DNA of 64,000 nucleotides from assembly GCF_000255295.1 (NCBI RefSeq), contig NC_017030.1:8096328-8160327 (forward strand). Direction: 5' to 3'. This document shows, piece by piece, positions 1-64,000 of this stretch. This DNA comes from Corallococcus coralloides DSM 2259. GTDB taxonomy: Bacteria; Myxococcota; Myxococcia; Myxococcales; Myxococcaceae. Both the position numbers and the translations under genes were made by a program. The notes beneath the pieces are model-generated. The model searched no databases. It saw nothing but the letters and a program-made list of their open reading frames with translations, and was not told where the DNA came from. The stretch's first letter is position 1. Every line of letters begins with the position of its first letter.

Positions 1-12
1 GGAGCGGGAGGC

Positions 13-1104
13 TCACCCCGTGGGGCGGTAGCCCGGCATGAGGAAGTTGTCGTGGTCCGCGTACGCCGGCGCGTCCGCCTCACCGGTGAACGCGCGCAGG
101 ATGCAGTACTCCGGATAGGACGCCTGGACGGTGATCTGATCCCCCACCTGGAGGACCACGTCGCCGTTCGGGTGCAGCGTCTCCTCTTCGCCCCGGATGA
201 GCGACAGGGCCAGCCCGCCGAAGCGGTCGCGCACCTGGGAGATGTTCATCCCCGGCAGCCCTTCGCGCACCACGAACAGCGACACCACCATCAGGTGCTT
301 GCCAATGCGGAACGAGTGGACGAGCCGCGGATCCAACGCCGCCAGCGCCATGGCGGGCGCGGCCAGCGAGGAGCTGGACAGGGCCTCCGCCTTGAACGTG
401 TCGCGCACCTTCGCGCCCAGGTCGTCGTCGAACAGGCGGATGACCACGCGGATGCCGGGGTTCAGCCGCCGCGCGTCCAGCGCGATGTTCAGGTTCGCCA
501 GGTCGTCGTCCGTGGCGCAGACGATGGCGGACGCCTTCTTCACGTGCGTGCGCGGCAGGCACAGCGGGCTGCGCGTGTCGTCGATGAGCAGCGGGATGTT
601 CTCGTCGCGCAGCGCGGACACGAACGTCGCGTCCTCGCGCTTCTCCACCACGACGACGTCCTTGCCCATCTCCCGCAGCTGCGTCACCACGCGGTAGCCC
701 ACGCGTCCCGCGCCGCACACCACGACGTGGCCCTTCATCGTTTCGGACACCACGGAGACCCACTCCTTGTCGTTCTTGTGCCGCGCGAAGAAGAGGTACG
801 CGAAGCGCACCACGCCATCCACCACCAGCGCGATGCTGACCGGCGGGATGAGGATGTTGAGCGACTCCACGAACCAGTCGGCCACGTAGGGCAGCGACGG
901 CTGGCCGAAGAGCAGGAAGTAGACGTGGTGCAGCGCCTCTCCATAGGAGATGCGGTCCCCGTCCGGTCCCACGTAGCGCCAGTGGTACAGCGCCGGACCC
1001 ACCCCGAAGATGACCGCCGCGAGCAGCAACGTGCTGCGGAACCTCCGCGACAGCGCGCGCAGGTACCGCAGGTCCATCATCAGGCGCGCGGCCGGGCTCT
1101 TCAT
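13..1104 (-). CDS. RCK/TrkA-N NAD-binding membrane protein (potassium-channel-like)
   Basis: A 363-residue protein with an N-terminal membrane part (hydrophobic stretches near residues 24-40 and 85-106) followed by a cytosolic TrkA-N/RCK Rossmann domain. The nucleotide-binding glycines GAGRVG lie at about 131-136, and a TrkA-C-like domain occupies roughly 270-345. Such proteins gate K+ flux in response to NAD(H) or other ligands. The segment where a two-helix K+ channel would carry its TVGYG selectivity filter instead reads FGQPSLPY, so ion selectivity is doubtful even though the RCK part looks intact. It follows tatC by 12 bases on the same strand and is probably co-transcribed with tatBC. 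It could be a non-conducting regulator or a divergent channel. The RCK call is firm; the channel function is inferred. Confidence 0.8.
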   Translation of the reverse strand: MKSPAARLMMDLRYLRALSRRFRSTLLLAAVIFGVGPALYHWRYVGPDGDRISYGEALHHVYFLLFGQPSLPYVADWFVESLNILIPPVSIALVVDGVVRFAYLFFARHKNDKEWVSVVSETMKGHVVVCGAGRVGYRVVTQLREMGKDVVVVEKREDATFVSALRDENIPLLIDDTRSPLCLPRTHVKKASAIVCATDDDLANLNIALDARRLNPGIRVVIRLFDDDLGAKVRDTFKAEALSSSSLAAPAMALAALDPRLVHSFRIGKHLMVVSLFVVREGLPGMNISQVRDRFGGLALSLIRGEEETLHPNGDVVLQVGDQITVQASYPEYCILRAFTGEADAPAYADHDNFLMPGYRPTG

Positions 1105-1116
1105 GCGCGGGGGAGT

Positions 1117-2322
1117 CTACGCCGCCGGGGTGATGTCCGTGGAGGCTTCCGCCTTCGAACGGCGCTTCTCGATGAGCCACACCGCCAGCACGCCCAGCTC
1201 GTAGCAGAGCAGCATGGGGCCGGCCATGAGCGACAGGTTCACCACGTCACCCGTGGGCGTCAGGATCGCCGCCGCGATGAGGCACACCACGAACGCGTGG
1301 CGCTGGTAGCGGATGAGGAAGCTCGACTGCACCACCCCGACGATGCCCAACAGCGCCATCACCAGCGGCAGCTCGAAGATGACGCCGAAGGCGAGGATGA
1401 GCAGCAGCACCAGCGACAGCTGCTCGTTCATGGTCAGCATGGGCCGCGTCCAGCGCGCGGCCTCCGCTTCGGCGTGCCCCTTCGCCAGCTCCTTCTGCAG
1501 CCGCCACAGGCCGGACATCTCCTCGGCGCGCGTGGGCGCCACGCCCGCGAGCAGGCTGGCCGCCTGGTCCATGGCGGCCTCCGACGCGACGTAGTCCTGC
1601 TTGCCGAAGGCCGTCACCGCCTCCACGCGCTTCTCCACCGCCTGGCGCAGCACGCCGCGCGCGGAGACCCCCAGCCCGTCCGCCGCCGCGTCCAGCAGGT
1701 CACCCAGGCCCTTGAGGCGCGCGGTGAGCTCCACGCTCTTCGCGGTCGCCACCTCCGGGTCCTTCACCTGTCCTTCACCGGCCGCCGTCAGCGCGGCGCT
1801 GGTCTCCTTGGCCACGTGGCCGGCGCGCTCCACTTCTCCAATGCGCAGGAAGCGCAGCGCGTCCTCGCCGCCCATGCGCGCGGTGTCCATGCGCTGCTCC
1901 AGGGCGAGCGTCTCCTCCTCGTTGAGGAGGAACTTGAACATGGAGGGCAGCACCAGGAAGTAGCAGAACAGCGCGCCCACGATGAACGCGACGGAGCCCA
2001 GCACCACGAAGGGCGACGCGTACTTGCGCTCCTCCGGGTAGAGCCCCGGCGCCACGAAGCCCCAGATCTGCCAGAGGATGACGGGCGTGGTGAGGAAGAT
2101 GCCGCAGTACACGCCCACCTTCATCAGCACGTTGATTTCTTCGATGCCGGATGTGTAGACGAGCGAGCGCCCTTCCGGGGGCAGCGCGTCCAGCACCGGC
2201 CGCATCAACACGCCGAAGATGGGCTTGGCGAAGATGAGCGACACGGCGCCCAGCACGAGCACCGCGAGCGAGCACTTCACGAGCCGCGTGCGCAGCTCCG
2301 TGAGGTGCTCCGCCAGGCTCAT
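1117..2322 (-). CDS. tatC: Sec-independent protein translocase TatC with large periplasmic insert
   Basis: TatC is the polytopic receptor of the twin-arginine translocase, which exports folded proteins across the inner membrane. Six membrane segments can be read. The cytosolic loop motif QIWGFVAPGLYPEER (about 85-99) contains the Glu and aromatic residues of the signal-peptide site, and FELP with its Glu at about 317 lies in the fourth membrane helix. The protein is 401 residues, whereas TatC is usually about 250. The excess is a charged, Ala/Glu-rich segment at about 134-294 between membrane helices 3 and 4, which places it on the periplasmic side. The start lies 39 bases after tatB. Family assignment is secure; the role of the insert is unknown. 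Confidence 0.95.
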   Translation of the reverse strand: MSLAEHLTELRTRLVKCSLAVLVLGAVSLIFAKPIFGVLMRPVLDALPPEGRSLVYTSGIEEINVLMKVGVYCGIFLTTPVILWQIWGFVAPGLYPEERKYASPFVVLGSVAFIVGALFCYFLVLPSMFKFLLNEEETLALEQRMDTARMGGEDALRFLRIGEVERAGHVAKETSAALTAAGEGQVKDPEVATAKSVELTARLKGLGDLLDAAADGLGVSARGVLRQAVEKRVEAVTAFGKQDYVASEAAMDQAASLLAGVAPTRAEEMSGLWRLQKELAKGHAEAEAARWTRPMLTMNEQLSLVLLLILAFGVIFELPLVMALLGIVGVVQSSFLIRYQRHAFVVCLIAAAILTPTGDVVNLSLMAGPMLLCYELGVLAVWLIEKRRSKAEASTDITPAA

Positions 2323-2361
2323 CCGGAAATCCGACAGGTCAACCCCTTGGCGATTCAGGGC

Positions 2362-2853
2362 TCAGCTCCGTTTCGGCGCGTTGCGCGCCACCGTGCCCGG
2401 GATGGGGGCGAGTTGCGGAAGGCCGTTCTCGTCCTGAGCCGGCGCCGCACCCGGCTGCGCCGCGGCCTGCGGGTCCGCGGCGGGAGCGGCGTCCGCGGCC
2501 ACGGCGGCCTCGGCGGGCACGGGCACGTTGGCGGGGTCCACCGTCGCGGCGAGCTCGGGGGCGGGCTCGGCGAGCACGTTGGCGGGGGCGGCCCCCGGGA
2601 TGGAGGACGGGGCGAGCTCCGGCGGCGGGGACGGCACGCGCGTGCCCGGGCGCGTCGGGGGCATGCGGTTGAAGTCCTCGTCCATGGCGTAGAACTCGCG
2701 CTCCACCACGTTGCGCACGTCGTCCGTCTGCCGGCGGAACTCGCGCATGAACTTGCCGATGGCCCGCGCCAGCTCAGGCAGCCGCTGGGGGCCGAGCACG
2801 ATCAGCGCGGCCACCAGGATGAACACCATTTCGCCTGCGCCGATGTTGAACAT
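2362..2853 (-). CDS. tatB: Twin-arginine translocase subunit TatB/TatA-type
   Basis: A 163-residue single-span protein of the Tat export system. The N-terminus has the family layout: a short polar start, Glu8, a hydrophobic helix, then the hinge VLGPQRLPELA and a basic amphipathic helix to about residue 45. The LGPQRLPE hinge and the long tail favour TatB over TatA. Residues from about 65 to the end are a Pro/Ala-rich low-complexity tail, as often seen in TatB. It is first in a likely tatB-tatC-RCK operon. No separate tatA is present in the window, so either one is encoded elsewhere or this protein serves both roles. Confidence 0.88.
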   Translation of the reverse strand: MFNIGAGEMVFILVAALIVLGPQRLPELARAIGKFMREFRRQTDDVRNVVEREFYAMDEDFNRMPPTRPGTRVPSPPPELAPSSIPGAAPANVLAEPAPELAATVDPANVPVPAEAAVAADAAPAADPQAAAQPGAAPAQDENGLPQLAPIPGTVARNAPKRS

Positions 2854-3019
2854 GGGTGGTCGTCATCCCCTGTGGAGGGAACGTCCCCGGGTTATCGCGC
2901 CCACAGGCGGCCCGCGCAACCGTCAGCGACCGTCCAGCGTCCGTCTGGCCTCGTGTCCGGGAGGCGGGCGGCCGGGCTCCCCGCCCCACTCCCATGCTCC
3001 CCTGGGGCACATTGCCCCA

Positions 3020-4321
3020 TCAGCCGTGGGAGTGGGCCTCCGGTGACAGCGGCGCGGCCATCCCCTGCGCCGGGGGCACCGCCAGGGCCCGGGCCTGTTC
3101 GCGCGAGCGCACCCGCCCCTCCACCACCCGCAACATGACGGGCACCCCCACCGCCAGCCCGATGGACACCCAGGCGATGGTGTCCATGCCGCCGAGCGTC
3201 CCGTCCGGCAGGTCCACCAGCAGGCGCGCCGACAGGAAGGCCCCCAGCGCGGAGGCCATGTGCTGGGTGGCGGACTGCAGCGACATGAAGCGGGCGCGCA
3301 CCGGGTTGTCCGGCACGCGCGAGGTGAGCGTGTTGTACGCCACGTTGCGCACGCCCATGGCCAGCATGAAGACCATGAACAGCACGGGGATGGGCAGCCA
3401 CGCGGGGTAGTGGATGAAGCCCACGTACGTGGTGAGGGCCGCCAGCACCACGCCCACCGAGCCGATGCGGAAGGAGCCGAAGCGGTCCACCAGCGGCCCC
3501 GTCAACCGCAGCGTGAAGAAGCTCACGATGCCGCCCGCGGCGTAGAGGATCCACAGGTTCTCGCGCGGGTAGCCCAGGTTCTGCTGGAGGTAGGCGGAGA
3601 TGTTGGGGATGACGATGAAGCCGCTCATCATCACCAGCGCCGTCATCAGGTAGGACAGCTGGACGTCGGCGTTGCCCAGGAGCTCCGCCACGCCCGGGGC
3701 CCGGGCCGCGCTGCCGCCGGGCTTGAGGTGCCCGCGCACGGGAGGCAGAAGCCACAGCGCGGCCAGCACCAGCACCAGCCCCAGCGCCGCCACCACGAAG
3801 AAGGGCGTCCGCCAGCTGCCCAGCTCCGCGACCTTCAAGGCCAGGGGCACGCCCAGCACGGAGGCCACGGAGAAGGACGCCATCACCGCGCCCAGCGCCC
3901 GGCCCCGGCGCTCCACCGGGATGAGGTCCGCGATGATGGACAGGGACAGCGCCGTCGCCGGCCCTCCGAAGAGCCCCGCGCACACCCGCGCCAGCAGCAG
4001 CGTGGACAGCCCCACCGCGAGTCCCCCCGCCGCGGTGGCCGCGACGAGCCCCAGCATGCACACGGCCAGCGCCTTGCGCCGGTCGAAGCGGTCCAGGAAG
4101 TAGCCGCCCAGCAGGCCCGCCACGCTCGCGGCGGCGGTGTAGCTGCCGCCAATGGTCCCGATGTGCGAGGACTCGATGCCCAGCCCCTTCGCGAAGTCCG
4201 GGCCCAGCGGCATCACCATCACGAAGTCGAGGATGTTGACGAACTGCACCGCGCCGATGAGCAGCACCACGGCGCGCTCGGAGACGGAACGGGGGGTGGC
4301 GGACTCGGACGACTCGGGCAT
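3020..4321 (-). CDS. Major facilitator superfamily transporter
   Basis: A 433-residue polytopic protein with about twelve hydrophobic segments and MFS signatures: the motif-A-like loop GGYFLDRFDRRKAL after helix 2, and RVCAGLFGGP with VERRGRALG in the first half. The length and the early DFVMVMPLGPDF segment (about 32-43) resemble the DHA1 drug/proton antiporter branch. The substrate cannot be read from the sequence. It starts 30 bases downstream of the chemoreceptor gene end on the same strand and may be co-transcribed with it. The 166 bases to tatB leave room for a separate tat promoter. Confidence 0.85.
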   Translation of the reverse strand: MPESSESATPRSVSERAVVLLIGAVQFVNILDFVMVMPLGPDFAKGLGIESSHIGTIGGSYTAAASVAGLLGGYFLDRFDRRKALAVCMLGLVAATAAGGLAVGLSTLLLARVCAGLFGGPATALSLSIIADLIPVERRGRALGAVMASFSVASVLGVPLALKVAELGSWRTPFFVVAALGLVLVLAALWLLPPVRGHLKPGGSAARAPGVAELLGNADVQLSYLMTALVMMSGFIVIPNISAYLQQNLGYPRENLWILYAAGGIVSFFTLRLTGPLVDRFGSFRIGSVGVVLAALTTYVGFIHYPAWLPIPVLFMVFMLAMGVRNVAYNTLTSRVPDNPVRARFMSLQSATQHMASALGAFLSARLLVDLPDGTLGGMDTIAWVSIGLAVGVPVMLRVVEGRVRSREQARALAVPPAQGMAAPLSPEAHSHG

Positions 4322-4351
4322 GGAGGCCTTCAGCGGGGAACCGCGGGTGCG

Positions 4352-6415
4352 TCAGACACGGAAGCGGCGCACCTCGGCGCGGAGGATTTCGGCCTGGCGC
4401 GTGAGGTTGTCGATGGCCTCCTCCAGCTGGCGCACCGAGCGCGTCTGGTGCTCGGACACGCCCTTGATGGTCTCCACGGCCTTGAGCACCTGCTCGCTGC
4501 CCTTGGTCTGCTCCTTCTGGGCGCGGTTCAGGTGGGTGACCATCTCGTTGATGCTCTCGATGGAGCGGGTGATCTGCTTGCTGCCGTGCGCCTGCTCCTG
4601 GCTGGAGCGCTGCACGTGCTGGGTGAGCGTCTTCATCCGCTCCGCGCTCTTCATGATCTACTCGCCGCCCCGGGCCTGCTCGTTGGAGGCCTGGGAGATC
4701 ATCGACACGGTGGCGGAGATGCGGTGGATGGCGGCCGTCACCTGCTTGCTGCCGCGCGCCTGCTCCACGGTGGCGCGGGCAATGGCCTTCACCATCTGCG
4801 TGGACTTCTGGGTGCTGTCGTTGATCTTCCGGAGGGCGCCTTCCGCCTCGCGGCCCAGCTGCACGCCCTCCTCCACGCTCTTGACGCCCTGGTTCATCAC
4901 CACCACGGCGTTGCGGCTCTCCTCCTGCACGCCGCGGATGAGCTCGGCGATCTCCTTGGTGGACGCGCCGGTGCGCTCGGCCAGGTCCTTGATCTCCTCC
5001 GCGACCACCGCGAAGCCCTTGCCGTGCTCACCCGCCTGCGCGGCGATGATGGCGGCGTTGAGGGCCAAGAGGTTCGTCTGCTCCGCCACGTCGTCGATGA
5101 CGTTGAGGATGTTGCCAATCTCGCTGATGCGCCGGCCCAGGCTGTCGATGACGCCCGCGGCGGTGCGGCTGGTGTCCTTGATGCGGTCGATGCCGGAGAG
5201 CGTCTTGCGCAGGGCCTCCACTCCGGTCTGCGCGTCCTCGAAGACCTGCTCGGACAGGCGGGCGGTCTCGTTGGCGTTGGCGTCGACCTGGCCGATGGCG
5301 GCGTCCATCTCACTGATGGCGGAGGAGGTGTCCTCCGTGGACGCGGAGAGGTCCTCGATGTTCTTGGCCACCTCCTTGATGGAGTACGTCATCTGCTCGA
5401 TGGCGCTGGTGGTCTCCTCCACGCTGGCGGCCATGGCCTGGACGTTCTCCGCCACCTCGTCGTTGGTGGCGGCCATCTCCATGATGGAGGAGCTGCTCTC
5501 CTCCGCGCTCTGGTAGAGGACCTCCACGTTCTCCGCGATGCCGCGCAAGCTGGCCATCATCTCCACCATGGAGGAGGACGTCTCCTCCACGCGCGACTGC
5601 ACGGTGCCCGCGCCGGAGGACACGGTGGTGCCGGTGCGGTGGATCTGCTCGATGACGCCGGCCACCACGTCGGACACGCCGCGCACGCGGCCCAGCGTGT
5701 CGCGCCAGGACTGGGCCATGCGGTTGAGGGCCTCCGCCAGCTGGCCCAGCTCGTCCTTGTTGTTGCGCACCTCCGCGCGGCCGGTGAGGTCGGCCTCCGC
5801 CAGCTTGCGCGCCATGGACATCATCGCGTCCAGCGGGTGGAGGATGAACGCGCGCGAGATGAGGAACGCCACCAGGAGGAAGAGCACCAGGCCCACGAGG
5901 AAGGCCAGCAGCACCGTGTGGCGCAGGGCCGTGAGCACTCCCTCCAAACGGGCCCCGTCCACCACCACCACGACTTCGCCGGGCACGCCGCCCGCGAGCG
6001 TCAACGGGTCGGAGACCGCCCAGGCGTCGTTCTCGAAGGACAGCTGATCCAGCGGCGGCAGGGGGCGCAGCTGGAGACGGTCCTCCAGCCCCTTCGTGAA
6101 CCAGGCGGGCGGCGGCGAGGGGAAGGTGGCGCGGGGCACGCCCTGGGCATCCAGCACCGCCACGACGCTGAAGTCGTCATCCAGGCGGTAGAGCCCTTCC
6201 AGGTTGGGCACCGGCTGGGTGCCCGACTGCCTGTCGACCAGGGCAATGACCTCCTTGGCCTTGTTGTGGGCGTGCAGCGCCATGCGCTCCCTCAGGTGGT
6301 TGCCCACCTGGCGGGGAACGACGAAGTAGAGCGTCCCGAGGATGACGGCCAGCGCGAGGCCGAACGAACCCAGGAGGATGCCCCGGAGACCGGGTTTCTT
6401 GAGGCGACGTGGCAA
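4352..6415 (-). pseudogene. Methyl-accepting chemotaxis protein interrupted by an in-frame amber codon
   Basis: Chemoreceptor with an N-terminal transmembrane helix (about 12-34), a periplasmic sensor of about 130 residues, a second helix (about 166-190), a HAMP linker and a long coiled-coil signalling domain. The hairpin tip [22 protein letters not shown], which contacts CheA/CheW, is present. Reading stops at a TAG codon (4658-4660) after ARGGE. The same frame continues for 101 codons beginning I-M-K-S-A-E-R-M-K with the rest of the signalling helix, ending at 4352. Family members usually have Gln here, so CAG to TAG is the likely change. The truncated product would have 585 residues, the readthrough product about 687. 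The start is taken as TTG at 6415 just before LPRRLKKPG; no good ribosome-binding site was seen. Confidence 0.82.
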
Positions 6416-6506
6416 AGCCCGCGCACTGTAGGGAGGGTGGCCCGTCCAGGGCAAGGAACGGACTTCCCCGCCTGCCAGGGACGGACGCTGGGTTCCCGGG
6501 AGCAGG

Positions 6507-7553
6507 ATGCGTAAGGTCCAGGAGATGACCGCGACGCTGCTGCTCACCGATCCGCTCTTCCTCCAGCACGACGCCGGCGAGGGCCACCCCGAGTCGCCCG
6601 CCCGCTTGCGGCGCATCCTCCAGATGCTGGCGCGAAACCCCATCGCGGGCACGGTGATGACCCATCCCCGCTCCGCCACGGACGCGGAGATTCTCGCGGT
6701 GCACACCCCGGCGCACCTGGACGCGATGGAGAAGCTGGGCGGCCGCTTCGAGCGCATCGACGAGGACACGGTGGTGTCGCCGGACAGCATCGACGCGGCG
6801 CGACTGGCGGCGGGCGCGGCGGTGCAGGCCGTGGAGGCGGTGATGGCGGGAACGGCGAGGAACGCGTTCGCGCTGGTGCGTCCGCCCGGCCACCACGCGG
6901 AGCCGGAGCGGGCGATGGGCTTCTGCCTCTACAACAACGTCGCCATCGCGGCGGAGGCAGGGCGGCGGCTGGGAGCCGAGCGCGTGCTGGTGCTGGATTG
7001 GGACGTGCACCACGGCAACGGCACGCAGGCGGCGTTCTGGGGGCGCAGGGACGTGCTCTACCAGTCGGTGCACCAGTTCCCCTACTACCCGGGCAGCGGC
7101 GCGGCGCCGGAGGTGGGGCGCGGAGAGGGCCAGGGCTTCACGGTCAACTGCGGCCTGCCGGGCGGCAACACGGACGCGGACTACGGGATGATCTTCGAGG
7201 AGCTCCTGCTCCCGGTGGCGCAGGCCTACCGGCCGGACCTGGTGCTGGTGTCCGCGGGGTTCGACCCGCACCGCGCGGATCCGATTGGCGGCATGGACGT
7301 CACCGAGCGCGGCTTCGCGGCGATGTGCACCGCCGTACGCAAGCTGGCGGAGGAGGTCTCCGGCGGGAAGCTGGCGCTGGTGCTGGAGGGTGGCTATTCG
7401 CTGGAGGGGCTGTCGAACTCCGTGCACGCGTGCATCGAAGTGCTGGCGGGGCGCGATGACAGCTTCGCGCCCGGCACCGTGAACGCGGACGCGAGGGCGG
7501 CGCTGGCGACGAGCCGTGAAGCGATCAAGCCGTACTGGGCCAGCGTGCGCTGA
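6507..7553 (+). CDS. Histone deacetylase superfamily hydrolase (acetoin-utilisation/HDAC class II-like)
   Basis: Zinc-dependent deacetylase of the arginase/deacetylase fold, which removes acyl groups from lysine or polyamine substrates. The family motifs are all visible: [20 protein letters not shown] (catalytic His pair), [11 protein letters not shown] (metal ligands), [14 protein letters not shown] (metal Asp) and [10 protein letters not shown] (loop before the transition-state Tyr region). The 348 residues match single-domain bacterial members. GGAG sits six bases before the first ATG; an in-frame ATG at 6525 is an alternative. It is transcribed divergently from the chemoreceptor and converges on the broken genes at 7561. 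The real substrate is not predictable. Confidence 0.93.
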
Positions 7554-7560
7554 AGACCGC

Positions 7561-8066
7561 TCAGTACAGCGTGTCCTCGGCCATGGGAATGCCAGACAGC
7601 TCCAGCAGGAACGCGCCCAGCTCATGGATGGCACGCGCGGGCCCTTTCGGGTCCGGGCTGTGGATGCTCACCATCCGGTAGCGCCCATCTCGCCCTCCCT
7701 CGAAGAGCCAACTCGCCCCATCGAGGTAGGAGAGGTTCCGAGACGCGAAGAAGCGGTCCATGGTCCAGAAGCGGGCCGCGTCCAATCGCTGTTGCACGGC
7801 CTGCCACTGGGTGGGCGTGAGCAGGACGCGCCGGTCGACAGCCAACGTCCCTTCTTCCCTGCCGGCCACCTTCACGTGCAGGGAGTGGACAAGGCCTCGG
7901 TGCTCGATGCGGATGACGAAGGGATCCACGTGAAGCGGTAGACCTCGGCGCCGGGTGCCAGGGGGAGCAGCGGTCCTTCCTTCAAGGCCCGCAGCATGCC
8001 GGAGCACCAGCAGTGCATGAACTCCTGGCTGCGCGCATCCTCGAACTCCACCTCCAGGCCGGGCAT
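7561..8066 (-). pseudogene. Conserved myxobacterial hypothetical protein, frameshifted
   Basis: Two frames together give one continuous-looking protein. The first, from ATG at 8066, reads MPGLEVEFEDARSQEFM, then HCWCSGMLRA, and ends at GAEVYRFTW. The second picks up at DPFVIRIEHRGLVHSLHVKV and runs through LDAARFWTMD and LDGASWLFEGGRDGRY to LSGIPMAEDTLY. The switch lies near 7921-7928 and needs a one-base loss or two-base gain to explain. I recall similar uncharacterised myxobacterial proteins with the YRFTW and LDGA(S/E)W motifs, but know no function. Unframeshifted homologues may begin further upstream (an ERFPDLSL segment precedes the ATG). It may be a true pseudogene or a sequencing error. 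Confidence 0.55.
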
Positions 8067-8122
8067 CAGGGACAGGTCCGGGAAGCGCTCCGCCGCCGTC
8101 TGGGGACCGGCGGGCTCCGGGG

Positions 8123-8431
8123 CTATTTCTTGGGCAGGACCGACTTGCCCTTCACTTTCAGGTCCACCAGCCTCCACTGCCCCGGCTCCTTCTCCAGCAA
8201 CTCCTCGAACTGCTCCGCAGTCAGAGTCCTTGGCGGCTTGATGGGCTGCTGCGGCTGCGAGTTCGGCTCGCTTGTCGGTGTTGAGGTTCTTGTCGGCTTC
8301 GCCATAAGAGGTACCTACTCCCTTCCTGCAAGCGGGGATGACTTCCAGCCTCTCCTCGTTGTGCTCCGCGATGAGGCGGACGTTGTTCTGCAGGAACTTC
8401 TCCAGCTTGCCCAGCCAGGCCTCCACCTCCG
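8123..8431 (-). pseudogene. Fragment(s) of an unidentified gene, possibly frameshifted
   Basis: The frame from the FAD remnant continues with AEVEAWLGKLEKFLQNNVRL, then IAEHNEERLEVIPACRKGVGTSYGEADKNL, which looks like real protein but not like a flavoprotein. Near 8240-8305 the coding character moves to another frame, ending TAEQFEELLEKEPGQWRLVDLKVKGKSVLPKK at 8123. That second frame has its own ATG at 8305, so a separate 60-residue gene is possible. The simplest reading is the 3' part of a lost gene with a frameshift, spliced onto the flavoprotein remnant. No family recognised. Confidence 0.4.
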
Positions 8432-8627
8432 CCCCTGCGCACGTGGACCGCAACAACTCCACGGTGCGCGCATGGAAGCCCCGGGCGCGGGGATGGAGCG
8501 AAGTGCCCGCGTGCTTCTCGATGATCCGCGAGCGCACGCCCTGGTGGGCGAGGAACAACGCCGTCGAGAGGCCCACGAGGCCACCTCCGACGATGAGCAC
8601 CTGAGGCTGCGAGGAAGGGGCTTGCAT
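8432..8627 (-). pseudogene. 5' remnant of an FAD-dependent monooxygenase
   Basis: From ATG at 8627 the peptide shows the flavoprotein hydroxylase dinucleotide fold: PQVLIVGGGLVGLSTALFLA (GxGxxG) at about 9-28, an acidic strand end IIEKH, and HPRARGFHARTVELLR, which matches the conserved segment after the FAD fold in aromatic-ring hydroxylases. Full-length members have 400-550 residues; here recognisable sequence stops after about 65 and the frame runs into unrelated protein. The catalytic GD motif and substrate domain are absent, so this is a truncated remnant left by a deletion. Confidence 0.65.
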
Positions 8628-8668
8628 GCCCGGACACATAGGTCCCCGCGCACCGCGTCCAGGCTTCT

Positions 8669-9292
8669 TCAGCCGCCGGACTGACGGCCTTCAATCGCGC
8701 ACAGGAGCACCGCCGCGGCGATTCCCAGACGCCGATCCAACCGGCGCTGCGTGTCCACGGAGAAGTCCAGGTCGATCTTCTGGATGAACGGGTTGAAGTG
8801 CTGCTTGAAGCTGAACACCTGATCGCTGCCCAGGGTCCCGGTGAAGGTCTGCGGGATGAGGTTGGTGAGGAAGCGCCGCACGAGCGCCAGCAGCATGCTG
8901 TCCTCCTCCACCTTGCCCACCTCCTGCCCGTCCGCGTCCAGGATGAGCCAGGTGTCGCGAAGGATGGAGCTCAGGGCCTTGCGGCGCAGCGCGCCCACGC
9001 GCTCTCCGGTCGCCGCGTCGGTGACGTCGTAGGTGGCGCCGAAGTCCAGGATGCTGCGGGCCTGGATGGTGATGAGCTCCTCCTGCATGTCCTCGCCGCT
9101 GTAGACGCGCAGGTCCTCCTTCAGCTTGAAGGCCTTCATCTTCGAGTAGAAGGCGACGTTGCCCGCCTCGTCGTAGATGTGGAACGCGCCGCCGAAGATC
9201 TTGAAGAACTTGCGGCGGAGCATGTAGCGGGGCTGGCCGAAGCGCCCGGAGGCAAGCTCACTCCGGGGACGGGTCTGGAGGGCGGAGGACAT
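8669..9292 (-). CDS. LURP-one-related / scramblase-like protein
   Basis: A 207-residue protein with the LURP-one-related (tubby-like beta-barrel) pattern: MLRRKFFKIFGGAFHIYDEAGN at the first strands, then repeated short strands such as SKMKAFKLKEDLRVY and ALRRKALSSILRDTW, and a hydrophobic C-terminal helix at about 185-200 (LGIAAAVLLCAIEG). The C-terminal helix resembles the membrane-attaching helix of tubby/scramblase-like folds. Bacterial members have no established function; binding to membrane lipids is a guess. It follows the gene at 9334 by 41 bases on the same strand. Confidence 0.7.
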   Translation of the reverse strand: MSSALQTRPRSELASGRFGQPRYMLRRKFFKIFGGAFHIYDEAGNVAFYSKMKAFKLKEDLRVYSGEDMQEELITIQARSILDFGATYDVTDAATGERVGALRRKALSSILRDTWLILDADGQEVGKVEEDSMLLALVRRFLTNLIPQTFTGTLGSDQVFSFKQHFNPFIQKIDLDFSVDTQRRLDRRLGIAAAVLLCAIEGRQSGG

Positions 9293-9333
9293 GACTCCCT
9301 CCCTAGCGCGAAGCGGCCCGCGGAGCCAGGGAC

Positions 9334-10137
9334 CTAGGGAATGCCCTGCTGCTGCTTGCTCTTCGCCACGAGCTCCTGGGCCTTGGCGTGGATGTTGTCG
9401 AACTGCGTGCGGTAGACGTCCGAGTGGCTCTTGCCCGTCTTCGCGTCCGGGACGTTCTGGCGCGCCCAGTAGCTGTCGAAGCTGGGGTCCGCGCCCTCCA
9501 GCCGCTTGCCGAACCGGTCCATCTCCTTGGGCCAGCCCTGGTTCTGGATGCCGTCCTTCATCACCTCATGGTGGCGCTTGATGCCGTCGTACTCGATGCG
9601 CTCCATGCTCTTGGCGAAGTTCTCCCGCCGGGCGTTCAGGTCCCCGCCGAAGGCCGGCTTGCCCAGCGCCGCGTTGACCTCGTTCTGGAAGGCGTCGCCC
9701 GTGACCTTGCTGAACTTCTTCTGCTGGGCCGCGTTCGTCATCTCGAAGGCCATGACGCCGGCGCGCTTGGGGCCCGTGAGGTCCGGCCGCAGGCCAATCT
9801 GCTTCGGGCCCGCGTAGAACATGCCGCCCTGGACCTGGTCCTTGGTGATGACGTTGAGGGTCTTGCCATCGGACGCCTGCGAGGCGTCGTTCGCCAGCGC
9901 CGCGTACTTCGGATTCTTCAGCATCTCCTCGTGCGCCATCTTGTCGTAGGCGGCGTGCATGGAGGGGTCCGTGGGCGGCTTCTGCACCTGCTGCTGCGGC
10001 AGGGTCTCCTGGGTCCGCTGCTTCTTCGCCGGGGGCCCTTCCGCCACCGGCTTGCGGATGGGCGAGGTGAGCTCGTCGTGCTTGCGCTTCGGCGGCAGCG
10101 AGGGGCCAGAGCCTGCTTTGAAGATGCCACGGGGCAT
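9334..10137 (-). CDS. Hypothetical protein with Pro/Gln-rich N-terminus
   Basis: The ATG at 10137 is chosen because AGGAG lies about nine bases before it, giving 267 residues rather than the longer open frame. Residues 1-75 are low-complexity and rich in Pro, Lys and Gln. The rest is mixed helical, with AFEMTNAAQQKKFSKV and FAKSMERIEYDGIKRHHEVM as the most protein-like blocks. A similar blend of MAFEM/NA and ERIEYDGI(K/R) segments occurs, as far as I recall, in domains found near secreted or polymorphic toxins, but I cannot name the family securely. No signal peptide or membrane span. It lies between the glutathione transferase and the LURP-one gene, all on the minus strand. Confidence 0.6.
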   Translation of the reverse strand: MPRGIFKAGSGPSLPPKRKHDELTSPIRKPVAEGPPAKKQRTQETLPQQQVQKPPTDPSMHAAYDKMAHEEMLKNPKYAALANDASQASDGKTLNVITKDQVQGGMFYAGPKQIGLRPDLTGPKRAGVMAFEMTNAAQQKKFSKVTGDAFQNEVNAALGKPAFGGDLNARRENFAKSMERIEYDGIKRHHEVMKDGIQNQGWPKEMDRFGKRLEGADPSFDSYWARQNVPDAKTGKSHSDVYRTQFDNIHAKAQELVAKSKQQQGIP

Positions 10138-10200
10138 GGGGAGCGCTCCTGGGAGGGGAAGCGCAGGATAGCGCGAAAGCCCCTGCCAGGACACGCCGCG

Positions 10201-10854
10201 TCATGCCTTGCGCCGCTCGTGCTGCTGGAAGGCTTCCATCTGCGCGGCCAGCGCGCGCTGGAACGCGGGCCGGGCCTCGCAGCGTTCCTTGTAGGCCTTG
10301 AGCGTGGGATGCGCGTCGAGCACCTCCGTGTGCCGCAGGATGCGCAGCACCGTGGTCATCATCAGGTCGCCCGCGGTGAAGCGGTCCTCCAGGTACTCGC
10401 GGTTCCCCAGCCACGTGGCCAGCTCGCCCAGGCGGTGGTGGATCTGCTTCTCCACGTCGGGCCGGCGGAGCTTCGCCCACGGGGCCTCCGCCGCGAACAG
10501 GTCGATCTCCGCGAGCTGCTGGAGGTGGATCTCCAGCGAGTTCAGCGCCGCGAACACCCACGTGAGCGCGCGCGCCCGGCCCGCCTCGTCCTTGGGGAAG
10601 AGCGCTTCGCTCTTCAACGCGATGTGGACCACGATGGCGCCGGACTCGAAGAGCGTCAGGCCGTCCTCCTGGAACACCGGCACCTGCCCGAAGGGCTGCT
10701 GCGCGCGGTAGTCCGCGGACTTCTGAATCTGGGGGTCGATGAGCCGCGCCTCGTAAGGCAGGCCCGCCTCCTCCAGCGCCCACCTCACCCGGAGGTCACG
10801 AACCACGCCCTGCGCGAACGGCGGCACCCACTTGAATGCACTGACGGTGATCAT
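10201..10854 (-). CDS. Glutathione S-transferase family protein
   Basis: A 217-residue protein with the two-domain transferase layout. The thioredoxin-like N-terminal domain reads RVRWALEEAGLPYEARLID, then QQPFGQVPVF with its cis-Pro and the glutathione-gamma-glutamyl-binding LFESGAIVVHI (Glu-Ser). An all-helical C-terminal domain contains the family capping motif EDRFTAGDLMMTTVL near 165-180. These enzymes conjugate glutathione or act in stress responses. The start MITVSAFKW at 10854 puts the first beta-strand at the N-terminus as expected; the longer open frame upstream is low-complexity. It is divergent from the SulP gene at 10998, with a perfect palindrome between them. Confidence 0.9.
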   Translation of the reverse strand: MITVSAFKWVPPFAQGVVRDLRVRWALEEAGLPYEARLIDPQIQKSADYRAQQPFGQVPVFQEDGLTLFESGAIVVHIALKSEALFPKDEAGRARALTWVFAALNSLEIHLQQLAEIDLFAAEAPWAKLRRPDVEKQIHHRLGELATWLGNREYLEDRFTAGDLMMTTVLRILRHTEVLDAHPTLKAYKERCEARPAFQRALAAQMEAFQQHERRKA

Positions 10855-10891
10855 GCCCGGCAGCCTCGCGCCACTCCGACAGGCATGACCA

Positions 10892-10907
10892 GCGTCATGC
10901 ATGACGC
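10892..10907. promoter_or_regulatory. 16-bp perfect palindrome, candidate operator
   Basis: GCGTCATGCATGACGC reads the same on both strands and lies between the divergent transferase (start 10854) and SulP (start 10998) genes. Its ATGAC half-site also appears just upstream at 10885-10889. Size and position fit a dimeric repressor or activator site serving either gene. No cognate regulator is encoded nearby. Confidence 0.4.
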
Positions 10908-10997
10908 ATGTCGCCGGAGTGACCGGCCGGATGCGCCGCTGGCTGCCCCTCTCCATGGGACGATGCTCCTGTCGGGTCGGGTGGCCACCTCACGCGC

Positions 10998-12911
10998 ATG
11001 GGCACCGCACGGAGCCACGCCTCATGGCTCACCCGCGTCAGTCCCTTCGCCGCTTCACTGAGGGGCTATGACAGGAGGCGGCTGAAGAAGGACGTGGTGG
11101 GGGCGCTCACGGTGACGGCGCTGCACATCCCGGAGGGCATGGCCTACGCGCAGCTGGCGGGGATGCCTCCGCAGGCGGCGCTGTACTCCACCCCGGCGGC
11201 GCTGGCGTTGTATGCGCTGTTCGGCAGCTCGCGGCAGCTCATCATCGCGGTGTCCGCCAGCGTGTCGGTGCTCTCCGCCGCCACGGTGGGCGCGATGGCG
11301 CAGCAGGGCACGCCGCGCTTCATGGCGCTCACGGCGGCGCTGGCGCTGATGGCGGGAGCGGTGGCCACGCTGGCGGGCGTGCTGAAGCTGGGCCGCGTCG
11401 CGCAGTTCTTCTCCTCCTCCGTGTTGAGCGGCTTCGTGTTCGGGCTGGCGCTCATCATCGCCATCAAGCAGGTGCCCAAGCTGCTGGGCATCGAGGGCGC
11501 GAAGGGCGGCTTCTTCGAGCGGCTGGGCTACCTCCTCACGCACCTGGGCCAGACGCATGCGCTGACGCTCGCGGTGGGGGCGGCGAGCATCGCGGCGCTG
11601 CTGCTCCTGGGGCGCGTGTCCCGGCGCATTCCGGCGGCGCTCGCGGTGTTGGTGCTGGGCATCGCGGTGTCGTCGCTGTTGCATCTGGATGCGAAGGGGG
11701 TGGCCATCGTGGGGCACATCCCCGCGGGCCTGGTGCCGCCCCAGCTTCCGGAGGTGGAGCTCGGCGACCTGGCGAAGCTGTTGCCGGGCGCGTGCGGCAT
11801 CGCGCTGGTGGCGTTCGCGGAGGCCATTGGCCCGGCGCGCATGTTCGCCGCGAAGCACGGCTACGAGGTGGACCCCAACCGCGAGCTGGTGGGCCTGGGC
11901 GCGGCGAACCTGGGCGGAGGTCTGTTCCGGGGCTTCAGCATGGGGTGCAGCCTGTCCAAGTCCGCCGCGAATGATCAGGCGGGGTCCACCACGCAGGTGT
12001 CCTCGCTGGTGACGGCGGGGCTGACGCTGCTGGTGGCTCTGTTCCTCACCGGCCTGTTCCGCACGCTGCCGGAGGCCACGCTGGGGGCCATCGTGGTGGT
12101 GGCCATCCTGGGGATGATGGACGTGAAGGAGCTGGTGCGGCTGGCGCGCCTGCGCCGCGCGGACTTCCTGGGAGCGGCGGTGGCGCTCGTGGGCGTGCTG
12201 GCCTTCGACGTGTTGCCCGGGCTGCTCATCGCGGTGGGCCTGTCGCTGTTCCTCACGGTGTACCGAGCCAGCCGGCCGCGCCTGAGCGAGCTGGGGCGGG
12301 TGCCGGGGACGCTGGACCTGGCGGCCACGCACCGAGAGGCCTCCGCCATCACCCTGCCCGGCCTGGAGGTCTTCCGGCCGGAGGAAGGGCTGTTCTTCGC
12401 CAACGCGACATCCCTGAGGGACGAGGTGCTGAAGCGCGTGGGCGACGCGAAGGTGCCGGTGCGCGAGGTGTTGCTGGACCTGGAGCTGACGGACGACCTG
12501 GACGTGCCGGGAGCGGACATGCTGGCGGGACTGCACGAGGACCTGTCGAACCGGGGCATCACCTTGTCACTGGCGCGCGTGCACGCACCGGCGCAGCGGC
12601 TGCTGGAGCGCACGGGCGTGCTGGCGAAGATGGGAAGGCAGAACGTGTATCCGCACGTGCGTGAAGGGGTGGAGGCGTGGATGGCGCGCCACGAATCCCA
12701 GGCCTGGCAGGAGTGGCGCCTCATCCAGGACGGTCTGTACCTGGTGCGCTCGCGCGTGGACGAAGCGGGCGCGCTGCTGCACGGAGAGGAGCGGCACCGG
12801 CAGGAGGACCTGCTCATCCGGCTGGATGAGGCGGACACGCGCATGCGCGAGCTGCTGCGGAACCTGCCGCATCCTCCGGCCGATGATGACTCGCGGGGGC
12901 CCGTGCACTGA
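10998..12911 (+). CDS. SulP-family anion transporter with STAS domain
   Basis: A 637-residue permease of the SLC26/SulP family (sulfate, bicarbonate or other anions). The N-terminal domain starts with the family signature DVVGALTVTALHIPEGMAYAQLAG and has 10-14 membrane segments; the conserved GLFRGFSMGCSLSKSAAN segment (about 310-327) belongs to the anion-binding half. A STAS domain follows at about 445-560 with EVLLDLELTDDLDVPGADML. About 70 extra residues after the STAS domain, rich in charged helix, are unusual. A second SulP lies at 20185. The substrate is not determinable; sulfate is plausible given the nearby sulfatases. Confidence 0.9.
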   Translation: MGTARSHASWLTRVSPFAASLRGYDRRRLKKDVVGALTVTALHIPEGMAYAQLAGMPPQAALYSTPAALALYALFGSSRQLIIAVSASVSVLSAATVGAMAQQGTPRFMALTAALALMAGAVATLAGVLKLGRVAQFFSSSVLSGFVFGLALIIAIKQVPKLLGIEGAKGGFFERLGYLLTHLGQTHALTLAVGAASIAALLLLGRVSRRIPAALAVLVLGIAVSSLLHLDAKGVAIVGHIPAGLVPPQLPEVELGDLAKLLPGACGIALVAFAEAIGPARMFAAKHGYEVDPNRELVGLGAANLGGGLFRGFSMGCSLSKSAANDQAGSTTQVSSLVTAGLTLLVALFLTGLFRTLPEATLGAIVVVAILGMMDVKELVRLARLRRADFLGAAVALVGVLAFDVLPGLLIAVGLSLFLTVYRASRPRLSELGRVPGTLDLAATHREASAITLPGLEVFRPEEGLFFANATSLRDEVLKRVGDAKVPVREVLLDLELTDDLDVPGADMLAGLHEDLSNRGITLSLARVHAPAQRLLERTGVLAKMGRQNVYPHVREGVEAWMARHESQAWQEWRLIQDGLYLVRSRVDEAGALLHGEERHRQEDLLIRLDEADTRMRELLRNLPHPPADDDSRGPVH

Positions 12912-12952
12912 GCGATAGGGCGGGCTGAGCCAAGCAGCTACGCTCCGAGCCA

Positions 12953-13856
12953 ATGCATCGCTATGTCGTCATCATGTTAGGAGCCCTGCTCTCTGCTTGC
13001 GCCACGACGCCCCAAACGGCCGCGACGGCCCGAGGTCCAGGTTTCTCGAATCTCCAACGGGCAGCGACACTGCCGTGGACCGATGAAGGGCGATGCGTCG
13101 TCAGAGAGGCAGCGCGTCCGTGGCCCACGGTCGTGGAGCGCTGTTTTCAGCGACTCGACCATGACCGGCTCCGGTTTCACGACACCACGGGACGCTGCAC
13201 CGTGGCCTCCGCGGACGCGGCTGCGCTGGGAATCGGGGTCTGCGTCCTGGCCGCACCTGAAATCGTCGTGGGGGCAGTGCTCATCATCGGCGCCGTGGTG
13301 GTCGCTGCCGCCATTCAGGAGGCACTGGACGCCTACGAGTTCCGCCAGCTGTATCCCGAGGAGACACGGGCTGTGCCAGAAACGCAGGTGGCCATCCAGC
13401 ATTCCCTGCCCAAACGAAAGCCTCAACCCCAACCCTCTGGACAGGATTGGTTTCCCCCCGTTCCTGGCGATCCCTCCGAGCGCGAGCGGAATCCGAACTG
13501 CCATCCCAGGCGGGTTCCACATCTGGGCGGCAATGACCTGCACAACAAATGTGCCGACCGGATTCCGCGGAACACCTTTTCCGGATGGGATGCACTCGTC
13601 GACGGCAAGAACTTCGATGGGCTTCAAGGCGCGACGCGCATGCTGTGGGAGGTCAAGACCAACGACATCGAGACCTACAGTCCGTTCGTTCGCCAGGCCG
13701 AGCTTCAGAAGCAGGTCGATGAGGCAAAACGTGAGCGCGCTCTCGCGGAAGCTTGCGGCTACCAGTTCTCCGATTGGCGTCCGTACTGAAGCCCACAAGA
13801 AGCTCCTCGAGGCTCTGCTGCCAGACTTCAACATCGTCCTCATGACGTGGTGCTGA
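12953..13856 (+). pseudogene. SitA-like/DUF6310-type lipoprotein with nuclease-like C-terminus, frameshifted
   Basis: The N-terminus is a lipoprotein signal with lipobox LLSAC (Cys16). A hydrophobic stretch follows at about 86-123, then a Pro-rich linker. The C-terminal block CHPRRVPHLGGNDLHNKCAD, KNFDGLQ and LWEVKTND has the spacing of a PD-(D/E)xK nuclease core (Asp, then Glu-x-Lys). After ACGYQFS the frame breaks near 13769-13775; reading one base on gives IGVRTEAHKKLLEALLPDFN and IVLMTWC, ending at 13856. The in-frame product stops at 13789 (278 residues). I recall this architecture as DUF6310, similar to SitA lipoprotein toxins passed between myxobacterial cells by TraAB-mediated outer-membrane exchange. 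Base composition looks less GC-rich than neighbours, suggesting acquisition. Confidence 0.6.
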
Positions 13857-13857
13857 C

Positions 13858-14610
13858 ATGACCGCCATGCACAACACCTTGACCGTGCGCATCCACGCGC
13901 CGGCCATGACAGGTGCCGACCATCGGCCCATGGAGATGGCCCTCGGAGTGGAACGCGCGCTTCCTGGCACACGCCTGGACTGGACGGTTTCCGATGAGCA
14001 GCAGCTCGTGAGGATTCCCCAACGAGACGCCTGGCTCGCCAAGGCCAGGAGCGGCGGCGGCTTTCAGCTTCTCTGCAACAATGATGAGAGTCGCCCCGTG
14101 ACACTCTTCGGCGTGGATGGGCCTGAAAGGCTCGGGCCTGGGGGCCATGCGTTGCTCGAGGTCCACGCCGAACTGCCTCTCGAAGCATCCAGTCTCGCCA
14201 CGGCCCTGCTGGAGAACGTCGCGGAAGCGGCTCATGGCTACTGGGGACATGCGACGCCATTCAACGCAGCCGTCCAGGTCTCACGGCAGGTCCGGGATCC
14301 GGTACGCAAGCCAGGCAGCCCTCCCCATGGACTTCCAGCGCTCAAACTCACAGAACAACTCCGTGCACCTGAAATCCCGCATTACCTCGGGTGGCTGAAC
14401 TACTGGTCTGAAGCAGCCGCGCAGGCCATCGGTTTCCCGGACGCTGCTCGCGACGCGGAGCTGTTGTCTCGCTCACGGCGCACGCCTTCTGGTGGCTGGG
14501 TGGTCCAGCTCACCGAGGCCCCGCTCGATTACGACAACCCCGAGCACCTTGAAGCACTCCGGCGGGCCTATGAGCGCTTCCCCGCCATTGGTGGGCGCGA
14601 CTCACGCTGA
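13858..14610 (+). CDS. DUF5953-like protein, putative partner/immunity of the upstream lipoprotein
   Basis: A 250-residue cytosolic-looking protein with no signal or membrane span. Blocks such as LGVERALPGTRLDWTVSDE, LGWLNYWSEAAAQAIGFPD and RRTPSGGWVVQLTEAPLDYD match what I remember of DUF5953, a family largely confined to myxobacteria. Its ATG starts immediately after the restored end of the upstream lipoprotein (stop at 13854-13856), so the two are transcriptionally and probably translationally coupled. Position directly behind a nuclease-like lipoprotein suggests an immunity protein; that is inference. Its frame is intact although the upstream gene is broken, as expected for a retained immunity gene. 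Confidence 0.65.
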   Translation: MTAMHNTLTVRIHAPAMTGADHRPMEMALGVERALPGTRLDWTVSDEQQLVRIPQRDAWLAKARSGGGFQLLCNNDESRPVTLFGVDGPERLGPGGHALLEVHAELPLEASSLATALLENVAEAAHGYWGHATPFNAAVQVSRQVRDPVRKPGSPPHGLPALKLTEQLRAPEIPHYLGWLNYWSEAAAQAIGFPDAARDAELLSRSRRTPSGGWVVQLTEAPLDYDNPEHLEALRRAYERFPAIGGRDSR

Positions 14611-14681
14611 GCCCCGGACCTGCCTCCTGGAACGATGCCCGGGCCGACTTCTGTACACACCTCGTGTCCAGGAGGTCGCGC

Positions 14682-16340
14682 ATGGCAAGCAAGGCGAAGC
14701 CCTCGGGCAATGGACACGGCAAGCAGGCGAAGCAGAAACCCAACATCCTGGTCATCTGGGGAGATGACATCGGCTTCTGGAACATCAGTGCCTACAACCA
14801 GGGGATGATGGGCTACCGCACGCCCAACATCGACCGCATCGCGAAGCAGGGCGCGATGATGACCGACTGCTACGGCCAGCAGAGCTGCACCGCGGGCCGC
14901 GCGGCGTTCATCACCGGTATGAATCCACTGCGCACGGGGCTCACCACCATTGGCATGCCCGGCGCCAAGTACGGCCTGCAGGACTCCGACCCCACCATCG
15001 CGGAGATGCTCAAGCCCCTGGGCTACACCTGCGGCCAGTTCGGCAAGAACCACCTGGGCGACTCCAATCCCTACCTGCCCACGAACCACGGCTTCGACGA
15101 GTTCTTCGGCAACCTCTACCACCTCAACGCGGAGAACGAGCCGGAGTGCCCGGACTACCCCAAGGACCCGTCCTTCAAGGCCCGCTTCGGGCCGCGCGGC
15201 GTGCTGCACAGCTGGGCCACGAACCGCAAGGACGTCACCGACGAGCCGCGCTGGGGCGTGGTGGGCAGCCAGCGCATCGAGGACACCGGCCCGCTCACCA
15301 CGAAGCGCATGGAGACGGTGGACGGTGAGTTCCTGAAGGGGTCGCTGGACTTCATGGAGCGCGCCGTGAAGGACGGCAAGCCGTTCTTCGTCTGGCACAA
15401 CACCACGCGCACGCACGTCTGGACGTTCCTCCAGAAGAAGTACCAGAACGCCACGGGCCACGGCCTCTACGCGGACGCGATGCGGGAGCTGGATGACATC
15501 GTCGGCGTGCTCCTGGACAAGCTGGAGGAGCTGGGCATCGCGGACAACACCCTGGTGGTCTTCTCCACCGACAACGGCGTGGAGAAGATGGGCTGGCCGG
15601 ACGGCGGCAACAGCCCGTTCCGCGGCGAGAAGGGCTCGACGTGGGAGGGCGGCGTGCGGGTGCCGTGCGTGGTGCGCTGGCCGGGCGTGGTGGAGCCGGG
15701 GCGCGTCATCAACGACATCTTCGCGCACGAGGACTGGATGCCCACGATGGTGGCAGCGGCGGGTGGCCCCACGGACCTGGTGGAGAAGTGCAAGCACGGC
15801 CACAAGGTGGGGAACAAGACCTTCCGGGTCCACCTGGACGGGTATGACCAGAGCGGGCTCCTGGCCGGCACGGAGGAGGGCCGCCGGAACGAGTTCATCT
15901 ACGTGCTCGACAGCGGCGACCTCGCGGCGGTCCGGTACAAGGACTGGAAGATCATCTTCAGCTACCAGGACGGCGAAGGCCCGGACATGTGGTTCAGCGG
16001 CAAGCGCTTCAATCCGGCGTGGCCCTACCTCATCAACCTGCGCTCGGATCCGTTCGAGTACGGCCCCCACTCCGGCCTGTACACGTCCTGGTACGGCCAG
16101 CGCATGTTCACGTTCGTCCCGGCGCAGATCCTGGTGAAGCAGTTCGCGGAGAGCCTCATCGAGTTCCTGCCCAGCCAGGCCCCGGGCAGCCTGAGCATCG
16201 GGCCGATGAAGGAGCGCGTGAAACAGCAGCTGGCGGAGGCGCGAAAGAAGAAGGCGGAGCCCAGCGTCGGCGACCAGGTCATGTCCCTGGCCAACGAGGT
16301 GGAGCACCTCATCCACCGCGTCCAGCAGTCGCACCAGTAG
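14682..16340 (+). CDS. Sulfatase (arylsulfatase family), cytosolic
   Basis: A 552-residue formylglycine-dependent sulfatase that hydrolyses sulfate esters. Residues seen: metal-binding Asp28-Asp29 (WGDDIGFWN), Cys69 in CTAGR (the residue oxidised to formylglycine), FGKNHLGD (Lys and His), HNTTRTH, STDNG and FRGEKGSTWEGG (Lys). The start is ATG 14682, six bases after AGGAGG; an upstream GTG at 14664 is less likely. The N-terminus is Lys/Gly-rich with no signal peptide, so the enzyme appears cytosolic. The activating enzyme lies 121 bases downstream, and a colinear paralogue is at 26514. Natural substrate unknown. Confidence 0.93.
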   Translation: MASKAKPSGNGHGKQAKQKPNILVIWGDDIGFWNISAYNQGMMGYRTPNIDRIAKQGAMMTDCYGQQSCTAGRAAFITGMNPLRTGLTTIGMPGAKYGLQDSDPTIAEMLKPLGYTCGQFGKNHLGDSNPYLPTNHGFDEFFGNLYHLNAENEPECPDYPKDPSFKARFGPRGVLHSWATNRKDVTDEPRWGVVGSQRIEDTGPLTTKRMETVDGEFLKGSLDFMERAVKDGKPFFVWHNTTRTHVWTFLQKKYQNATGHGLYADAMRELDDIVGVLLDKLEELGIADNTLVVFSTDNGVEKMGWPDGGNSPFRGEKGSTWEGGVRVPCVVRWPGVVEPGRVINDIFAHEDWMPTMVAAAGGPTDLVEKCKHGHKVGNKTFRVHLDGYDQSGLLAGTEEGRRNEFIYVLDSGDLAAVRYKDWKIIFSYQDGEGPDMWFSGKRFNPAWPYLINLRSDPFEYGPHSGLYTSWYGQRMFTFVPAQILVKQFAESLIEFLPSQAPGSLSIGPMKERVKQQLAEARKKKAEPSVGDQVMSLANEVEHLIHRVQQSHQ

Positions 16341-16351
16341 CCGTCCAGGCC

Positions 16352-16388
16352 GTCGGGCCGTGGAGCGCCCATTCCTCCACTGCCCGAC
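16352..16388 (+). terminator. Strong hairpin after the first sulfatase
   Basis: GTCGGGC-C-GTGGAG pairs with CTCCAC-T-GCCCGAC across a nine-base loop, thirteen base pairs with one internal mismatch, twelve bases after the sulfatase stop. No T-run follows, so it may be a terminator, mRNA-stabilising element or processing site between sulfatase and FGE genes. Confidence 0.45.
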
Positions 16389-16461
16389 ACCCTTCCTGTT
16401 CCCCGGTGCGAGTGTCATTCCCCGCGCCGGGCCGGATGTTCTCCGTTGGAGGCTTCAAGCC

Positions 16462-17463
16462 ATGCATCGGAATGACAGCCGTGACGCCGCTCCCGACGTG
16501 GAGTCCACGGACACCGCCGCGCGCCCCGGCCGTGCTCCGTTTCCAGACATGGTCTGGATTCCCGGCGGCACGTACTGGATGGGCTCCGACCATCACTATC
16601 CCGAAGAGGCCCCCGCGCATCAGGTGACCGTCTCCGGCTTCTGGATGGACCGCTTCACCGTGACGAACGAACAGTTCGCCCGCTTCGTCGAAGCCACCGG
16701 TTACGTCACCGTCGCCCAGCGCCCCCTCAATCCCGCGGACTATCCCGGCGCCACACCGGAGACGCTCGTCCCCGGCTCGCTCGTCTTCCAGAAGCCCCAA
16801 GGCCCCGTGGACCTGGGCAACGTGGCCAACTGGTGGGGCTATGTCCCCGACGCCTGCTGGAAGCACCCCGAAGGCCGCCGCTCCTCCGTGAAGCACCGCC
16901 GCGACCACCCCGTCGTCCACATCGCCTTCGAGGACGCGGCGTCCTATGCGGCCTGGGCCGGCAAGGACCTCCCCACCGAGGCGGAGTGGGAGCGCGCCGC
17001 TCGCGGCGGCCTGGACCGCAACGAGTTCTGCTGGGGCAATGACTTCACCCCCAACGGCGAACACCTGGCCAACACCTGGCAGGGCTACTTCCCGTGGCAG
17101 AACCTCCGCGAGGACGGCCACGAAGGCACCTGCCCCGTCGGCGCCTTCCCGCCCAATGGCTACGGCCTGCATGAGATGACCGGCAACGTCTGGGAATGGA
17201 CCACCGACTGGTACCAGGCGCGCCACCAGGGCAACAAAGGCAAGGCGTGCTGCATCCCCGTCAACCCGCGCGGCCCCGCCACCGAGCACGGCAGCCAGGA
17301 CCTGTTCACCTCCGCCATCACCATTCCCCGCCGCGTCCTCAAGGGCGGCAGCCACCTGTGCGCACCCAACTACTGCCGCCGCTACCGCCCCGCCGCGCGC
17401 TCGCCCCAGGCCGTGGACAGCGGCGCCAGCCACATCGGCTTTCGCTGCATCGTGCGCCCGTAG
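16462..17463 (+). CDS. Formylglycine-generating enzyme (SUMF1/EgtB/PvdO family)
   Basis: A 333-residue protein that oxidises the CTAGR cysteine of sulfatases to C-alpha-formylglycine. The family core runs from MVWIPGGTYWMGSD through FTVTNEQFARFV, LPTEAEWERAARGG and MTGNVWEWTTDWY to GGSHLCAPNYCRRYRPAARS and GFRC. The redox/copper cysteine pair C-x4-C is at Cys300 and Cys305, as in active FGEs, so it is not one of the many inactive SUMF-like proteins. The start at 16462 follows GGAGG. There is no signal peptide, consistent with the cytosolic sulfatases. It lies directly behind one sulfatase gene, strongly implying that pair, and probably also serves the one at 26514. Confidence 0.93.
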   Translation: MHRNDSRDAAPDVESTDTAARPGRAPFPDMVWIPGGTYWMGSDHHYPEEAPAHQVTVSGFWMDRFTVTNEQFARFVEATGYVTVAQRPLNPADYPGATPETLVPGSLVFQKPQGPVDLGNVANWWGYVPDACWKHPEGRRSSVKHRRDHPVVHIAFEDAASYAAWAGKDLPTEAEWERAARGGLDRNEFCWGNDFTPNGEHLANTWQGYFPWQNLREDGHEGTCPVGAFPPNGYGLHEMTGNVWEWTTDWYQARHQGNKGKACCIPVNPRGPATEHGSQDLFTSAITIPRRVLKGGSHLCAPNYCRRYRPAARSPQAVDSGASHIGFRCIVRP

Positions 17464-17466
17464 CCG

Positions 17467-18732
17467 CTACGCGCGGCCGGCGCTCGGAGGAACCGGCGAG
17501 CCCCGGTCCACGAAGTCGCGCGGAGGCACCACCACCGTGGCGAACACCAGCCCCAGCACCAGCTGGAGCGCCACCAGCAGCACGTTGAACAGCCGGGCGT
17601 CCTCCGCGCCCGCGCCGAGCAGCGCGACGATGGCCTCCGTGCCGATGAAGCCCGGCGTCAGCTGCAACATCCCCGGCATGATGACCGTCATGGGCATCCG
17701 GTCCCTCCCGCGTCCGTAGAGCAGCCCCGCCACGCCCAGCACGAACGCGGCCACCATCGGGCTGCCCCGGTCCCCGAGCAGCAGCTTCGCCACCGCCTGC
17801 GTCTCGTAGGCGAGCAGCACCCCGCCGACAATCCATGCCACGTCGCGCGGTCGCCCCGACATGCACACCGCCAGCGCCACCCCGCCCACCGCCATCAGGA
17901 AGAACGTCAGGAGTGGCGGCAGCGCGTGCGCCTCGAAATGCGGCGGCAGCGGCCATGCGAACTCCCAGAGCGTCCCCGCCGCCGCGATGCCCACGCCCAG
18001 CATCAGGAAGCGCAAGAGGCCGTACATGAGCCGGGGCAGGCCTGCCTCCACCGACTCCATGGCCAACTCCAGCGAGCCCAGCGTCACCACCGTCGCGGGC
18101 ACCAGCAGCACCACCCCGCCGTACAGCGCCCGCACGATGTTGAAGGGCGGCAGGAGGAACGAGAACCCGAACGCCACCAGTGTCCCCAGGAACGCGGCGA
18201 GGAAGCCCTTCTGCAGATCCACTCGATGCGAGTTCAGCATGCCGAAGTGGATGCCCCCCACGATGACGCCCACGCAGAAGGCCACGAGCATCTCCCACCA
18301 CACCCCGCCCACCCGCGCCGCCACCGCCGCGCCATAGACGCCGTAGGCCACGAACACGAGCCACTCGGGATAGGGCGCGTGCGTGGTCAGGATGCGGTCC
18401 AGCTCCGCGCGGGCCTCGGGCAGCCGCACGCGTCCTTCGGGGATGGCTTCCGCCAGCCGCAGGAGCGCCGCGGCCCGGCCCAGGTTCCAGTGCGGGTCGA
18501 AGGGCAGCCTCTCGAAGGACACGTGCGTGCTCCGCGGTGACACCACCTCCGTCATCGCCAGGCTCTGGAGCGTGAAGACCTCCACGTCCAGCCCCCACGC
18601 CTTCGCCGCCCGGCGCACGCGCGCCTCCACCAGCAGCGACGGCTGGTAGGCCAGGTGCAACGCCTTCGCCAGGTCCAGCAGGAAGGCGGAGGCCGCCTCC
18701 TCGTCCAACGCGCCGTCGTGCCTTGGCGTCAT
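17467..18732 (-). CDS. Threonine/serine exporter ThrE family protein
   Basis: A 421-residue inner-membrane protein of the ThrE (YjjP/YjjB fused) family, which exports threonine and serine. An N-terminal cytosolic domain of about 130 residues (FLLDLAKALHLAYQPSLLVE, GLDVEVFTLQSLAM) precedes about ten hydrophobic segments. The repeat half contains GVIVGGIHFGML and LQLTPGFIGTEAI. Its ATG overlaps the stop of the outer-membrane protein gene (ATGA), so the two are translationally coupled. It ends three bases from the end of the convergent FGE gene. Family call is solid; substrate range is inferred. Confidence 0.85.
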   Translation of the reverse strand: MTPRHDGALDEEAASAFLLDLAKALHLAYQPSLLVEARVRRAAKAWGLDVEVFTLQSLAMTEVVSPRSTHVSFERLPFDPHWNLGRAAALLRLAEAIPEGRVRLPEARAELDRILTTHAPYPEWLVFVAYGVYGAAVAARVGGVWWEMLVAFCVGVIVGGIHFGMLNSHRVDLQKGFLAAFLGTLVAFGFSFLLPPFNIVRALYGGVVLLVPATVVTLGSLELAMESVEAGLPRLMYGLLRFLMLGVGIAAAGTLWEFAWPLPPHFEAHALPPLLTFFLMAVGGVALAVCMSGRPRDVAWIVGGVLLAYETQAVAKLLLGDRGSPMVAAFVLGVAGLLYGRGRDRMPMTVIMPGMLQLTPGFIGTEAIVALLGAGAEDARLFNVLLVALQLVLGLVFATVVVPPRDFVDRGSPVPPSAGRA

Positions 18733-20180
18733 GGAGAGTCCGCCTTGGGGACTTCCTCCACGGCGCCCTTGCCGCTCGTGGCCTTCGAGTCCTTGAACGA
18801 GAAGCTGGCGCCCACCAGCAGCGTGGCCTGGAAGAAGTGGACGTCCTGGGTCCGCATGGGGGCGGACAGGCCCAGTTGCTGGAGCGTCTCCGCGAAGCGA
18901 GCGGTCTGCTTGCTTCCCCACGCCAGGTCGCCGCCCAACGTGAAGCGGGAACGGCCCAGCACGAAGTGGATGCCCGAGGCCAGGTGGTACAGGTCCCAGC
19001 CCCCGACCAGCGCGTTCGTCGCGTGCGTCTGATCCAACGCACTGAAGTCCGTGTGCCCGCTCAAATACACCCGCACCCGGTCCCCCAGCGCCTGCTCCAC
19101 GCCCAGCGCCCCGTTGAGCAGCGGCTTGAGCGCGAAGGCGTAGTCCCCGTTGAGGACCTCGGTGGTGCCGCGCGGCACGATGGGCCCGGCGTCCACCAGG
19201 GTGATGGACGAGACGCGCGCGTAGCCCTCCAGGGACGCGTACACCGCGGTCGACTCGCCGAAGCTCCGGCTGACGCCGAGCGCCGCGGACCAGGAGTTGC
19301 GGAAGTGCGCCGGCAGGTCCTCCTGGAAGTCGAACACGGGCGCGGGCGCGTTCGTGTCCACCCCCTGGGAGAGGACGGCGCGCTCGAACCCCACCGAGCC
19401 CCGGCCCCAGAGCGACAGGCTCGGCGTCGTCACGGTGAGCCCCACGGCCCAGGGGCCGTGCTGGTAGCTGGCGCCCAGCTTCAACAGCACCCGCACGTGG
19501 TCGAACTCCAGGTCGCGGCCCAGGGTCGCCAGCAGCTGCTGTCCGGCGGCACCGGAGCCCTGCGCCTGCGTCTGGAAGCGCAGCTCGTGATGCCGGGTCG
19601 CGACGAACGGCGTCAGGCCCAGGCCCAGGTGCTCCGTGACGGGGTAGGCCCAGGAGAGGCCCGTCCAGAACTCGCTCACGGTCTGGTCCAGCCGCACGTC
19701 CGTGGACAGCGAGTCCAGGCCCTGCACGCCGGCCAGGTCCGTGCCCGGCCGCGTGCCACGCGACTGCAGGCTGTAGGAGAAGCCCTGGCGCGTGAGCAGC
19801 GAGTAGGCCATCCGGGACTTCCCCAGGAACCCGAAGCGCAGCGAGCCGGCGATCAACGACGGCAGCACGTCCACGTTGGAGTCGGACAGGTCCTTCCCCT
19901 GGCCCTGCCCGTCCTTCACCTTCAGGCGCGTGTATTCGTACACGCTGCCGGTGAGCTCCAGCTCCGGCGCCCCCAGGAGCGCGAGCGCGCCGGGGTTGTA
20001 ATAGACGGCGCTGATGTCGTTCGGGTTGCCCACGAAGGCGCCGCCCAACAGCCACGCCCGGTTGCCGAACTGCCGCGTGGTGTAGTGCGCGTCCTGCGCC
20101 AGCGCCGGCACGGACAGCAGCAGTCCCAGCACCGCGCCCGTCACCGCGCCCACTCGGGCCTTGGATTGGATTGGCGTCAT
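18729..20180 (-). CDS. Outer-membrane beta-barrel protein, OMPP1/FadL/TodX-like
   Basis: A 483-residue protein with a Sec signal peptide (VGAVTGAVLGLLLSVPALAQ) and a mature sequence starting DAHYTTRQFGNRAWLLGGAF. The block NPNDISAVYYNPGALALL is the hallmark N-terminal NPA-like region of FadL/OMPP1 transporters for hydrophobic compounds; the remainder alternates as amphipathic strands. The C-terminal tail is charged rather than ending in an aromatic residue. It begins four bases after the SulP gene and overlaps ThrE, forming SulP-OMP-ThrE. The start at 20180 gives the signal peptide. The ligand is unknown. Confidence 0.75.
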   Translation of the reverse strand: MTPIQSKARVGAVTGAVLGLLLSVPALAQDAHYTTRQFGNRAWLLGGAFVGNPNDISAVYYNPGALALLGAPELELTGSVYEYTRLKVKDGQGQGKDLSDSNVDVLPSLIAGSLRFGFLGKSRMAYSLLTRQGFSYSLQSRGTRPGTDLAGVQGLDSLSTDVRLDQTVSEFWTGLSWAYPVTEHLGLGLTPFVATRHHELRFQTQAQGSGAAGQQLLATLGRDLEFDHVRVLLKLGASYQHGPWAVGLTVTTPSLSLWGRGSVGFERAVLSQGVDTNAPAPVFDFQEDLPAHFRNSWSAALGVSRSFGESTAVYASLEGYARVSSITLVDAGPIVPRGTTEVLNGDYAFALKPLLNGALGVEQALGDRVRVYLSGHTDFSALDQTHATNALVGGWDLYHLASGIHFVLGRSRFTLGGDLAWGSKQTARFAETLQQLGLSAPMRTQDVHFFQATLLVGASFSFKDSKATSGKGAVEEVPKADSP

Positions 20181-20184
20181 GGCG

Positions 20185-21942
20185 TCAGTGCACCTGTGGC
20201 GAGGAGACGGACTCGCCGCTCCAGGCGGTCCGCGCGTCGTCTCGCGATTCGAGGTAGGCGCGAACGGCCGCGCCCACGGTAGGAAAGAGCCGGTCCTCGC
20301 CAATCCGCGCGGCCAGTCCGGAGCGCTTCAACGTCCGGCGCATCGGCGCGCGCGCCTGGGCCACGGCGAAGACGAGGCCTTCGTCCGTGAGGTCGTGGCG
20401 CACCTTCTCCAGGCTCTCCGCCGCGGTGATGTCCAGGTCGAACACGCTGGACGCGTCCAGCACGAACCACCGCACCGGGTGGCGCGAGTCAGCCACCAGC
20501 CGGTGCACCTGTTCGCGCAGGAAGCGGGCGTTGGCGAAGAAGAGGGGCGCGTCGAAGCGGTAGACGACGAGTCCGGGAATCGTCTCCGCGTCCGCGTGGC
20601 CCTCCACGTCGTGCCAGCCGGGCATGCCCTCGCGCTCGCCCAGCACGGCGTCGTGCGGGTGCGCCGCGCGGCGGATGAGGTCCACCAGCGACAGCGCCAC
20701 CGCGATGAGGATGCCATGGAGGATGCCCAGGAAGAGCACGCCCAGCATCGTCACCACCGCGAGCACCGCCTCCACCGGCCGCACGCGCCAGAGCCGGAGG
20801 ATGGGCTTCACCTCCAGCAGGTACACCGCCGCGACGATGACGATGGCCCCCAGCGTCACCAGCGGCAGCTTCGACAGCAGTGGCGTGAGGAACAGCGAGA
20901 ACAGCAGCACCACCCCGGCCGCGACCACGCTGACGAGCTGCGTGCGGCCCTTCATGGACGCGTTGACCGCCGTGCGCGAGTCGCTCCCCGTCACGGGGAA
21001 GCCCTGCGTGAGGCCGGTGAGCAGGTTGGCCGCCGCCTGACCGAAGAACTCCTGATGGGTGTCCAGCCGGTAGCCGAAGCGGTCCGCGTAGATGCGGCCC
21101 GCGAGCACGGAGCTGGCGTAGTTCACCAGCGCGAGGCTGAAGGCCGCGGGCAGGAGCGTGCGCACGTCGTCGAAGCGCAAGGAGGGCAGGCCGAAGGTGG
21201 GCGCCGCCGCGGCGATGGGCCCCACCACCTTCACGCCGCCGTGCTCCAGTTGGAACGCCCAGGTCACCAGCGTGGTGAGCACCACCATCACCAGCGGCGC
21301 GGGCCAGCGCGGCAGGAAGCGGCGCATGGCCACCAGCGCCGCGACGATGCCCAGCCCCAACACCAGCGTGGGCACGTGCGTGCGGCCCACGTTCGCCGCC
21401 ACCTCATGCAGCTGCCCCGCGAACTCGTTCGACCTGCGCTCCAGCCCGAGCATCCGGGCCAGCTGGCTGCCGATGATGATGAGCGCCGCGCCGTTGACGT
21501 AGCCGATGAGGATGGGCCGCGACAGGAAGTCCGCCAGCGCCCCCGCGCGGCACAGTCCGCACAAGAAGCTCACGACGCCCACCATCAACGCCAGGAGCGC
21601 CGCCAGCGAAGCCAGCCGCTCCGGTCCTCCGCCCGCCACCACGGGGCCCAGCGCCGTCGCGGTGAGGATGGCCGCGCCCGCCTCCGGCCCCAGCATGAGG
21701 TGGCGCGACGGACCGAACAGCGCGTACGCCAGCATCGCGAAGACGCCCGCGTACAGCCCCGCCACGGGACGCACGCCGACAATCTGCGCGTAGGCCAGGC
21801 CCTGGGGAATGAGCATCGCGCCCACGGTGATCGCCGACAGGACGTCCGCGCGCAGCCACCGCCGCTCGTAGGTCCGCGCCTGCTCGACGCCCGGGAGGAA
21901 GCGGTCCAGGACATGAGCGGCCGTGGCCGTGGTGCGCTTCAT
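20185..21942 (-). CDS. SulP-family anion transporter with STAS domain
   Basis: A 585-residue SLC26/SulP permease. Signature DVLSAITVGAMLIPQGLAYAQIVG sits at the first helices, GLTQGFPVTGSDSRTAVN in the transport core, and a STAS domain at about 440-560 includes the block IPGLVVYRFDAPLFFANARFL and WFVLDASSVFDLDITAAESL. GGAAGG precedes the ATG at 21942. It is closer to typical SulP size than the paralogue at 10998, which has a C-terminal extension. It heads a tight SulP-OMP-ThrE run. The transported anion is unproven; sulfate, bicarbonate and dicarboxylate are all known in the family. Confidence 0.9.
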   Translation of the reverse strand: MKRTTATAAHVLDRFLPGVEQARTYERRWLRADVLSAITVGAMLIPQGLAYAQIVGVRPVAGLYAGVFAMLAYALFGPSRHLMLGPEAGAAILTATALGPVVAGGGPERLASLAALLALMVGVVSFLCGLCRAGALADFLSRPILIGYVNGAALIIIGSQLARMLGLERRSNEFAGQLHEVAANVGRTHVPTLVLGLGIVAALVAMRRFLPRWPAPLVMVVLTTLVTWAFQLEHGGVKVVGPIAAAAPTFGLPSLRFDDVRTLLPAAFSLALVNYASSVLAGRIYADRFGYRLDTHQEFFGQAAANLLTGLTQGFPVTGSDSRTAVNASMKGRTQLVSVVAAGVVLLFSLFLTPLLSKLPLVTLGAIVIVAAVYLLEVKPILRLWRVRPVEAVLAVVTMLGVLFLGILHGILIAVALSLVDLIRRAAHPHDAVLGEREGMPGWHDVEGHADAETIPGLVVYRFDAPLFFANARFLREQVHRLVADSRHPVRWFVLDASSVFDLDITAAESLEKVRHDLTDEGLVFAVAQARAPMRRTLKRSGLAARIGEDRLFPTVGAAVRAYLESRDDARTAWSGESVSSPQVH

Positions 21943-22059
21943 GGCCCTTCCCCCCGTGTGCCTGGCCTCCCGAACGCAAGGAAGGGTGGAGGCCCCCGGG
22001 CCCCACGGCATCACCCACGGAGGTGCGTTGCGCGCATCGGCTTCACGACAGGAAGGGGC

Positions 22060-22962
22060 TCACGTGCCCGTGGAGGCCCGCCTGCCCGACGGCAGTGACG
22101 GCCCGCCGCCGCGCTCGGACGCCTGGTGGCGCTGGTTCCAGAGCAGGTACGGCACCATGGCCGCGGTGCGGATGAAGAGGTACAGCCCCATGACGCCCAG
22201 CAGGCTCTTCATGGGATAGGTGCTGCCGCCCAGGCAGAAGGCGAAGGCGGGGTTGCCGAAGACGGCGGAGATGGCCAGCGCCGTGCGGTCCCCGGGCCGG
22301 GGCCGGCCGGCGATGTGGCCCAGGGCCGTGGACCCCAGCGTCACCACCACCATCGCGATGAACACCCAGACGTGGAGGCGCTTCAACAGCGGGAAGCTGG
22401 CCACGACCAGCGCCAGCGCGGCCACGGCCACGGCGAAGGTGAAGTAGAGCTTCACCGGCTTGCGCAGCCGGTGCGCCCAGGCGGGCGCCACCTTCTGGAT
22501 TCCGATGCCGAGCGCGAAGGGCATGAGGAACGGGAGGATGACCCGCTCCAGGAGCACCCCGTATGGCGGTGACTGGATGGCCAGGGGGAACAGTTGCTCC
22601 AGCAGCTTCAGGGACAGCGGCATCAGCACGATGGCGACGAGCGACAGGGTGATGGACAGCGCCAGGGCCAGCGGCAGGTTGCCCTTCTGCTGCGACACGA
22701 CGTTGAGCGCCATGGGCAGCCCCGGGCAGAAGGCCATCAGCGCGATGACGCCCGCCGCGACAGGGGCGAGGGGCAGCACCTTCACCACGATGAGGGACAG
22801 CAGCGGTACACCGACGAGGCACACCCCCAGCCCTCGCGCGAACGCCGGCTGCTTCACGCCCTGGCCCAGGTCCGCCAGATGCCACGACAGGCCCTGCGAC
22901 AATCCGAGCGCGATGATGAAGGTCGAAATCATCAGCCCGATGAAGGCATGCAAGGCGTCCAT
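22060..22962 (-). CDS. Bile acid:sodium symporter-like (BART superfamily) transporter
   Basis: A 300-residue protein with nine to ten hydrophobic segments and an early helix pair with GLSQGLSW. The layout, with FCPGLPMALNVVSQQKGNLPLALALSITL in the middle and VFGNPAFAFCLGG near the end, resembles SBF/BASS-type Na+-coupled transporters. ATG at 22962 overlaps the stop of the phosphatase gene (TGATG) and follows GGAGGAGGG, so it is preferred over the GTG one codon earlier. Coupling to a secreted phosphatase hints at uptake of a dephosphorylated product, which is speculative. Confidence 0.7.
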   Translation of the reverse strand: MDALHAFIGLMISTFIIALGLSQGLSWHLADLGQGVKQPAFARGLGVCLVGVPLLSLIVVKVLPLAPVAAGVIALMAFCPGLPMALNVVSQQKGNLPLALALSITLSLVAIVLMPLSLKLLEQLFPLAIQSPPYGVLLERVILPFLMPFALGIGIQKVAPAWAHRLRKPVKLYFTFAVAVAALALVVASFPLLKRLHVWVFIAMVVVTLGSTALGHIAGRPRPGDRTALAISAVFGNPAFAFCLGGSTYPMKSLLGVMGLYLFIRTAAMVPYLLWNQRHQASERGGGPSLPSGRRASTGT

Positions 22963-23954
22963 CACCGTCCCTCCTCCGGGAAGATGCGCTTCCAGTCCTG
23001 GCGCATGCTGACCACGGTCCAGCCGCCTTCATGCGCGGCCTTCAGGGAAGCGTCGTTCTTCTCCTGGTAGGCGAACTCGCGCTCCGCGTCGTCATGGTTG
23101 ATGAGCAACGAGAAGCCGGGGCGCGGCTGCTCCTTCGTGTATTGGAGCATCTGGATGTCACCGCCCGACCGGACGTTGCCCGCGGCGAACACGGGCCTCC
23201 GCCCGATGTGCTGCTCGATTCCCACCGGCTTGCCGGCCTTGTCGTTGACGTGGTCCAGGCGGGCCTCGCGCCGCAGCACCGGGTGGCCGTTCCCCTCGTC
23301 GAACTTCTCCTTGAGGTCGCTGCCGATGACCTGCTGGGGCGGGATGCCGTAGGTGTCCTCGGAGACGACGCGCATGAAGTCGGTGCCGCCGCCCGAGGAG
23401 ATCCACGTCTGGAAGCCATTGGCGCGCAGGTACCGGAGCAGCTCCAGCATGGGCGCGTAGGCAAGCTGCGTGTACGGCACGCCCAGCTTCGGGTGGCGCG
23501 CGGTCTGGAAGAAGGCGCGGGCCTCGCGGGCGAGCTCATCCGGCGTCTTGCCCGCGTGGGTGGCGGCGACCAGCGCCATCAACTGGGGCTCCTCCATGGA
23601 GGACAGCAGGGCCACGTCTCCTTCCAGCACGGCCTTGAAGGGCTGCCGCTTCGCGAGCGACGCGTCCTCCTTCACGGCCGCCTTGACCTGCTCCAGCAGG
23701 AAGGCGCCCTGCACGACAGGCTTCTCCTGCCAGAGCGTGCCGTCGTTGTCGAAGGTGGCGATGCGCTCCTCCGGGGGGATGTAGCCGGGGCCGTCCTCGG
23801 TGGTGGCGCGGGTGACGAAGTCGATGATGGACTGTTTCACCGGGCCGTCATTCCAGGACGGCAGCGGATCCGCCGCCAGTGCCTGGAGGGGGATGGCGAG
23901 CAGCAACGCCAGCGCCCACGGCAGGCAGGCCGGGCCCTTCCTCGTGCGTCGCAT
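22962..23954 (-). CDS. Exported HAD-superfamily phosphatase
   Basis: A 330-residue hydrolase with a clear Sec signal (LPWALALLLAIPLQALAADP). The HAD nucleophile motif is FDNDGTLW (Asp69, Asp71), motif II is WISSGGGTDF, and the acidic motif IV region reads GNVRSGGDIQML, where the first Asp is replaced by Asn. The closest familiar group is the phosphoserine-phosphatase-like HAD branch. After signal cleavage it would act in the periplasm. It is coupled by a TGATG overlap to the symporter gene. The substrate is unknown. Confidence 0.82.
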   Translation of the reverse strand: MRRTRKGPACLPWALALLLAIPLQALAADPLPSWNDGPVKQSIIDFVTRATTEDGPGYIPPEERIATFDNDGTLWQEKPVVQGAFLLEQVKAAVKEDASLAKRQPFKAVLEGDVALLSSMEEPQLMALVAATHAGKTPDELAREARAFFQTARHPKLGVPYTQLAYAPMLELLRYLRANGFQTWISSGGGTDFMRVVSEDTYGIPPQQVIGSDLKEKFDEGNGHPVLRREARLDHVNDKAGKPVGIEQHIGRRPVFAAGNVRSGGDIQMLQYTKEQPRPGFSLLINHDDAEREFAYQEKNDASLKAAHEGGWTVVSMRQDWKRIFPEEGR

Positions 23955-24274
23955 CTCGGTCGCCTCCTGTCCGGTGCAATCCCAGACATGAGGTTGGGAA
24001 CGCGGGGGTCACTCCACAACGCGGCGTGGAGGGCGCGAGAGGAGGGCCCGCTGAGCCCGGCCGTCAGAGAGGAGGCGACGTCTGGCGGAGGGGGAAACGG
24101 CGCGGCACAGGCCCCCCATGAGTCCGAGCAGCAAGCAACGCGTTCGGACTCCCGCCATCACGTCCTCCCCCGCCTGTGCCGCGCCCGGGGATGAAGCTGG
24201 TGAGGAAGTGGAGGAGGTCGCCACGGAACGCGGGTCGCACGGGGATGTCCGCTGACGCGGCGGGGTGCCTGCTG
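23955..24274. other. 320-base gene-free stretch
   Basis: Between the phosphatase start and the end of the ZntB gene. No long frame with coding character. A 49-codon minus-strand frame (24158 down to 24009) begins after GGGGGAGGA with a Leu/Gly-rich start but shows no family features. The phosphatase promoter probably lies at the left part; no clear -35/-10 was identified. Confidence 0.4.
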
Positions 24275-25246
24275 TCACACGAGCTCGCGACGGCGCAGGG
24301 CTCGCCACTCCGCGGCGGCAAGGACGATGAGCACGAGCACCAGCAGCAGGAACGAGCCGCGCCACCGCGCGCCGGGAATGCCGGCCACGTTGACGCCCAG
24401 CAGGCCGGTGATGAAGGACAGGGGCAGGAAGACGCCGGAGATGATGGTGAGCATGTAGAGGATGCGCTGGCTGCGGGCGTCCAGCCGGGCCTTGACGTCT
24501 TCGTGGAGGATGCGGGCACGCTCCACCAGGGCATCCATCTCCTTGAGGGCGCCACCGGCCCGCTCGGCCATCTGGCGCAGCTCCCGTTCCTGGGCGCGCA
24601 CCCACTCCACGGAGAGCAGGCTGACGCGCAGGATGGCGTCCCGGACCAGGGAGACGAAGCGGCGCTGTTCCACGAGGGTGCGGCGCAGCCGGCGCAGGTC
24701 CGTCGGTACGTCGCCGGAGTCCTCGCGGCGCGCCTCGAAGCGGGTCTCCAGGCCCGACAGCGCGTCATCCAGTTCGGTGGCGCGCAGCGACGCAGTGGAG
24801 AGCGCGGTGGTGGCGAAGGCGAGGAAGAGGTCCGTCCCACGAGGCCCCCGGCCATGGGCGAGCTGCTCACGGACGGCCACGATGGCGGGCTGATTCGTGG
24901 GCGCCACGGTGACACAGCGGTCCGCCGTCATCCAGGCGCGCAACTGGCGCGGGAACGCCATGTTGGTTGGCGCCGGATCCGGGTGCAGCAGGAGCAGGAC
25001 GAGCTCGTTCTCGTTGAGCACGTCGATGCGCACGCGGCCCGTGTCGGCCAGGAGTGGTTCACGCACCTGGGGAGGCAGGTGGAAGACGGCCTCCAGCACG
25101 CGGGGAAGGTCCGGCAGGTCCGGAGGCAGGTGGACCCAGAGCATGCCGTCCGAAGCCCGCCAGCGCCGCGTCTCCTCCAGGGAGAGCGAGCGTGCACCAC
25201 CGCTGCCATCCAGGAGCAACGCGAAGGCGTTCTCGAACCCGTCCAT
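24275..25246 (-). CDS. Zinc/magnesium transporter of the CorA/ZntB family
   Basis: A 323-residue protein, matching ZntB in length. It has a large soluble N-terminal domain with ELVLLLLHPDPAPTN, a long helix region (about 150-255), and two C-terminal membrane helices. The first ends in the family pore motif GVN within ITGLLGVNVAGIPG (CorA has GMN), and the short basic tail RALRRREL follows. The GVNVAGIPG loop resembles E. coli ZntB, a proton-driven zinc importer. The start MDGFENAF at 25246 aligns with the domain start; the upstream bases are pyrimidine-rich and give no Shine-Dalgarno match. Confidence 0.85.
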   Translation of the reverse strand: MDGFENAFALLLDGSGGARSLSLEETRRWRASDGMLWVHLPPDLPDLPRVLEAVFHLPPQVREPLLADTGRVRIDVLNENELVLLLLHPDPAPTNMAFPRQLRAWMTADRCVTVAPTNQPAIVAVREQLAHGRGPRGTDLFLAFATTALSTASLRATELDDALSGLETRFEARREDSGDVPTDLRRLRRTLVEQRRFVSLVRDAILRVSLLSVEWVRAQERELRQMAERAGGALKEMDALVERARILHEDVKARLDARSQRILYMLTIISGVFLPLSFITGLLGVNVAGIPGARWRGSFLLLVLVLIVLAAAEWRALRRRELV

Positions 25247-25384
25247 GGAAGGAAGGTGGCGAGGGATTGGACAGGGACCAAGGTCCCGGGCAGCGCAACA
25301 ACCTGGCGCCCGCTCACGCAACCCATCCGGACATTCTCGATGGCTTGCAGCCCGAAGTCACACTCCGCCGCGAAGAGTCGGGCC

Positions 25385-26341
25385 TCACGCGTGGCGCCAA
25401 CGAGACGACAGCACCGTCAACGCGATGAGCGCACCGCCCGCGCCAGCAAGCACCCTCAGGGGTCGTCGCAGTTGCTCCCCCAGGGCCTCCAGCGCTCCGG
25501 CCGTGACCTCCCGGCTCGTGCGCCGCAAGAGGTCCTGGTGGCGTGGAGCCTGCCGCCAGCGGAGTTCCTCCTGCGTGAGCGCGCTCCCCGCGCCCTGCAC
25601 GGTCGCCGCCGCGGTGCGCTCGGCGAGCTTCGCCAGGGATGCGCCCAGCGCCTCCGCGGATGCCTTCGGATTCGTCGCCAGCTCCTCTTGGAGGCCCGCC
25701 GCCAGCCCCCGCACCACCCCCTGCCCTGCCTGCTCCACCAACCCCAACAGCCAGGCGGAGTCCTCGCGCAGCGTGGACTCGACGCCCATCACCAGCCCCC
25801 GGCCCACCTTCGAGGCCACCTCCTCTCCCAATGGCACCACGCCGCGCGCGTCCTCCAGGATGGCCGGCAGGGACTCATGCAGCTGCTCCGTGGCCGCCTT
25901 CACCACGCCCCGGGCCATCACCTGGGCGCGCTCGCCCGGCGTGCGAATCTCATCCGTGCGGGAATGGGCGAACGTCACCACTTCGTCGAAGAGGTGGTTG
26001 AGCCTCACCAGGAAGCCGTGGAGCGGCAGCCCCCCTTCGTTCCACTCCCGCTCCAACGCCTTCAGCGCCCCCTCCATGGCCGCACCCGCCAGCACCTCGG
26101 TCGTCCCCGCCGACGCTCCAGGTTCACGCTCGGCGGCTTCGTGCGCCATGCGGCTCAGCACCGTGAGCAGGTCCTGGAGCAAGGTGTGCAACTGACCGTG
26201 GCCGTCAGGGACCTCCTCGCGGAGCCCGTCCGCCGTGCCTCGCACCACGCCGGTCGCGATCTCGGTCGCCACCATGCGCTGCAGCGACAACGTCAGGTTG
26301 CGCAGCGCCTCGATGGGTCCCGAGCGGTCCGCGATTCCCAT
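25385..26341 (-). CDS. Hypothetical helical protein with C-terminal membrane anchor
   Basis: A 318-residue protein from ATG 26341. The sequence is almost entirely predicted helix, with recurring glycine-broken repeats (ATGVVRGTADGLREEV, GRGLVMGVEST, GQGVVRGLAAGLQEEL) at roughly 55-75-residue intervals, as though built of diverged helical repeats. A hydrophobic segment near 293-312 (RVLAGAGGALIALTVL) followed by a basic end suggests a tail anchor. No family recognised and no catalytic motif visible. It is upstream of zntB on the same strand with 138 bases between. Confidence 0.65.
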   Translation of the reverse strand: MGIADRSGPIEALRNLTLSLQRMVATEIATGVVRGTADGLREEVPDGHGQLHTLLQDLLTVLSRMAHEAAEREPGASAGTTEVLAGAAMEGALKALEREWNEGGLPLHGFLVRLNHLFDEVVTFAHSRTDEIRTPGERAQVMARGVVKAATEQLHESLPAILEDARGVVPLGEEVASKVGRGLVMGVESTLREDSAWLLGLVEQAGQGVVRGLAAGLQEELATNPKASAEALGASLAKLAERTAAATVQGAGSALTQEELRWRQAPRHQDLLRRTSREVTAGALEALGEQLRRPLRVLAGAGGALIALTVLSSRWRHA

Positions 26342-26513
26342 CTGCACACCTGTCCTTCCAGCGGGGGTTCCCCAGGAGGATGAGAACCCCGCCGCCCCCG
26401 GGCAATGCCATCCAGCCAAGCCCTCCGCCCGCCACGCCGCCCCCCTTCTGCTTGTCCAACGCCCGCCACGTCCCCATCCCTACGCCCAACCACGAACACC
26501 GGAGCGTGCCGGC

Positions 26514-28013
26514 ATGGCGACGAAGCCCGCGAAGAAGAAGCAGCCCAACATCCTGGTCATCTTCGGAGACGACATCGGCTACTGGAACCTCAGCGCCTAC
26601 AACCTGGGCGTCATGGGCTACCGCACGCCGAACATCGACCGCATCGCGAAGGAGGGCGCGCTCTTCACCGACTACTACGCCCAGCAGAGCTGCACCGCCG
26701 GCCGCGCGGCCTTCATCACCGGCCAGTGCCCCTTCCGCACGGGCCTCACCAAGGTCGGCATGCCGGGCGCGAAGGTCGGCCTCCAGCCGGAGGACCCCAC
26801 CATCGCGGACCTGGTGAAGCCGCTGGGCTACCGCACCGGCCAGTTCGGCAAGAACCACCTGGGCGACCGCGACGAGTTCCTGCCCACCGTGCACGGCTTC
26901 GACGAGTTCTTCGGCAACCTCTACCACCTCAACGCGGAGGAGGAGCCGGAGAACGTGGACTACCCCAAGGACCCCGCGTTCCGGCAGCACTTCGGCCCGC
27001 GCGGCGTGCTCAAGAGCAAGGCGGACGGCAAGGGCGGCCAGACCGTGCAGGACACCGGGCCGCTGACGAAGAAGCGCATGGAGACCGTGGACGAGGAGTT
27101 CCTGGCCGCGACCCTGGACTTCATCGACCGCACGCAGCAGGAGCAGAAGCCCTTCTTCATCTGGTTCAACACCACCCGCATGCACATCCACACGCACCTG
27201 AAGAAGGAGTCCCAGGGCAAGACGGGCATCGGGCTCTTCCCGGACGGCATGGTGGAGCACGACGGCCACGTGGGGCGGCTACTGGACAAGCTGGACCAGC
27301 TGGGCATCGCGGACGACACCATCGTCATCTACACCACCGACAACGGCGCGATGTCGAGCATGTGGCCGGACGGCGGCGTGACGCCGTTCCGCGGCGAGAA
27401 GGACACCAACTGGGAGGGCGCGTTCCGGGCCCCGTGCGTCGTGCGCTGGCCCGGCGTCGTGAAGCCCGGCACGCAGTTCAACGAGCTGTTCTCCTCCGAG
27501 GACTGGCTGCCCACGCTGGTCGCCGCCGCGGGCGAGCCAGACATCGTGCAGAAGCTGCTCGACGGCCATGACGCGGGCGACAAGCACTTCAAGGTCCATC
27601 TGGATGGCTATGACCAGACGGCGCTGCTGTCCGGCCAGTCCCAGGAGTCCAAGCGAGAGGAATTCTACTACTTCGGCGACGACGGCGAGCTGGTCGCCAT
27701 GCGCTACAAGCGCTTCAAGCTCGTCTTCGAGGAGCAGAACGCCAGGGGCATCGAGGTGTGGTCGCAGCCCTTCACCACCCGCCGCGTCCCGCTCATCTTC
27801 GACCTGCGCGCGGATCCGCTGGAGCGCTCCGAGGACTCCGTCGGCTACTTCTCCTGGATGGTCGACCGCGCCTTCGTCTTCGTCCCCGCGCAGGCCATGG
27901 TGGGCCGGTTCCTGGCCACCTTCCGGGAGTTCCCGTCGCGCCAGCACCCGTCCAGCTTCTCCATCGACCAGGTGATGGCGACGATGGAGAACGGCGCCAC
28001 CCCCGTCCACTGA
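26514..28013 (+). CDS. Sulfatase (arylsulfatase family), cytosolic paralogue
   Basis: A 499-residue sulfatase closely colinear with the enzyme at 14682. Metal Asp19-Asp20 (FGDDIGYWN), formylglycine Cys60 in CTAGR, FGKNHLGD, FNTTRMH, TTDNG and FRGEKDTNWEG are all present. It is about 50 residues shorter, lacking the paralogue's long N-terminal and C-terminal extensions, and the central lid between GPRGVL and DTGPLT is shorter. There is no signal peptide; GGAG sits nine bases before the ATG at 26514. It has no FGE of its own, so activation by the enzyme at 16462 is likely. A strong hairpin follows the stop. Confidence 0.93.
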   Translation: MATKPAKKKQPNILVIFGDDIGYWNLSAYNLGVMGYRTPNIDRIAKEGALFTDYYAQQSCTAGRAAFITGQCPFRTGLTKVGMPGAKVGLQPEDPTIADLVKPLGYRTGQFGKNHLGDRDEFLPTVHGFDEFFGNLYHLNAEEEPENVDYPKDPAFRQHFGPRGVLKSKADGKGGQTVQDTGPLTKKRMETVDEEFLAATLDFIDRTQQEQKPFFIWFNTTRMHIHTHLKKESQGKTGIGLFPDGMVEHDGHVGRLLDKLDQLGIADDTIVIYTTDNGAMSSMWPDGGVTPFRGEKDTNWEGAFRAPCVVRWPGVVKPGTQFNELFSSEDWLPTLVAAAGEPDIVQKLLDGHDAGDKHFKVHLDGYDQTALLSGQSQESKREEFYYFGDDGELVAMRYKRFKLVFEEQNARGIEVWSQPFTTRRVPLIFDLRADPLERSEDSVGYFSWMVDRAFVFVPAQAMVGRFLATFREFPSRQHPSSFSIDQVMATMENGATPVH

Positions 28014-28022
28014 GGGCCGCTC

Positions 28023-28057
28023 GCGGCGCGGAGGCGGCAGCTACGCCTTCGCGCCGC
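28023..28057 (+). terminator. Hairpin terminator after the second sulfatase
   Basis: A fourteen-base stem GCGGCGCGGAGGCG / CGCCTTCGCGCCGC with one G-U pair and a seven-base loop, ten bases past the stop. No long T-run follows, but stem strength and position fit an intrinsic terminator. Confidence 0.55.
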
Positions 28058-28153
28058 AATGGGCGGTGTTTCCAATCCACCTTCGCCAGGAAACACGCCT
28101 TGTGCGTCCCGGGAGTATGAGTCATCCAGGGTCCCTTCCCGGAACCTCGCGAC

Positions 28154-29977
28154 ATGACCGTCTCCCCTTCCCCGGACGTGCAGGACGCAGCCCCTCGCAA
28201 CAGGCGCTGGCGCCGCGTCGCCCTGTGGGCCCTGGTGGCGGTGGCGGTGCTGGAGGTCGCCCTCAACGTCGCGCTCAACACGGGCGTCACCCAGGCCATC
28301 ATGGGCCGCGCGACGGACCGCACGCATTTGACGTGGCAGCGCGCGTGGTGGCTGTGGCCCGTGGGCCGGCTCCACCTGAAGGGCTTCACCCTCACCCAGC
28401 AGGACTCGGACGTCTGGTGGAAGGTGGAGGTGGACGCGCTGGAGGCGGGCATGTCGCTCACGGGCCTCTTGCGCAAGCGCGTGGACGTGGACGGCATCGA
28501 CGGGCACGGCGCCCGCTTCCACCTGGAGCCGTCCGGCGCGCCCGAAGAACCGTCCAACCCGAACAGCAAGCCCTGGGTCATCCACCTGAAGGACGTCACG
28601 CTGCACGAGGTGCGCGAGCTGGACTTCAGCCGCGTGCGCTTCGCGGGCTCACTGGACGTCACCGGCACGCTGAACCTCCAGTCCCGGGAACGGCTCCAGG
28701 TGGACCTGCCGTCGGTGCGCGTGGCCGAGGGCTTCATCGAAGTGGACGGCACACGCGTGGCGCGGCTGGAGTCGCTCGACTCGCGCGCCCGGCTCGACGC
28801 GCCCTTCCGGGCCGGCAAGGGCTACGACCTCACCCAGGCCCTGGGCGGCCAGGTGAAGACGCGCATCGACGTGCTGCCCCTGGATTGGATCAACGACCTG
28901 CTGGGCGCGAGCGCCCCCGTGTCGCTGCGCGGCGGCGCGGGACGGGTGGACCTGGACGTGCGCATGGAGCGCAACACGCTGGCGCCGGGCAGCCAGCTCA
29001 AGGCCTCCGGTGAAGCGCTGGACCTGCGCGCCGGCCCCATGAGAGCGCAGGCTCCGTGGAGCCTCCAGGCGTCCATGGATCCGGAGCCGAAGGGACAGCC
29101 GTCAGGCTCGCTGCGGTTGGCCTTCGAGCCCGTGCACATGTCAGGCCCCAAGGGCTACGACCTGGACATACCGGAGGTCGCCCTCACCGTGCAGGCCCGG
29201 CGGCGGGAAGGTCAGCCCGGCCTGGAGCTGCAGCCCGAGCTGCTCGTGGCAAAGAGCAAGCCCCTGGACCTGCGCGTGCTCAATCCGTGGCTGGGGCAGA
29301 CGCTCGAAATCGACTCCGGCCATGTGACGGTGCGCAGCGAGGACCCCTCCAAGGGCAAGGGCACGAGGGCGCGCAATGCGCTGGAGCTGCGCATGGACAC
29401 GGACCTCATCTCCGGACGCATGGGGCCCAACAAGGTCCTCCTGCGCGCGGAGGTGGAGGTGGATGCGCGTCACCTGTCCTGGGACATGACGGAGCTGGGC
29501 CTGAGCGGGACGACGCTGCGGCTGAGAGACGTGTCCTCCAACGGCAACGTGCCCATCCGTGCCTGGAGCGGGAACTTCACCCTGCCGCGCGCCAGCCTCT
29601 CCCTGTCCCCCACGGTGCTGAAGGCGCGCTTCGCAAGCCAGCTCACCGACACGCAGCCCATCGTCGCGCTCATCACTTCGTCCAAGAAGCTGCCCGGCTT
29701 CCTCACGTCCCTGCTCAACATCCCGAAGGTGGAGGTGACGGGGCAGGTGCAGATCGACGAGCGCGGGCTCCAGCTGCGCGAGCTGAAGGCGAAGGGCGAG
29801 AGCTTCTCGCTGGAAGGCCACCTGGACCTGGTGCAGGGCAACATCACGGGCGCCCTGCTGGCGTCGCTGGGCGCGGTGACGGGCGGCATCGAGCTGCGGC
29901 CCGGCGGCAAGCACGACCTGCACCTGCTGAAGGCGACGGAGTGGTACAAGAGCCAGCCGGTGCCGCCGTTCCGCTGA
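28154..29977 (+). CDS. AsmA/DUF748-like membrane-anchored protein
   Basis: A 607-residue protein with one N-terminal membrane helix (about 21-41) followed by a long periplasmic region of alternating beta-strands. The pattern of repeated beta segments with AGMSLTGLLRKRVDVDGI near the start and a C-terminal QVQIDERGLQLRELKAKGES, GGIELRPGG block recalls AsmA/TamB-type proteins, which bridge phospholipids or help outer-membrane assembly. Overall identity to those is not strong by eye, so the call is structural. It converges with the response regulator gene, seven bases away. Confidence 0.55.
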   Translation: MTVSPSPDVQDAAPRNRRWRRVALWALVAVAVLEVALNVALNTGVTQAIMGRATDRTHLTWQRAWWLWPVGRLHLKGFTLTQQDSDVWWKVEVDALEAGMSLTGLLRKRVDVDGIDGHGARFHLEPSGAPEEPSNPNSKPWVIHLKDVTLHEVRELDFSRVRFAGSLDVTGTLNLQSRERLQVDLPSVRVAEGFIEVDGTRVARLESLDSRARLDAPFRAGKGYDLTQALGGQVKTRIDVLPLDWINDLLGASAPVSLRGGAGRVDLDVRMERNTLAPGSQLKASGEALDLRAGPMRAQAPWSLQASMDPEPKGQPSGSLRLAFEPVHMSGPKGYDLDIPEVALTVQARRREGQPGLELQPELLVAKSKPLDLRVLNPWLGQTLEIDSGHVTVRSEDPSKGKGTRARNALELRMDTDLISGRMGPNKVLLRAEVEVDARHLSWDMTELGLSGTTLRLRDVSSNGNVPIRAWSGNFTLPRASLSLSPTVLKARFASQLTDTQPIVALITSSKKLPGFLTSLLNIPKVEVTGQVQIDERGLQLRELKAKGESFSLEGHLDLVQGNITGALLASLGAVTGGIELRPGGKHDLHLLKATEWYKSQPVPPFR

Positions 29978-29984
29978 CGCCTCC

Positions 29985-30383
29985 TCACTGGGGAGGATGG
30001 GCCTCGGAGCCGGCCGGCCTGACGTAGGCCGCCACCGCGCCCAGCAGCACGTCCAGGTCCACCGGCTTCTCCAGGAAGCCGTCCACGCCCAGGGCGTTCA
30101 TCGCCCGAGCGCCCGCGTCCTGCGCGTACAGGACGATGACCGGGATGGAGGCGAGCGCCGGGTCCTCCAGCTGCCTCAAGCGGAACGACCAGGCGTTCAT
30201 TCCCGGCATCATCAAATCCAACAGGATGAGCGCCGGGCGCAGGCCTTGATTCAGCAGGCGCAGCGCCTCGAAGCCGTTGCGCGCCAGCGCCACCTCGTGC
30301 CCGTCCAGTTCCAGCGCTTCCTTGTAGGCCCGGAGCAGGTCCAGGTCGTCGTCCACCACCAGGATGCAGTTCCACCAGGGCAT
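29985..30383 (-). CDS. Single-domain response regulator
   Basis: A 132-residue receiver domain alone. Acidic pair Asp11-Asp12-Asp13, phosphoacceptor Asp56 in LILLDLMMPGM and Lys106 in LEKPVD are present. The conserved Ser/Thr after beta-4, needed for the usual activation switch, is Tyr86 (VIVLYAQD). The start MPWWNC at 30383 sets the first strand at the N-terminus; the longer open frame upstream is not coding-like. No output domain, so it probably acts through a partner kinase or phosphorelay protein. No sensor kinase is adjacent. Confidence 0.85.
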   Translation of the reverse strand: MPWWNCILVVDDDLDLLRAYKEALELDGHEVALARNGFEALRLLNQGLRPALILLDLMMPGMNAWSFRLRQLEDPALASIPVIVLYAQDAGARAMNALGVDGFLEKPVDLDVLLGAVAAYVRPAGSEAHPPQ

Positions 30384-30537
30384 GCGTCGCACACTCCCGA
30401 AGAGTCCCTTTCCCTCCAGGGTGTCAACGCGTTGGCGGCAGCACCTCGTCCCGCGGTGGGGGGAAGGTGTTTTGCGTGCCCTCGGACGCGCAACCGTGCG
30501 ACAAGGCGGGCCGCTGCGACACCCTTCGGAGGACGGC

Positions 30538-31299
30538 ATGGCGGAGATGACCTACCGGACGGCGCTGGTGACTGGCGCCTCGAGCGGCCTGGGACGTGGA
30601 CTGGCCCTGTGGCTGGCGAAGCACGGCGTGCGCGTCTTCGCGACGGGCCGGCGGCTGAGCCACCTGCAGGCCCTCGCCGCGGAGGCGCAGGCCGCGGGCG
30701 CCGCGGTGGAGCCCGTCGTCATGGACGTCAGCGCCGTGGAGCCCTCCCAGGAGCGCATCCGCGCCATCGACGCGGAGTGCGGCGGGCTGGACCTGGTGGT
30801 GGCCAACGCCGGCATTGGCGGCCCCACGCACGGCAAGCGCATGGACTGGGAGCGCACCCGCTCCATCATCGACACCAACGTCACCGGCGCCGCCGCCACG
30901 CTGTGCGCGGTGCTGCCGCAGATGGTGGAGCGCCGCCGGGGCCACGTCGTCGGCGTGTCCAGCCTCGCGGGGATGCGGGGGCTCGCGGGCCACGCCGCCT
31001 ACTCCGCGTCCAAGGCCTTCGTCGCCACCTTCCTGGAGAGCCTGCGCGTGGACCTGAAGGGCACCGGCGTCCAGGTGACGTGCGTCTACCCGGGCTTCGT
31101 GAAGAGCGAGCTCACCGCGAAGAACACCTTCCCCATGCCCTTCCTCATGGAGACCGAGGACGCGGTGGAGCGCATGGGCCGCGCCATCTTCGCGGGCGCC
31201 GCGGAGGTGAGCTTCCCCTGGCAGCTGGCCGCGCCCATGCGCGTCCTGAAGGTCATGCCCAATCCGCTGTTCGACGCCACCGCGCGCCGGTTGAAGTGA
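30538..31299 (+). CDS. Short-chain dehydrogenase/reductase
   Basis: A 253-residue NAD(P)-dependent SDR. It has the Rossmann TGASSGLG (12-19), structural NAG (90-92), catalytic Ser142 (VSSLAG) and YSASK (Tyr155, Lys159). The Arg pair after the first strand (GRR) hints at NADP preference. The start follows GGAGG. The order with pyrF (14-base gap) suggests co-transcription, but no shared pathway is evident. The substrate is unknown; annotation as a general oxidoreductase is safest. Confidence 0.9.
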   Translation: MAEMTYRTALVTGASSGLGRGLALWLAKHGVRVFATGRRLSHLQALAAEAQAAGAAVEPVVMDVSAVEPSQERIRAIDAECGGLDLVVANAGIGGPTHGKRMDWERTRSIIDTNVTGAAATLCAVLPQMVERRRGHVVGVSSLAGMRGLAGHAAYSASKAFVATFLESLRVDLKGTGVQVTCVYPGFVKSELTAKNTFPMPFLMETEDAVERMGRAIFAGAAEVSFPWQLAAPMRVLKVMPNPLFDATARRLK

Positions 31300-31313
31300 G
31301 AGGAGGCCCGCCC

Positions 31314-32165
31314 ATGACGACCCCGTCCTTCGCACAGCGCTTCGCGAAGCTCGCCGACGAGCGCTCCCCCTTCTGCCTGGGCCTGGACCCGTCCCGCGAC
31401 GTGCTCGCCCGCTGGAACCTGCCGGACACGACGCAGGGCCTGTCCGACTTCTGCGACCGGCTGGCCGACGCGGCCGGCGAGACGCTCGCGGTGGTGAAGC
31501 CCCAGAGCGCCTTCTTCGAGCGCCACGGCCCCGAAGGGCTCGTCGTGCTCCAGCGCGTCCTCCAGCGCTTCCGCGCCGCGGGCACCCTCACGCTGCTGGA
31601 CGTGAAGCGCGGCGACATCGGGTCCACCATGGACGCCTACGCGGAATCGCTGTTCGGCAGGGGCAGCGCGTACGACGTGGACGCCGCCACCTTCACCGCG
31701 TACCTGGGCCTGGGCGCGCTCGCGAAGACGGTGGAGCGCGCGCGGGCCCACGGGGCCTGCGCCTTCGTGGTGGTGCGCTCGTCCAACCCGGAAGGCGTGC
31801 CCGTGCAGAACGCGGTGGGCGGCGACGGCCGCACCGTGGCCCAGGCCGTGGCGGACGGCCTGCGCGAGCTGAACGAGAAGGCCGGCCCCGGCGTGCTGCC
31901 CGCGGGCGCGGTGATGGGCGCCACGCTGCCTCCAGCAGACCGCGACGTGGTGGAGCGGCTGGGAAACGCGCTGCTGCTCACGCCGGGCATCGGCTCGCAG
32001 GGCGCGGGCTTCTCTGACCTGCCCAAGCTCTTCTCTGGTCGCGAGCGGCAGGTGCTGCCCACCGCCGCGCGCTCCGTGCTGGAGGCCGGTCCGGACGTGG
32101 CCGCGCTGAAGAAGGCCCTGGAAGCACATCAGGCGCCCTCGCGTGCGTTCCGCGAAGGCGCCTGA
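31314..32165 (+). CDS. pyrF: Orotidine 5'-phosphate decarboxylase (type 2)
   Basis: A 283-residue OMP decarboxylase that makes UMP in the last step of pyrimidine synthesis. The long form has the catalytic segment LLDVKRGDIGSTMDAYAESLFG (Asp-x-Lys and Asp) and VVKPQSAFFERHGPEGL, which distinguishes the type-2 (mycobacterial/myxobacterial) enzymes from the shorter E. coli form. AGGAGG lies eight bases before the ATG. It follows the SDR gene closely and converges on the penicillin-binding protein gene. Confidence 0.93.
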   Translation: MTTPSFAQRFAKLADERSPFCLGLDPSRDVLARWNLPDTTQGLSDFCDRLADAAGETLAVVKPQSAFFERHGPEGLVVLQRVLQRFRAAGTLTLLDVKRGDIGSTMDAYAESLFGRGSAYDVDAATFTAYLGLGALAKTVERARAHGACAFVVVRSSNPEGVPVQNAVGGDGRTVAQAVADGLRELNEKAGPGVLPAGAVMGATLPPADRDVVERLGNALLLTPGIGSQGAGFSDLPKLFSGRERQVLPTAARSVLEAGPDVAALKKALEAHQAPSRAFREGA

Positions 32166-32197
32166 AGGGCACTGCGTTCGAGATGCGGCGCTAAGGG

Positions 32198-34771
32198 CTA
32201 CTGCGCGCCCATCATGAACTGGTCCACGCCGACCTGGTTCTTGTCGGGCACGGCTTCCTTCGGCTCCGTGCCCTTCTTGAAGAACATCAGCTCCGCGCCC
32301 TTGGCTCCGGGGCTGGACACCTTGCCCGTCTTCTTGTCGATGTAGAGCCGCGCCAGCTGCATGGACTGCCAGGGGTAGAACTCCGACTGCGGCCGGCCCT
32401 CCAGCGCGCGCTTCATGTAGTTGAGCCAGATGGGCAGCGCCGCGCGGCCACCCGTCTCGTAGCGGCCCAGCGGGTGCGGGTTCAGGTCGTAGCCCACCCA
32501 CGCCACCGTCACCAGGTCCTTGGTGTAGGCCGCGAACCACGCGTCGAAGGAGTCGTTCGTCGTGCCCGTCTTGCCCGCCGCCGGCTTGCCCAGCTTCTGC
32601 GCGGGACCGCCGGTGCCCTGGAGCACCACGCCGCGCAACAGGTGCGTGAGGATGAAGCCCGTCTCCGCGCTCATCACCTGCTCGCCCGGCTCGAAGAGGC
32701 GCGCGTAGCCCGCGGCCACGCGGTCCTGCAGCGGGGCCCACGCGTCGTCGAATGCCGTGTGGTCCTCCAGCGTGCGGCCGAAGCGGTCCTCCACCTTGCG
32801 GATGAAGTACGTGGGCTTCTTGCGGCCGTAGCGGTTGAAGGTCGCGTACGCGGAAGCCAGGTCGAACGGGTACACGCAGGACGACCCCAGCGCCGCGGAG
32901 AAGTCCATGTTCATGGGCGTCGTCAGGCCCAGCTTCTTGGACCAATCCGCCATGTTGTGCACGCCCACCGCGCCGAACGTCTTCACCGCGGGGATGTTCA
33001 TGGAGTTCACCAGCGCCGTGCGCAGCAGCACGTCACCCACGAACTCCTCGCTGTAGTTGGCCGGCTTCCACGACACCTTGTTGTCCGGGTCGTGCTCCAC
33101 GATGGGCGAGTCCACGATGACGGTGGCCTCCGTCCAGTTCAGCTGCTCCAGCGCCGCCGAGTACACGAACGGCTTGAAGGACGAACCGGGCTGACGGCAC
33201 GCCTGGAACGCGCGGTTGAACTCGTTGTCGTCGAAGTCGTAGCCGCCCACCATCGCGGTGAGGTACTGGCGATGCGGATCGATGGAGACCAGCGCGCTCT
33301 GCGCCTCCGGCGTCTGCTCCAGCCGGAAGAGCTTCACGCCCTCCTCGGGGATGTCCTCCGCCAGCTTCTTGTCCCACTGCTCCTTGTCGTCCGTGAGCTC
33401 CTTCTTCACCACGTGACGAAGGACGACGACGTCCCCCACCGCCACGGCCTTCTTGACGGAGGTGATCATGCTCGCCGGGTAGTAGCTCTCCGGGTTCACC
33501 TTGCGCGCCCAACGCATGCCCAACAGCGGCAGCCGGCCCTGGTGCGGCCCCACCTGCACGTCGGAGCCCTTGCCGTCGTCGTCGATGCGGGTGACGACGC
33601 CCACGTAGAGGCGGTTCTCGACGAGTTCCTCCTTGCCCATGGCCTTCTTCGCCTTGGCGATGAAGGCGCTGCGCTCGGCCTCGGTGGCCAGCTGCATCAC
33701 CGGGCCGCGCCAGCCCTGGCGCTTGTCCACGGACATCAGGCCGTCCAGCACGGAGTCCTGCGCCGCGCGCTGCCGCTCGCTGTCCATGGTGGTGAAGACC
33801 TTGAGGCCTTCCTTCAGCAGCACCGGGTTGCCGTAGCGGTCCACGATGTCCTTGCGCACCTGCTCCACGAAGTACGGGGCGAACTCGTGGAAGACGTCCT
33901 CCACCGGGTACACCTTCACCGGCTCCGCGTTGGCCTGGTCATGCTCGGCCTTCGAAATCATGCCCTCCGTCAGCATGCGGCCCAGCACGTACGAGCGGCG
34001 CTTCTTCGCGGCCTCCGGACGCAGGAAGGGCGAGTAGCGGCTGGGCGCCTGGGGCAGGCCCGCGATGAGCGTCATCTCCCCCAGCGTCAGGTCGCGCACG
34101 TCCTTGCGGTAGTAGTTCTCCGCCGCGCTCTGCACGCCGTAGCTGTGGTGCCCGAGGAAGACGTTGTTCAGGTAGAGATACAGGATCTCTTCCTTCGTCA
34201 GCGCCTGCTCCAGCCGGAAGGCGAGGATGGCCTCGCGGATCTTGCGCTTGGGCGTCTTCGCGGTGGCTTCCTTGTAGCCCTCCGCGGAGATGAGGACCGC
34301 CTTCGCGGTCTGCTGCGTGAGCGTGGAGCCGCCCTGCACGCCGCCAGCGCGCAGGCCCAGCTTCGTCATCACCGTCTTGGAGACTGCGCGCGTGGTGCCC
34401 AGCACGTCCACGCCGAAGTGGTCGAAGAAGCTGGAGTCCTCGCTGGCGATGAACGCCTGGACGAGCCGCTTGGGGATGCGCTCGTAGGGCACCACCTTGC
34501 GCCGCTCGTTGTAGAACTCGCCCGCGAGCACCGCGTCGTCGGTGTAGACCTCCGTGACGATGGGCGGCCAGTACTCGTCCACCTTCGGGATGGCGGGCAG
34601 CCCGTCGGAGAAGACGTAGTAGGCACCCACGACGGCGAGCACGCCCGCGGTGGCGCCCATGAGGCCCAGCACGGCGACGAGCTTCATCAAGCGCACGAGG
34701 ATGTTGCGCTTGGGCGGAACGCCGTCGAGCACCAGCTTGGAGCGGCTGCGGTCAATCTTCGGGTCGGCCAT
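32198..34771 (-). CDS. Penicillin-binding protein 1A (bifunctional transglycosylase/transpeptidase)
   Basis: An 857-residue class A PBP that polymerises and cross-links peptidoglycan. A single N-terminal membrane helix (about 28-52) is followed by a GT51 transglycosylase domain with Glu111 in the block AFIASEDSSFFDHFG and GGSTLTQQ (148-154). A linker with an OB-like insert comes next (about 340-480). The transpeptidase carries SSFK (active Ser530, Lys533), SMN (590-592) and KTGTT (734-738). Length and order match the PBP1a/MrcA group rather than PBP1b. It lies downstream of the RluA-family gene, same strand, 31-base gap. Confidence 0.95.
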   Translation of the reverse strand: MADPKIDRSRSKLVLDGVPPKRNILVRLMKLVAVLGLMGATAGVLAVVGAYYVFSDGLPAIPKVDEYWPPIVTEVYTDDAVLAGEFYNERRKVVPYERIPKRLVQAFIASEDSSFFDHFGVDVLGTTRAVSKTVMTKLGLRAGGVQGGSTLTQQTAKAVLISAEGYKEATAKTPKRKIREAILAFRLEQALTKEEILYLYLNNVFLGHHSYGVQSAAENYYRKDVRDLTLGEMTLIAGLPQAPSRYSPFLRPEAAKKRRSYVLGRMLTEGMISKAEHDQANAEPVKVYPVEDVFHEFAPYFVEQVRKDIVDRYGNPVLLKEGLKVFTTMDSERQRAAQDSVLDGLMSVDKRQGWRGPVMQLATEAERSAFIAKAKKAMGKEELVENRLYVGVVTRIDDDGKGSDVQVGPHQGRLPLLGMRWARKVNPESYYPASMITSVKKAVAVGDVVVLRHVVKKELTDDKEQWDKKLAEDIPEEGVKLFRLEQTPEAQSALVSIDPHRQYLTAMVGGYDFDDNEFNRAFQACRQPGSSFKPFVYSAALEQLNWTEATVIVDSPIVEHDPDNKVSWKPANYSEEFVGDVLLRTALVNSMNIPAVKTFGAVGVHNMADWSKKLGLTTPMNMDFSAALGSSCVYPFDLASAYATFNRYGRKKPTYFIRKVEDRFGRTLEDHTAFDDAWAPLQDRVAAGYARLFEPGEQVMSAETGFILTHLLRGVVLQGTGGPAQKLGKPAAGKTGTTNDSFDAWFAAYTKDLVTVAWVGYDLNPHPLGRYETGGRAALPIWLNYMKRALEGRPQSEFYPWQSMQLARLYIDKKTGKVSSPGAKGAELMFFKKGTEPKEAVPDKNQVGVDQFMMGAQ

Positions 34772-34802
34772 GCGTGTTTGTGTCGAGTCCTGGGCTCAAG
34801 GC

Positions 34803-35765
34803 TTAGAGGAGCGCCGCCCGCTTCAGCACGTCCTTCAATTCGGATGGCATGGGGGTCTCCACGACGACCTTCCTGTCATCCTCGGGGTGCGGAAATTCGA
34901 TGCGCTCGGCGTGCAGGAACAGACGTTTGAGCCCCCAGCGCGCCCGCACGTCGCGGTTGAAGGCGAAGTCTCCGTACTTCTTGTCACCCGCCACCGGGTG
35001 GCCCACGGCGACCAGGTGCCTTCTTATCTGATGCGTGCGCCCGGTCTCGATGGTGCAGGAGAGGAGGGCTGCCTCGCTCGACTGGCGCACGACCTTCCAG
35101 CGGGTGACGGCCTCCTGCATGTTCACTCCCCGACGGGCCTTGGATTCGGCCGTCTGCTGGTGCTCGGCGAGCGGCAGGTCGATGACCCCGGAATCCTTGG
35201 GCATCTTTCCCTTCACCAGGGTCAGGTAGCGCTTCTTCGGGTGGCCGTGGGTGAAGATTTCCGTGAAATGCACCATCGCCGGGCGGCGCTTGGCCACCAG
35301 GATGACGCCGGAGGTCTCCCGGTCCAGGCGGTGGGCGGGTGAGGCGGTGAAGTCGTTGCGGGTCGCCTTGGGGCCCAGGTAGGCCCGGACGTAGTCCACC
35401 AGGGTGCCCCCGGTGATGCCGCTGCCGGTATGGACGGCCATTCCGCTGGGCTTGTCCACGGCCATGAGCCAGTCGTCTTCCATCAGGATGACCAGCCGGG
35501 AGGGGTCCACCGGTGGCGGCGGGGGGGGCGGACGGTCCGATTTCGGACGCTCCGCGAGGGTGAGCTGCTCTTCGGTGCCGCGGATGGTGAGCACGTCTCC
35601 TTCGACAAGCAACTGCTCTGGCTGCGCGCGCTTGCCGTTCACTCGCACCTTCTTGGTGCGGATCATCTTGAAGAGGTGGCTGACGGGGACGTTGGGCATC
35701 CGCTTGCGCAGGTGCTTGTCCAGCCGCATCCCGACGGTGTCGGCTTCGATTCGGTACTCGATCAT
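34803..35765 (-). CDS. RluA-family pseudouridine synthase
   Basis: A 320-residue enzyme that isomerises uridine in rRNA or tRNA. An S4-like RNA-binding domain occupies 1-60 (MRLDKHLRKRMPNVPVSHL). A Pro-rich linker (about 76-90) precedes the catalytic domain with HRLDRETSG, whose Asp148 is the nucleophile. Also visible are GRTHQIRRHL and KKYGD. The S4 domain plus overall pattern fits RluC/RluD; target uridines are not predictable. It is divergent from the pentapeptide gene (44 bases apart) and upstream of the PBP gene. Confidence 0.9.
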   Translation of the reverse strand: MIEYRIEADTVGMRLDKHLRKRMPNVPVSHLFKMIRTKKVRVNGKRAQPEQLLVEGDVLTIRGTEEQLTLAERPKSDRPPPPPPPVDPSRLVILMEDDWLMAVDKPSGMAVHTGSGITGGTLVDYVRAYLGPKATRNDFTASPAHRLDRETSGVILVAKRRPAMVHFTEIFTHGHPKKRYLTLVKGKMPKDSGVIDLPLAEHQQTAESKARRGVNMQEAVTRWKVVRQSSEAALLSCTIETGRTHQIRRHLVAVGHPVAGDKKYGDFAFNRDVRARWGLKRLFLHAERIEFPHPEDDRKVVVETPMPSELKDVLKRAALL

Positions 35766-35809
35766 TTGTGCTGGCGCCTGGACCAGAGCACACGAATAAT
35801 TCGGGGTCC

Positions 35810-37285
35810 ATGCCGAAAGCCCCAACTATCGAGAAGCTGCTCCAGAACGGTTCCGCCGAATGGAACAAGCTGCGCAAGTCCGGCCAGGCGCCCACCGGCC
35901 AGACGGGCGCCACGTTCACGCAGCTGTTCTCCGCCAACGCCGACCTCTCCGGACTGGAGCTGGTGGGTTCCGAGTGGGAGCGCTGTGACCTGTCGAAGAT
36001 GAACTTCCGGGACACGGACCTCACCAACGCCTACTTCCACGGGGGCCGTCTCCAGGACTGCGACTTCCGCGGCGCCAACCTGGAAGGCTGTGTCTTCGAA
36101 AAGCTCAAGCTCCTGCGCTGTGACTTCACGGGCGCCAAGGGTCTGGAAGACCTGGAGATGGACGACGTGGACATGGACCGCGTGACGGGCCTGGACGGCG
36201 AGGAAGCCCCGCCGCCGCCGCCCCCGCCGGTGCAGGGCATCACGGCGTTCACCCGTGAGCAGCGCGAGAAGATGCTCGGCCAGACGCACGCGGGCGGCGC
36301 GATGGACGGCGCGGCGTCCCCGCACCCGGACGAGCTGCCCCCGTTCCGGCCGCAGGATCCGCCGGGCTCGCTCTTCTTCCGCGCCCTCAAGCGCGTGGGC
36401 GCGCCCCCGCTCTGGGTGCTGGACGTGCCGGGCCTGCGTCCGCTCCTGCCCCAGCGGCTGCCCCCGGGCAGCTCCCTGGAGACGCTCTACCGCGAGGCGG
36501 TGAAGACGCGGCTGGAGAACAAGAAGCCCGCGGCGGACCCCGGCGCGGTGGAGCGCGCGCAGAAGGCGCTGCGCATGGGCGGCAAGGAGGCCAACGTCGC
36601 GGCGGTGTACCTGCGCGAGGTGGGCGTGCTGCCCCTGTTCCGCTTCGCCGCGGCGAAGCAGCTCAAGGCGGAGCTGCGCACCGAGGTGGAGGTGGACGAC
36701 CTCACGGGCTCCGTGGATCCCCGCACCACGGGGGCGCTGCTGGAGCTGCGCCTGACGCACGAGGTGGTGGAGCACCTGCACGAGGTGCGTCGCCGGCTGG
36801 CGGCCGCGCAGCTGTACACGTCGCTGCTGGAGGCGGGCTTCAACCCGGAGAACAACTGGGACGAGGCGCTGGAGTCGGCGGACGCGTCGCTGGAGCTGGC
36901 GAACGCGGCCACGGGCGAGGACCGGCAGGCGCTCCTGGAGGGCTTCCAGGTGTTCGCGGCCCTGCCGGAGGAGGCGCGGCTGCGCCGCCTGGCGTACCTG
37001 GCGGAGTCCGTGTCCAACCTGGAGCTGCTCAGCCGGCTGCCGGAGGGCATGGAGCCGCAGTGGCTGTCCGGCCCGGAGGTGCGCGAGTGCCACGAGCGCG
37101 AGATGACCTACGTGCAGTCGCTCAAGGCACAGGACATCCCGGCGAAGGTGCCGGCGCTGGGCAAGGCGGAGCTGGGCGTGCCCGAGGGCGAGGTGCCCGA
37201 GGAGAGCGACGACGACCTGTTCGTGCACGTGCGGTGCGACGTGTGCGGCAAGGAGAAGCTCATCGTCCAGTCGCCGGAGGCGTAG
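35810..37285 (+). CDS. Pentapeptide-repeat protein with C-terminal CxxC
   Basis: A 491-residue protein. Residues 45-125 hold about a dozen degenerate pentapeptide repeats of A(D/N)LxG/FRD type (for example ADLSGLELVGSE, FRDTDLTNAYFHGG, FRGANLEGCVFEKLKLLRCD), which fold as a quadrilateral beta-helix. A Pro-run linker (about 142-148) leads to a long alpha-helical region of unknown role. The last 20 residues contain CDVCGKEKL, a single CxxC like half of a zinc ribbon. Function unknown; some repeat proteins protect gyrase, but nothing here shows that. Confidence 0.8.
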   Translation: MPKAPTIEKLLQNGSAEWNKLRKSGQAPTGQTGATFTQLFSANADLSGLELVGSEWERCDLSKMNFRDTDLTNAYFHGGRLQDCDFRGANLEGCVFEKLKLLRCDFTGAKGLEDLEMDDVDMDRVTGLDGEEAPPPPPPPVQGITAFTREQREKMLGQTHAGGAMDGAASPHPDELPPFRPQDPPGSLFFRALKRVGAPPLWVLDVPGLRPLLPQRLPPGSSLETLYREAVKTRLENKKPAADPGAVERAQKALRMGGKEANVAAVYLREVGVLPLFRFAAAKQLKAELRTEVEVDDLTGSVDPRTTGALLELRLTHEVVEHLHEVRRRLAAAQLYTSLLEAGFNPENNWDEALESADASLELANAATGEDRQALLEGFQVFAALPEEARLRRLAYLAESVSNLELLSRLPEGMEPQWLSGPEVRECHEREMTYVQSLKAQDIPAKVPALGKAELGVPEGEVPEESDDDLFVHVRCDVCGKEKLIVQSPEA

Positions 37286-37322
37286 TGCCCCGCCTCCCGC
37301 GGCGCGGGAGCTGAAGCAGTGG

Positions 37323-37366
37323 AGGCCCGGCCGGAGCGCCCCTGTGCGCATCCCGCCGGGCCTTTT
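37323..37366 (+). terminator. Intrinsic terminator after the pentapeptide gene
   Basis: Nine-base perfect stem AGGCCCGGC/GCCGGGCCT with a 23-base loop, followed by TTT, 38 bases past the stop. A shorter hairpin CTCCCGC/GCGGGAG at 37294-37310 precedes it. No gene is seen from here to 37498. Confidence 0.65.
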
Positions 37367-37498
37367 CATGTCGTGCGCCGCCTGTGTGCAGGAAGCCCTT
37401 CCGCTCTCATCCCCAGGGGAGGCGTTCATCCCGCACCCGGCTCCCTACCTTCAGGGCACGCGGCGTGGCACCGCGAGCGAGGGTGCGGCGGGCGGGAT

Positions 37499-38980
37499 AT
37501 GGGGCGAGCCAGGCGCGGACGGGGGCACGGCGGAGCGGGAAGTCCGTGGCCTCCGCGTGGCGCGCTGTTCGCCTGCGCACTGCTGCTGGGCGGGCCTGCC
37601 TTCGCCCAGGCGGAGCGGTGCGAGGACGTCCCTCCACCTCCCGCTGACGCTCCCGAGCGGGCCGGGCCGCCAGCGGATGCCCCGCTGAACGAGGAGGCTG
37701 TCCGCGAGGATGCGTCCCGGGGGGAGGTCCACCCGTGGCTGGCGGTGGGGGAGATCACCGCCATCAACCTGTTCGTCTGGACGTGGGACCGGGTCCTCGC
37801 GAACGCGGAGTGGGCGCGGGTGGGCCCGGACTCGTGGAAGGAGAACCTGCGCACGGGCTTCGTCTGGGACGCGGACGGCTTTCTCACCAACCAGTTCGCG
37901 CATCCGTACCACGGCAGCCTCTATTTCACGGCCGCGCGCGACAACGGCGTGCCCTACCTGGCCACCCTGCCCTTCACGCTGTTTGGCAGCGCGCAGTGGG
38001 AGCTGTTCGCGGAGAACGAGCCGCCCTCCGTCAATGACCTCCTCAACACGTCCGTGGGCGGCATGGCCATGGGCGAGGCGCTCTACCGGCTGTCCTCGCT
38101 GGTGCTGGATACGGAGGCCCGGGGCGGCGAGCGCTTCGTGCGCGAGCTCACCGCCGCCGCCATGAGCCCCGTGCGCGGCTTCAACCGCGTGGTGCGCGGC
38201 GACGTGACACGCCAGGAACCCACGCCCACGGAGTGGAGGCCCCGCGACCTGTCCATCTGGGGGACCGTGGGCTACCTCAAGCTGGGCGACGGCCAGCCCC
38301 TGCCCTGGGGCGAGGACCAGTTCTTCATCCAGCTCGCCATGCGGTACGGCGACATGTACCAGGGCCCCCTCCACCGCCCCTTCGACGCCTTCGACGCGCG
38401 CGTCCAGTTCACCACCGCCGAGAGCAGCCTCATCAGCCACTCGAAGCTCCAGGGGTTGATCGCCAAGTCATCCCTCTTGAGCACGGAGAAGGACGAGCTG
38501 CGCCTGGGCTTCCTGCAGCAGATCAGCCACGTGGACACGCAGGCGTACGAGCTGGGCGGTCAGTCCCTGGAGTTCGGCCTCCTGCACGAGCGACATTTCA
38601 ACGCGCACTCGAAGCTGAGGACCGCGCTGCTCCTGGACGGAAGCCTGATCACCGGCATCTCCTCCGAGCACAGCGGCAAGGCGAACCGCGACTACGACTA
38701 CGGCCCCGGCCTGGGCATGAACCTTCAGCTGGCGTACATGCGCGGCGACTGGGAGGTCCTCACGCTGGAGGCGAGCACCTCCCACATCATGGTGCTGGAC
38801 GGCTCCAAGGGCTCACACCAGGTGTTCACCGGCCAGCTCCAGGCGGACATCCCGGTGTTCGAACACCTGGGGCTGGGCACGGAGCTGAACTGGTTCCACC
38901 GCCACAGCCGCTTCGACACCTACCCGGACGTCCTGAAGGAGGCGTACCAACTGCGCATCTTCCTCTCCGTGCACTACTAG
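37499..38980 (+). CDS. DUF3943-like outer-membrane protein, copy 1
   Basis: A 493-residue protein with a Sec-type signal (GALFACALLLGGPAFAQ). A conserved core follows: HPWLAVGEITAINLFVWTWDR, GFVWDADGFLTNQFAHPYHG and SPVRGFNRVVRGD, then strand-alternating sequence to an aromatic C-terminus (LSVHY), as in outer-membrane beta barrels. I recall this as DUF3943. The start at 37499 matches the paralogue's start context. It is a tandem duplicate of the gene at 39085, with 104 bases between. Function unknown. Confidence 0.75.
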   Translation: MGRARRGRGHGGAGSPWPPRGALFACALLLGGPAFAQAERCEDVPPPPADAPERAGPPADAPLNEEAVREDASRGEVHPWLAVGEITAINLFVWTWDRVLANAEWARVGPDSWKENLRTGFVWDADGFLTNQFAHPYHGSLYFTAARDNGVPYLATLPFTLFGSAQWELFAENEPPSVNDLLNTSVGGMAMGEALYRLSSLVLDTEARGGERFVRELTAAAMSPVRGFNRVVRGDVTRQEPTPTEWRPRDLSIWGTVGYLKLGDGQPLPWGEDQFFIQLAMRYGDMYQGPLHRPFDAFDARVQFTTAESSLISHSKLQGLIAKSSLLSTEKDELRLGFLQQISHVDTQAYELGGQSLEFGLLHERHFNAHSKLRTALLLDGSLITGISSEHSGKANRDYDYGPGLGMNLQLAYMRGDWEVLTLEASTSHIMVLDGSKGSHQVFTGQLQADIPVFEHLGLGTELNWFHRHSRFDTYPDVLKEAYQLRIFLSVHY

Positions 38981-39084
38981 CCCACCGCCCGTGAGGATGA
39001 GCCCCGGGGGCGCTTTCCAACACATGACTGCTTACCTTCCGGATGCGCGGCATGGGGCCGTGCGCGGAGGTGCGGGCGGACCGG

Positions 39085-40629
39085 ATGGGGCACGGCGGGC
39101 GGGTGCCAGGGCGCGGCGGATTCCGGGGGCCGTGGCTGCCGCGAGGCGTGGCGCTGGCGTGCGCCCTGCGCGCCTGCGTCGCGTTCGCGGACGGTTCGCC
39201 ACAGGACATGGTGCGCTCGGTTCCGTCCAGCGTCATGGCCCTCTGCGCGGCGCGGCTTTCGCCCGGCCAGGAGACCCAGTGGGCCCCCTGCCCTCCCGCG
39301 GCCGAGGAGAACCCCTCGCTGCCGGCGGATGCGCCCGTGAAGGAGGACGACATCCGGGACAACCCCGGGCCCCACCCGTGGATTGCGTTGGGGGAAGTGA
39401 CCGCCATCAACCTGTTCGTCTGGACGTGGGACCGGTACATCGCGAACAAGGACTGGGCGTACATCTCCCCGTCCGTGTGGAAGGAGAACTTCCGCACGGG
39501 CTTCGTCTGGGACCAGGACGGCTTCTCCACCAACCAGTTCGCCCACCCGTATCACGGCGGCCTCTACTACACGGCCGCGCGCGACAACGGCCTGCCGTAC
39601 GAGGCCGCGGTGCCGCTCACCTTCCTGGGCAGCCTGCAGTGGGAGCTGTTCGCGGAGAACGAGCCGCCGTCCGCCAACGACCTCATCAACACGACCGTAG
39701 GCGGCGTGGCCATGGGCGAGGCGCTCTACCGGCTGTCCTCGCTGGTGCTGGACACGGAGGTCCGGGGCCGGCAGCGCTTCGTCCGCGAGCTGGCCGCCGG
39801 CATCATCAGCCCCGTGCGCGGCTTCAACCGCGTGCTGCGCGGCGACGTTTCCCACCATGGCCCCTCGCCGACGGAGTGGTGGCCGGACGACATCGCGGGC
39901 TGGGCCTCGCTGGGCTACCTCAAGCTGGGCGACGGCAGGTCCCTGGCCTGGGGCGAGGATCAGTTCTTCATCCAGGGCACCCTGCGCTACGGCAACATGT
40001 ACCGGGGCGACTTCCACCGCCCCTTCGACGCCTTCGACGCGCGCGTCCAGTTCACCACCCGGGAGAACAGCCTCGTCACCAACGCGCGGCTGCAGGGCCT
40101 GCTCGCGAAGGCCACGCTCTGGAGCGCCGAGCGCGACGAGCTGCGCCTGGGCCTGCTCCAGCAGCTCGATTACACGGACACGCTCGCGTACGAGGTGGGC
40201 GGCCAGTCCCTGGACGCGGGCCTGCTGCACGAGCACCGGTTCCTCAACCGCTCCCGGCTGAGGACCGCGCTGCTCGTGGAGGGCAGCCTCATCACCGGCG
40301 TCACCTCCGAGCACACCGACAGCGAGGGCAACGAAGGCCGCGACTACGACTACGGCCCCGGCCTGGGCTTCCAGCTCCAGATGGCGTACCTGCGCGAGGA
40401 CTGGGAGGTCGTCACGCTGGAGGCGGGCGCCGAACACGTGCTGGTGGTGGACGGCTCGGGAGGCTCGCACCGGGTGCACCAGGCCCAGCTGCAGGTGGAC
40501 CTCCCCGTGTACAAGAACCTGGGGATGGGATCACAGCTGAACTGGTTCCAACGCCACAGCCGCTTCGACGCCTTCCCGGCCGTGACGAAGGACACCTGGC
40601 AGCTGCGCATCTTCGTGTCCCTGCACTGA
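39085..40629 (+). CDS. DUF3943-like outer-membrane protein, copy 2
   Basis: A 514-residue paralogue of the preceding gene. It shares HPWIALGEVTAINLFVWTWDR, GFVWDQDGFSTNQFAHPYHGG, the ENEPPS(A/V)NDL block and the aromatic-rich barrel, ending in VSLH. ATG 39085 is chosen over 39043 because it aligns with copy 1 (MG plus a basic Gly-rich stretch before the hydrophobic core LPRGVALACAL). Its signal sequence is weaker than copy 1's, and an extra Cys-containing segment (about 50-80) precedes the conserved core. Both copies look intact, so they have probably diverged in role. Confidence 0.75.
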   Translation: MGHGGRVPGRGGFRGPWLPRGVALACALRACVAFADGSPQDMVRSVPSSVMALCAARLSPGQETQWAPCPPAAEENPSLPADAPVKEDDIRDNPGPHPWIALGEVTAINLFVWTWDRYIANKDWAYISPSVWKENFRTGFVWDQDGFSTNQFAHPYHGGLYYTAARDNGLPYEAAVPLTFLGSLQWELFAENEPPSANDLINTTVGGVAMGEALYRLSSLVLDTEVRGRQRFVRELAAGIISPVRGFNRVLRGDVSHHGPSPTEWWPDDIAGWASLGYLKLGDGRSLAWGEDQFFIQGTLRYGNMYRGDFHRPFDAFDARVQFTTRENSLVTNARLQGLLAKATLWSAERDELRLGLLQQLDYTDTLAYEVGGQSLDAGLLHEHRFLNRSRLRTALLVEGSLITGVTSEHTDSEGNEGRDYDYGPGLGFQLQMAYLREDWEVVTLEAGAEHVLVVDGSGGSHRVHQAQLQVDLPVYKNLGMGSQLNWFQRHSRFDAFPAVTKDTWQLRIFVSLH

Positions 40630-40641
40630 AGGCAGGGACGC

Positions 40642-41259
40642 TCAGCCCACCTCTTCCGACTCCGAGGGCGCGGAGGGCAGCGAGTACGTCACCGGCGGCG
40701 GCAGCATCACGCGCACCGCGTCGCCCGCGCGGATGAGGCCCGGGCGCTCCACCCAGCCCACCAGCCCGCGCTTCTGCCACGCGGCCTTCACGAAGCGACT
40801 CGCAAGGCCCTTCCGGTCCGGGTGGTGCGCTTCAATCACGCGGCCCGGCCCCACGCAGGGCTGGTTCTCCCCTTCCATCACCAGCGTGGCCTCTTCCGGG
40901 AAGAACAGCCGCGTCCCCGGAGGAAGGTGCGTCAGCCGCGGCACGCCCACGAGCTCCAGGTTCGCGCCCAGCCACGACGCCAGCACGTGCGGCACGCCCA
41001 GCGTGCGCGCCACCTCCACCAGCTCCTCGCGTGACACGATGGAGAGCTGCCGGGTGTTGCGGATGAGCGTGCCCTTGGGGAACCACGGCACCCGCACGTC
41101 CGCCTTGCGCGTGAGGCCCGCGTGCCGGTCTCCGACGATGCCCGCGAAGTCGACCGTCACCTCGGGGACCTCCCGGGTGACGAAGCGCTTGGGTTCAGCG
41201 TCCGTGCACAGCAGCACGTTGGCCAGGTGTCCGGTCAGCGAGGGAGCAGGAGTGGGCAT
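40642..41259 (-). CDS. MOSC-domain sulfurtransferase-like protein
   Basis: A 205-residue protein with the MOSC fold: VTVDFAGIVGDRHAGLTR at the N-terminal half, LGVPHVLASWLGANLELVG and GENQPCVGPGRVIE with a conserved Cys. MOSC proteins deliver sulfur or process molybdenum cofactor. The isolated-domain layout is like YiiM. The start MPTPAPSL at 41259 precedes the domain. It sits at the end of a minus-strand run with the MBL-fold gene 36 bases upstream. Biochemical role unproven. Confidence 0.82.
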   Translation of the reverse strand: MPTPAPSLTGHLANVLLCTDAEPKRFVTREVPEVTVDFAGIVGDRHAGLTRKADVRVPWFPKGTLIRNTRQLSIVSREELVEVARTLGVPHVLASWLGANLELVGVPRLTHLPPGTRLFFPEEATLVMEGENQPCVGPGRVIEAHHPDRKGLASRFVKAAWQKRGLVGWVERPGLIRAGDAVRVMLPPPVTYSLPSAPSESEEVG

Positions 41260-41295
41260 ATCGGGCGCCCGTTCCAACACGCCAGCGCGGCGAAA

Positions 41296-42270
41296 TCAAA
41301 ACAGGGTCATCTGCTGTGGCTTGCCCAGCGGGCGAGCGTCCGTGCCCGCGTCGCGCAGCGCCTGGGCCAGCTCCTCCGCGAAGCCGTGGCAGGTGATGAC
41401 GTCCCGCGCACCGGTGTCCTTCACGTAGCGCAGGAGGGACGGGAAGTCCGCGTGGTCTGACAAAGGGAAGGCCACGTCCGCGCCGTAGCGCCGCGCGCCC
41501 CCGGGGTCCATGGCCCAGCCGGTGAGCACCGCCGTCGCCCGGGGCCAGTGCGGCGCCAGGGCCCCGCCCCGCGCCAGGTGCGGCGGGAAGAAGAGCACCT
41601 CGCCCGGCTCCACGCGGCCGTCGTAGCGGCGCAGGTTCTCGATGGGGACGCCCAGCTCCGCGTACAGCTCCGCGACGTCGAAGATGGACGGGTGCGCCAC
41701 CAGCTGGAAGCCGCGCAGGGCCAGCTGCTTCATCGCCTCCTGGCTCTTGCCCAGGGGATAGCCCAGCAGCACCGGCGTCACGCCCCGGTTCAGCTGCGCG
41801 CGCAGCCACGTCTCCACCTGCCCCAGCACCTCCGGGCGCGGCGGGAAGCGGTAGCGCGGGTGCCCGAAGGTGGACTCGATGACCAGCGTGTCGCAGGTCG
41901 CGACCTCCGTGGCCTCCGCGGTGAGCGACGGCGCGGTGTTGAGGTCCCCCGTGTAGACGATGCGCTTGCCATCCGCGCGCGTGACGCGCAGCTGCGCGCT
42001 GCCCAGGATGTGGCCCGCGGGCAACAGCTCCAGGAGCAGCGGCCCCAGCTCGAACGGGCGGCGGAAGGGCACGGACAGCGGGGACGCCACCGGCCCCAGC
42101 CGGTGGGCCATGAAGCGCAGCGTCGCGGCCGTGGCGATGGTGCTCTCGTGGCGGGCGATGTGGTCCGAGTGCCCGTGACTGACGAAGGACAGCGGCGACT
42201 TGCGCTTCGCGTCCAGCGACAGGGGCGTGCCCGTCAGGTGCAGGCCGTTGCGTCTCAGCTCCACGCTCAT
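41296..42270 (-). CDS. Metallo-beta-lactamase-fold exonuclease-like hydrolase
   Basis: A 324-residue protein with HGHSDH at 32-37, AGHILGSAQ, YTGDLN, ESTFGHP and SDHADF, the set seen in beta-CASP RNA/DNA processing enzymes and the exonuclease usually paired with a DNA ligase/helicase. Its length matches the short ligase-associated exonuclease group. No ligase or helicase gene is next to it here. Cytosolic. Nucleic-acid exonuclease is the best guess; the in vivo substrate is unknown. Confidence 0.82.
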   Translation of the reverse strand: MSVELRRNGLHLTGTPLSLDAKRKSPLSFVSHGHSDHIARHESTIATAATLRFMAHRLGPVASPLSVPFRRPFELGPLLLELLPAGHILGSAQLRVTRADGKRIVYTGDLNTAPSLTAEATEVATCDTLVIESTFGHPRYRFPPRPEVLGQVETWLRAQLNRGVTPVLLGYPLGKSQEAMKQLALRGFQLVAHPSIFDVAELYAELGVPIENLRRYDGRVEPGEVLFFPPHLARGGALAPHWPRATAVLTGWAMDPGGARRYGADVAFPLSDHADFPSLLRYVKDTGARDVITCHGFAEELAQALRDAGTDARPLGKPQQMTLF

Positions 42271-42344
42271 GGGATGGGCGCTGTCTATAGCGCGGCCCGG
42301 GCGCTCGCGCTCCCGGCCGGGGCGCCCCACCAGGTGTCGGATGC

Positions 42345-43343
42345 TCAGGCGGCGGGCGTGCGGCCCCGTGCCCGCCATCCGTCCCACACCACGGGCCCCA
42401 ACTCGGAGAAGAGCACGCCCATGAGGATGAGCGCGCCTCCGGCCCACGCCTGGGGCCCCAGCACCTCGCGACCCACGGCCACGGAGAAGGCGGACGCGAA
42501 CGCCGGCTCCAGCGCGAAGATGAGCGCCGCGCGCACCGCCGTGGTGCGCGCCTGGCCCCACGTCTGCACACCGATGGCCAGTGCGCTGGCCAGCACGCCG
42601 CACACGACGACCGCGCCCCAGAGCATCGGGGTCGGCTCCAGCCTGCGCTCCACGAAGGGCAGACACAGCGCGGACAGCACCGCCACGCCGGCGAGCTGCA
42701 CCGCCACCAGCCCCCGCACGCTCTCTCCCGGGGCGAAGCGCTCCGTGAGCAGGATGTGCCCCGCGTACGTCATGGCGCATCCGACCGACAGCCAGTTGCC
42801 CAGGCGGAAGCCGCCGTCCAGGGACGCTTCGAGCTGCGAGGGCCGCGTCAGCGCGTACAGCCCCACCGCCGCCAGCACCACCCCCACCGTGGTGGTCCAC
42901 CGGGGCAGCCGCTTGAGGACCACCGCGGACATCAGCGGGACGAAGAGGACGTTGAGCCCGGTGAGGAACGCCGCGCGTGACGGCGTGGTGTCAATCAACC
43001 CCACCGTCTGGAGCGCGAAGCTCAGGAACAGCAGCACCGCCAGCAGCAGCCCCTTCTTCACCAGGCCGGGAGTGAACATCCGCCGCCCGGCGAGCGCTGA
43101 CATCACCACCGCGCCCAGGGTGAAGCGCAAGGTGAGGAACGTGAACGGATCCGCGAACGCGAGCGCGTCCTTCACCACCACGAACGTCAGTCCCCAGAAG
43201 ACGGTGAGCAGCACCAGCGCCCCATCCGCCTTCCACTGCGCACCCTCACGCCCTTCGGACACCGGCTCCACCCTTCCCTGCCCACGGCCTGAAGCAGGAC
43301 GCCCTGCCGTTTGGCCCAGCCACGGGAAGAGCGCAACTCCCAT
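42345..43343 (-). CDS. EamA/DMT-superfamily transporter
   Basis: A 332-residue protein with ten hydrophobic helices in two EamA repeats. The repeat signatures are FWGLTFVVVKDAL with LRFTLGAVVM in the first half and LEPAFASAFSVAVGREVLGPQAWAGGALILMG in the second. Members export amino acids or metabolites. A short cytosolic N-terminus of about 40 residues precedes helix 1. It starts six bases after the upstream fusion gene and is probably in its operon. Substrate unknown. Confidence 0.87.
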   Translation of the reverse strand: MGVALFPWLGQTAGRPASGRGQGRVEPVSEGREGAQWKADGALVLLTVFWGLTFVVVKDALAFADPFTFLTLRFTLGAVVMSALAGRRMFTPGLVKKGLLLAVLLFLSFALQTVGLIDTTPSRAAFLTGLNVLFVPLMSAVVLKRLPRWTTTVGVVLAAVGLYALTRPSQLEASLDGGFRLGNWLSVGCAMTYAGHILLTERFAPGESVRGLVAVQLAGVAVLSALCLPFVERRLEPTPMLWGAVVVCGVLASALAIGVQTWGQARTTAVRAALIFALEPAFASAFSVAVGREVLGPQAWAGGALILMGVLFSELGPVVWDGWRARGRTPAA

Positions 43344-43349
43344 CCGGCG

Positions 43350-44327
43350 TCAGGCCGGGAGCGGGCGCACCAGCACGACCAGTCGCTTGCTCCCTCCAGC
43401 CGCGTCCCACTGCTGGTTCGTGGCGACGGTCAGCGCGTCCGGCGCGGGGCGGAACCCCAGGCCGGAGAAGGTCCGCAGGGAGGCGGTGTTGTCCTCGTCG
43501 ATGTCCGCCTGGAGCCGGTCCGCGCCCTGCCGGTGGATCTCCTCCACCAGGCACCGCACCAGCGCGGTGGCCACGCCCATGCGCCGCACCTTGGGGGACA
43601 CCACCAGCGAGCGCACCCAGAAGCCGTCCAGGGACAGCCCCTCCTGGTGGTAGTCGTCCGCCCAGGCGAAGCCGAGCAGGTGCCCCTGCGCGTCGAACGC
43701 GCCCGCCGCCGCGCCCACGCGCCTGTCTTGCGGCAGGCCCCACCGGTCGCGCAGCTGCCGGCGCAGGAAGGTGCCGGACACCACCAGCCGCTCCGTGGCG
43801 AAGGCGAGCAGCGCGTCCAGGTCCTCCGGGCGCACCAGCCGGATTTCGAGCGGCCCCACGAACTGGCGGCGCAGCGGCTTCGTCCACCCGGAGAACAGGT
43901 CGCGCAGGTGGCGGAACACGGCGCGGGACGCGGGCTTCGTCCACACGCCGGACAGGGTGCGCTGCAAGAGGAACAGCGCCGGCCGCGTGGGCCTTGGCAG
44001 CCGCATCACCCACCGCCCGCGCTTGAGCGCGATGATGCGCCCCACCAGCTCCCCGCCCGCCACATCCGTGCCGCCCAACAGCGACTCCGTCACCCAGGGC
44101 TCCGTGGACAGCACCACCTGCGCGGCCAGCCGGGGCCCATGCCGCACCAGCGCCACGTCCCCGCGCGCCAGCCGCTCCGGCCCACAGCGCAACAGCCGCA
44201 CCGCGTCCCCGCTGCGCAAGAGCGGGTAGAGACACCGCCCCATGCCGCGCACCCACAGCCGGTGGCCGAAGGGCAGCGCCGCAAGCAGGTCCGCGAGCTC
44301 GGCCGTCGAGACGCCACCAGAGGGCAT
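43350..44327 (-). CDS. S26/LexA-like domain fused to GNAT acetyltransferase
   Basis: A 325-residue two-domain protein. Residues 1-110 (LPFGHRLWVRGMGRCLYPLLRSGD, ARGDVALVRHG, LVGRIIALKRGRW) match the S24/S26 signal-peptidase-like beta fold, including the Met-Gly-x-x-Leu-x-Pro entry and the GD(V/I)A strand, but no catalytic Ser/Lys pair is apparent where it should sit. Residues about 165-325 form a GNAT N-acetyltransferase with the acetyl-CoA loop VRSLVVSPKVRRMGVATALV and a C-terminal IDEDNTASLRTFSGLGF. The fusion is unusual. It heads a probable operon with the EamA transporter, MBL enzyme and MOSC protein. Confidence 0.75.
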   Translation of the reverse strand: MPSGGVSTAELADLLAALPFGHRLWVRGMGRCLYPLLRSGDAVRLLRCGPERLARGDVALVRHGPRLAAQVVLSTEPWVTESLLGGTDVAGGELVGRIIALKRGRWVMRLPRPTRPALFLLQRTLSGVWTKPASRAVFRHLRDLFSGWTKPLRRQFVGPLEIRLVRPEDLDALLAFATERLVVSGTFLRRQLRDRWGLPQDRRVGAAAGAFDAQGHLLGFAWADDYHQEGLSLDGFWVRSLVVSPKVRRMGVATALVRCLVEEIHRQGADRLQADIDEDNTASLRTFSGLGFRPAPDALTVATNQQWDAAGGSKRLVVLVRPLPA

Positions 44328-44441
44328 GACACTCACTCTGTCATGAAGGCGCCCCCGAAACCCGCCCCCGGTGCAGGCCCCACCCCTGCTTCGTCCGGAA
44401 CCGGCTATGACACGGCCCCAGGTCCAGGCCAGGAGGGCCCC

Positions 44442-45008
44442 ATGCCGCCGACAAGTCCCGAGGGTGACTACGCACCCGTGCCCCGCCAGGGGTGGTGGAG
44501 CCGCAACTGGAAGTGGGCGGCGCCCGTGGGCTGTCTGGGGATGATGGGCTCGTGCTTCTGCTTCGTGGCCATCGCCGTGGGCTGGGGCTACTCGTCGTTC
44601 AAGGACATGGGCGCGTACACGGACGCCATCACGGAGGCCCAGGAGGATCCGCACGTGCAGCGGGCCCTGGGCGGCGCCTTCAAGCCGGGCTTCCCCAGCA
44701 ACACCCAGGTGAGCACCCACAACGGCCGCACCCACGCGGAGTTCACCGTCCCGCTGGACGGCCCCAAGGCGGACGGCAACCTCCACGCCGTGGCCGACAA
44801 GAACGGCGAGGCGTGGACGTTCCGCACCCTCTACGTCCAGGTGGAGGACGGACAGCGCATCGACCTGCTCGACACCGGCGAGCCGCCCTCCCATGCGCCG
44901 GAGCTGGAGGAGCCGGAGGTGCCCCATGAGCTGGAGCCGGAAGACGCCGAGCCCTCGGAGCCGCCCGCGCGGAAGAAGCCCGGCAGCGACACCGACATCG
45001 AGCTGTAG
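44442..45008 (+). CDS. Coa1-like membrane-anchored protein
   Basis: A 188-residue protein with one membrane helix (about 26-48, AAPVGCLGMMGSCFCFVAIAV). The following domain reads AQEDPHVQRALGGAFKPGFP, THAEFTVPLDGPKADGNLHAVAD and WTFRTLYVQVEDG, matching the Tim21/Coa1 fold seen in cytochrome-oxidase assembly factors, though bacterial members have uncertain function. The tail is Pro/Glu-rich. ATG 44442 is chosen because AGGAGG is just upstream; an ATG at 44343 lies only 15 bases from the divergent start at 44327 and lacks a ribosome site. Confidence 0.65.
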   Translation: MPPTSPEGDYAPVPRQGWWSRNWKWAAPVGCLGMMGSCFCFVAIAVGWGYSSFKDMGAYTDAITEAQEDPHVQRALGGAFKPGFPSNTQVSTHNGRTHAEFTVPLDGPKADGNLHAVADKNGEAWTFRTLYVQVEDGQRIDLLDTGEPPSHAPELEEPEVPHELEPEDAEPSEPPARKKPGSDTDIEL

Positions 45009-45028
45009 GGCGGCCCGGGAATGACGAA

Positions 45029-45093
45029 GGGCGCGCCCCGGGAGGTCCCGGTGACGCGCCCCTCAATGTCACGGCCCGCCGTCAGGACGGCGG
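45029..45093. terminator. Two hairpins between convergent coa1-like and etfA genes
   Basis: GGGCGCG/CGCGCCC encloses CCGGGA/TCCCGG (about 45029-45062), and CCGCCGTC/GACGGCGG follows at 45076-45093. Their position between convergent ends suggests bidirectional termination. No T-rich tails. Confidence 0.45.
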
Positions 45094-45100
45094 AAGCGGA

Positions 45101-46066
<966 letters not shown>

Positions 46067-46110
46067 GGTGTGTCTGTCTCCGGAATCGTTGGAAGGGTTG
46101 GCAGCGCGGG

Positions 46111-46908
46111 TCAGACGACCTTCGCCTCGTTGTGCAGCTTCTCCACCAGGGTGGCCACGTCCGGAACCTTGATGCCCGCCTTGCGCGCCGGAGGCGACGC
46201 CAGCTTGAGCACCTGGATCTTCGGGGCCACGTCCACGCCCAGGCCCGCCGGGGTCAGCTCCTCGATGGGCTTGCTCTTCGCCTTCATGATGCCCGGGAGG
46301 CTGGCGTAGCGCGGCTGGTTCAGGCGCAGGTCCGTGGTGACGATGGCGGGCAGCTGGACCTCCAGGGTCGCGAGCCCGTTGTCCACTTCACGCACCACCT
46401 GGACGCTCTTCTTGTCCGCGGACAGCACCACCGCCGGGACCTTGTTCTTCTCCTGGTCGCTCTCCAGCGACTCCACCTTGGAGGCGAACGTGGCCTGGCC
46501 CCAGCCCAGGAACTCGGCCAGGTACTGGCCCACCTGGTTCTGGTCGTCGTCGATGGACTGCTTGCCCAGGAGGACGATGTCCGGCTTCTCCTTCTCCGCG
46601 ACCTTCTGGAGCAGCCCCGCGATGCCCAGCTGATCCAGCGGGCCCGTGTGGTTCACCCAGATGGCGCGGTTGGCGCCCATGGCCAGCGCGTGGCGCAGCT
46701 GCTCCTGCACCTCCTTGCCGCCGATGGAGACCACCACCACCTCGCCGGTGTGCTTCGCCGCGAGGCGCAGGCCCTCTTCCACGCCGATTTCATCGAAGGG
46801 GTTGATCTTGTACTTCAACCCCTCTTTCACGATGTCCGAGCCGTCCGGCTTCACCTTGATCTTCGACTCGGGATCTTCCACGCGCTTGGCGGTGACGAGA
46901 ATCTTCAC
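46111..46908 (-). CDS. etfB: Electron transfer flavoprotein beta subunit
   Basis: A 265-residue ETF-beta with MKILVTAKRVEDPESKIKVK at the start, NPFDEIGVEEGLRLA, and LLGKQSIDDDQNQVGQYLAEFLGW, the standard AMP-binding and recognition segments. The C-terminal loop that contacts dehydrogenases contains LPAIVTTDLRLNQPRYASLPG. It is paired with etfA. The gap of 131 bases to the acyl-CoA dehydrogenase stop may include a processing or weak terminator site but no clear promoter. Confidence 0.96.
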   Translation of the reverse strand: MKILVTAKRVEDPESKIKVKPDGSDIVKEGLKYKINPFDEIGVEEGLRLAAKHTGEVVVVSIGGKEVQEQLRHALAMGANRAIWVNHTGPLDQLGIAGLLQKVAEKEKPDIVLLGKQSIDDDQNQVGQYLAEFLGWGQATFASKVESLESDQEKNKVPAVVLSADKKSVQVVREVDNGLATLEVQLPAIVTTDLRLNQPRYASLPGIMKAKSKPIEELTPAGLGVDVAPKIQVLKLASPPARKAGIKVPDVATLVEKLHNEAKVV

Positions 46909-47039
46909 GGCGGGCTTCTCCTCAGTGGGGAGTGTTTGGAAATCGGGCGCTTGACGCGTCGCGCATCAGGGCCGGAGTAATAGACATCCGCACACGGCGG
47001 CGGCAACGGGAAAGCCCCGCCGGGCACAGTTTTGCTTTT

Positions 47040-48176
<1,137 letters not shown>

Positions 48177-48267
48177 GGGCGGGGCTCCGGGAGGGTTGAT
48201 TCAAATATCAATCCGCTTCCCCTGCCATACCGCTCCCGCCGTCCAGGCGCCAGCCCCCGCGAGGGTC

Positions 48268-48302
48268 CCCCCGTCGTTCCAGGGACACCGGAACGGCGGG
48301 GG
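48268..48302 (-). terminator. Hairpin terminator after the transaldolase gene
   Basis: A thirteen-base stem (48268-48280 with 48290-48302, one G-U pair) and nine-base loop begins 14 bases past the transaldolase stop. No T-run. It separates transaldolase from the acyl-CoA dehydrogenase cassette. Confidence 0.5.
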
Positions 48303-48316
48303 AGACGACCAGGCGG

Positions 48317-48982
48317 TTACTTCCCGGCGGGCTTGCCCTGCTTGGGGACCTTTTCCCAGTCCGCGAGGAACTTCTGGATGCCCGCGTCGGTGAGGGGGTG
48401 GTTCGCCAGCTGGGTGATGACGTTGTAGGGCAGCGTGGCCACGTCCGCGCCCAGGCGCGCGGCCTGGAGGACGTGGACGGGGTTGCGCACGCTGGCCACC
48501 AGCACCTGCGTGGTGAAGTCGTAGTTCTGGTAGATCTCCAGGATGTGGGCGATGAGCTCCATGCCGTCCTGGGAGATGTCGTCCAGCCGGCCCACGAAGG
48601 GCGACACGTACGTGGCGCCGGCCTTGGCGCACAGCAGGGCCTGGTTGGCGGAGAAGCAGAGGGTGACGTTGGTGCGGATGCCGTCCGCGGTGAGCGCCTT
48701 GACGGCCTTCATGCCCTCCACGCCCATGGGAATCTTCACCACGACGTTGTCGTGGATCTTCGCCAGGCCCTGGCCTTCCTTGATGAGCTCCGGGGCGGTC
48801 AGCGACACGCACTCCGCGCTGATGGGACCGTCCACGATGGAGCAGATCTCCCGGATGGTCTCCTCCAGGTTGCGGCCGACCTTGGCCAGCAGTGACGGGT
48901 TGGTGGTGACGCCGTCCACGCAGCCCATCTCGTGGGCCTTGCGGATTTCGCCGACGTCCGCGCTGTCGATGAAGAACTTCAT
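48317..48982 (-). CDS. tal: Transaldolase (fructose-6-phosphate aldolase-like class)
   Basis: A 221-residue TalC-type transaldolase of the small subfamily, which moves a dihydroxyacetone unit between sugar phosphates. [20 protein letters not shown] at the start (from ATG 48982) and the Schiff-base Lys in [12 protein letters not shown] are typical, together with [23 protein letters not shown] and [10 protein letters not shown]. It is divergent from kdsD, with 136 bases between. A transaldolase or F6P aldolase role cannot be separated by eye. Confidence 0.92.
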
Positions 48983-49118
48983 GCCGTCCCCTTGGTTTCC
49001 GGTGGTGAAGCAGGTGTCCCCGGCCACGGGCGGCCGGGCGGGCAGGCCGTAGCCCAGGCCCCCCCATGCGTCAAGGATGGCCGCCCACGCTGCGGCGGAG
49101 TAGACGTAGCGCCCAGCC

Positions 49119-50192
49119 ATGGCCCGCGCACCCCGCTCCACCGCCAAGAAGCCCAAACTGCGTGCCCTCCCCGGCCGCGAGCCGTCCCCTGCCCCCCTGC
49201 GTCCGGCGGCTCGAGACGCGGACGACGAGGCCGCGCTCACCTACGCGCGCGGCGTGCTGGAGGCGGAGGCCCGCGCGATATTGGGCGTCACGGACCGGCT
49301 GGGGGACGCGTTCCTGCGCGCGCTGAAGCTCGTGCGCGACTGCCCGGGGCAGGTGGTGGTGACGGGCATGGGGAAGGCGGGCCACATCGGCCAGAAGCTG
49401 TCCTCCACGCTGGCGTCCACCGGCATCCGCTCCGTGTTCCTCCACCCCGCGGAGGCCGTGCATGGCGACCTGGGCCGCGTGGGCCCGGGCGACGTCATCC
49501 TCGCGCTGTCCAACAGCGGCAGCACGGAGGAGCTGTTGCGCCTCTTGCCCCTCTTCAAGCGCATGGGCACGCCGGTGGTGGCGCTCACCGGGGACGCGGA
49601 CAGCCCGCTCGCGAAGGGCGCGGAGGTGGTGCTGGACATCGGCCGCATCGAAGAGGCCTGTCCCATGGGCCTGGTGCCCACCGCGTCCACCGCCGCGCTG
49701 CACGCCGTGGGCGACGCGCTGGCGATGACGCTCCTGCGAAGCCGCCCCTTCGGGCGGGACGACTACGCGCTCCTGCACCCGGGCGGGAAGCTGGGGCGCT
49801 CCGTGCTGCGCGTCTTCGAATTGATGCGCACGGGTCCCGCGAACCCGCTGGTGCTGGACACCGCGCGGCTGTCCCTGGCGGTGGTGGTGATGACCAACAC
49901 GCCGGGCCGGCCGGGCGCCGCGTGCGTGGTGGACCGCGACGGGAAGCTGGAGGGCATCTTCACGGACGGCGACCTGCGCCGGCTGGTGGAGAAGGGCCAC
50001 ACGGACTTCGAGGTGCCGGTGCGCGAGGTGATGGGCAAGCGCCCGCGCTGCATCACCCCGGACACGCTGGTGCTCACCGCCGCCGCGCAGATGCGCGAGC
50101 TGCGGGTGGACCAGCTGCCCGTGGTGGACGTCGAGGGCCGGGCGGTGGGCCTGCTCGACGTCCAGGACCTGCTGGCGGCGAAGTTCGTGTAG
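49119..50192 (+). CDS. kdsD: D-arabinose-5-phosphate isomerase (SIS plus two CBS domains)
   Basis: A 357-residue KpsF/GutQ/KdsD enzyme that makes arabinose 5-phosphate for Kdo, a lipopolysaccharide core sugar. The SIS domain (about 50-200) has [32 protein letters not shown] and [15 protein letters not shown]; tandem CBS domains follow (about 225-285 and 300-355). A basic, Pro-rich N-terminal extension of about 35 residues precedes the SIS domain. Its stop abuts the stop of the convergent TPR gene exactly. Confidence 0.93.
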
Positions 50193-51566
50193 CTACTGCG
50201 ACAGCTTCGCCTGGAGCGCGGCCTTGTTCGGGTAGTTGGGCATGTCCTGGGACAGCTTCTCCCAGAGGGCCTTGGCGCCCTTCGCGTCGCCCTTGGCGAG
50301 CAGCGTGTCGCCCAGCTTCTCCACCGCGCCCGCGTCGGACTCCAGCGCCACGCTCCACACGCGCGCGCCCATGGGACGGCCCAGGCCCACCAGCGCCCAG
50401 GCCATGCCCGCCTTGGCGCGGCCGTTCTCCGGCTGGAAGGGCACCACGCGGGTGTAGTTGGCCAGGGCCTCCTGGTAGCGGCCGCGCGCCAGGTGCTCCT
50501 CGCCCTCCTCCACCAGCTTGGTGAGGCCCGCCTCCAGCTCCGGCGTGCGCTCGGTGTTCTTCACCGCGTCCACCATCTCCGGCGTCAGCGGGCGCGGCGC
50601 GTCCGACGGCATCGCGGCGGCCTGCGCGGTGGACTGGGACAGGCGCACCTTGCGGTCCGCGGCGCGCGTGGCGAGCCACTTCTTGCGGCCGCCCGCCTTC
50701 GAAATCTCCGCGATGCGCACGCTCAGCTCGCGGGCCATGGGCGCGCGCTGGGATTCCGGGTACGCCGTCGCCAGCGCGTCGAAGCCCTGGCGCGCGGCCC
50801 CGAGCGCCTGGAGGTCCTCGCCCTGCGCCTCGAACAGCAGCGCGGAGTGGGCGTAGAGCGCCTCTTCGTGGCGGGGCTCCACCTCCAGCACGCGCGCGTA
50901 CGCCTTCAGCGCGTTGGCGGTGTCACCGCCCAGGTACAGCGCGTTGCCGCGCAGCGTGTCCACGTCCAGCGCGGGCACCAGCGCGGCGAGCGCGCACGCG
51001 GCGGCGCCGGCGGTGTCCCCGGACTTCGCGCGGGCCTGCGCCACGGCCTCCATGGAGTCCAGCGCCTGGCCCGGCGTGAAGCCGCAGTTGGCGGCCTGAG
51101 GGGTGGGGATGGCGGCCTTGCCCAGCTTCTTGCGGGACGCGAGGAACAGCGAGCGCACGCCGTCCGCCTTGGCCTGCGCCTGGCCCAGGTAGGCCAGCGC
51201 CTCCGCGTTGCGGCCGTTCATGTAGTAGAGCCGGCCCAGCGACGAGGCGATCTCGAAGGTCTTCTCCCGCTCGCGCAGGCCCTCGGACGAGTCGAGCTGC
51301 TTCATCAGCTCCTCGGCGGAGGGCGGCAGCTTGTTCGTGTCCACCGTGGGGTGGCCCGACGGCAGCGGCGTGCCCGGCGCCACGGGGGAGCCCGCGGGCA
51401 TCGTGGGGTGGCCGGGGGGCAGCGCGCCGTTGGCGGCATTGGCGCCAGGGCCCATGCCGGTAGGCGACGCCTGGGTGCCGGGCGGAATCGTGGGGTGGCC
51501 GGGAGGCAGGGAGGTGGGCTCGGCCGCGAGCAGCGCGGTCGTGGCCAGGACGAGGGACAGGCTCAT
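50193..51566 (-). CDS. Exported TPR protein with LPxGHPT repeats
   Basis: A 457-residue protein with a short signal peptide (MSLSLVLATTALLAAEP). Residues 19-77 carry three copies of LP(P/S)GHPT in a Pro/Gly-rich linker. From about 80 there are tetratricopeptide-like helices (NALKAYARVLEVEPRHEEAL, EALANYTRVVPFQPENGRAK). It is the last gene of the lysine/folate run, overlapping folK by four bases. No enzyme motif; probably a periplasmic scaffold. Family unknown. Confidence 0.78.
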   Translation of the reverse strand: MSLSLVLATTALLAAEPTSLPPGHPTIPPGTQASPTGMGPGANAANGALPPGHPTMPAGSPVAPGTPLPSGHPTVDTNKLPPSAEELMKQLDSSEGLREREKTFEIASSLGRLYYMNGRNAEALAYLGQAQAKADGVRSLFLASRKKLGKAAIPTPQAANCGFTPGQALDSMEAVAQARAKSGDTAGAAACALAALVPALDVDTLRGNALYLGGDTANALKAYARVLEVEPRHEEALYAHSALLFEAQGEDLQALGAARQGFDALATAYPESQRAPMARELSVRIAEISKAGGRKKWLATRAADRKVRLSQSTAQAAAMPSDAPRPLTPEMVDAVKNTERTPELEAGLTKLVEEGEEHLARGRYQEALANYTRVVPFQPENGRAKAGMAWALVGLGRPMGARVWSVALESDAGAVEKLGDTLLAKGDAKGAKALWEKLSQDMPNYPNKAALQAKLSQ

Positions 51567-52102
51567 AGTTCGTGGACGGGGAAACGGGCGCCCATGTCGG
51601 GCCAGTAGAGGGCCTCGCGCTTGCGGACGTCCTGGGGGGCGAGCTTCGCGAGCAGCTCCTGCACCGTCACGCCCAGCACCGGGTGGCGGGCGTCAGGGGC
51701 CAGCTCCGCCAGGGGCTCCAGCGCGAAGCGGCGCTTGTGCAGTTCGAGGTGGGGCACCTGGAGGTTCGCGTCCGCGACGACGCAGTGGTCCTCCTCGTCC
51801 CACAGGAGGATGTCCAGGTCGATGGTGCGCGGGCCCCAGCGCTGCATCCGGCGGCGGCCCAGGTCCTGTTCAATCCGCTGGAGGATGCACAGCAGGCGCT
51901 GCGGCGTCAGGTCGCACTCCAGCGCCACCACGGCGTTGAGGAAGCGCGGCTGCGCGGGCCCCACCGGGGCCGTGTCATAGAGGGAGGAACAGCCCAGCAC
52001 CGACACCGCGTCGATGCATGAAATCGCGGCGAGGGCGGCCACGAGGTGGGACTCGCGGTCGCCCTCGTTGGAACCCAGTCCTACATAGACGGTCGCACTC
52101 AA
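51563..52102 (-). CDS. folK: 6-hydroxymethyl-7,8-dihydropterin pyrophosphokinase
   Basis: A 179-residue HPPK of folate synthesis, transferring pyrophosphate from ATP to hydroxymethyldihydropterin. GLGSNEGDRESHL at the start, LYDTAPVGPAQPRFLNAVVAL and the signature RWGPRTIDLDILLWDE are unmistakable. Monofunctional; no DHPS domain. It overlaps the FAH-family gene by four bases and the TPR gene by four bases, so translation is coupled along the operon. Confidence 0.95.
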   Translation of the reverse strand: MSATVYVGLGSNEGDRESHLVAALAAISCIDAVSVLGCSSLYDTAPVGPAQPRFLNAVVALECDLTPQRLLCILQRIEQDLGRRRMQRWGPRTIDLDILLWDEEDHCVVADANLQVPHLELHKRRFALEPLAELAPDARHPVLGVTVQELLAKLAPQDVRKREALYWPDMGARFPVHEL

Positions 52103-52866
52103 GGCTCCATCTCAACCGGGTTCACCAGGGTTCCGATTCCCTCCAGCTCCACCTCCACCGTGTCCCCGGCCTTGAGCGCACCCACGCCGGACGGAGTGCC
52201 CGTGCTCACCAGGTCGCCGGGCAGCAGCGTCATGATGTGGGAGATGAAGGAGACCAGGCGGGCGGCGCTGAACACCATGTCGGACGTGCGGCCATCCTGG
52301 CGCACCTGCCCGTTCACACGGCACACCACCCGCAGGTCCGCGGGGGACAGGCCCGTCACGGCCCAGGGGCCCGCGCAGGCGAAGGTGTCGTAGCCCTTGG
52401 CGCGGGTGTGCTGGATCTCCTTGCGCTGGATGTCGCGCGCGGTGACGTCGTTGAAGCAGGTGAGGCCCCAGATGGCGCGCGCGGCGGTGGCCTCGTCGGC
52501 GTTCTTCAGGCGCTCACTGATGACCAGCGCCAGCTCCGCTTCGTAGTGCACCTCCTGGCTCGCCTTGGGGATGCGGATGGGCGAACCGGGGCCGTTGAGC
52601 GCGGTGGAGGGCTTGGTGAAGATGAGCGGCTCCGTGGGGATGGGCTTGCCCATCTCCTCCGCGTGCTTGCGGTAGTTCTGGCCGATGCAGACGACCTTCG
52701 ACGCGTCCGAAGGCGTGAGCAGCGTGAGCCCCTGGAGCGAGCGGCGCAGGCCGGTCTCCTTGCCGCCGGCCCACGGCGCGGCGGTGAGCACCACCACCTC
52801 GTTGCCGTCGACGCGGCCGTAGCTGGCGCGGCCCTCGACCTGGAAGCGGCAATAACGGGCGGTCAT
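52099..52866 (-). CDS. Fumarylacetoacetate hydrolase family protein
   Basis: A 255-residue FAH-fold enzyme with the metal site HYEAELALVI plus a downstream Asp, the region FNDVTARDIQRKE, and GDLVSTGTPSGVG at the C-terminal active-site loop. The N-terminal half is short, as in HpcE/oxaloacetate decarboxylase-like members. The position between dapB and folK, with four-base overlaps on both sides, does not match a known lysine or folate step. It may be a metabolite-repair enzyme or a hitch-hiker. Confidence 0.87.
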   Translation of the reverse strand: MTARYCRFQVEGRASYGRVDGNEVVVLTAAPWAGGKETGLRRSLQGLTLLTPSDASKVVCIGQNYRKHAEEMGKPIPTEPLIFTKPSTALNGPGSPIRIPKASQEVHYEAELALVISERLKNADEATAARAIWGLTCFNDVTARDIQRKEIQHTRAKGYDTFACAGPWAVTGLSPADLRVVCRVNGQVRQDGRTSDMVFSAARLVSFISHIMTLLPGDLVSTGTPSGVGALKAGDTVEVELEGIGTLVNPVEMEP

Positions 52867-53681
52867 GTCTTCCCCTGGAGGCCGAGCACGTCGGCCATGT
52901 CATAGAGTCCCGGCGCGCGGCCCGCCACCCAGCGCGCGGCCCTCAGCGCCCCTTGCGCGAACTGATCACGGTTCGTCGCGCGGTGGGTGAGCTCGATGCG
53001 CTCGCCCTCGCCGAAAAAGTAGACCGTGTGCTCGCCCACGACGTCCCCGCCACGCAGCGCCTGCACGCCAATCTCACCCGGCGGGCGGGCGCCCGTCTGC
53101 CCCTCGCGCGCGAAGGTGAGGTCGTCCTTCGAGCGGCCCAGCGCGTCCACCAGCACCTCCGCCAGCTTGAGCGCGGTGCCGCTGGGCGCGTCCTTCTTCA
53201 TGCGGTGGTGCGCCTCCAGCACCTCCACGTCGAACGACGGGCCCAGCACGCGCGCCAGCTCCGCGGCCATGCGGATGACCAGGTTCACGCCCACGGACAT
53301 GTTGGGCGCCGCGACGATGGGAATCCTCTTCGCGTGCGCCTCCAGCTGCGCGCGGCCCTCCGGCGTGAAGCCCGTGGTGCCCACCACCAGCGCCACGCCG
53401 CGCTCGGCGCAGACCTTCGCGTGGTGCAGCGTGGCCTCCGGGCCGGTGAAGTCCACGACGACGTCCGCCTTCGCGCCGTCCAGCGCGCGGCCCAGGTCGT
53501 CGTGAGCAATCACATCCAGCGGCGCGCCCAGCCGGGCCACGAGCCCCGCGTCCTGTCCTGCGAGGGGGCTGCCCGGGCGCACCGTGGCGCCCACCACCGG
53601 AAGGTCGCTGGCGGCCTTCGCCAGGCGCACCAGCGTGCTGCCCATGCGGCCGGAGATGCCGGTGATGACGGTGCGGGTCAT
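52863..53681 (-). CDS. dapB: 4-hydroxy-tetrahydrodipicolinate reductase
   Basis: A 272-residue DapB, reducing the DapA product in lysine and diaminopimelate synthesis. NAD(P)-binding TGISGRMGS at the start, VVGTTGFTPEG, and the catalytic motif EAHHRMKKDAPSGTA with adjacent His and Lys. The GEHTVYFFGEGERIELTHRA block near the end is also typical. It overlaps the FAH-family gene by four bases and follows dapA by 16 bases. Confidence 0.96.
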   Translation of the reverse strand: MTRTVITGISGRMGSTLVRLAKAASDLPVVGATVRPGSPLAGQDAGLVARLGAPLDVIAHDDLGRALDGAKADVVVDFTGPEATLHHAKVCAERGVALVVGTTGFTPEGRAQLEAHAKRIPIVAAPNMSVGVNLVIRMAAELARVLGPSFDVEVLEAHHRMKKDAPSGTALKLAEVLVDALGRSKDDLTFAREGQTGARPPGEIGVQALRGGDVVGEHTVYFFGEGERIELTHRATNRDQFAQGALRAARWVAGRAPGLYDMADVLGLQGKT

Positions 53682-53697
53682 GGCGCGTGTTTCCTTC

Positions 53698-54585
53698 TCA
53701 GGCCTTCAGCAGGCCCAGCCCGGACAGCTCGGCCTTCAGCTTCGCGGCGTTCGCCTCGCCCATGGGCACGAGCGGCAGCCGGACTTCCGGGCCGAACATG
53801 CCCATCAGGTGCAGCGCCCACTTCACCGGGATGGGGTTGGACTCCACGAAGAGCAGCCGGTGCAGCGCGTTCATCCGCACCTGGAGGCCGCGCGCCTTCG
53901 CGATGTCGTTGCTCCGCGCCGCCGCCACCAGGTCCGCCATCATGCGGGGCGCGACGTTGGAGGACACGGAGATGACGCCCTTGCCGCCGCACGCGAGGAA
54001 GGGCAGCACCGTGAAGTCGTCGCCGGACAACAGCGTCATCCGGTCGCCGCACTTCTCCACCAGGTCCACCGCGCGGATGAGGTTGCCCGTGGCCTCCTTC
54101 AGCGCCACGACCTCCGGGATGTCACACAGCTGGAGCACCGTCTCCGGCAAGAGGTCCACGCCCGTGCGGCCCGGCACGTTGTAGGCGATGAGCGGGAAGC
54201 CCGGGTGCGCCTTCGCGATGGCGCGGTAGTGCTCCACCAGGCCCGCCTGCGTGGGCTTGTTGTAGTAGGGCGTGACGATGAGCGCGCCGTTGGCGCCCAC
54301 CTCGCGAGCGCGGCGCACGGACTCAATCGTCTCGCGCGTGCTGTTGCTGCCCGCGCCCGCCACCACCGGCACGCGGCCCTTCACCTCGTCCACGACGACG
54401 GCGATGGCGCGCGCGCGCTCGTCCGCGTCCATGGTCACGGCTTCGCCGGTGGTGCCCATGGGCAAGAGCACGTTCGTGCCGCCGTCCAGCTGGAAGCGCA
54501 CCAGGGCCCGGAAGGCCCCCTCGTCCAGCGCGCCGTCGTGGAACGGAGTCGCCAGCGCCGTCATGGAGCCTTCGAAGGTCTTCAT
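53698..54585 (-). CDS. dapA: 4-hydroxy-tetrahydrodipicolinate synthase
   Basis: A 295-residue class I aldolase condensing pyruvate with aspartate semialdehyde. MTALATPFHDGALDEGAF at the start, LPMGTTGEAVTM, YNVPGRTGVDL with its Tyr, and the Schiff-base Lys in VVALKEATGN. ATG 54585 fits the family start; the open frame upstream overlaps lysA. It lies 16 bases behind lysA. Confidence 0.96.
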   Translation of the reverse strand: MKTFEGSMTALATPFHDGALDEGAFRALVRFQLDGGTNVLLPMGTTGEAVTMDADERARAIAVVVDEVKGRVPVVAGAGSNSTRETIESVRRAREVGANGALIVTPYYNKPTQAGLVEHYRAIAKAHPGFPLIAYNVPGRTGVDLLPETVLQLCDIPEVVALKEATGNLIRAVDLVEKCGDRMTLLSGDDFTVLPFLACGGKGVISVSSNVAPRMMADLVAAARSNDIAKARGLQVRMNALHRLLFVESNPIPVKWALHLMGMFGPEVRLPLVPMGEANAAKLKAELSGLGLLKA

Positions 54586-54601
54586 GCCGGCGCTTATACG
54601 T

Positions 54602-55839
<1,238 letters not shown>

Positions 55840-55843
<4 letters not shown>

Positions 55844-56055
55844 TCGGGCAGCCCGGCGTCCGAGGTGGCCGGCGGCACCGTGGGGCCCGAGGGCTCCACG
55901 GGTCCGCGCGGCGACTGCTGCGCGGGCACCGTCTCCGCGGTGGGTGGGGGCAACGGCGCCGGACGGGGCGCGCGGGGACTGCCCTTGATACCGCACGCCA
56001 CCAGCACGAGCGTCAGGCTGGTGGCGGCGCACAGCCGCGGGAGCGAGGAGCGCAT
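55840..56055 (-). CDS. Small LptM/YifL-like lipoprotein
   Basis: A 71-residue lipoprotein with a signal ending LTLVLVAC and lipid Cys21, followed directly by GIKGSPRAPRP, very like the CGxKGPLYxP start of LptM (YifL), an outer-membrane lipoprotein that helps assemble the LptD/E lipopolysaccharide gate. In enterobacteria the gene also lies beside lysA/dapF, so context supports the match. The tail is a Pro-rich linker. It overlaps lysA by four bases and follows the next gene upstream by three bases. Confidence 0.65.
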
Positions 56056-56058
56056 GGG

Positions 56059-57927
56059 CTAGAACCGGATGGCCAGCATGCCGCGGATGGCGTGCGCGGT
56101 GCTGAGCTCCTGGCCCGGCAGGCCCAGGTCCTTCAGGCCGTCCAGCGGGAAGAGGATGCCGTAGTCGATGCCCGCCACGAAGCCGTCTTCCGTGACGTAG
56201 CGCGCGCCGATGTCCGCCTCCAGGCCCAGGCTCCTGCTGATGGAGGACGGCGTGGACTCCGCGTAGAACGCCTGCGAGTAGATGACGCTGCCGTAGACGT
56301 CGAAGCCCTCCGCGATGGAGTACTTGAGGCCCGGCTTCACGTAGAACGCGTCCGTGACGCCATTGAGGATGGACCGCCACAGGATGACGTCCACGCGGTA
56401 GTCGCGGTTGAAGCGGAAGTTGCGGATGGCGTTGTCGCTGCAGCCGCCGTTGTCGCAGCTGTACTGACGGCCCTCCACGTCGCCCGGCGCGGTGTTGCCG
56501 TCCGAGCCCGAGCCCTGGCGGCCCGGGTAGTTGCCGAAGCCCGGCGCCCTGTCACCTGAGGCGAAGCCCGCCTCGATGCCCAGGTGCAGCTTGTTCTCGA
56601 TGACGTGGAACTCCGTCTGGAGCACGCCGCCGAACTGCGCCACGCGCAGCGACTGGGTGGTGGGCTCGTTGGCCGTGGTGGCGCGCCCTTCGATGGTGCC
56701 CAGCTGCGCGGCGAACTCCGCCTCGATGCGGAACTTCTTCTCCTGGTACTTGAACCACAGGTCCGGGATGTAGAGCGTGCCGCCGCGCGGGACGAACGTC
56801 GGCGTGGTGACGGTGACGGGGATGGAGGGGTTGGCGTCCTCGAAGGGGACGCCCGTCTCCGTCAGGGTGGCGTACCGCTGCGTGCGGTAGGTGAAGTACA
56901 GGCCGTAGTTGAGGACGCCCTGGTTGTTGTCCAGCTTGGCCTTCTGCTGCTGGTCGGTGTCGCGCCGCGCGATGGCCAGCACCAGGCTGTGCGCGTCGTC
57001 GGACTGGGTGAGGTCCACCGGCTCGCCCAGGGTGTTGGCCTTCTCCGTGGACAACCCCTCCGAGTTGAAGTCCAGCATGGGCGTCACGTACCAGCCGGCG
57101 AACGGCTCGGTGACGAACTGGATGCGGTCCACCGTGTCGCCGTAGTCGCAGTCCAGGCAGTTGCCGTCGTTGCGCAGCATGCCCAGGCCCCAGTGGCTGC
57201 CCATGCGGCCGAAGCGCAGGATGCCCACCGGCGTCGTCACCTCACCGTACGCGCGCCGCACGATGACGGAGTCCTTCCACGCGTTGACGGCGGAGTTGGA
57301 CGGGGACTCGTTCTCGGAGAAGAGCGTGAAGTTGTTGCGCCCGTCCCCGCTGTAGGCGCTGTCCGGGTTGGAGCCCAAGAGGACGTTGTCCAGCGCGTCC
57401 ACCTGCGCCTTGATGCGCACGTCCTCGGAGACGTTGAAGGACGGCTCCAGGCGGAAGCGCATGTTGGCGCCGGCCTGGGTCTGCTCGGAGGCGGAGCGCG
57501 GCGAGCGCGTCCACAGCTGGCGGCCCAGGGGCGTGCCGGAGGGCAGCGCGGGCTTGCCCAGGTCGAACTTGTAGAAGAGCACGGGGCGCACGCGCAGGTA
57601 GCCGTCCAGCGTGAACAGCTCCAGCTTGCGCTTCTCCTCCGTCCACTCCTCCTGCCAGTCGTTGTTGGCCACGGCCTGGGTGGCCGTCTGGGCGCGGATG
57701 TCCTCGCGCAGCTCCTGACGCGTGGCCTCCAGGCGCTGCTCCAGCTCCTCGCGGCTGACGGAACCTTCGGAGGTGGGGGCGGGGGAAACGGCGGCCGGAG
57801 CCGCGGGAGCCGCGGCGGGAGCCGACTCCTGGGGTGCCGAGGGCGTGGTGCCACCATCGGGCACCGGCGTCTGCGCGGTGGCCGTGGACGAGGCGACGAG
57901 CAGCGCCGCCAGCAGGACGTGAGACAT
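56059..57927 (-). CDS. Outer-membrane-like protein (TIGR04551-type)
   Basis: A 622-residue protein with a short signal peptide (MSHVLLAALLVASSTATAQ), a Pro/Ala-rich linker to about 55, a coiled helix (about 58-90) and then beta-alternating sequence to a terminal RF, as in outer-membrane barrels. I recall this as TIGR04551, found in myxobacteria, of unknown function. A Cys-containing loop (CDNGGC) near 485-490 and another CLDCDYGD near 257-264 may form disulfides. It heads the lysine/folate operon, three bases before the lipoprotein gene. Confidence 0.65.
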   Translation of the reverse strand: MSHVLLAALLVASSTATAQTPVPDGGTTPSAPQESAPAAAPAAPAAVSPAPTSEGSVSREELEQRLEATRQELREDIRAQTATQAVANNDWQEEWTEEKRKLELFTLDGYLRVRPVLFYKFDLGKPALPSGTPLGRQLWTRSPRSASEQTQAGANMRFRLEPSFNVSEDVRIKAQVDALDNVLLGSNPDSAYSGDGRNNFTLFSENESPSNSAVNAWKDSVIVRRAYGEVTTPVGILRFGRMGSHWGLGMLRNDGNCLDCDYGDTVDRIQFVTEPFAGWYVTPMLDFNSEGLSTEKANTLGEPVDLTQSDDAHSLVLAIARRDTDQQQKAKLDNNQGVLNYGLYFTYRTQRYATLTETGVPFEDANPSIPVTVTTPTFVPRGGTLYIPDLWFKYQEKKFRIEAEFAAQLGTIEGRATTANEPTTQSLRVAQFGGVLQTEFHVIENKLHLGIEAGFASGDRAPGFGNYPGRQGSGSDGNTAPGDVEGRQYSCDNGGCSDNAIRNFRFNRDYRVDVILWRSILNGVTDAFYVKPGLKYSIAEGFDVYGSVIYSQAFYAESTPSSISRSLGLEADIGARYVTEDGFVAGIDYGILFPLDGLKDLGLPGQELSTAHAIRGMLAIRF

Positions 57928-58006
57928 GGTCAACGGTCTCCGGGGCCGCGATATGACGCGGCCGGGTGTAAAGGGCGGGCGATTCAAGCCATGCCCCCCT
58001 GGGGTG

Positions 58007-58909
58007 TCAACGTCTACGGGATCGGGGTTTCGGGCCGGCAACGGCGGAAGCCGGCCCCTTCCCCGCCGCCGTCCCCTTCCGGGACGCGCGGACAGCAACC
58101 GTGGAGAGCGGCTGACATTTCGGACAGAAATGCGTGGTGCGCCCACCCTGGGTGAAGGACTCCACGGTCGTACCGCACTTCGAGCAAGGCCCCTCAGCCC
58201 TTCCATAGACGCGGAAGCGGTTCACGGAGCCTGCCTCCTCCAGGTAGGTGATGTCCTCGCCCTCCTGCTCCTTGAAGGCGAAGTCGAAGGCGGCGTGGAT
58301 GGCCCGGGCCAGGTGCTTCCAGTCGTCCGGCGTGAGGGTGCCGGGCTTGCGCGCCGGGTGGAGCCCCGCGCGGAAGAGCGCCTCCGCGGCGTGGATGTTG
58401 CCCAGGCCGGCGACGCGGCCCTGGTCCATCAGCGCCACCTTCAGGTCCTGCTTGGAGTCCCCCACCGCCTCCTGGAGCTGGGGGCCGGTGAGCCCTTCGG
58501 TCAGCGGGTCTATCCCCAGGGCCTTCACCGCGGGCAATTCCCACAATTCCTTCGCGGGCACGGGCTCCATGCGGCCGAAGAGGCGTGGATCACTGAAGTG
58601 GACCACGTGGCCGTCTTCCAGGTGGAAGCGGGCGCGGCTGTAGGGGACGGGCTCGCCCTCCTTGCGGCGCACGAACTTGCCCGTCATGCCCAGGTGGGCC
58701 ATCAGGCCGTGGCCGCCCTCCAGGGTGATGAGCAGGTACTTCCCCTTGCGCTCCAGGGCCGTCACCCGCCCGGTGAGCCGGGTGAAGTGGGGCAGCTCCG
58801 CGCCCCGGAAGACGCGGGTCGCATCCGCTTCCGCGCGCACGATGCGGTGGCCCTTGAACCAGCGCTCCAGGTTGCGCCGGGCGATCTCCACTTCCGGTAG
58901 TTCAGGCAT
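58007..58909 (-). CDS. mutM: Formamidopyrimidine-DNA glycosylase
   Basis: A 300-residue bifunctional base-excision enzyme for 8-oxoguanine. N-terminal PELPEVE (Pro2 nucleophile, Glu3), Lys in ERKGKYLL, GNIHAAEALFRAGLHP, and the C-terminal zinc finger CSKC/CPKC near 240-270 with the damage-recognition Arg in GGRTTHFCP. A basic Ala/Gly tail of about 30 residues follows the finger. It lies divergent from the M48 peptidase gene, with 150 bases between. Confidence 0.96.
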   Translation of the reverse strand: MPELPEVEIARRNLERWFKGHRIVRAEADATRVFRGAELPHFTRLTGRVTALERKGKYLLITLEGGHGLMAHLGMTGKFVRRKEGEPVPYSRARFHLEDGHVVHFSDPRLFGRMEPVPAKELWELPAVKALGIDPLTEGLTGPQLQEAVGDSKQDLKVALMDQGRVAGLGNIHAAEALFRAGLHPARKPGTLTPDDWKHLARAIHAAFDFAFKEQEGEDITYLEEAGSVNRFRVYGRAEGPCSKCGTTVESFTQGGRTTHFCPKCQPLSTVAVRASRKGTAAGKGPASAVAGPKPRSRRR

Positions 58910-59059
58910 CCAGGCGCCGGGGCATACCACCGGACTGTTTCCGGTGCATGTCCCCCGGTGGATGGCGCTCCGGGAAGGTGCTTGCCCGGGATGCGCAGGC
59001 GCGGCTACGACGGGCCGGGAAAGCTTCCACCCACTGAGCAAAGAAGGGACGACGCACCC

Positions 59060-59884
59060 ATGCAACGGATGGTCACCGCACTCTTGACCCTCACCCTGGC
59101 CTCGGGCCTCTCCACGGGCTGCACCAAGCAGCGCGTGGGCGCGGAGAAGGCGATCGCCAGTGTCCTCATCTCCGACGAGCAGGAGAACGAGCTCGGCCTC
59201 CAGGTGAAGAAGGAGCTCGAGACGAAGGAGAACATCAAGTACGTGGAGGACCCGGAGGTCCTGGCGTACGTCCGGGGCATCTCCCAGCCCATCCTCGCGC
59301 AGGCCAACAAGGACCGCTCCGGGGTGAAGTGGAAGGTCAACGTCATCAACGACCCGAAGACGGTCAACGCCTTCGCCACGCCGGGCGGCTTCCTCTACGT
59401 GTACACGGGCCTCCTGCTCGCGGCGGACACGGAGGCGGAGCTGGCGGGCGTGATGGCGCACGAGGCGGGCCACGTGGTGGGCCGGCACTCCGCGCGCGCC
59501 ATGGTGAACGCCTACGGCCTGCAGGCCATCACCCAGGTGGCGCTGGGCCAGAACCCGGGCACCGCCGCGCAGATCGCCGCGCAGCTGGCGGGCGGCGGGC
59601 TGCAGCTGGCGCACGGCCGCAGTGAAGAGACGGAAGCGGACGAGTACGGCGCGAAGTACGCCTCCGCCGCGGGCTTCGACCCCAACGGCCTCATCACCTT
59701 CTTCCAGAAGCTCCAGAAGGAGCAGGGCTCCACGCCGGGCGTGCTCAAGTGGCTGTCCACGCACCCCACCAACGAGGACCGCATCGCGCACCTGCGGAAG
59801 ATCATCGCGCAGCAGGGGCTCAAGGGTGACCGCAACACCGCGGGCGGGCTGACGGCCATCCAGGCGAAGCTGCCCAAGCAGTAG
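59060..59884 (+). CDS. Lipoprotein M48-family metalloprotease
   Basis: A 274-residue lipoprotein with signal ending LSTGC (Cys21). The zinc site is HEAGH (134-138), the third ligand lies in EETEADEYGAKY (about 189-200), and NAFATPGGFLYVYTGLL precedes the active site. The short form without TPRs resembles periplasmic M48C peptidases related to BepA/LoiP that control outer-membrane protein quality. It converges on yihY. The cleavage target is unknown. Confidence 0.9.
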   Translation: MQRMVTALLTLTLASGLSTGCTKQRVGAEKAIASVLISDEQENELGLQVKKELETKENIKYVEDPEVLAYVRGISQPILAQANKDRSGVKWKVNVINDPKTVNAFATPGGFLYVYTGLLLAADTEAELAGVMAHEAGHVVGRHSARAMVNAYGLQAITQVALGQNPGTAAQIAAQLAGGGLQLAHGRSEETEADEYGAKYASAAGFDPNGLITFFQKLQKEQGSTPGVLKWLSTHPTNEDRIAHLRKIIAQQGLKGDRNTAGGLTAIQAKLPKQ

Positions 59885-59914
59885 TCAGTCGCCCCTTCCG
59901 GGTCCCCGGCGCTC

Positions 59915-60964
59915 TCAGTGCACGGACGGGTTGTCGCTCCCGTCCGGCATGAGGCCCGGGGGCTCCGGGTCCTTGCCCTCCGCCACGCGGCGCTTGCGCC
60001 TGAACAGCGCGAGCCGCGTCTTCCGGGCGCTGGCGGCGCTCTTGGCCGCGCCGGGCGTCTTGAGGGGCGGCTCCAGGGGCGCGGGCTGGCCGAAGTCCCG
60101 CGCGCCCTTGGCCTTCCCCTCCGCGGAGGCGTGCTCGAGGATGGCGTTGAGCTCCCCTCCGAGGATGAAGATGAGCCCGGAGATGTAGAGCCACAAGAGC
60201 AGCACCACCACGCCACCGATGGAGCCGTAGGTGACGTCGTACTTGCCGAAGTGCTCCACGTACTGGGTGAAGCCCCAGGTGCTGCCCAGCCACGCCAGGG
60301 TGCCAATCACGGAGCCCGGGGTGATGTACTTGAAGCGCTGCTTCACGTCCGGCAGCAGGTAGTAGCAGAGCGACAGCATCAGCATCACCAGCGCCGCGGT
60401 GAAGGGCCAGCGCAGCCAGGACCAGACGAGGTGGAACTCGTCGATGAGCGCCAGCTTGTCCGCCACCCACGCCCCCACGCGCCCGCCCAGGAGCAGGATG
60501 GCGAAGGACAGGGGGATCAGCAGGCCGCCCATCAGCGTCACCAGCAGCGCCAGGCCCTGCGTCTTCCAGTAGGGCCGGGACTCCGACACGTCGTAGGCCA
60601 GGTTGAGCGCCTTGCGCAGGGCATCCACGCCGCGCGACGCGGTCCACAGCGCCACGACGAGACCCACGGTGAGCAGCCGGGGGCGCGTCTCGCCGACGAT
60701 GGAGGTCAGGTGCTGGCTCACCACGCCCAGCGCGTCGCCGGGCACCAGCGGGCGGATGCGGTCCATCATCGCGTCCACGGCGCCGGGCGCGAACGGCATG
60801 TACGCCACCAGCGTGACGAGGAAGAACAGGAAGGGGAACAGGGAGAAGATGAAGTAGTAGGACAGCTGCGCCGCCACGTCGGTGACGGTGTCCTCTTCAA
60901 TCTCCTTCCAGAAGCGCCGCGCGAACTCCCTCCACGTCAGGTACTTGAGCCGTGGCAGCCCCAT
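59915..60964 (-). CDS. YihY/BrkB-like membrane protein
   Basis: A 349-residue protein of the YihY (UPF0761/BrkB) family. Six membrane segments; the signature AAQLSYYFIFSLFPFLFFLV and RGVDALRKALNLAYDV precede ITPGSVIGTLAWLGSTWGF and YVEHFGKYDVTYGSIGGVVVLLLWLY. A basic cytosolic tail of about 65 residues follows. Once annotated as ribonuclease BN, the family has no proven enzymatic role. Converges with the M48 gene. Confidence 0.9.
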   Translation of the reverse strand: MGLPRLKYLTWREFARRFWKEIEEDTVTDVAAQLSYYFIFSLFPFLFFLVTLVAYMPFAPGAVDAMMDRIRPLVPGDALGVVSQHLTSIVGETRPRLLTVGLVVALWTASRGVDALRKALNLAYDVSESRPYWKTQGLALLVTLMGGLLIPLSFAILLLGGRVGAWVADKLALIDEFHLVWSWLRWPFTAALVMLMLSLCYYLLPDVKQRFKYITPGSVIGTLAWLGSTWGFTQYVEHFGKYDVTYGSIGGVVVLLLWLYISGLIFILGGELNAILEHASAEGKAKGARDFGQPAPLEPPLKTPGAAKSAASARKTRLALFRRKRRVAEGKDPEPPGLMPDGSDNPSVH

Positions 60965-61083
60965 GTGCTTCCCCCTCCGGGTCTGTGGGGAGCCAATGTG
61001 TGGACGGCCCGGCCATTCGGCAGCAGGCGGCCAGCCGAGCGCTCGCGGCCGGAGGCACCAGGCGCTGTGCCGGGTGTTGAACG

Positions 61084-61974
61084 CTAGACGAGGCCGGAGG
61101 GCAGGTAGCGGCCCAGCAGCGGACGCAGGCGGCTCTTCACTTCGGCGGGGATGCGGGTGCGGTCGGTGAAGATGGCCAGCGCCAGCGCGCTGGCACAGCG
61201 GCAGGCGGTGGGCGTGCTCGCGATGCGGGGCAGCGCGCGGCGCAGGAGCGCGGCGCCATGGGCGGTGACGGCGTCCAGCCGCTGGGTGAACTGCGGCAGG
61301 AGCGCTTCGGGTTCCTGGCCCGCGGGCTGCGAGCGCCAGGAGTCGTGGTCGGTGGGCAGCGCGATGAGGGCGTAGTGCAGCTCAGCCTCGCGGGCGAGCC
61401 GCGCCTCCGGCATGGCGGTGAGCCCCACCAGGTCCCCGCCCCACGTGCGGTACAGCTGGCTCTCCGCCTGGGTGCTCAGGGAGGGGCCCTCGATGCAGAC
61501 GTAGGTCGCGGAGGAGTGCACCTCCGTGTCGCTCCTGGGGGCCGCGTCGATGAGCGTCTGGCGCAGGGTGGCGCAGAAGGGCTGGGCCAGCTCCACGTGC
61601 ACGGCGACGTCGTCGTAGAAGGTGCAGGGGCGGCGGTAGGTCCGGTCGATGACCTGATCCGGCAGGGCCAGGTGCAGCGGCTGGATGGCGTCACGCAGGC
61701 TGCCGACAGTGCCGGTGGCGATGACGTGGGTGACGCCGAGCGACTTCAGGGCGAAGAGGTTGGCGCGGTAGGGGGCGCGGGTGGCGTTGTGGACGTGGCC
61801 CTGGCCGTGGCGGAAGACGAAGACGATGGGGACACCGTCCAGCTCCGTGGCGATGAATGGGGCGCTGTGGGGCCCGAAGGGCGTCTCCACGGAGAGGTGT
61901 TCGCCGCGCCCCTGGAGTCCCAGGGCCTGGTAGAGGGCCTGGCCCCCGATGATGCCCACCTTGACCGCCGCCAT
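61084..61974 (-). CDS. mtnP: S-methyl-5'-thioadenosine phosphorylase-like enzyme
   Basis: A 296-residue nucleoside phosphorylase of the MTAP/PNP class, which cleaves methylthioadenosine (or a purine nucleoside) with phosphate. RHGQGHVHNATRAPYRANLF, VTHVIATGTVGSL and CIEGPSLSTQAES are characteristic of the MTAP branch, and LVGLTAMPEARLAREAELHY contains the ribose/base site. The exact base preference (adenine versus hypoxanthine) is uncertain. It is 119 bases upstream of yihY on the same strand and divergent from the gene at 62070. Confidence 0.82.
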   Translation of the reverse strand: MAAVKVGIIGGQALYQALGLQGRGEHLSVETPFGPHSAPFIATELDGVPIVFVFRHGQGHVHNATRAPYRANLFALKSLGVTHVIATGTVGSLRDAIQPLHLALPDQVIDRTYRRPCTFYDDVAVHVELAQPFCATLRQTLIDAAPRSDTEVHSSATYVCIEGPSLSTQAESQLYRTWGGDLVGLTAMPEARLAREAELHYALIALPTDHDSWRSQPAGQEPEALLPQFTQRLDAVTAHGAALLRRALPRIASTPTACRCASALALAIFTDRTRIPAEVKSRLRPLLGRYLPSGLV

Positions 61975-62069
61975 GCGTCTCCTCTCGCCCGGTCGCCGGG
62001 CGTGGGCCTGACGATATCGCGGGGGGCTCGCCCAGGAAGCGCGGAAGACTGGTAGCTTTCACATTTGCC

Positions 62070-62885
62070 ATGCGTCTTCTTCCGCGCCTCGTTGTCCTCA
62101 GCGTCCTGTTTGGAACCCCTGCCCTGGCCGGTCCCGTCCCGCCCGGCTGCGAGGAGGACGCCACCACGTGCAAGGAGGACTGCACCATCGAGTACGGCGG
62201 CAACGGCGCCGCCCTCAAGAAGCTGACGCGCTGTTTCGACGGCTGCCTGGAGACTCGCACCCAGTGCACCCGTCGGTTCAACGCGGTGAACAACCGGGCG
62301 CCGGACGCACCGGAGGCCGCGCCCGAGCGCCGGACGAGCAAGACGGAAGCGGCCAAGCTGCGCGAAATCCAGGAGAAGGACCGCCGCCGCGAGGAGGACC
62401 CGTTCGGCGACGAGGAGAACAAGCAGCCGCGCGCGAGGCCGGTGCGCGACTCCTACGATGATCCGCCGGAGCCGCCCCCGGAGCGCACGGGCTACCGCGC
62501 GTCGGACGAGAAGCCCGCGAAGAACAACGGGCGGCAGCAGGCAGCCGTCCCAGCGAAGGCCCGGGAGCCGGCGCGCACGCCGCCCCCGCCCTCTCCCGCC
62601 GTGGCGCCCGAACCGGAGCCCCGGCGCGCGGAGACGCCCGACATCGAGGCCTTCGCGGAGCCGCCGCCCCGCGCGGAGCCGCCCCCGCGCAAGCCCGAGC
62701 CGAAGCCGGTGGTGGCCGAGCCCGCGCAGCCGAGCCGCTCGGACGACGAGGACCTGCCGGCCCCGCCGCCTCCGCCGGTGGCGAAGAAGGAGCCGCCGCC
62801 CCGCATTCAGGAGCCGCCGCGTCCCGCCATTCCGGCGGAGCCCGCCCGGAAGGACATCTCCGAGTGGGACCCCAACGGCGACTGA
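62070..62885 (+). CDS. Exported Cys-rich/Pro-rich protein of unknown function
   Basis: A 271-residue protein with signal peptide MRLLPRLVVLSVLFGTPALAG. Residues 27-68 hold six cysteines (C-EEDATT-C-KEDC, C-FDGC, C-TRR), enough for three disulfides in a small exported domain. The rest is a highly charged and Pro-rich tail with repeated PEPPPR/PPP blocks, likely unstructured. No family recognised. The downstream hairpin terminator and convergent neighbour show it is a single-gene unit. Confidence 0.7.
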   Translation: MRLLPRLVVLSVLFGTPALAGPVPPGCEEDATTCKEDCTIEYGGNGAALKKLTRCFDGCLETRTQCTRRFNAVNNRAPDAPEAAPERRTSKTEAAKLREIQEKDRRREEDPFGDEENKQPRARPVRDSYDDPPEPPPERTGYRASDEKPAKNNGRQQAAVPAKAREPARTPPPPSPAVAPEPEPRRAETPDIEAFAEPPPRAEPPPRKPEPKPVVAEPAQPSRSDDEDLPAPPPPPVAKKEPPPRIQEPPRPAIPAEPARKDISEWDPNGD

Positions 62886-62913
62886 CGCCGTCTGCCGCAC
62901 GAGCACGCAGCCA

Positions 62914-62951
62914 GAAGCCCTCCGCGAGGCAGCCTGCCTTCGGAGGGCTTC
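62914..62951. terminator. Intrinsic terminator between convergent genes
   Basis: Perfect eleven-base stem GAAGCCCTCCG/CGGAGGGCTTC enclosing an inner AGGCA/TGCCT pair, followed by GTTCTT. Serves the gene at 62070 and possibly the ATP-grasp gene on the other strand. Confidence 0.75.
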
Positions 62952-62956
62952 GTTCT

Positions 62957-63808
62957 TCAGCCCGCGCGCTCGCGCTCCACGTCCAGGACGCGCTGCCAGA
63001 GCGCGAAGGGCGACACGCCCACGTAGCCGCTCTCCTGGCCGTCGTTGCACTCGATGACGATCCACCGGCCGGACACCTCCTGGGCCACGTCGACGACGAG
63101 GAACGGGAGCACGACCCGGCGCGCCGCCTCGCCCGCGAGCGCCAAGGCGTCCCGCTCTTCCTGGGGCGTCAGCGCGTACGGCGTCCCCTGCCACCAGTAG
63201 GGCCCGAAGCCCACCAGCTGCTGCCGCCACCAGAAGGTGCGGAACTCGAACGAGCGCGGCAGCGCGTCCGCGCCCTGCGTGTCGTCCACGCGCCGCAGGG
63301 GCCGCAGCTCGCGGCACACCACCTGCTGCCAGTGCAGGATGTCGTCCTGAGCGTAGGCGTCCATGGCCTGGCGGAAGGCCTCCGGTCCCTCGATGATGGA
63401 GAGGGACTTGCGATGGCGGCTCGTCTGCCGCGCGCCCTTGAGGAACACCGGCCAGCCCAGCTGCGCCTCCACCGTGCGCGCGTCCGGAGGCGTGTCGAAC
63501 CAGCGGCTCCGGGGCGTCAGGTCCTCCAGCAGCGGATACCAGCGCGGAAGCTCCGTCGCGAGCAGGTGCTGCTCCGGCGAATGCACCAGCCGCACGCCCT
63601 GCGCCTCCAGCTCGCGGTAGCGCTCCGCGTAGTCGGGCCACGCGCCCGCGCGCGCGACGACTTCGATGGGCTCGTCGGGCAGCACATACGGCCGGCGGCA
63701 CGCGAAGAACCGGTCGAAGGCGAAGTCATAGACGCCCTTCCCCGTCGCCGCGGTGAGCAGCCACAGGCGGTCCTCGACCTTCAGGAGGTCCTCTCCGGGA
63801 CGCAGCAT
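62957..63808 (-). CDS. ATP-grasp (R2K-like) domain protein
   Basis: A 283-residue protein with ATP-grasp features in its second half: WPVFLKGARQTSRHRKSL (ATP-binding Lys), a middle FRTFWWRQQLVGFGPYWW block and RRVVLPFLVVDVAQEVSGRW followed by IVIECNDGQESGY, where Glu/Asn bind Mg. This resembles the R2K/DUF4343 subset of carboxylate-amine ligases with unknown substrates. Cytosolic. A preATP N-terminal domain of about 110 residues precedes it. Confidence 0.75.
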   Translation of the reverse strand: MLRPGEDLLKVEDRLWLLTAATGKGVYDFAFDRFFACRRPYVLPDEPIEVVARAGAWPDYAERYRELEAQGVRLVHSPEQHLLATELPRWYPLLEDLTPRSRWFDTPPDARTVEAQLGWPVFLKGARQTSRHRKSLSIIEGPEAFRQAMDAYAQDDILHWQQVVCRELRPLRRVDDTQGADALPRSFEFRTFWWRQQLVGFGPYWWQGTPYALTPQEERDALALAGEAARRVVLPFLVVDVAQEVSGRWIVIECNDGQESGYVGVSPFALWQRVLDVERERAG

Positions 63809-63850
63809 GGACGGCAGCGTGCGTCCGCCGCCCTTCCCGGGTCAACGCCC

Positions 63851-64000
63851 TCAGCCCGCGCGCACCACCACCGGCGCGGCCTTCACCGGCACACCCTGCG
63901 TCAGCCGCACGCCCACGAGCACCAGCGCGCCACCCAGCGCCAGCTCCCAGTGCAGCGCTTCATCCAGGAAGAGCCACGCGACCAGCGCCGTCACCGCCGG
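63851..64000 (-). CDS. C-terminal end of an EamA-type transporter (partial)
   Basis: The last 49 codons of a minus-strand gene whose start lies outside the window. PAVTALVAWLFLDEALHWEL followed by ALGGALVLVGVRLTQG is the final helix pair of EamA/RhaT transporters. The tail is Ala/Val-rich. Confidence 0.6.
   Translation of the reverse strand, partial: PAVTALVAWLFLDEALHWELALGGALVLVGVRLTQGVPVKAAPVVVRAG

What the first reader, a model, noticed from the sequence alone, without database searches (positions are those of the whole stretch)
17467..21942. SulP-outer-membrane-protein-ThrE run with tight coupling
Four bases separate SulP from the FadL-like protein, and an ATGA overlap joins that to the ThrE exporter. 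Coupling an inner-membrane exporter to an outer-membrane barrel suggests a joint export or uptake path across both membranes.
Basis: partly seen in the sequence, partly recalled or inferred. Interest (0 to 1): 0.5.

Follow-up and report, generated by a model that had tools for sequence, protein, structure and literature searches.

The report
Coupled transporters inside sulfatase gene cluster
Three back-to-back membrane-transport genes in a soil predator bacterium really are one tightly coupled unit, but they belong to a gene cluster around sulfate-cleaving enzymes; the outer-membrane member has shrunk away in some relatives while its neighbours stay, so it is not a fixed two-membrane pump.

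Summary
On the minus strand lie SulP (21942-20185), a 4-nt gap, a weakly FadL-like outer-membrane protein, OMP (20180-18729), an ATGA overlap, and a ThrE-family protein (18732-17467). In 13 of 13 Corallococcus loci that could be read, the SulP/OMP gap is 4-5 nt and the OMP/ThrE overlap 4 nt.

Three Corallococcus genomes have reduced the OMP to in-frame remnants of 179, 72 and 42 codons, while SulP, ThrE and both junctions remain. One g41 genome shows the reverse: OMP intact, ThrE frameshifted. What ThrE keeps is a sulfatase or its maturation enzyme FGE within 10 kb: 41 of 42 loci, against 0 of 7 for a ThrE paralogue.

Best reading: a co-translated transport cassette serving a sulfatase-FGE-HAD module, probably for sulfate-ester use. 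Substrate and transport direction are inferred. The in-frame remnants suggest, without proving, that the OMP frame is kept as a translational bridge to ThrE.

The parts
20185..21942 (-). SulP1: SulP-family anion transporter with C-terminal STAS domain
   Evidence: PF00916 1.4e-92, PF01740 3.1e-16, TIGR00815 above cut-off
20181..20184 (-). 4-nt SulP1/OMP gap; weak Shine-Dalgarno before the OMP start
   Evidence: gap 4 nt in 12 and 5 nt in 1 of 13 Corallococcus loci; anti-SD duplex energy -3.0 to -3.8 kcal/mol in all 13
18729..20180 (-). OMP: weakly FadL/OMPP1-like outer-membrane protein with Sec signal (by eye) and FadL-type YYNPG motif (recalled)
   Evidence: PF03349 below cut-off; hhalign to FadL family 68%, residues 24-111; no PDB relative by sequence
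18729..18732 (-). ATGA stop/start overlap of OMP and ThrE
   Evidence: 11 of 13 loci ATGA, 2 of 13 GTGA
17467..18732 (-). ThrE: ThrE-superfamily inner-membrane protein of a sulfatase-locus subfamily
   Evidence: PF06738 4.1e-40; sulfatase or FGE within 10 kb in 41 of 42 loci
16360..17463 (+). FGE: formylglycine-generating (sulfatase-maturing) enzyme, convergent with ThrE, 3 nt apart (true start uncertain)
   Evidence: PF03781 1.9e-82; PDB 6s07 1e-75 with both active-site cysteines aligned (run from 16447, which is not a start codon; motif)
14682..16340 (+). SulfA: cysteine-type sulfatase, C69-T-A-G-R, no signal peptide seen by eye
   Evidence: PF00884 3e-47 (scanned from 14664); PDB 7aj0 2.2e-60
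26514..28013 (+). SulfB: second cysteine-type sulfatase, C60-T-A-G-R
   Evidence: PF00884 2e-48 (scanned from 26310); PDB 7aj0 3.6e-58
22060..22965 (-). SBF: bile-acid:sodium-symporter-like inner-membrane protein
   Evidence: PF01758 1.6e-08 above cut-off; TIGR00841 4.6e-10 but below its cut-off
22962..23954 (-). HAD hydrolase with N-terminal signal (by eye), overlapping SBF
   Evidence: PF12710 1.9e-11; relatives lie near arylsulfatase genes in 6 of 6 plasmid regions inspected for it
11013..12911 (+). SulP2: second SulP/STAS transporter of the cluster (start uncertain)
   Evidence: PF00916 8.5e-95; near ThrE in several related loci

Best explanation
SulP1-OMP-ThrE is a co-translated transport cassette that serves a chromosomal sulfatase module (two cysteine-type sulfatases, FGE, exported-looking HAD hydrolase, SBF-like permease, two SulPs). 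Proposed working: a small, probably aromatic or hydrophobic sulfate ester crosses the outer membrane through the FadL-like OMP or by other routes; SulP1, SulP2 or SBF carry it or released sulfate across the inner membrane; FGE-activated sulfatases in the cytosol remove sulfate; ThrE moves an organic product or counter-solute out. OMP and ThrE are translated by ribosomes that finish the preceding gene. The OMP is a dispensable accessory; ThrE is tied to the sulfatase module. Shown: family identities, junctions, conservation, the ThrE-sulfatase/FGE link, loss of the OMP. Inferred: substrate, direction of transport, cytosolic site of hydrolysis (no signal peptide seen), coupling by reinitiation.
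For: 41 of 42 ThrE-subfamily loci have a sulfatase or FGE within 10 kb (36 of 42 a sulfatase, 21 FGE, 25 HAD, 27 a SulP, 19 an SBF relative, some only about 30% alike; several contigs are short); the one exception, G009, is a 6.2-kb contig that ends inside ThrE; 0 of 7 paralogous ThrE loci have any of these (loci). HAD relatives lie near arylsulfatase in 6 of 6 and FGE in 4 of 6 plasmid regions inspected; in Methylobacterium nodulans an outer-membrane barrel of another family (PF13557, 5.7e-53) is the next gene upstream of FGE-arylsulfatase-HAD. FGE keeps its catalytic cysteines; the sulfatases are cysteine-type, which a review (PMC3920027, passages) calls typically cytosolic. Junctions kept in 13 of 13 loci. 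The last 15 nt of an upstream gene suffice for reinitiation in two E. coli pairs (PMC10666635, section 7).
Against: No substrate, expression or mutant data. The families carry diverse solutes (E. coli yjjPB is called a succinate exporter, PMC10717943 passages; that it is a ThrE relative is recalled). OMP is only weakly FadL-like and its structure prediction failed (pLDDT 25). Neighbourhood does not prove a common pathway: a Vibrio plasmid arylsulfatase 61% like SulfA has no annotated FGE, HAD or transporter of these kinds within 10 kb (the plasmid gene tables are incomplete). SulfA/SulfB carry CTAGR, not the C-x-P form. OMP and ThrE evolve faster than SulP1 (median pairwise dN/dS 0.55, 0.41, 0.36).
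Confidence: 0.5

Rival explanations
1. Joint export conduit: ThrE and OMP form one export or uptake path across both membranes for an amino acid.
For: Conserved ATGA/GTGA overlap; linked OMPs one clade in two genera; overlaps are enriched among genes for subunits of complexes (PMC10666635 abstract).
Against: OMP reduced to remnants in G007, G009, G014, with no intact copy found elsewhere there (E 1e-5, 1e-8); ThrE of G007 against G014 still constrained (pairwise pN/pS 0.21, dN 0.045, dS 0.244); ThrE broken beside an intact OMP in G136; 29 of 42 ThrE loci lack an intact adjoining OMP.
Confidence: 0.12
2. Ordinary operon of unrelated transporters: tight packing without a shared substrate, next to sulfatases by history.
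For: 4-nt overlaps are common here (3 of 37 same-strand pairs) and in prokaryotes generally (PMC10666635 section 9); neighbours of ThrE vary between genera.
Against: The ThrE-sulfatase/FGE link holds across three genera while gene order is reshuffled; control paralogue 0 of 7.
Confidence: 0.28
3. Sulfate homeostasis: SulP1/SulP2 and ThrE export excess sulfate and a counter-ion produced by sulfatases acting on prey glycans or lipids; OMP takes up the remaining aglycone.
For: Two SulP genes in the cluster; predatory lifestyle of the genus (recalled).
Against: No evidence for direction of SulP or for glycan substrates; no carbohydrate-uptake family among the neighbours scanned.
Confidence: 0.1

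Closest known systems
ThrE family (PF06738; C. glutamicum ThrE; E. coli YjjPB as relative, recalled)
   Same: PF06738 match over the whole profile
   Different: 25.7 bits against NCBI equivalog cut-off 550; sits in sulfatase loci; substrate unknown
SulP/SLC26 transporters
   Same: Transport and STAS domains, TIGR00815 above cut-off, solved relatives
   Different: Placed 4 nt ahead of an outer-membrane protein gene; substrate untested
FadL/OMPP1/TodX outer-membrane channels (PF03349)
   Same: Signal peptide (by eye) and N-terminal YYNPG region align with FadL proteins
   Different: Below Pfam cut-off; similarity limited to residues 24-111; the genome has a separate true PF03349 protein
Arylsulfatase-HAD(-FGE) gene clusters on plasmids of Alphaproteobacteria and Caballeronia
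   Same: HAD with arylsulfatase in 6 of 6 regions, FGE too in 4 of 6; one has an outer-membrane barrel gene beside them
   Different: No ThrE relative found on plasmids at E 1e-5; other neighbours, such as MoxR/VWA/BatD genes in Azospirillum
Pseudomonas ats arylsulfatase system (recalled; atsA rise under sulfur starvation in a passage of PMC12581299)
   Same: Cysteine-type sulfatase used for sulfate esters
   Different: Uses an ABC importer and TonB receptor (recalled), not SulP/ThrE/FadL-like proteins

Membership tests
ThrE threonine/serine exporter (equivalog) | Passes NCBI equivalog cut-off (550 bits) | tested here: not met
   25.7 bits
ThrE superfamily (PF06738) | Passes Pfam cut-off over the domain | tested here: met
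   138.2 bits against 26.3
ThrE superfamily (PF06738) | Exports threonine/serine or another small acid | not testable with these tools
   needs transport assay
SulP/SLC26 | Sulfate_transp core plus STAS domain | tested here: met
FadL/OMPP1 (PF03349) | Passes Pfam cut-off | tested here: not met
   11.7 bits against 29.7; 6 of 11 members hit, best E 0.0013
FadL/OMPP1 (PF03349) | FadL barrel fold | tested here: inconclusive
   model pLDDT 25; hhalign 68% over residues 24-111
FGE-dependent type I sulfatase module | Cysteine-type sulfatase with neighbouring FGE that keeps its two cysteines | tested here: met
FGE-dependent type I sulfatase module | Proline after the modified residue (C-x-P core; C-x-P-x-R recalled, motif in PMC3920027 passage) | tested here: not met
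   both carry CTAGR; P replaced by A
FGE-dependent type I sulfatase module | Sulfatase activity | not testable with these tools
   needs assay

The most novel reading that the evidence does not exclude
The middle gene of the cassette is being eroded only by in-frame deletions because its reading frame is needed as a translational bridge: SulP1 ribosomes must be carried through a residual OMP frame to reach the ATGA start of ThrE. The 179-, 72- and 42-codon remnants would then be coupling peptides, gene relics selected for the act of being translated and not for their product.
Probability: 0.3. Interest if true: 0.6.

Novelty: new variant of a known kind. Interest (0 to 1): 0.4.

Why it matters
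It assigns a recognisable context, sulfatase loci, to a ThrE subfamily whose substrate is unknown, which makes that substrate testable. It also offers a natural series of operons in which one gene has shrunk to different lengths while both coupling junctions are kept, a direct test of whether translational coupling itself is under selection.

Tried and rejected
Structure of OMP: AlphaFold2 with four close sequences gave pLDDT 25 and was discarded; no fold search was run. PDB sequence searches with OMP and ThrE, single and profile, gave nothing. The promoter/terminator scan found no promoter-like site and fewer terminator-like sites than shuffles; Rfam gave nothing. A SulP1 protein tree was spoiled by one row read in a wrong frame (G003) and is not used; a nucleotide tree of the HAD-SBF-SulP1 block replaced it (11 genomes, G003 and G011 and the three without this arrangement left out). 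The idea that weak Shine-Dalgarno sites show dependence on coupling holds for the OMP start in 13 of 13 loci but not clearly for ThrE, whose sites range from -4.5 to -8.9 kcal/mol. dN/dS values are crude Nei-Gojobori estimates in a GC-rich genome. Ten paper searches, judged by their listings and the few passages and sections I opened, showed no description of a ThrE-sulfatase link or of coupling-preserving remnants; the library is open-access only.

Full report
What is there. The window lies in a 10.08-Mb single-contig genome; the three named relatives found, at 83-90% OMP identity, are Corallococcus. On the minus strand run SulP1 (21942-20185), a 4-nt gap, an outer-membrane protein, OMP (20180-18729), a 4-nt ATGA overlap and a ThrE-superfamily protein (18732-17467). 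SulP1 and ThrE superfamily assignments are secure. OMP is FadL-like only weakly: 11.7 bits for PF03349 against a cut-off of 29.7, 6 of 11 relatives match PF03349 and 1 of 11 YadA_anchor, and a profile comparison with FadL-family proteins from this order aligns residues 24-111 at 68% probability. The structure prediction failed.

Upstream on the same strand are an SBF-like permease and an exported-looking HAD hydrolase that overlap each other, then CorA-like and unassigned proteins; on the plus strand, converging on ThrE with 3 nt between, is FGE, preceded by sulfatase SulfA and, further up, a second SulP; a second sulfatase, SulfB, lies on the other side. FGE keeps both catalytic cysteines. 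Both sulfatases are cysteine-type (CTAGR) with no signal peptide visible by eye.

Is the coupling more than chance? In this window 3 of 37 same-strand neighbour pairs overlap by 4 nt, this one included, so one overlap means little. Its conservation means more: in all 13 Corallococcus loci where SulP1 and the start of ThrE could be read together (10 with intact OMP, 3 with remnants; 16 genomes of the genus held), the SulP1/OMP gap is 4 nt (12) or 5 nt (1) and the next junction is a 4-nt overlap, 11 ATGA and 2 GTGA. Of the other three genomes, G005 and G015 have ThrE without OMP and G002 has no such ThrE.

Pairing beyond the genus. Of 195 genomes of the phylum searched, 35 match the OMP profile at E 1e-8; 18 carry a full-length relative, the other 17 only remnants or short partial matches. 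OMP adjoins ThrE in 10 Corallococcus and 3 g41 genomes (G127, G133, G136) and is unlinked in G032, G112, G129, G130, G135 and a second copy in G136; a broken second copy in G133 was left out of the tree. In a tree of 19 OMPs the 13 linked ones lie on one side of a branch with support 100/100 (midpoint root), consistent with one origin of the pair. In the g41 genomes G127 and G133 the two genes are about 150 nt apart, not overlapping.

Dissociation. In G007, G009 and G014 the OMP is a remnant of 179, 42 and 72 codons, each open in one frame from the conserved start to the conserved ATGA; no intact OMP was found elsewhere in them. Breakpoints differ, and in a nucleotide tree of HAD-SBF-SulP1 the intact G012 is sister to G009 (99.8/100), with G014 (62.9/70) and G007 outside, so at least two and probably three separate deletions are needed unless G012 regained the gene. 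All three keep frame and none touches SulP1 or ThrE; by chance three independent deletions would keep frame 1 time in 27, two 1 time in 9. ThrE of G007 against G014 has pairwise pN/pS of 0.21, while closely related OMP-bearing pairs such as G000/G006 show 0.79, so ThrE is not visibly more relaxed without the OMP. Conversely G136 has an intact OMP beside a ThrE split over three frames; assembly error is not excluded there.

What ThrE is tied to. Of 53 genomes with a ThrE match at E 1e-20, 42 carry this subfamily. A sulfatase or FGE lies within 10 kb in 41 of the 42 loci; the exception, G009, is a 6.2-kb contig ending inside ThrE. Three of the 42 are contig halves (G003, G004, G008) and one, G134, holds only about 70 residues of ThrE. 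For the paralogous ThrE (24-30% identity), 7 of the 11 genomes that have only that copy were examined: 0 of 7 show a relative of the sulfatases, FGE, HAD, SBF, SulPs, OMP, AsmA-like, CorA-like or unassigned neighbour proteins within 10 kb; second copies in the other genomes were not examined. Neighbours change: OMP here; HAD directly in G131, G137, G138, G146-G148 and G150; SBF-HAD in G032 and G112; SulfB, mostly with the AsmA-like gene, in G126, G129, G130, G132 and G141-G144. Outside the phylum, HAD relatives were found on 220 plasmid records; in the six regions inspected an arylsulfatase lies near in 6 of 6 (Microvirga, Methylobacterium, Azospirillum, Sinorhizobium, Rhizobium, Caballeronia) and FGE in 4 of 6, not in Sinorhizobium or Rhizobium. 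A seventh region, Vibrio, chosen through SulfA, shows an arylsulfatase alone. In Methylobacterium nodulans an outer-membrane barrel of another family, PF13557, is the next gene upstream of FGE-arylsulfatase-HAD. No ThrE relative was found on plasmids at E 1e-5.

Mechanism. Best supported: a transport cassette co-translated by termination-reinitiation and devoted to a sulfatase module; the steps for solute identity and direction are inference. [quoted passage not shown] coli pairs (PMC10666635, abstract and section 7); 13 of 14 tested overlapping pairs were strictly coupled (PMC6728339, abstract). The OMP start has a weak Shine-Dalgarno site in all 13 loci. This fits remnants kept as a translational bridge, but three events are few, and relaxed loss with lucky frames remains possible; in the four genomes G007, G009, G012 and G014 ThrE also has a fair Shine-Dalgarno site of its own (-8.9 kcal/mol), which weakens the need for a bridge.

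Verdict. Observation confirmed; conserved gene run confirmed; joint ThrE-OMP conduit not supported as an obligate system; function best placed in sulfate-ester metabolism, confidence 0.5.

Noticed in passing
G007, G009, G014 between SulP1 and ThrE (about L094:8258-8800, L095:400-535, L100:10617-10840): OMP shrunk to in-frame remnants (179, 42, 72 codons) that keep both junctions.
   Followed up: yes
ThrE residues about 135-146 (window about 18295-18330): Assemblies of G003, G004, G008 and G009 all have a contig end in this part of ThrE, suggesting a stretch that is hard to sequence.
   Followed up: no
window 21943-22059: SBF-SulP1 gap holds an inverted repeat GGCCTCC...GGAGGCC seen by eye, partly kept in related loci; possible regulator site.
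   Followed up: no
G136 (L151, about 8536-9800): ThrE split over three frames beside an intact OMP.
   Followed up: partly
L192 and L195 (Azospirillum and Caballeronia plasmids): FGE, HAD and sulfatase sit with MoxR/DUF58/VWA/BatD genes in Azospirillum (names from the record); Caballeronia has a similar layout of unnamed genes.
   Followed up: no
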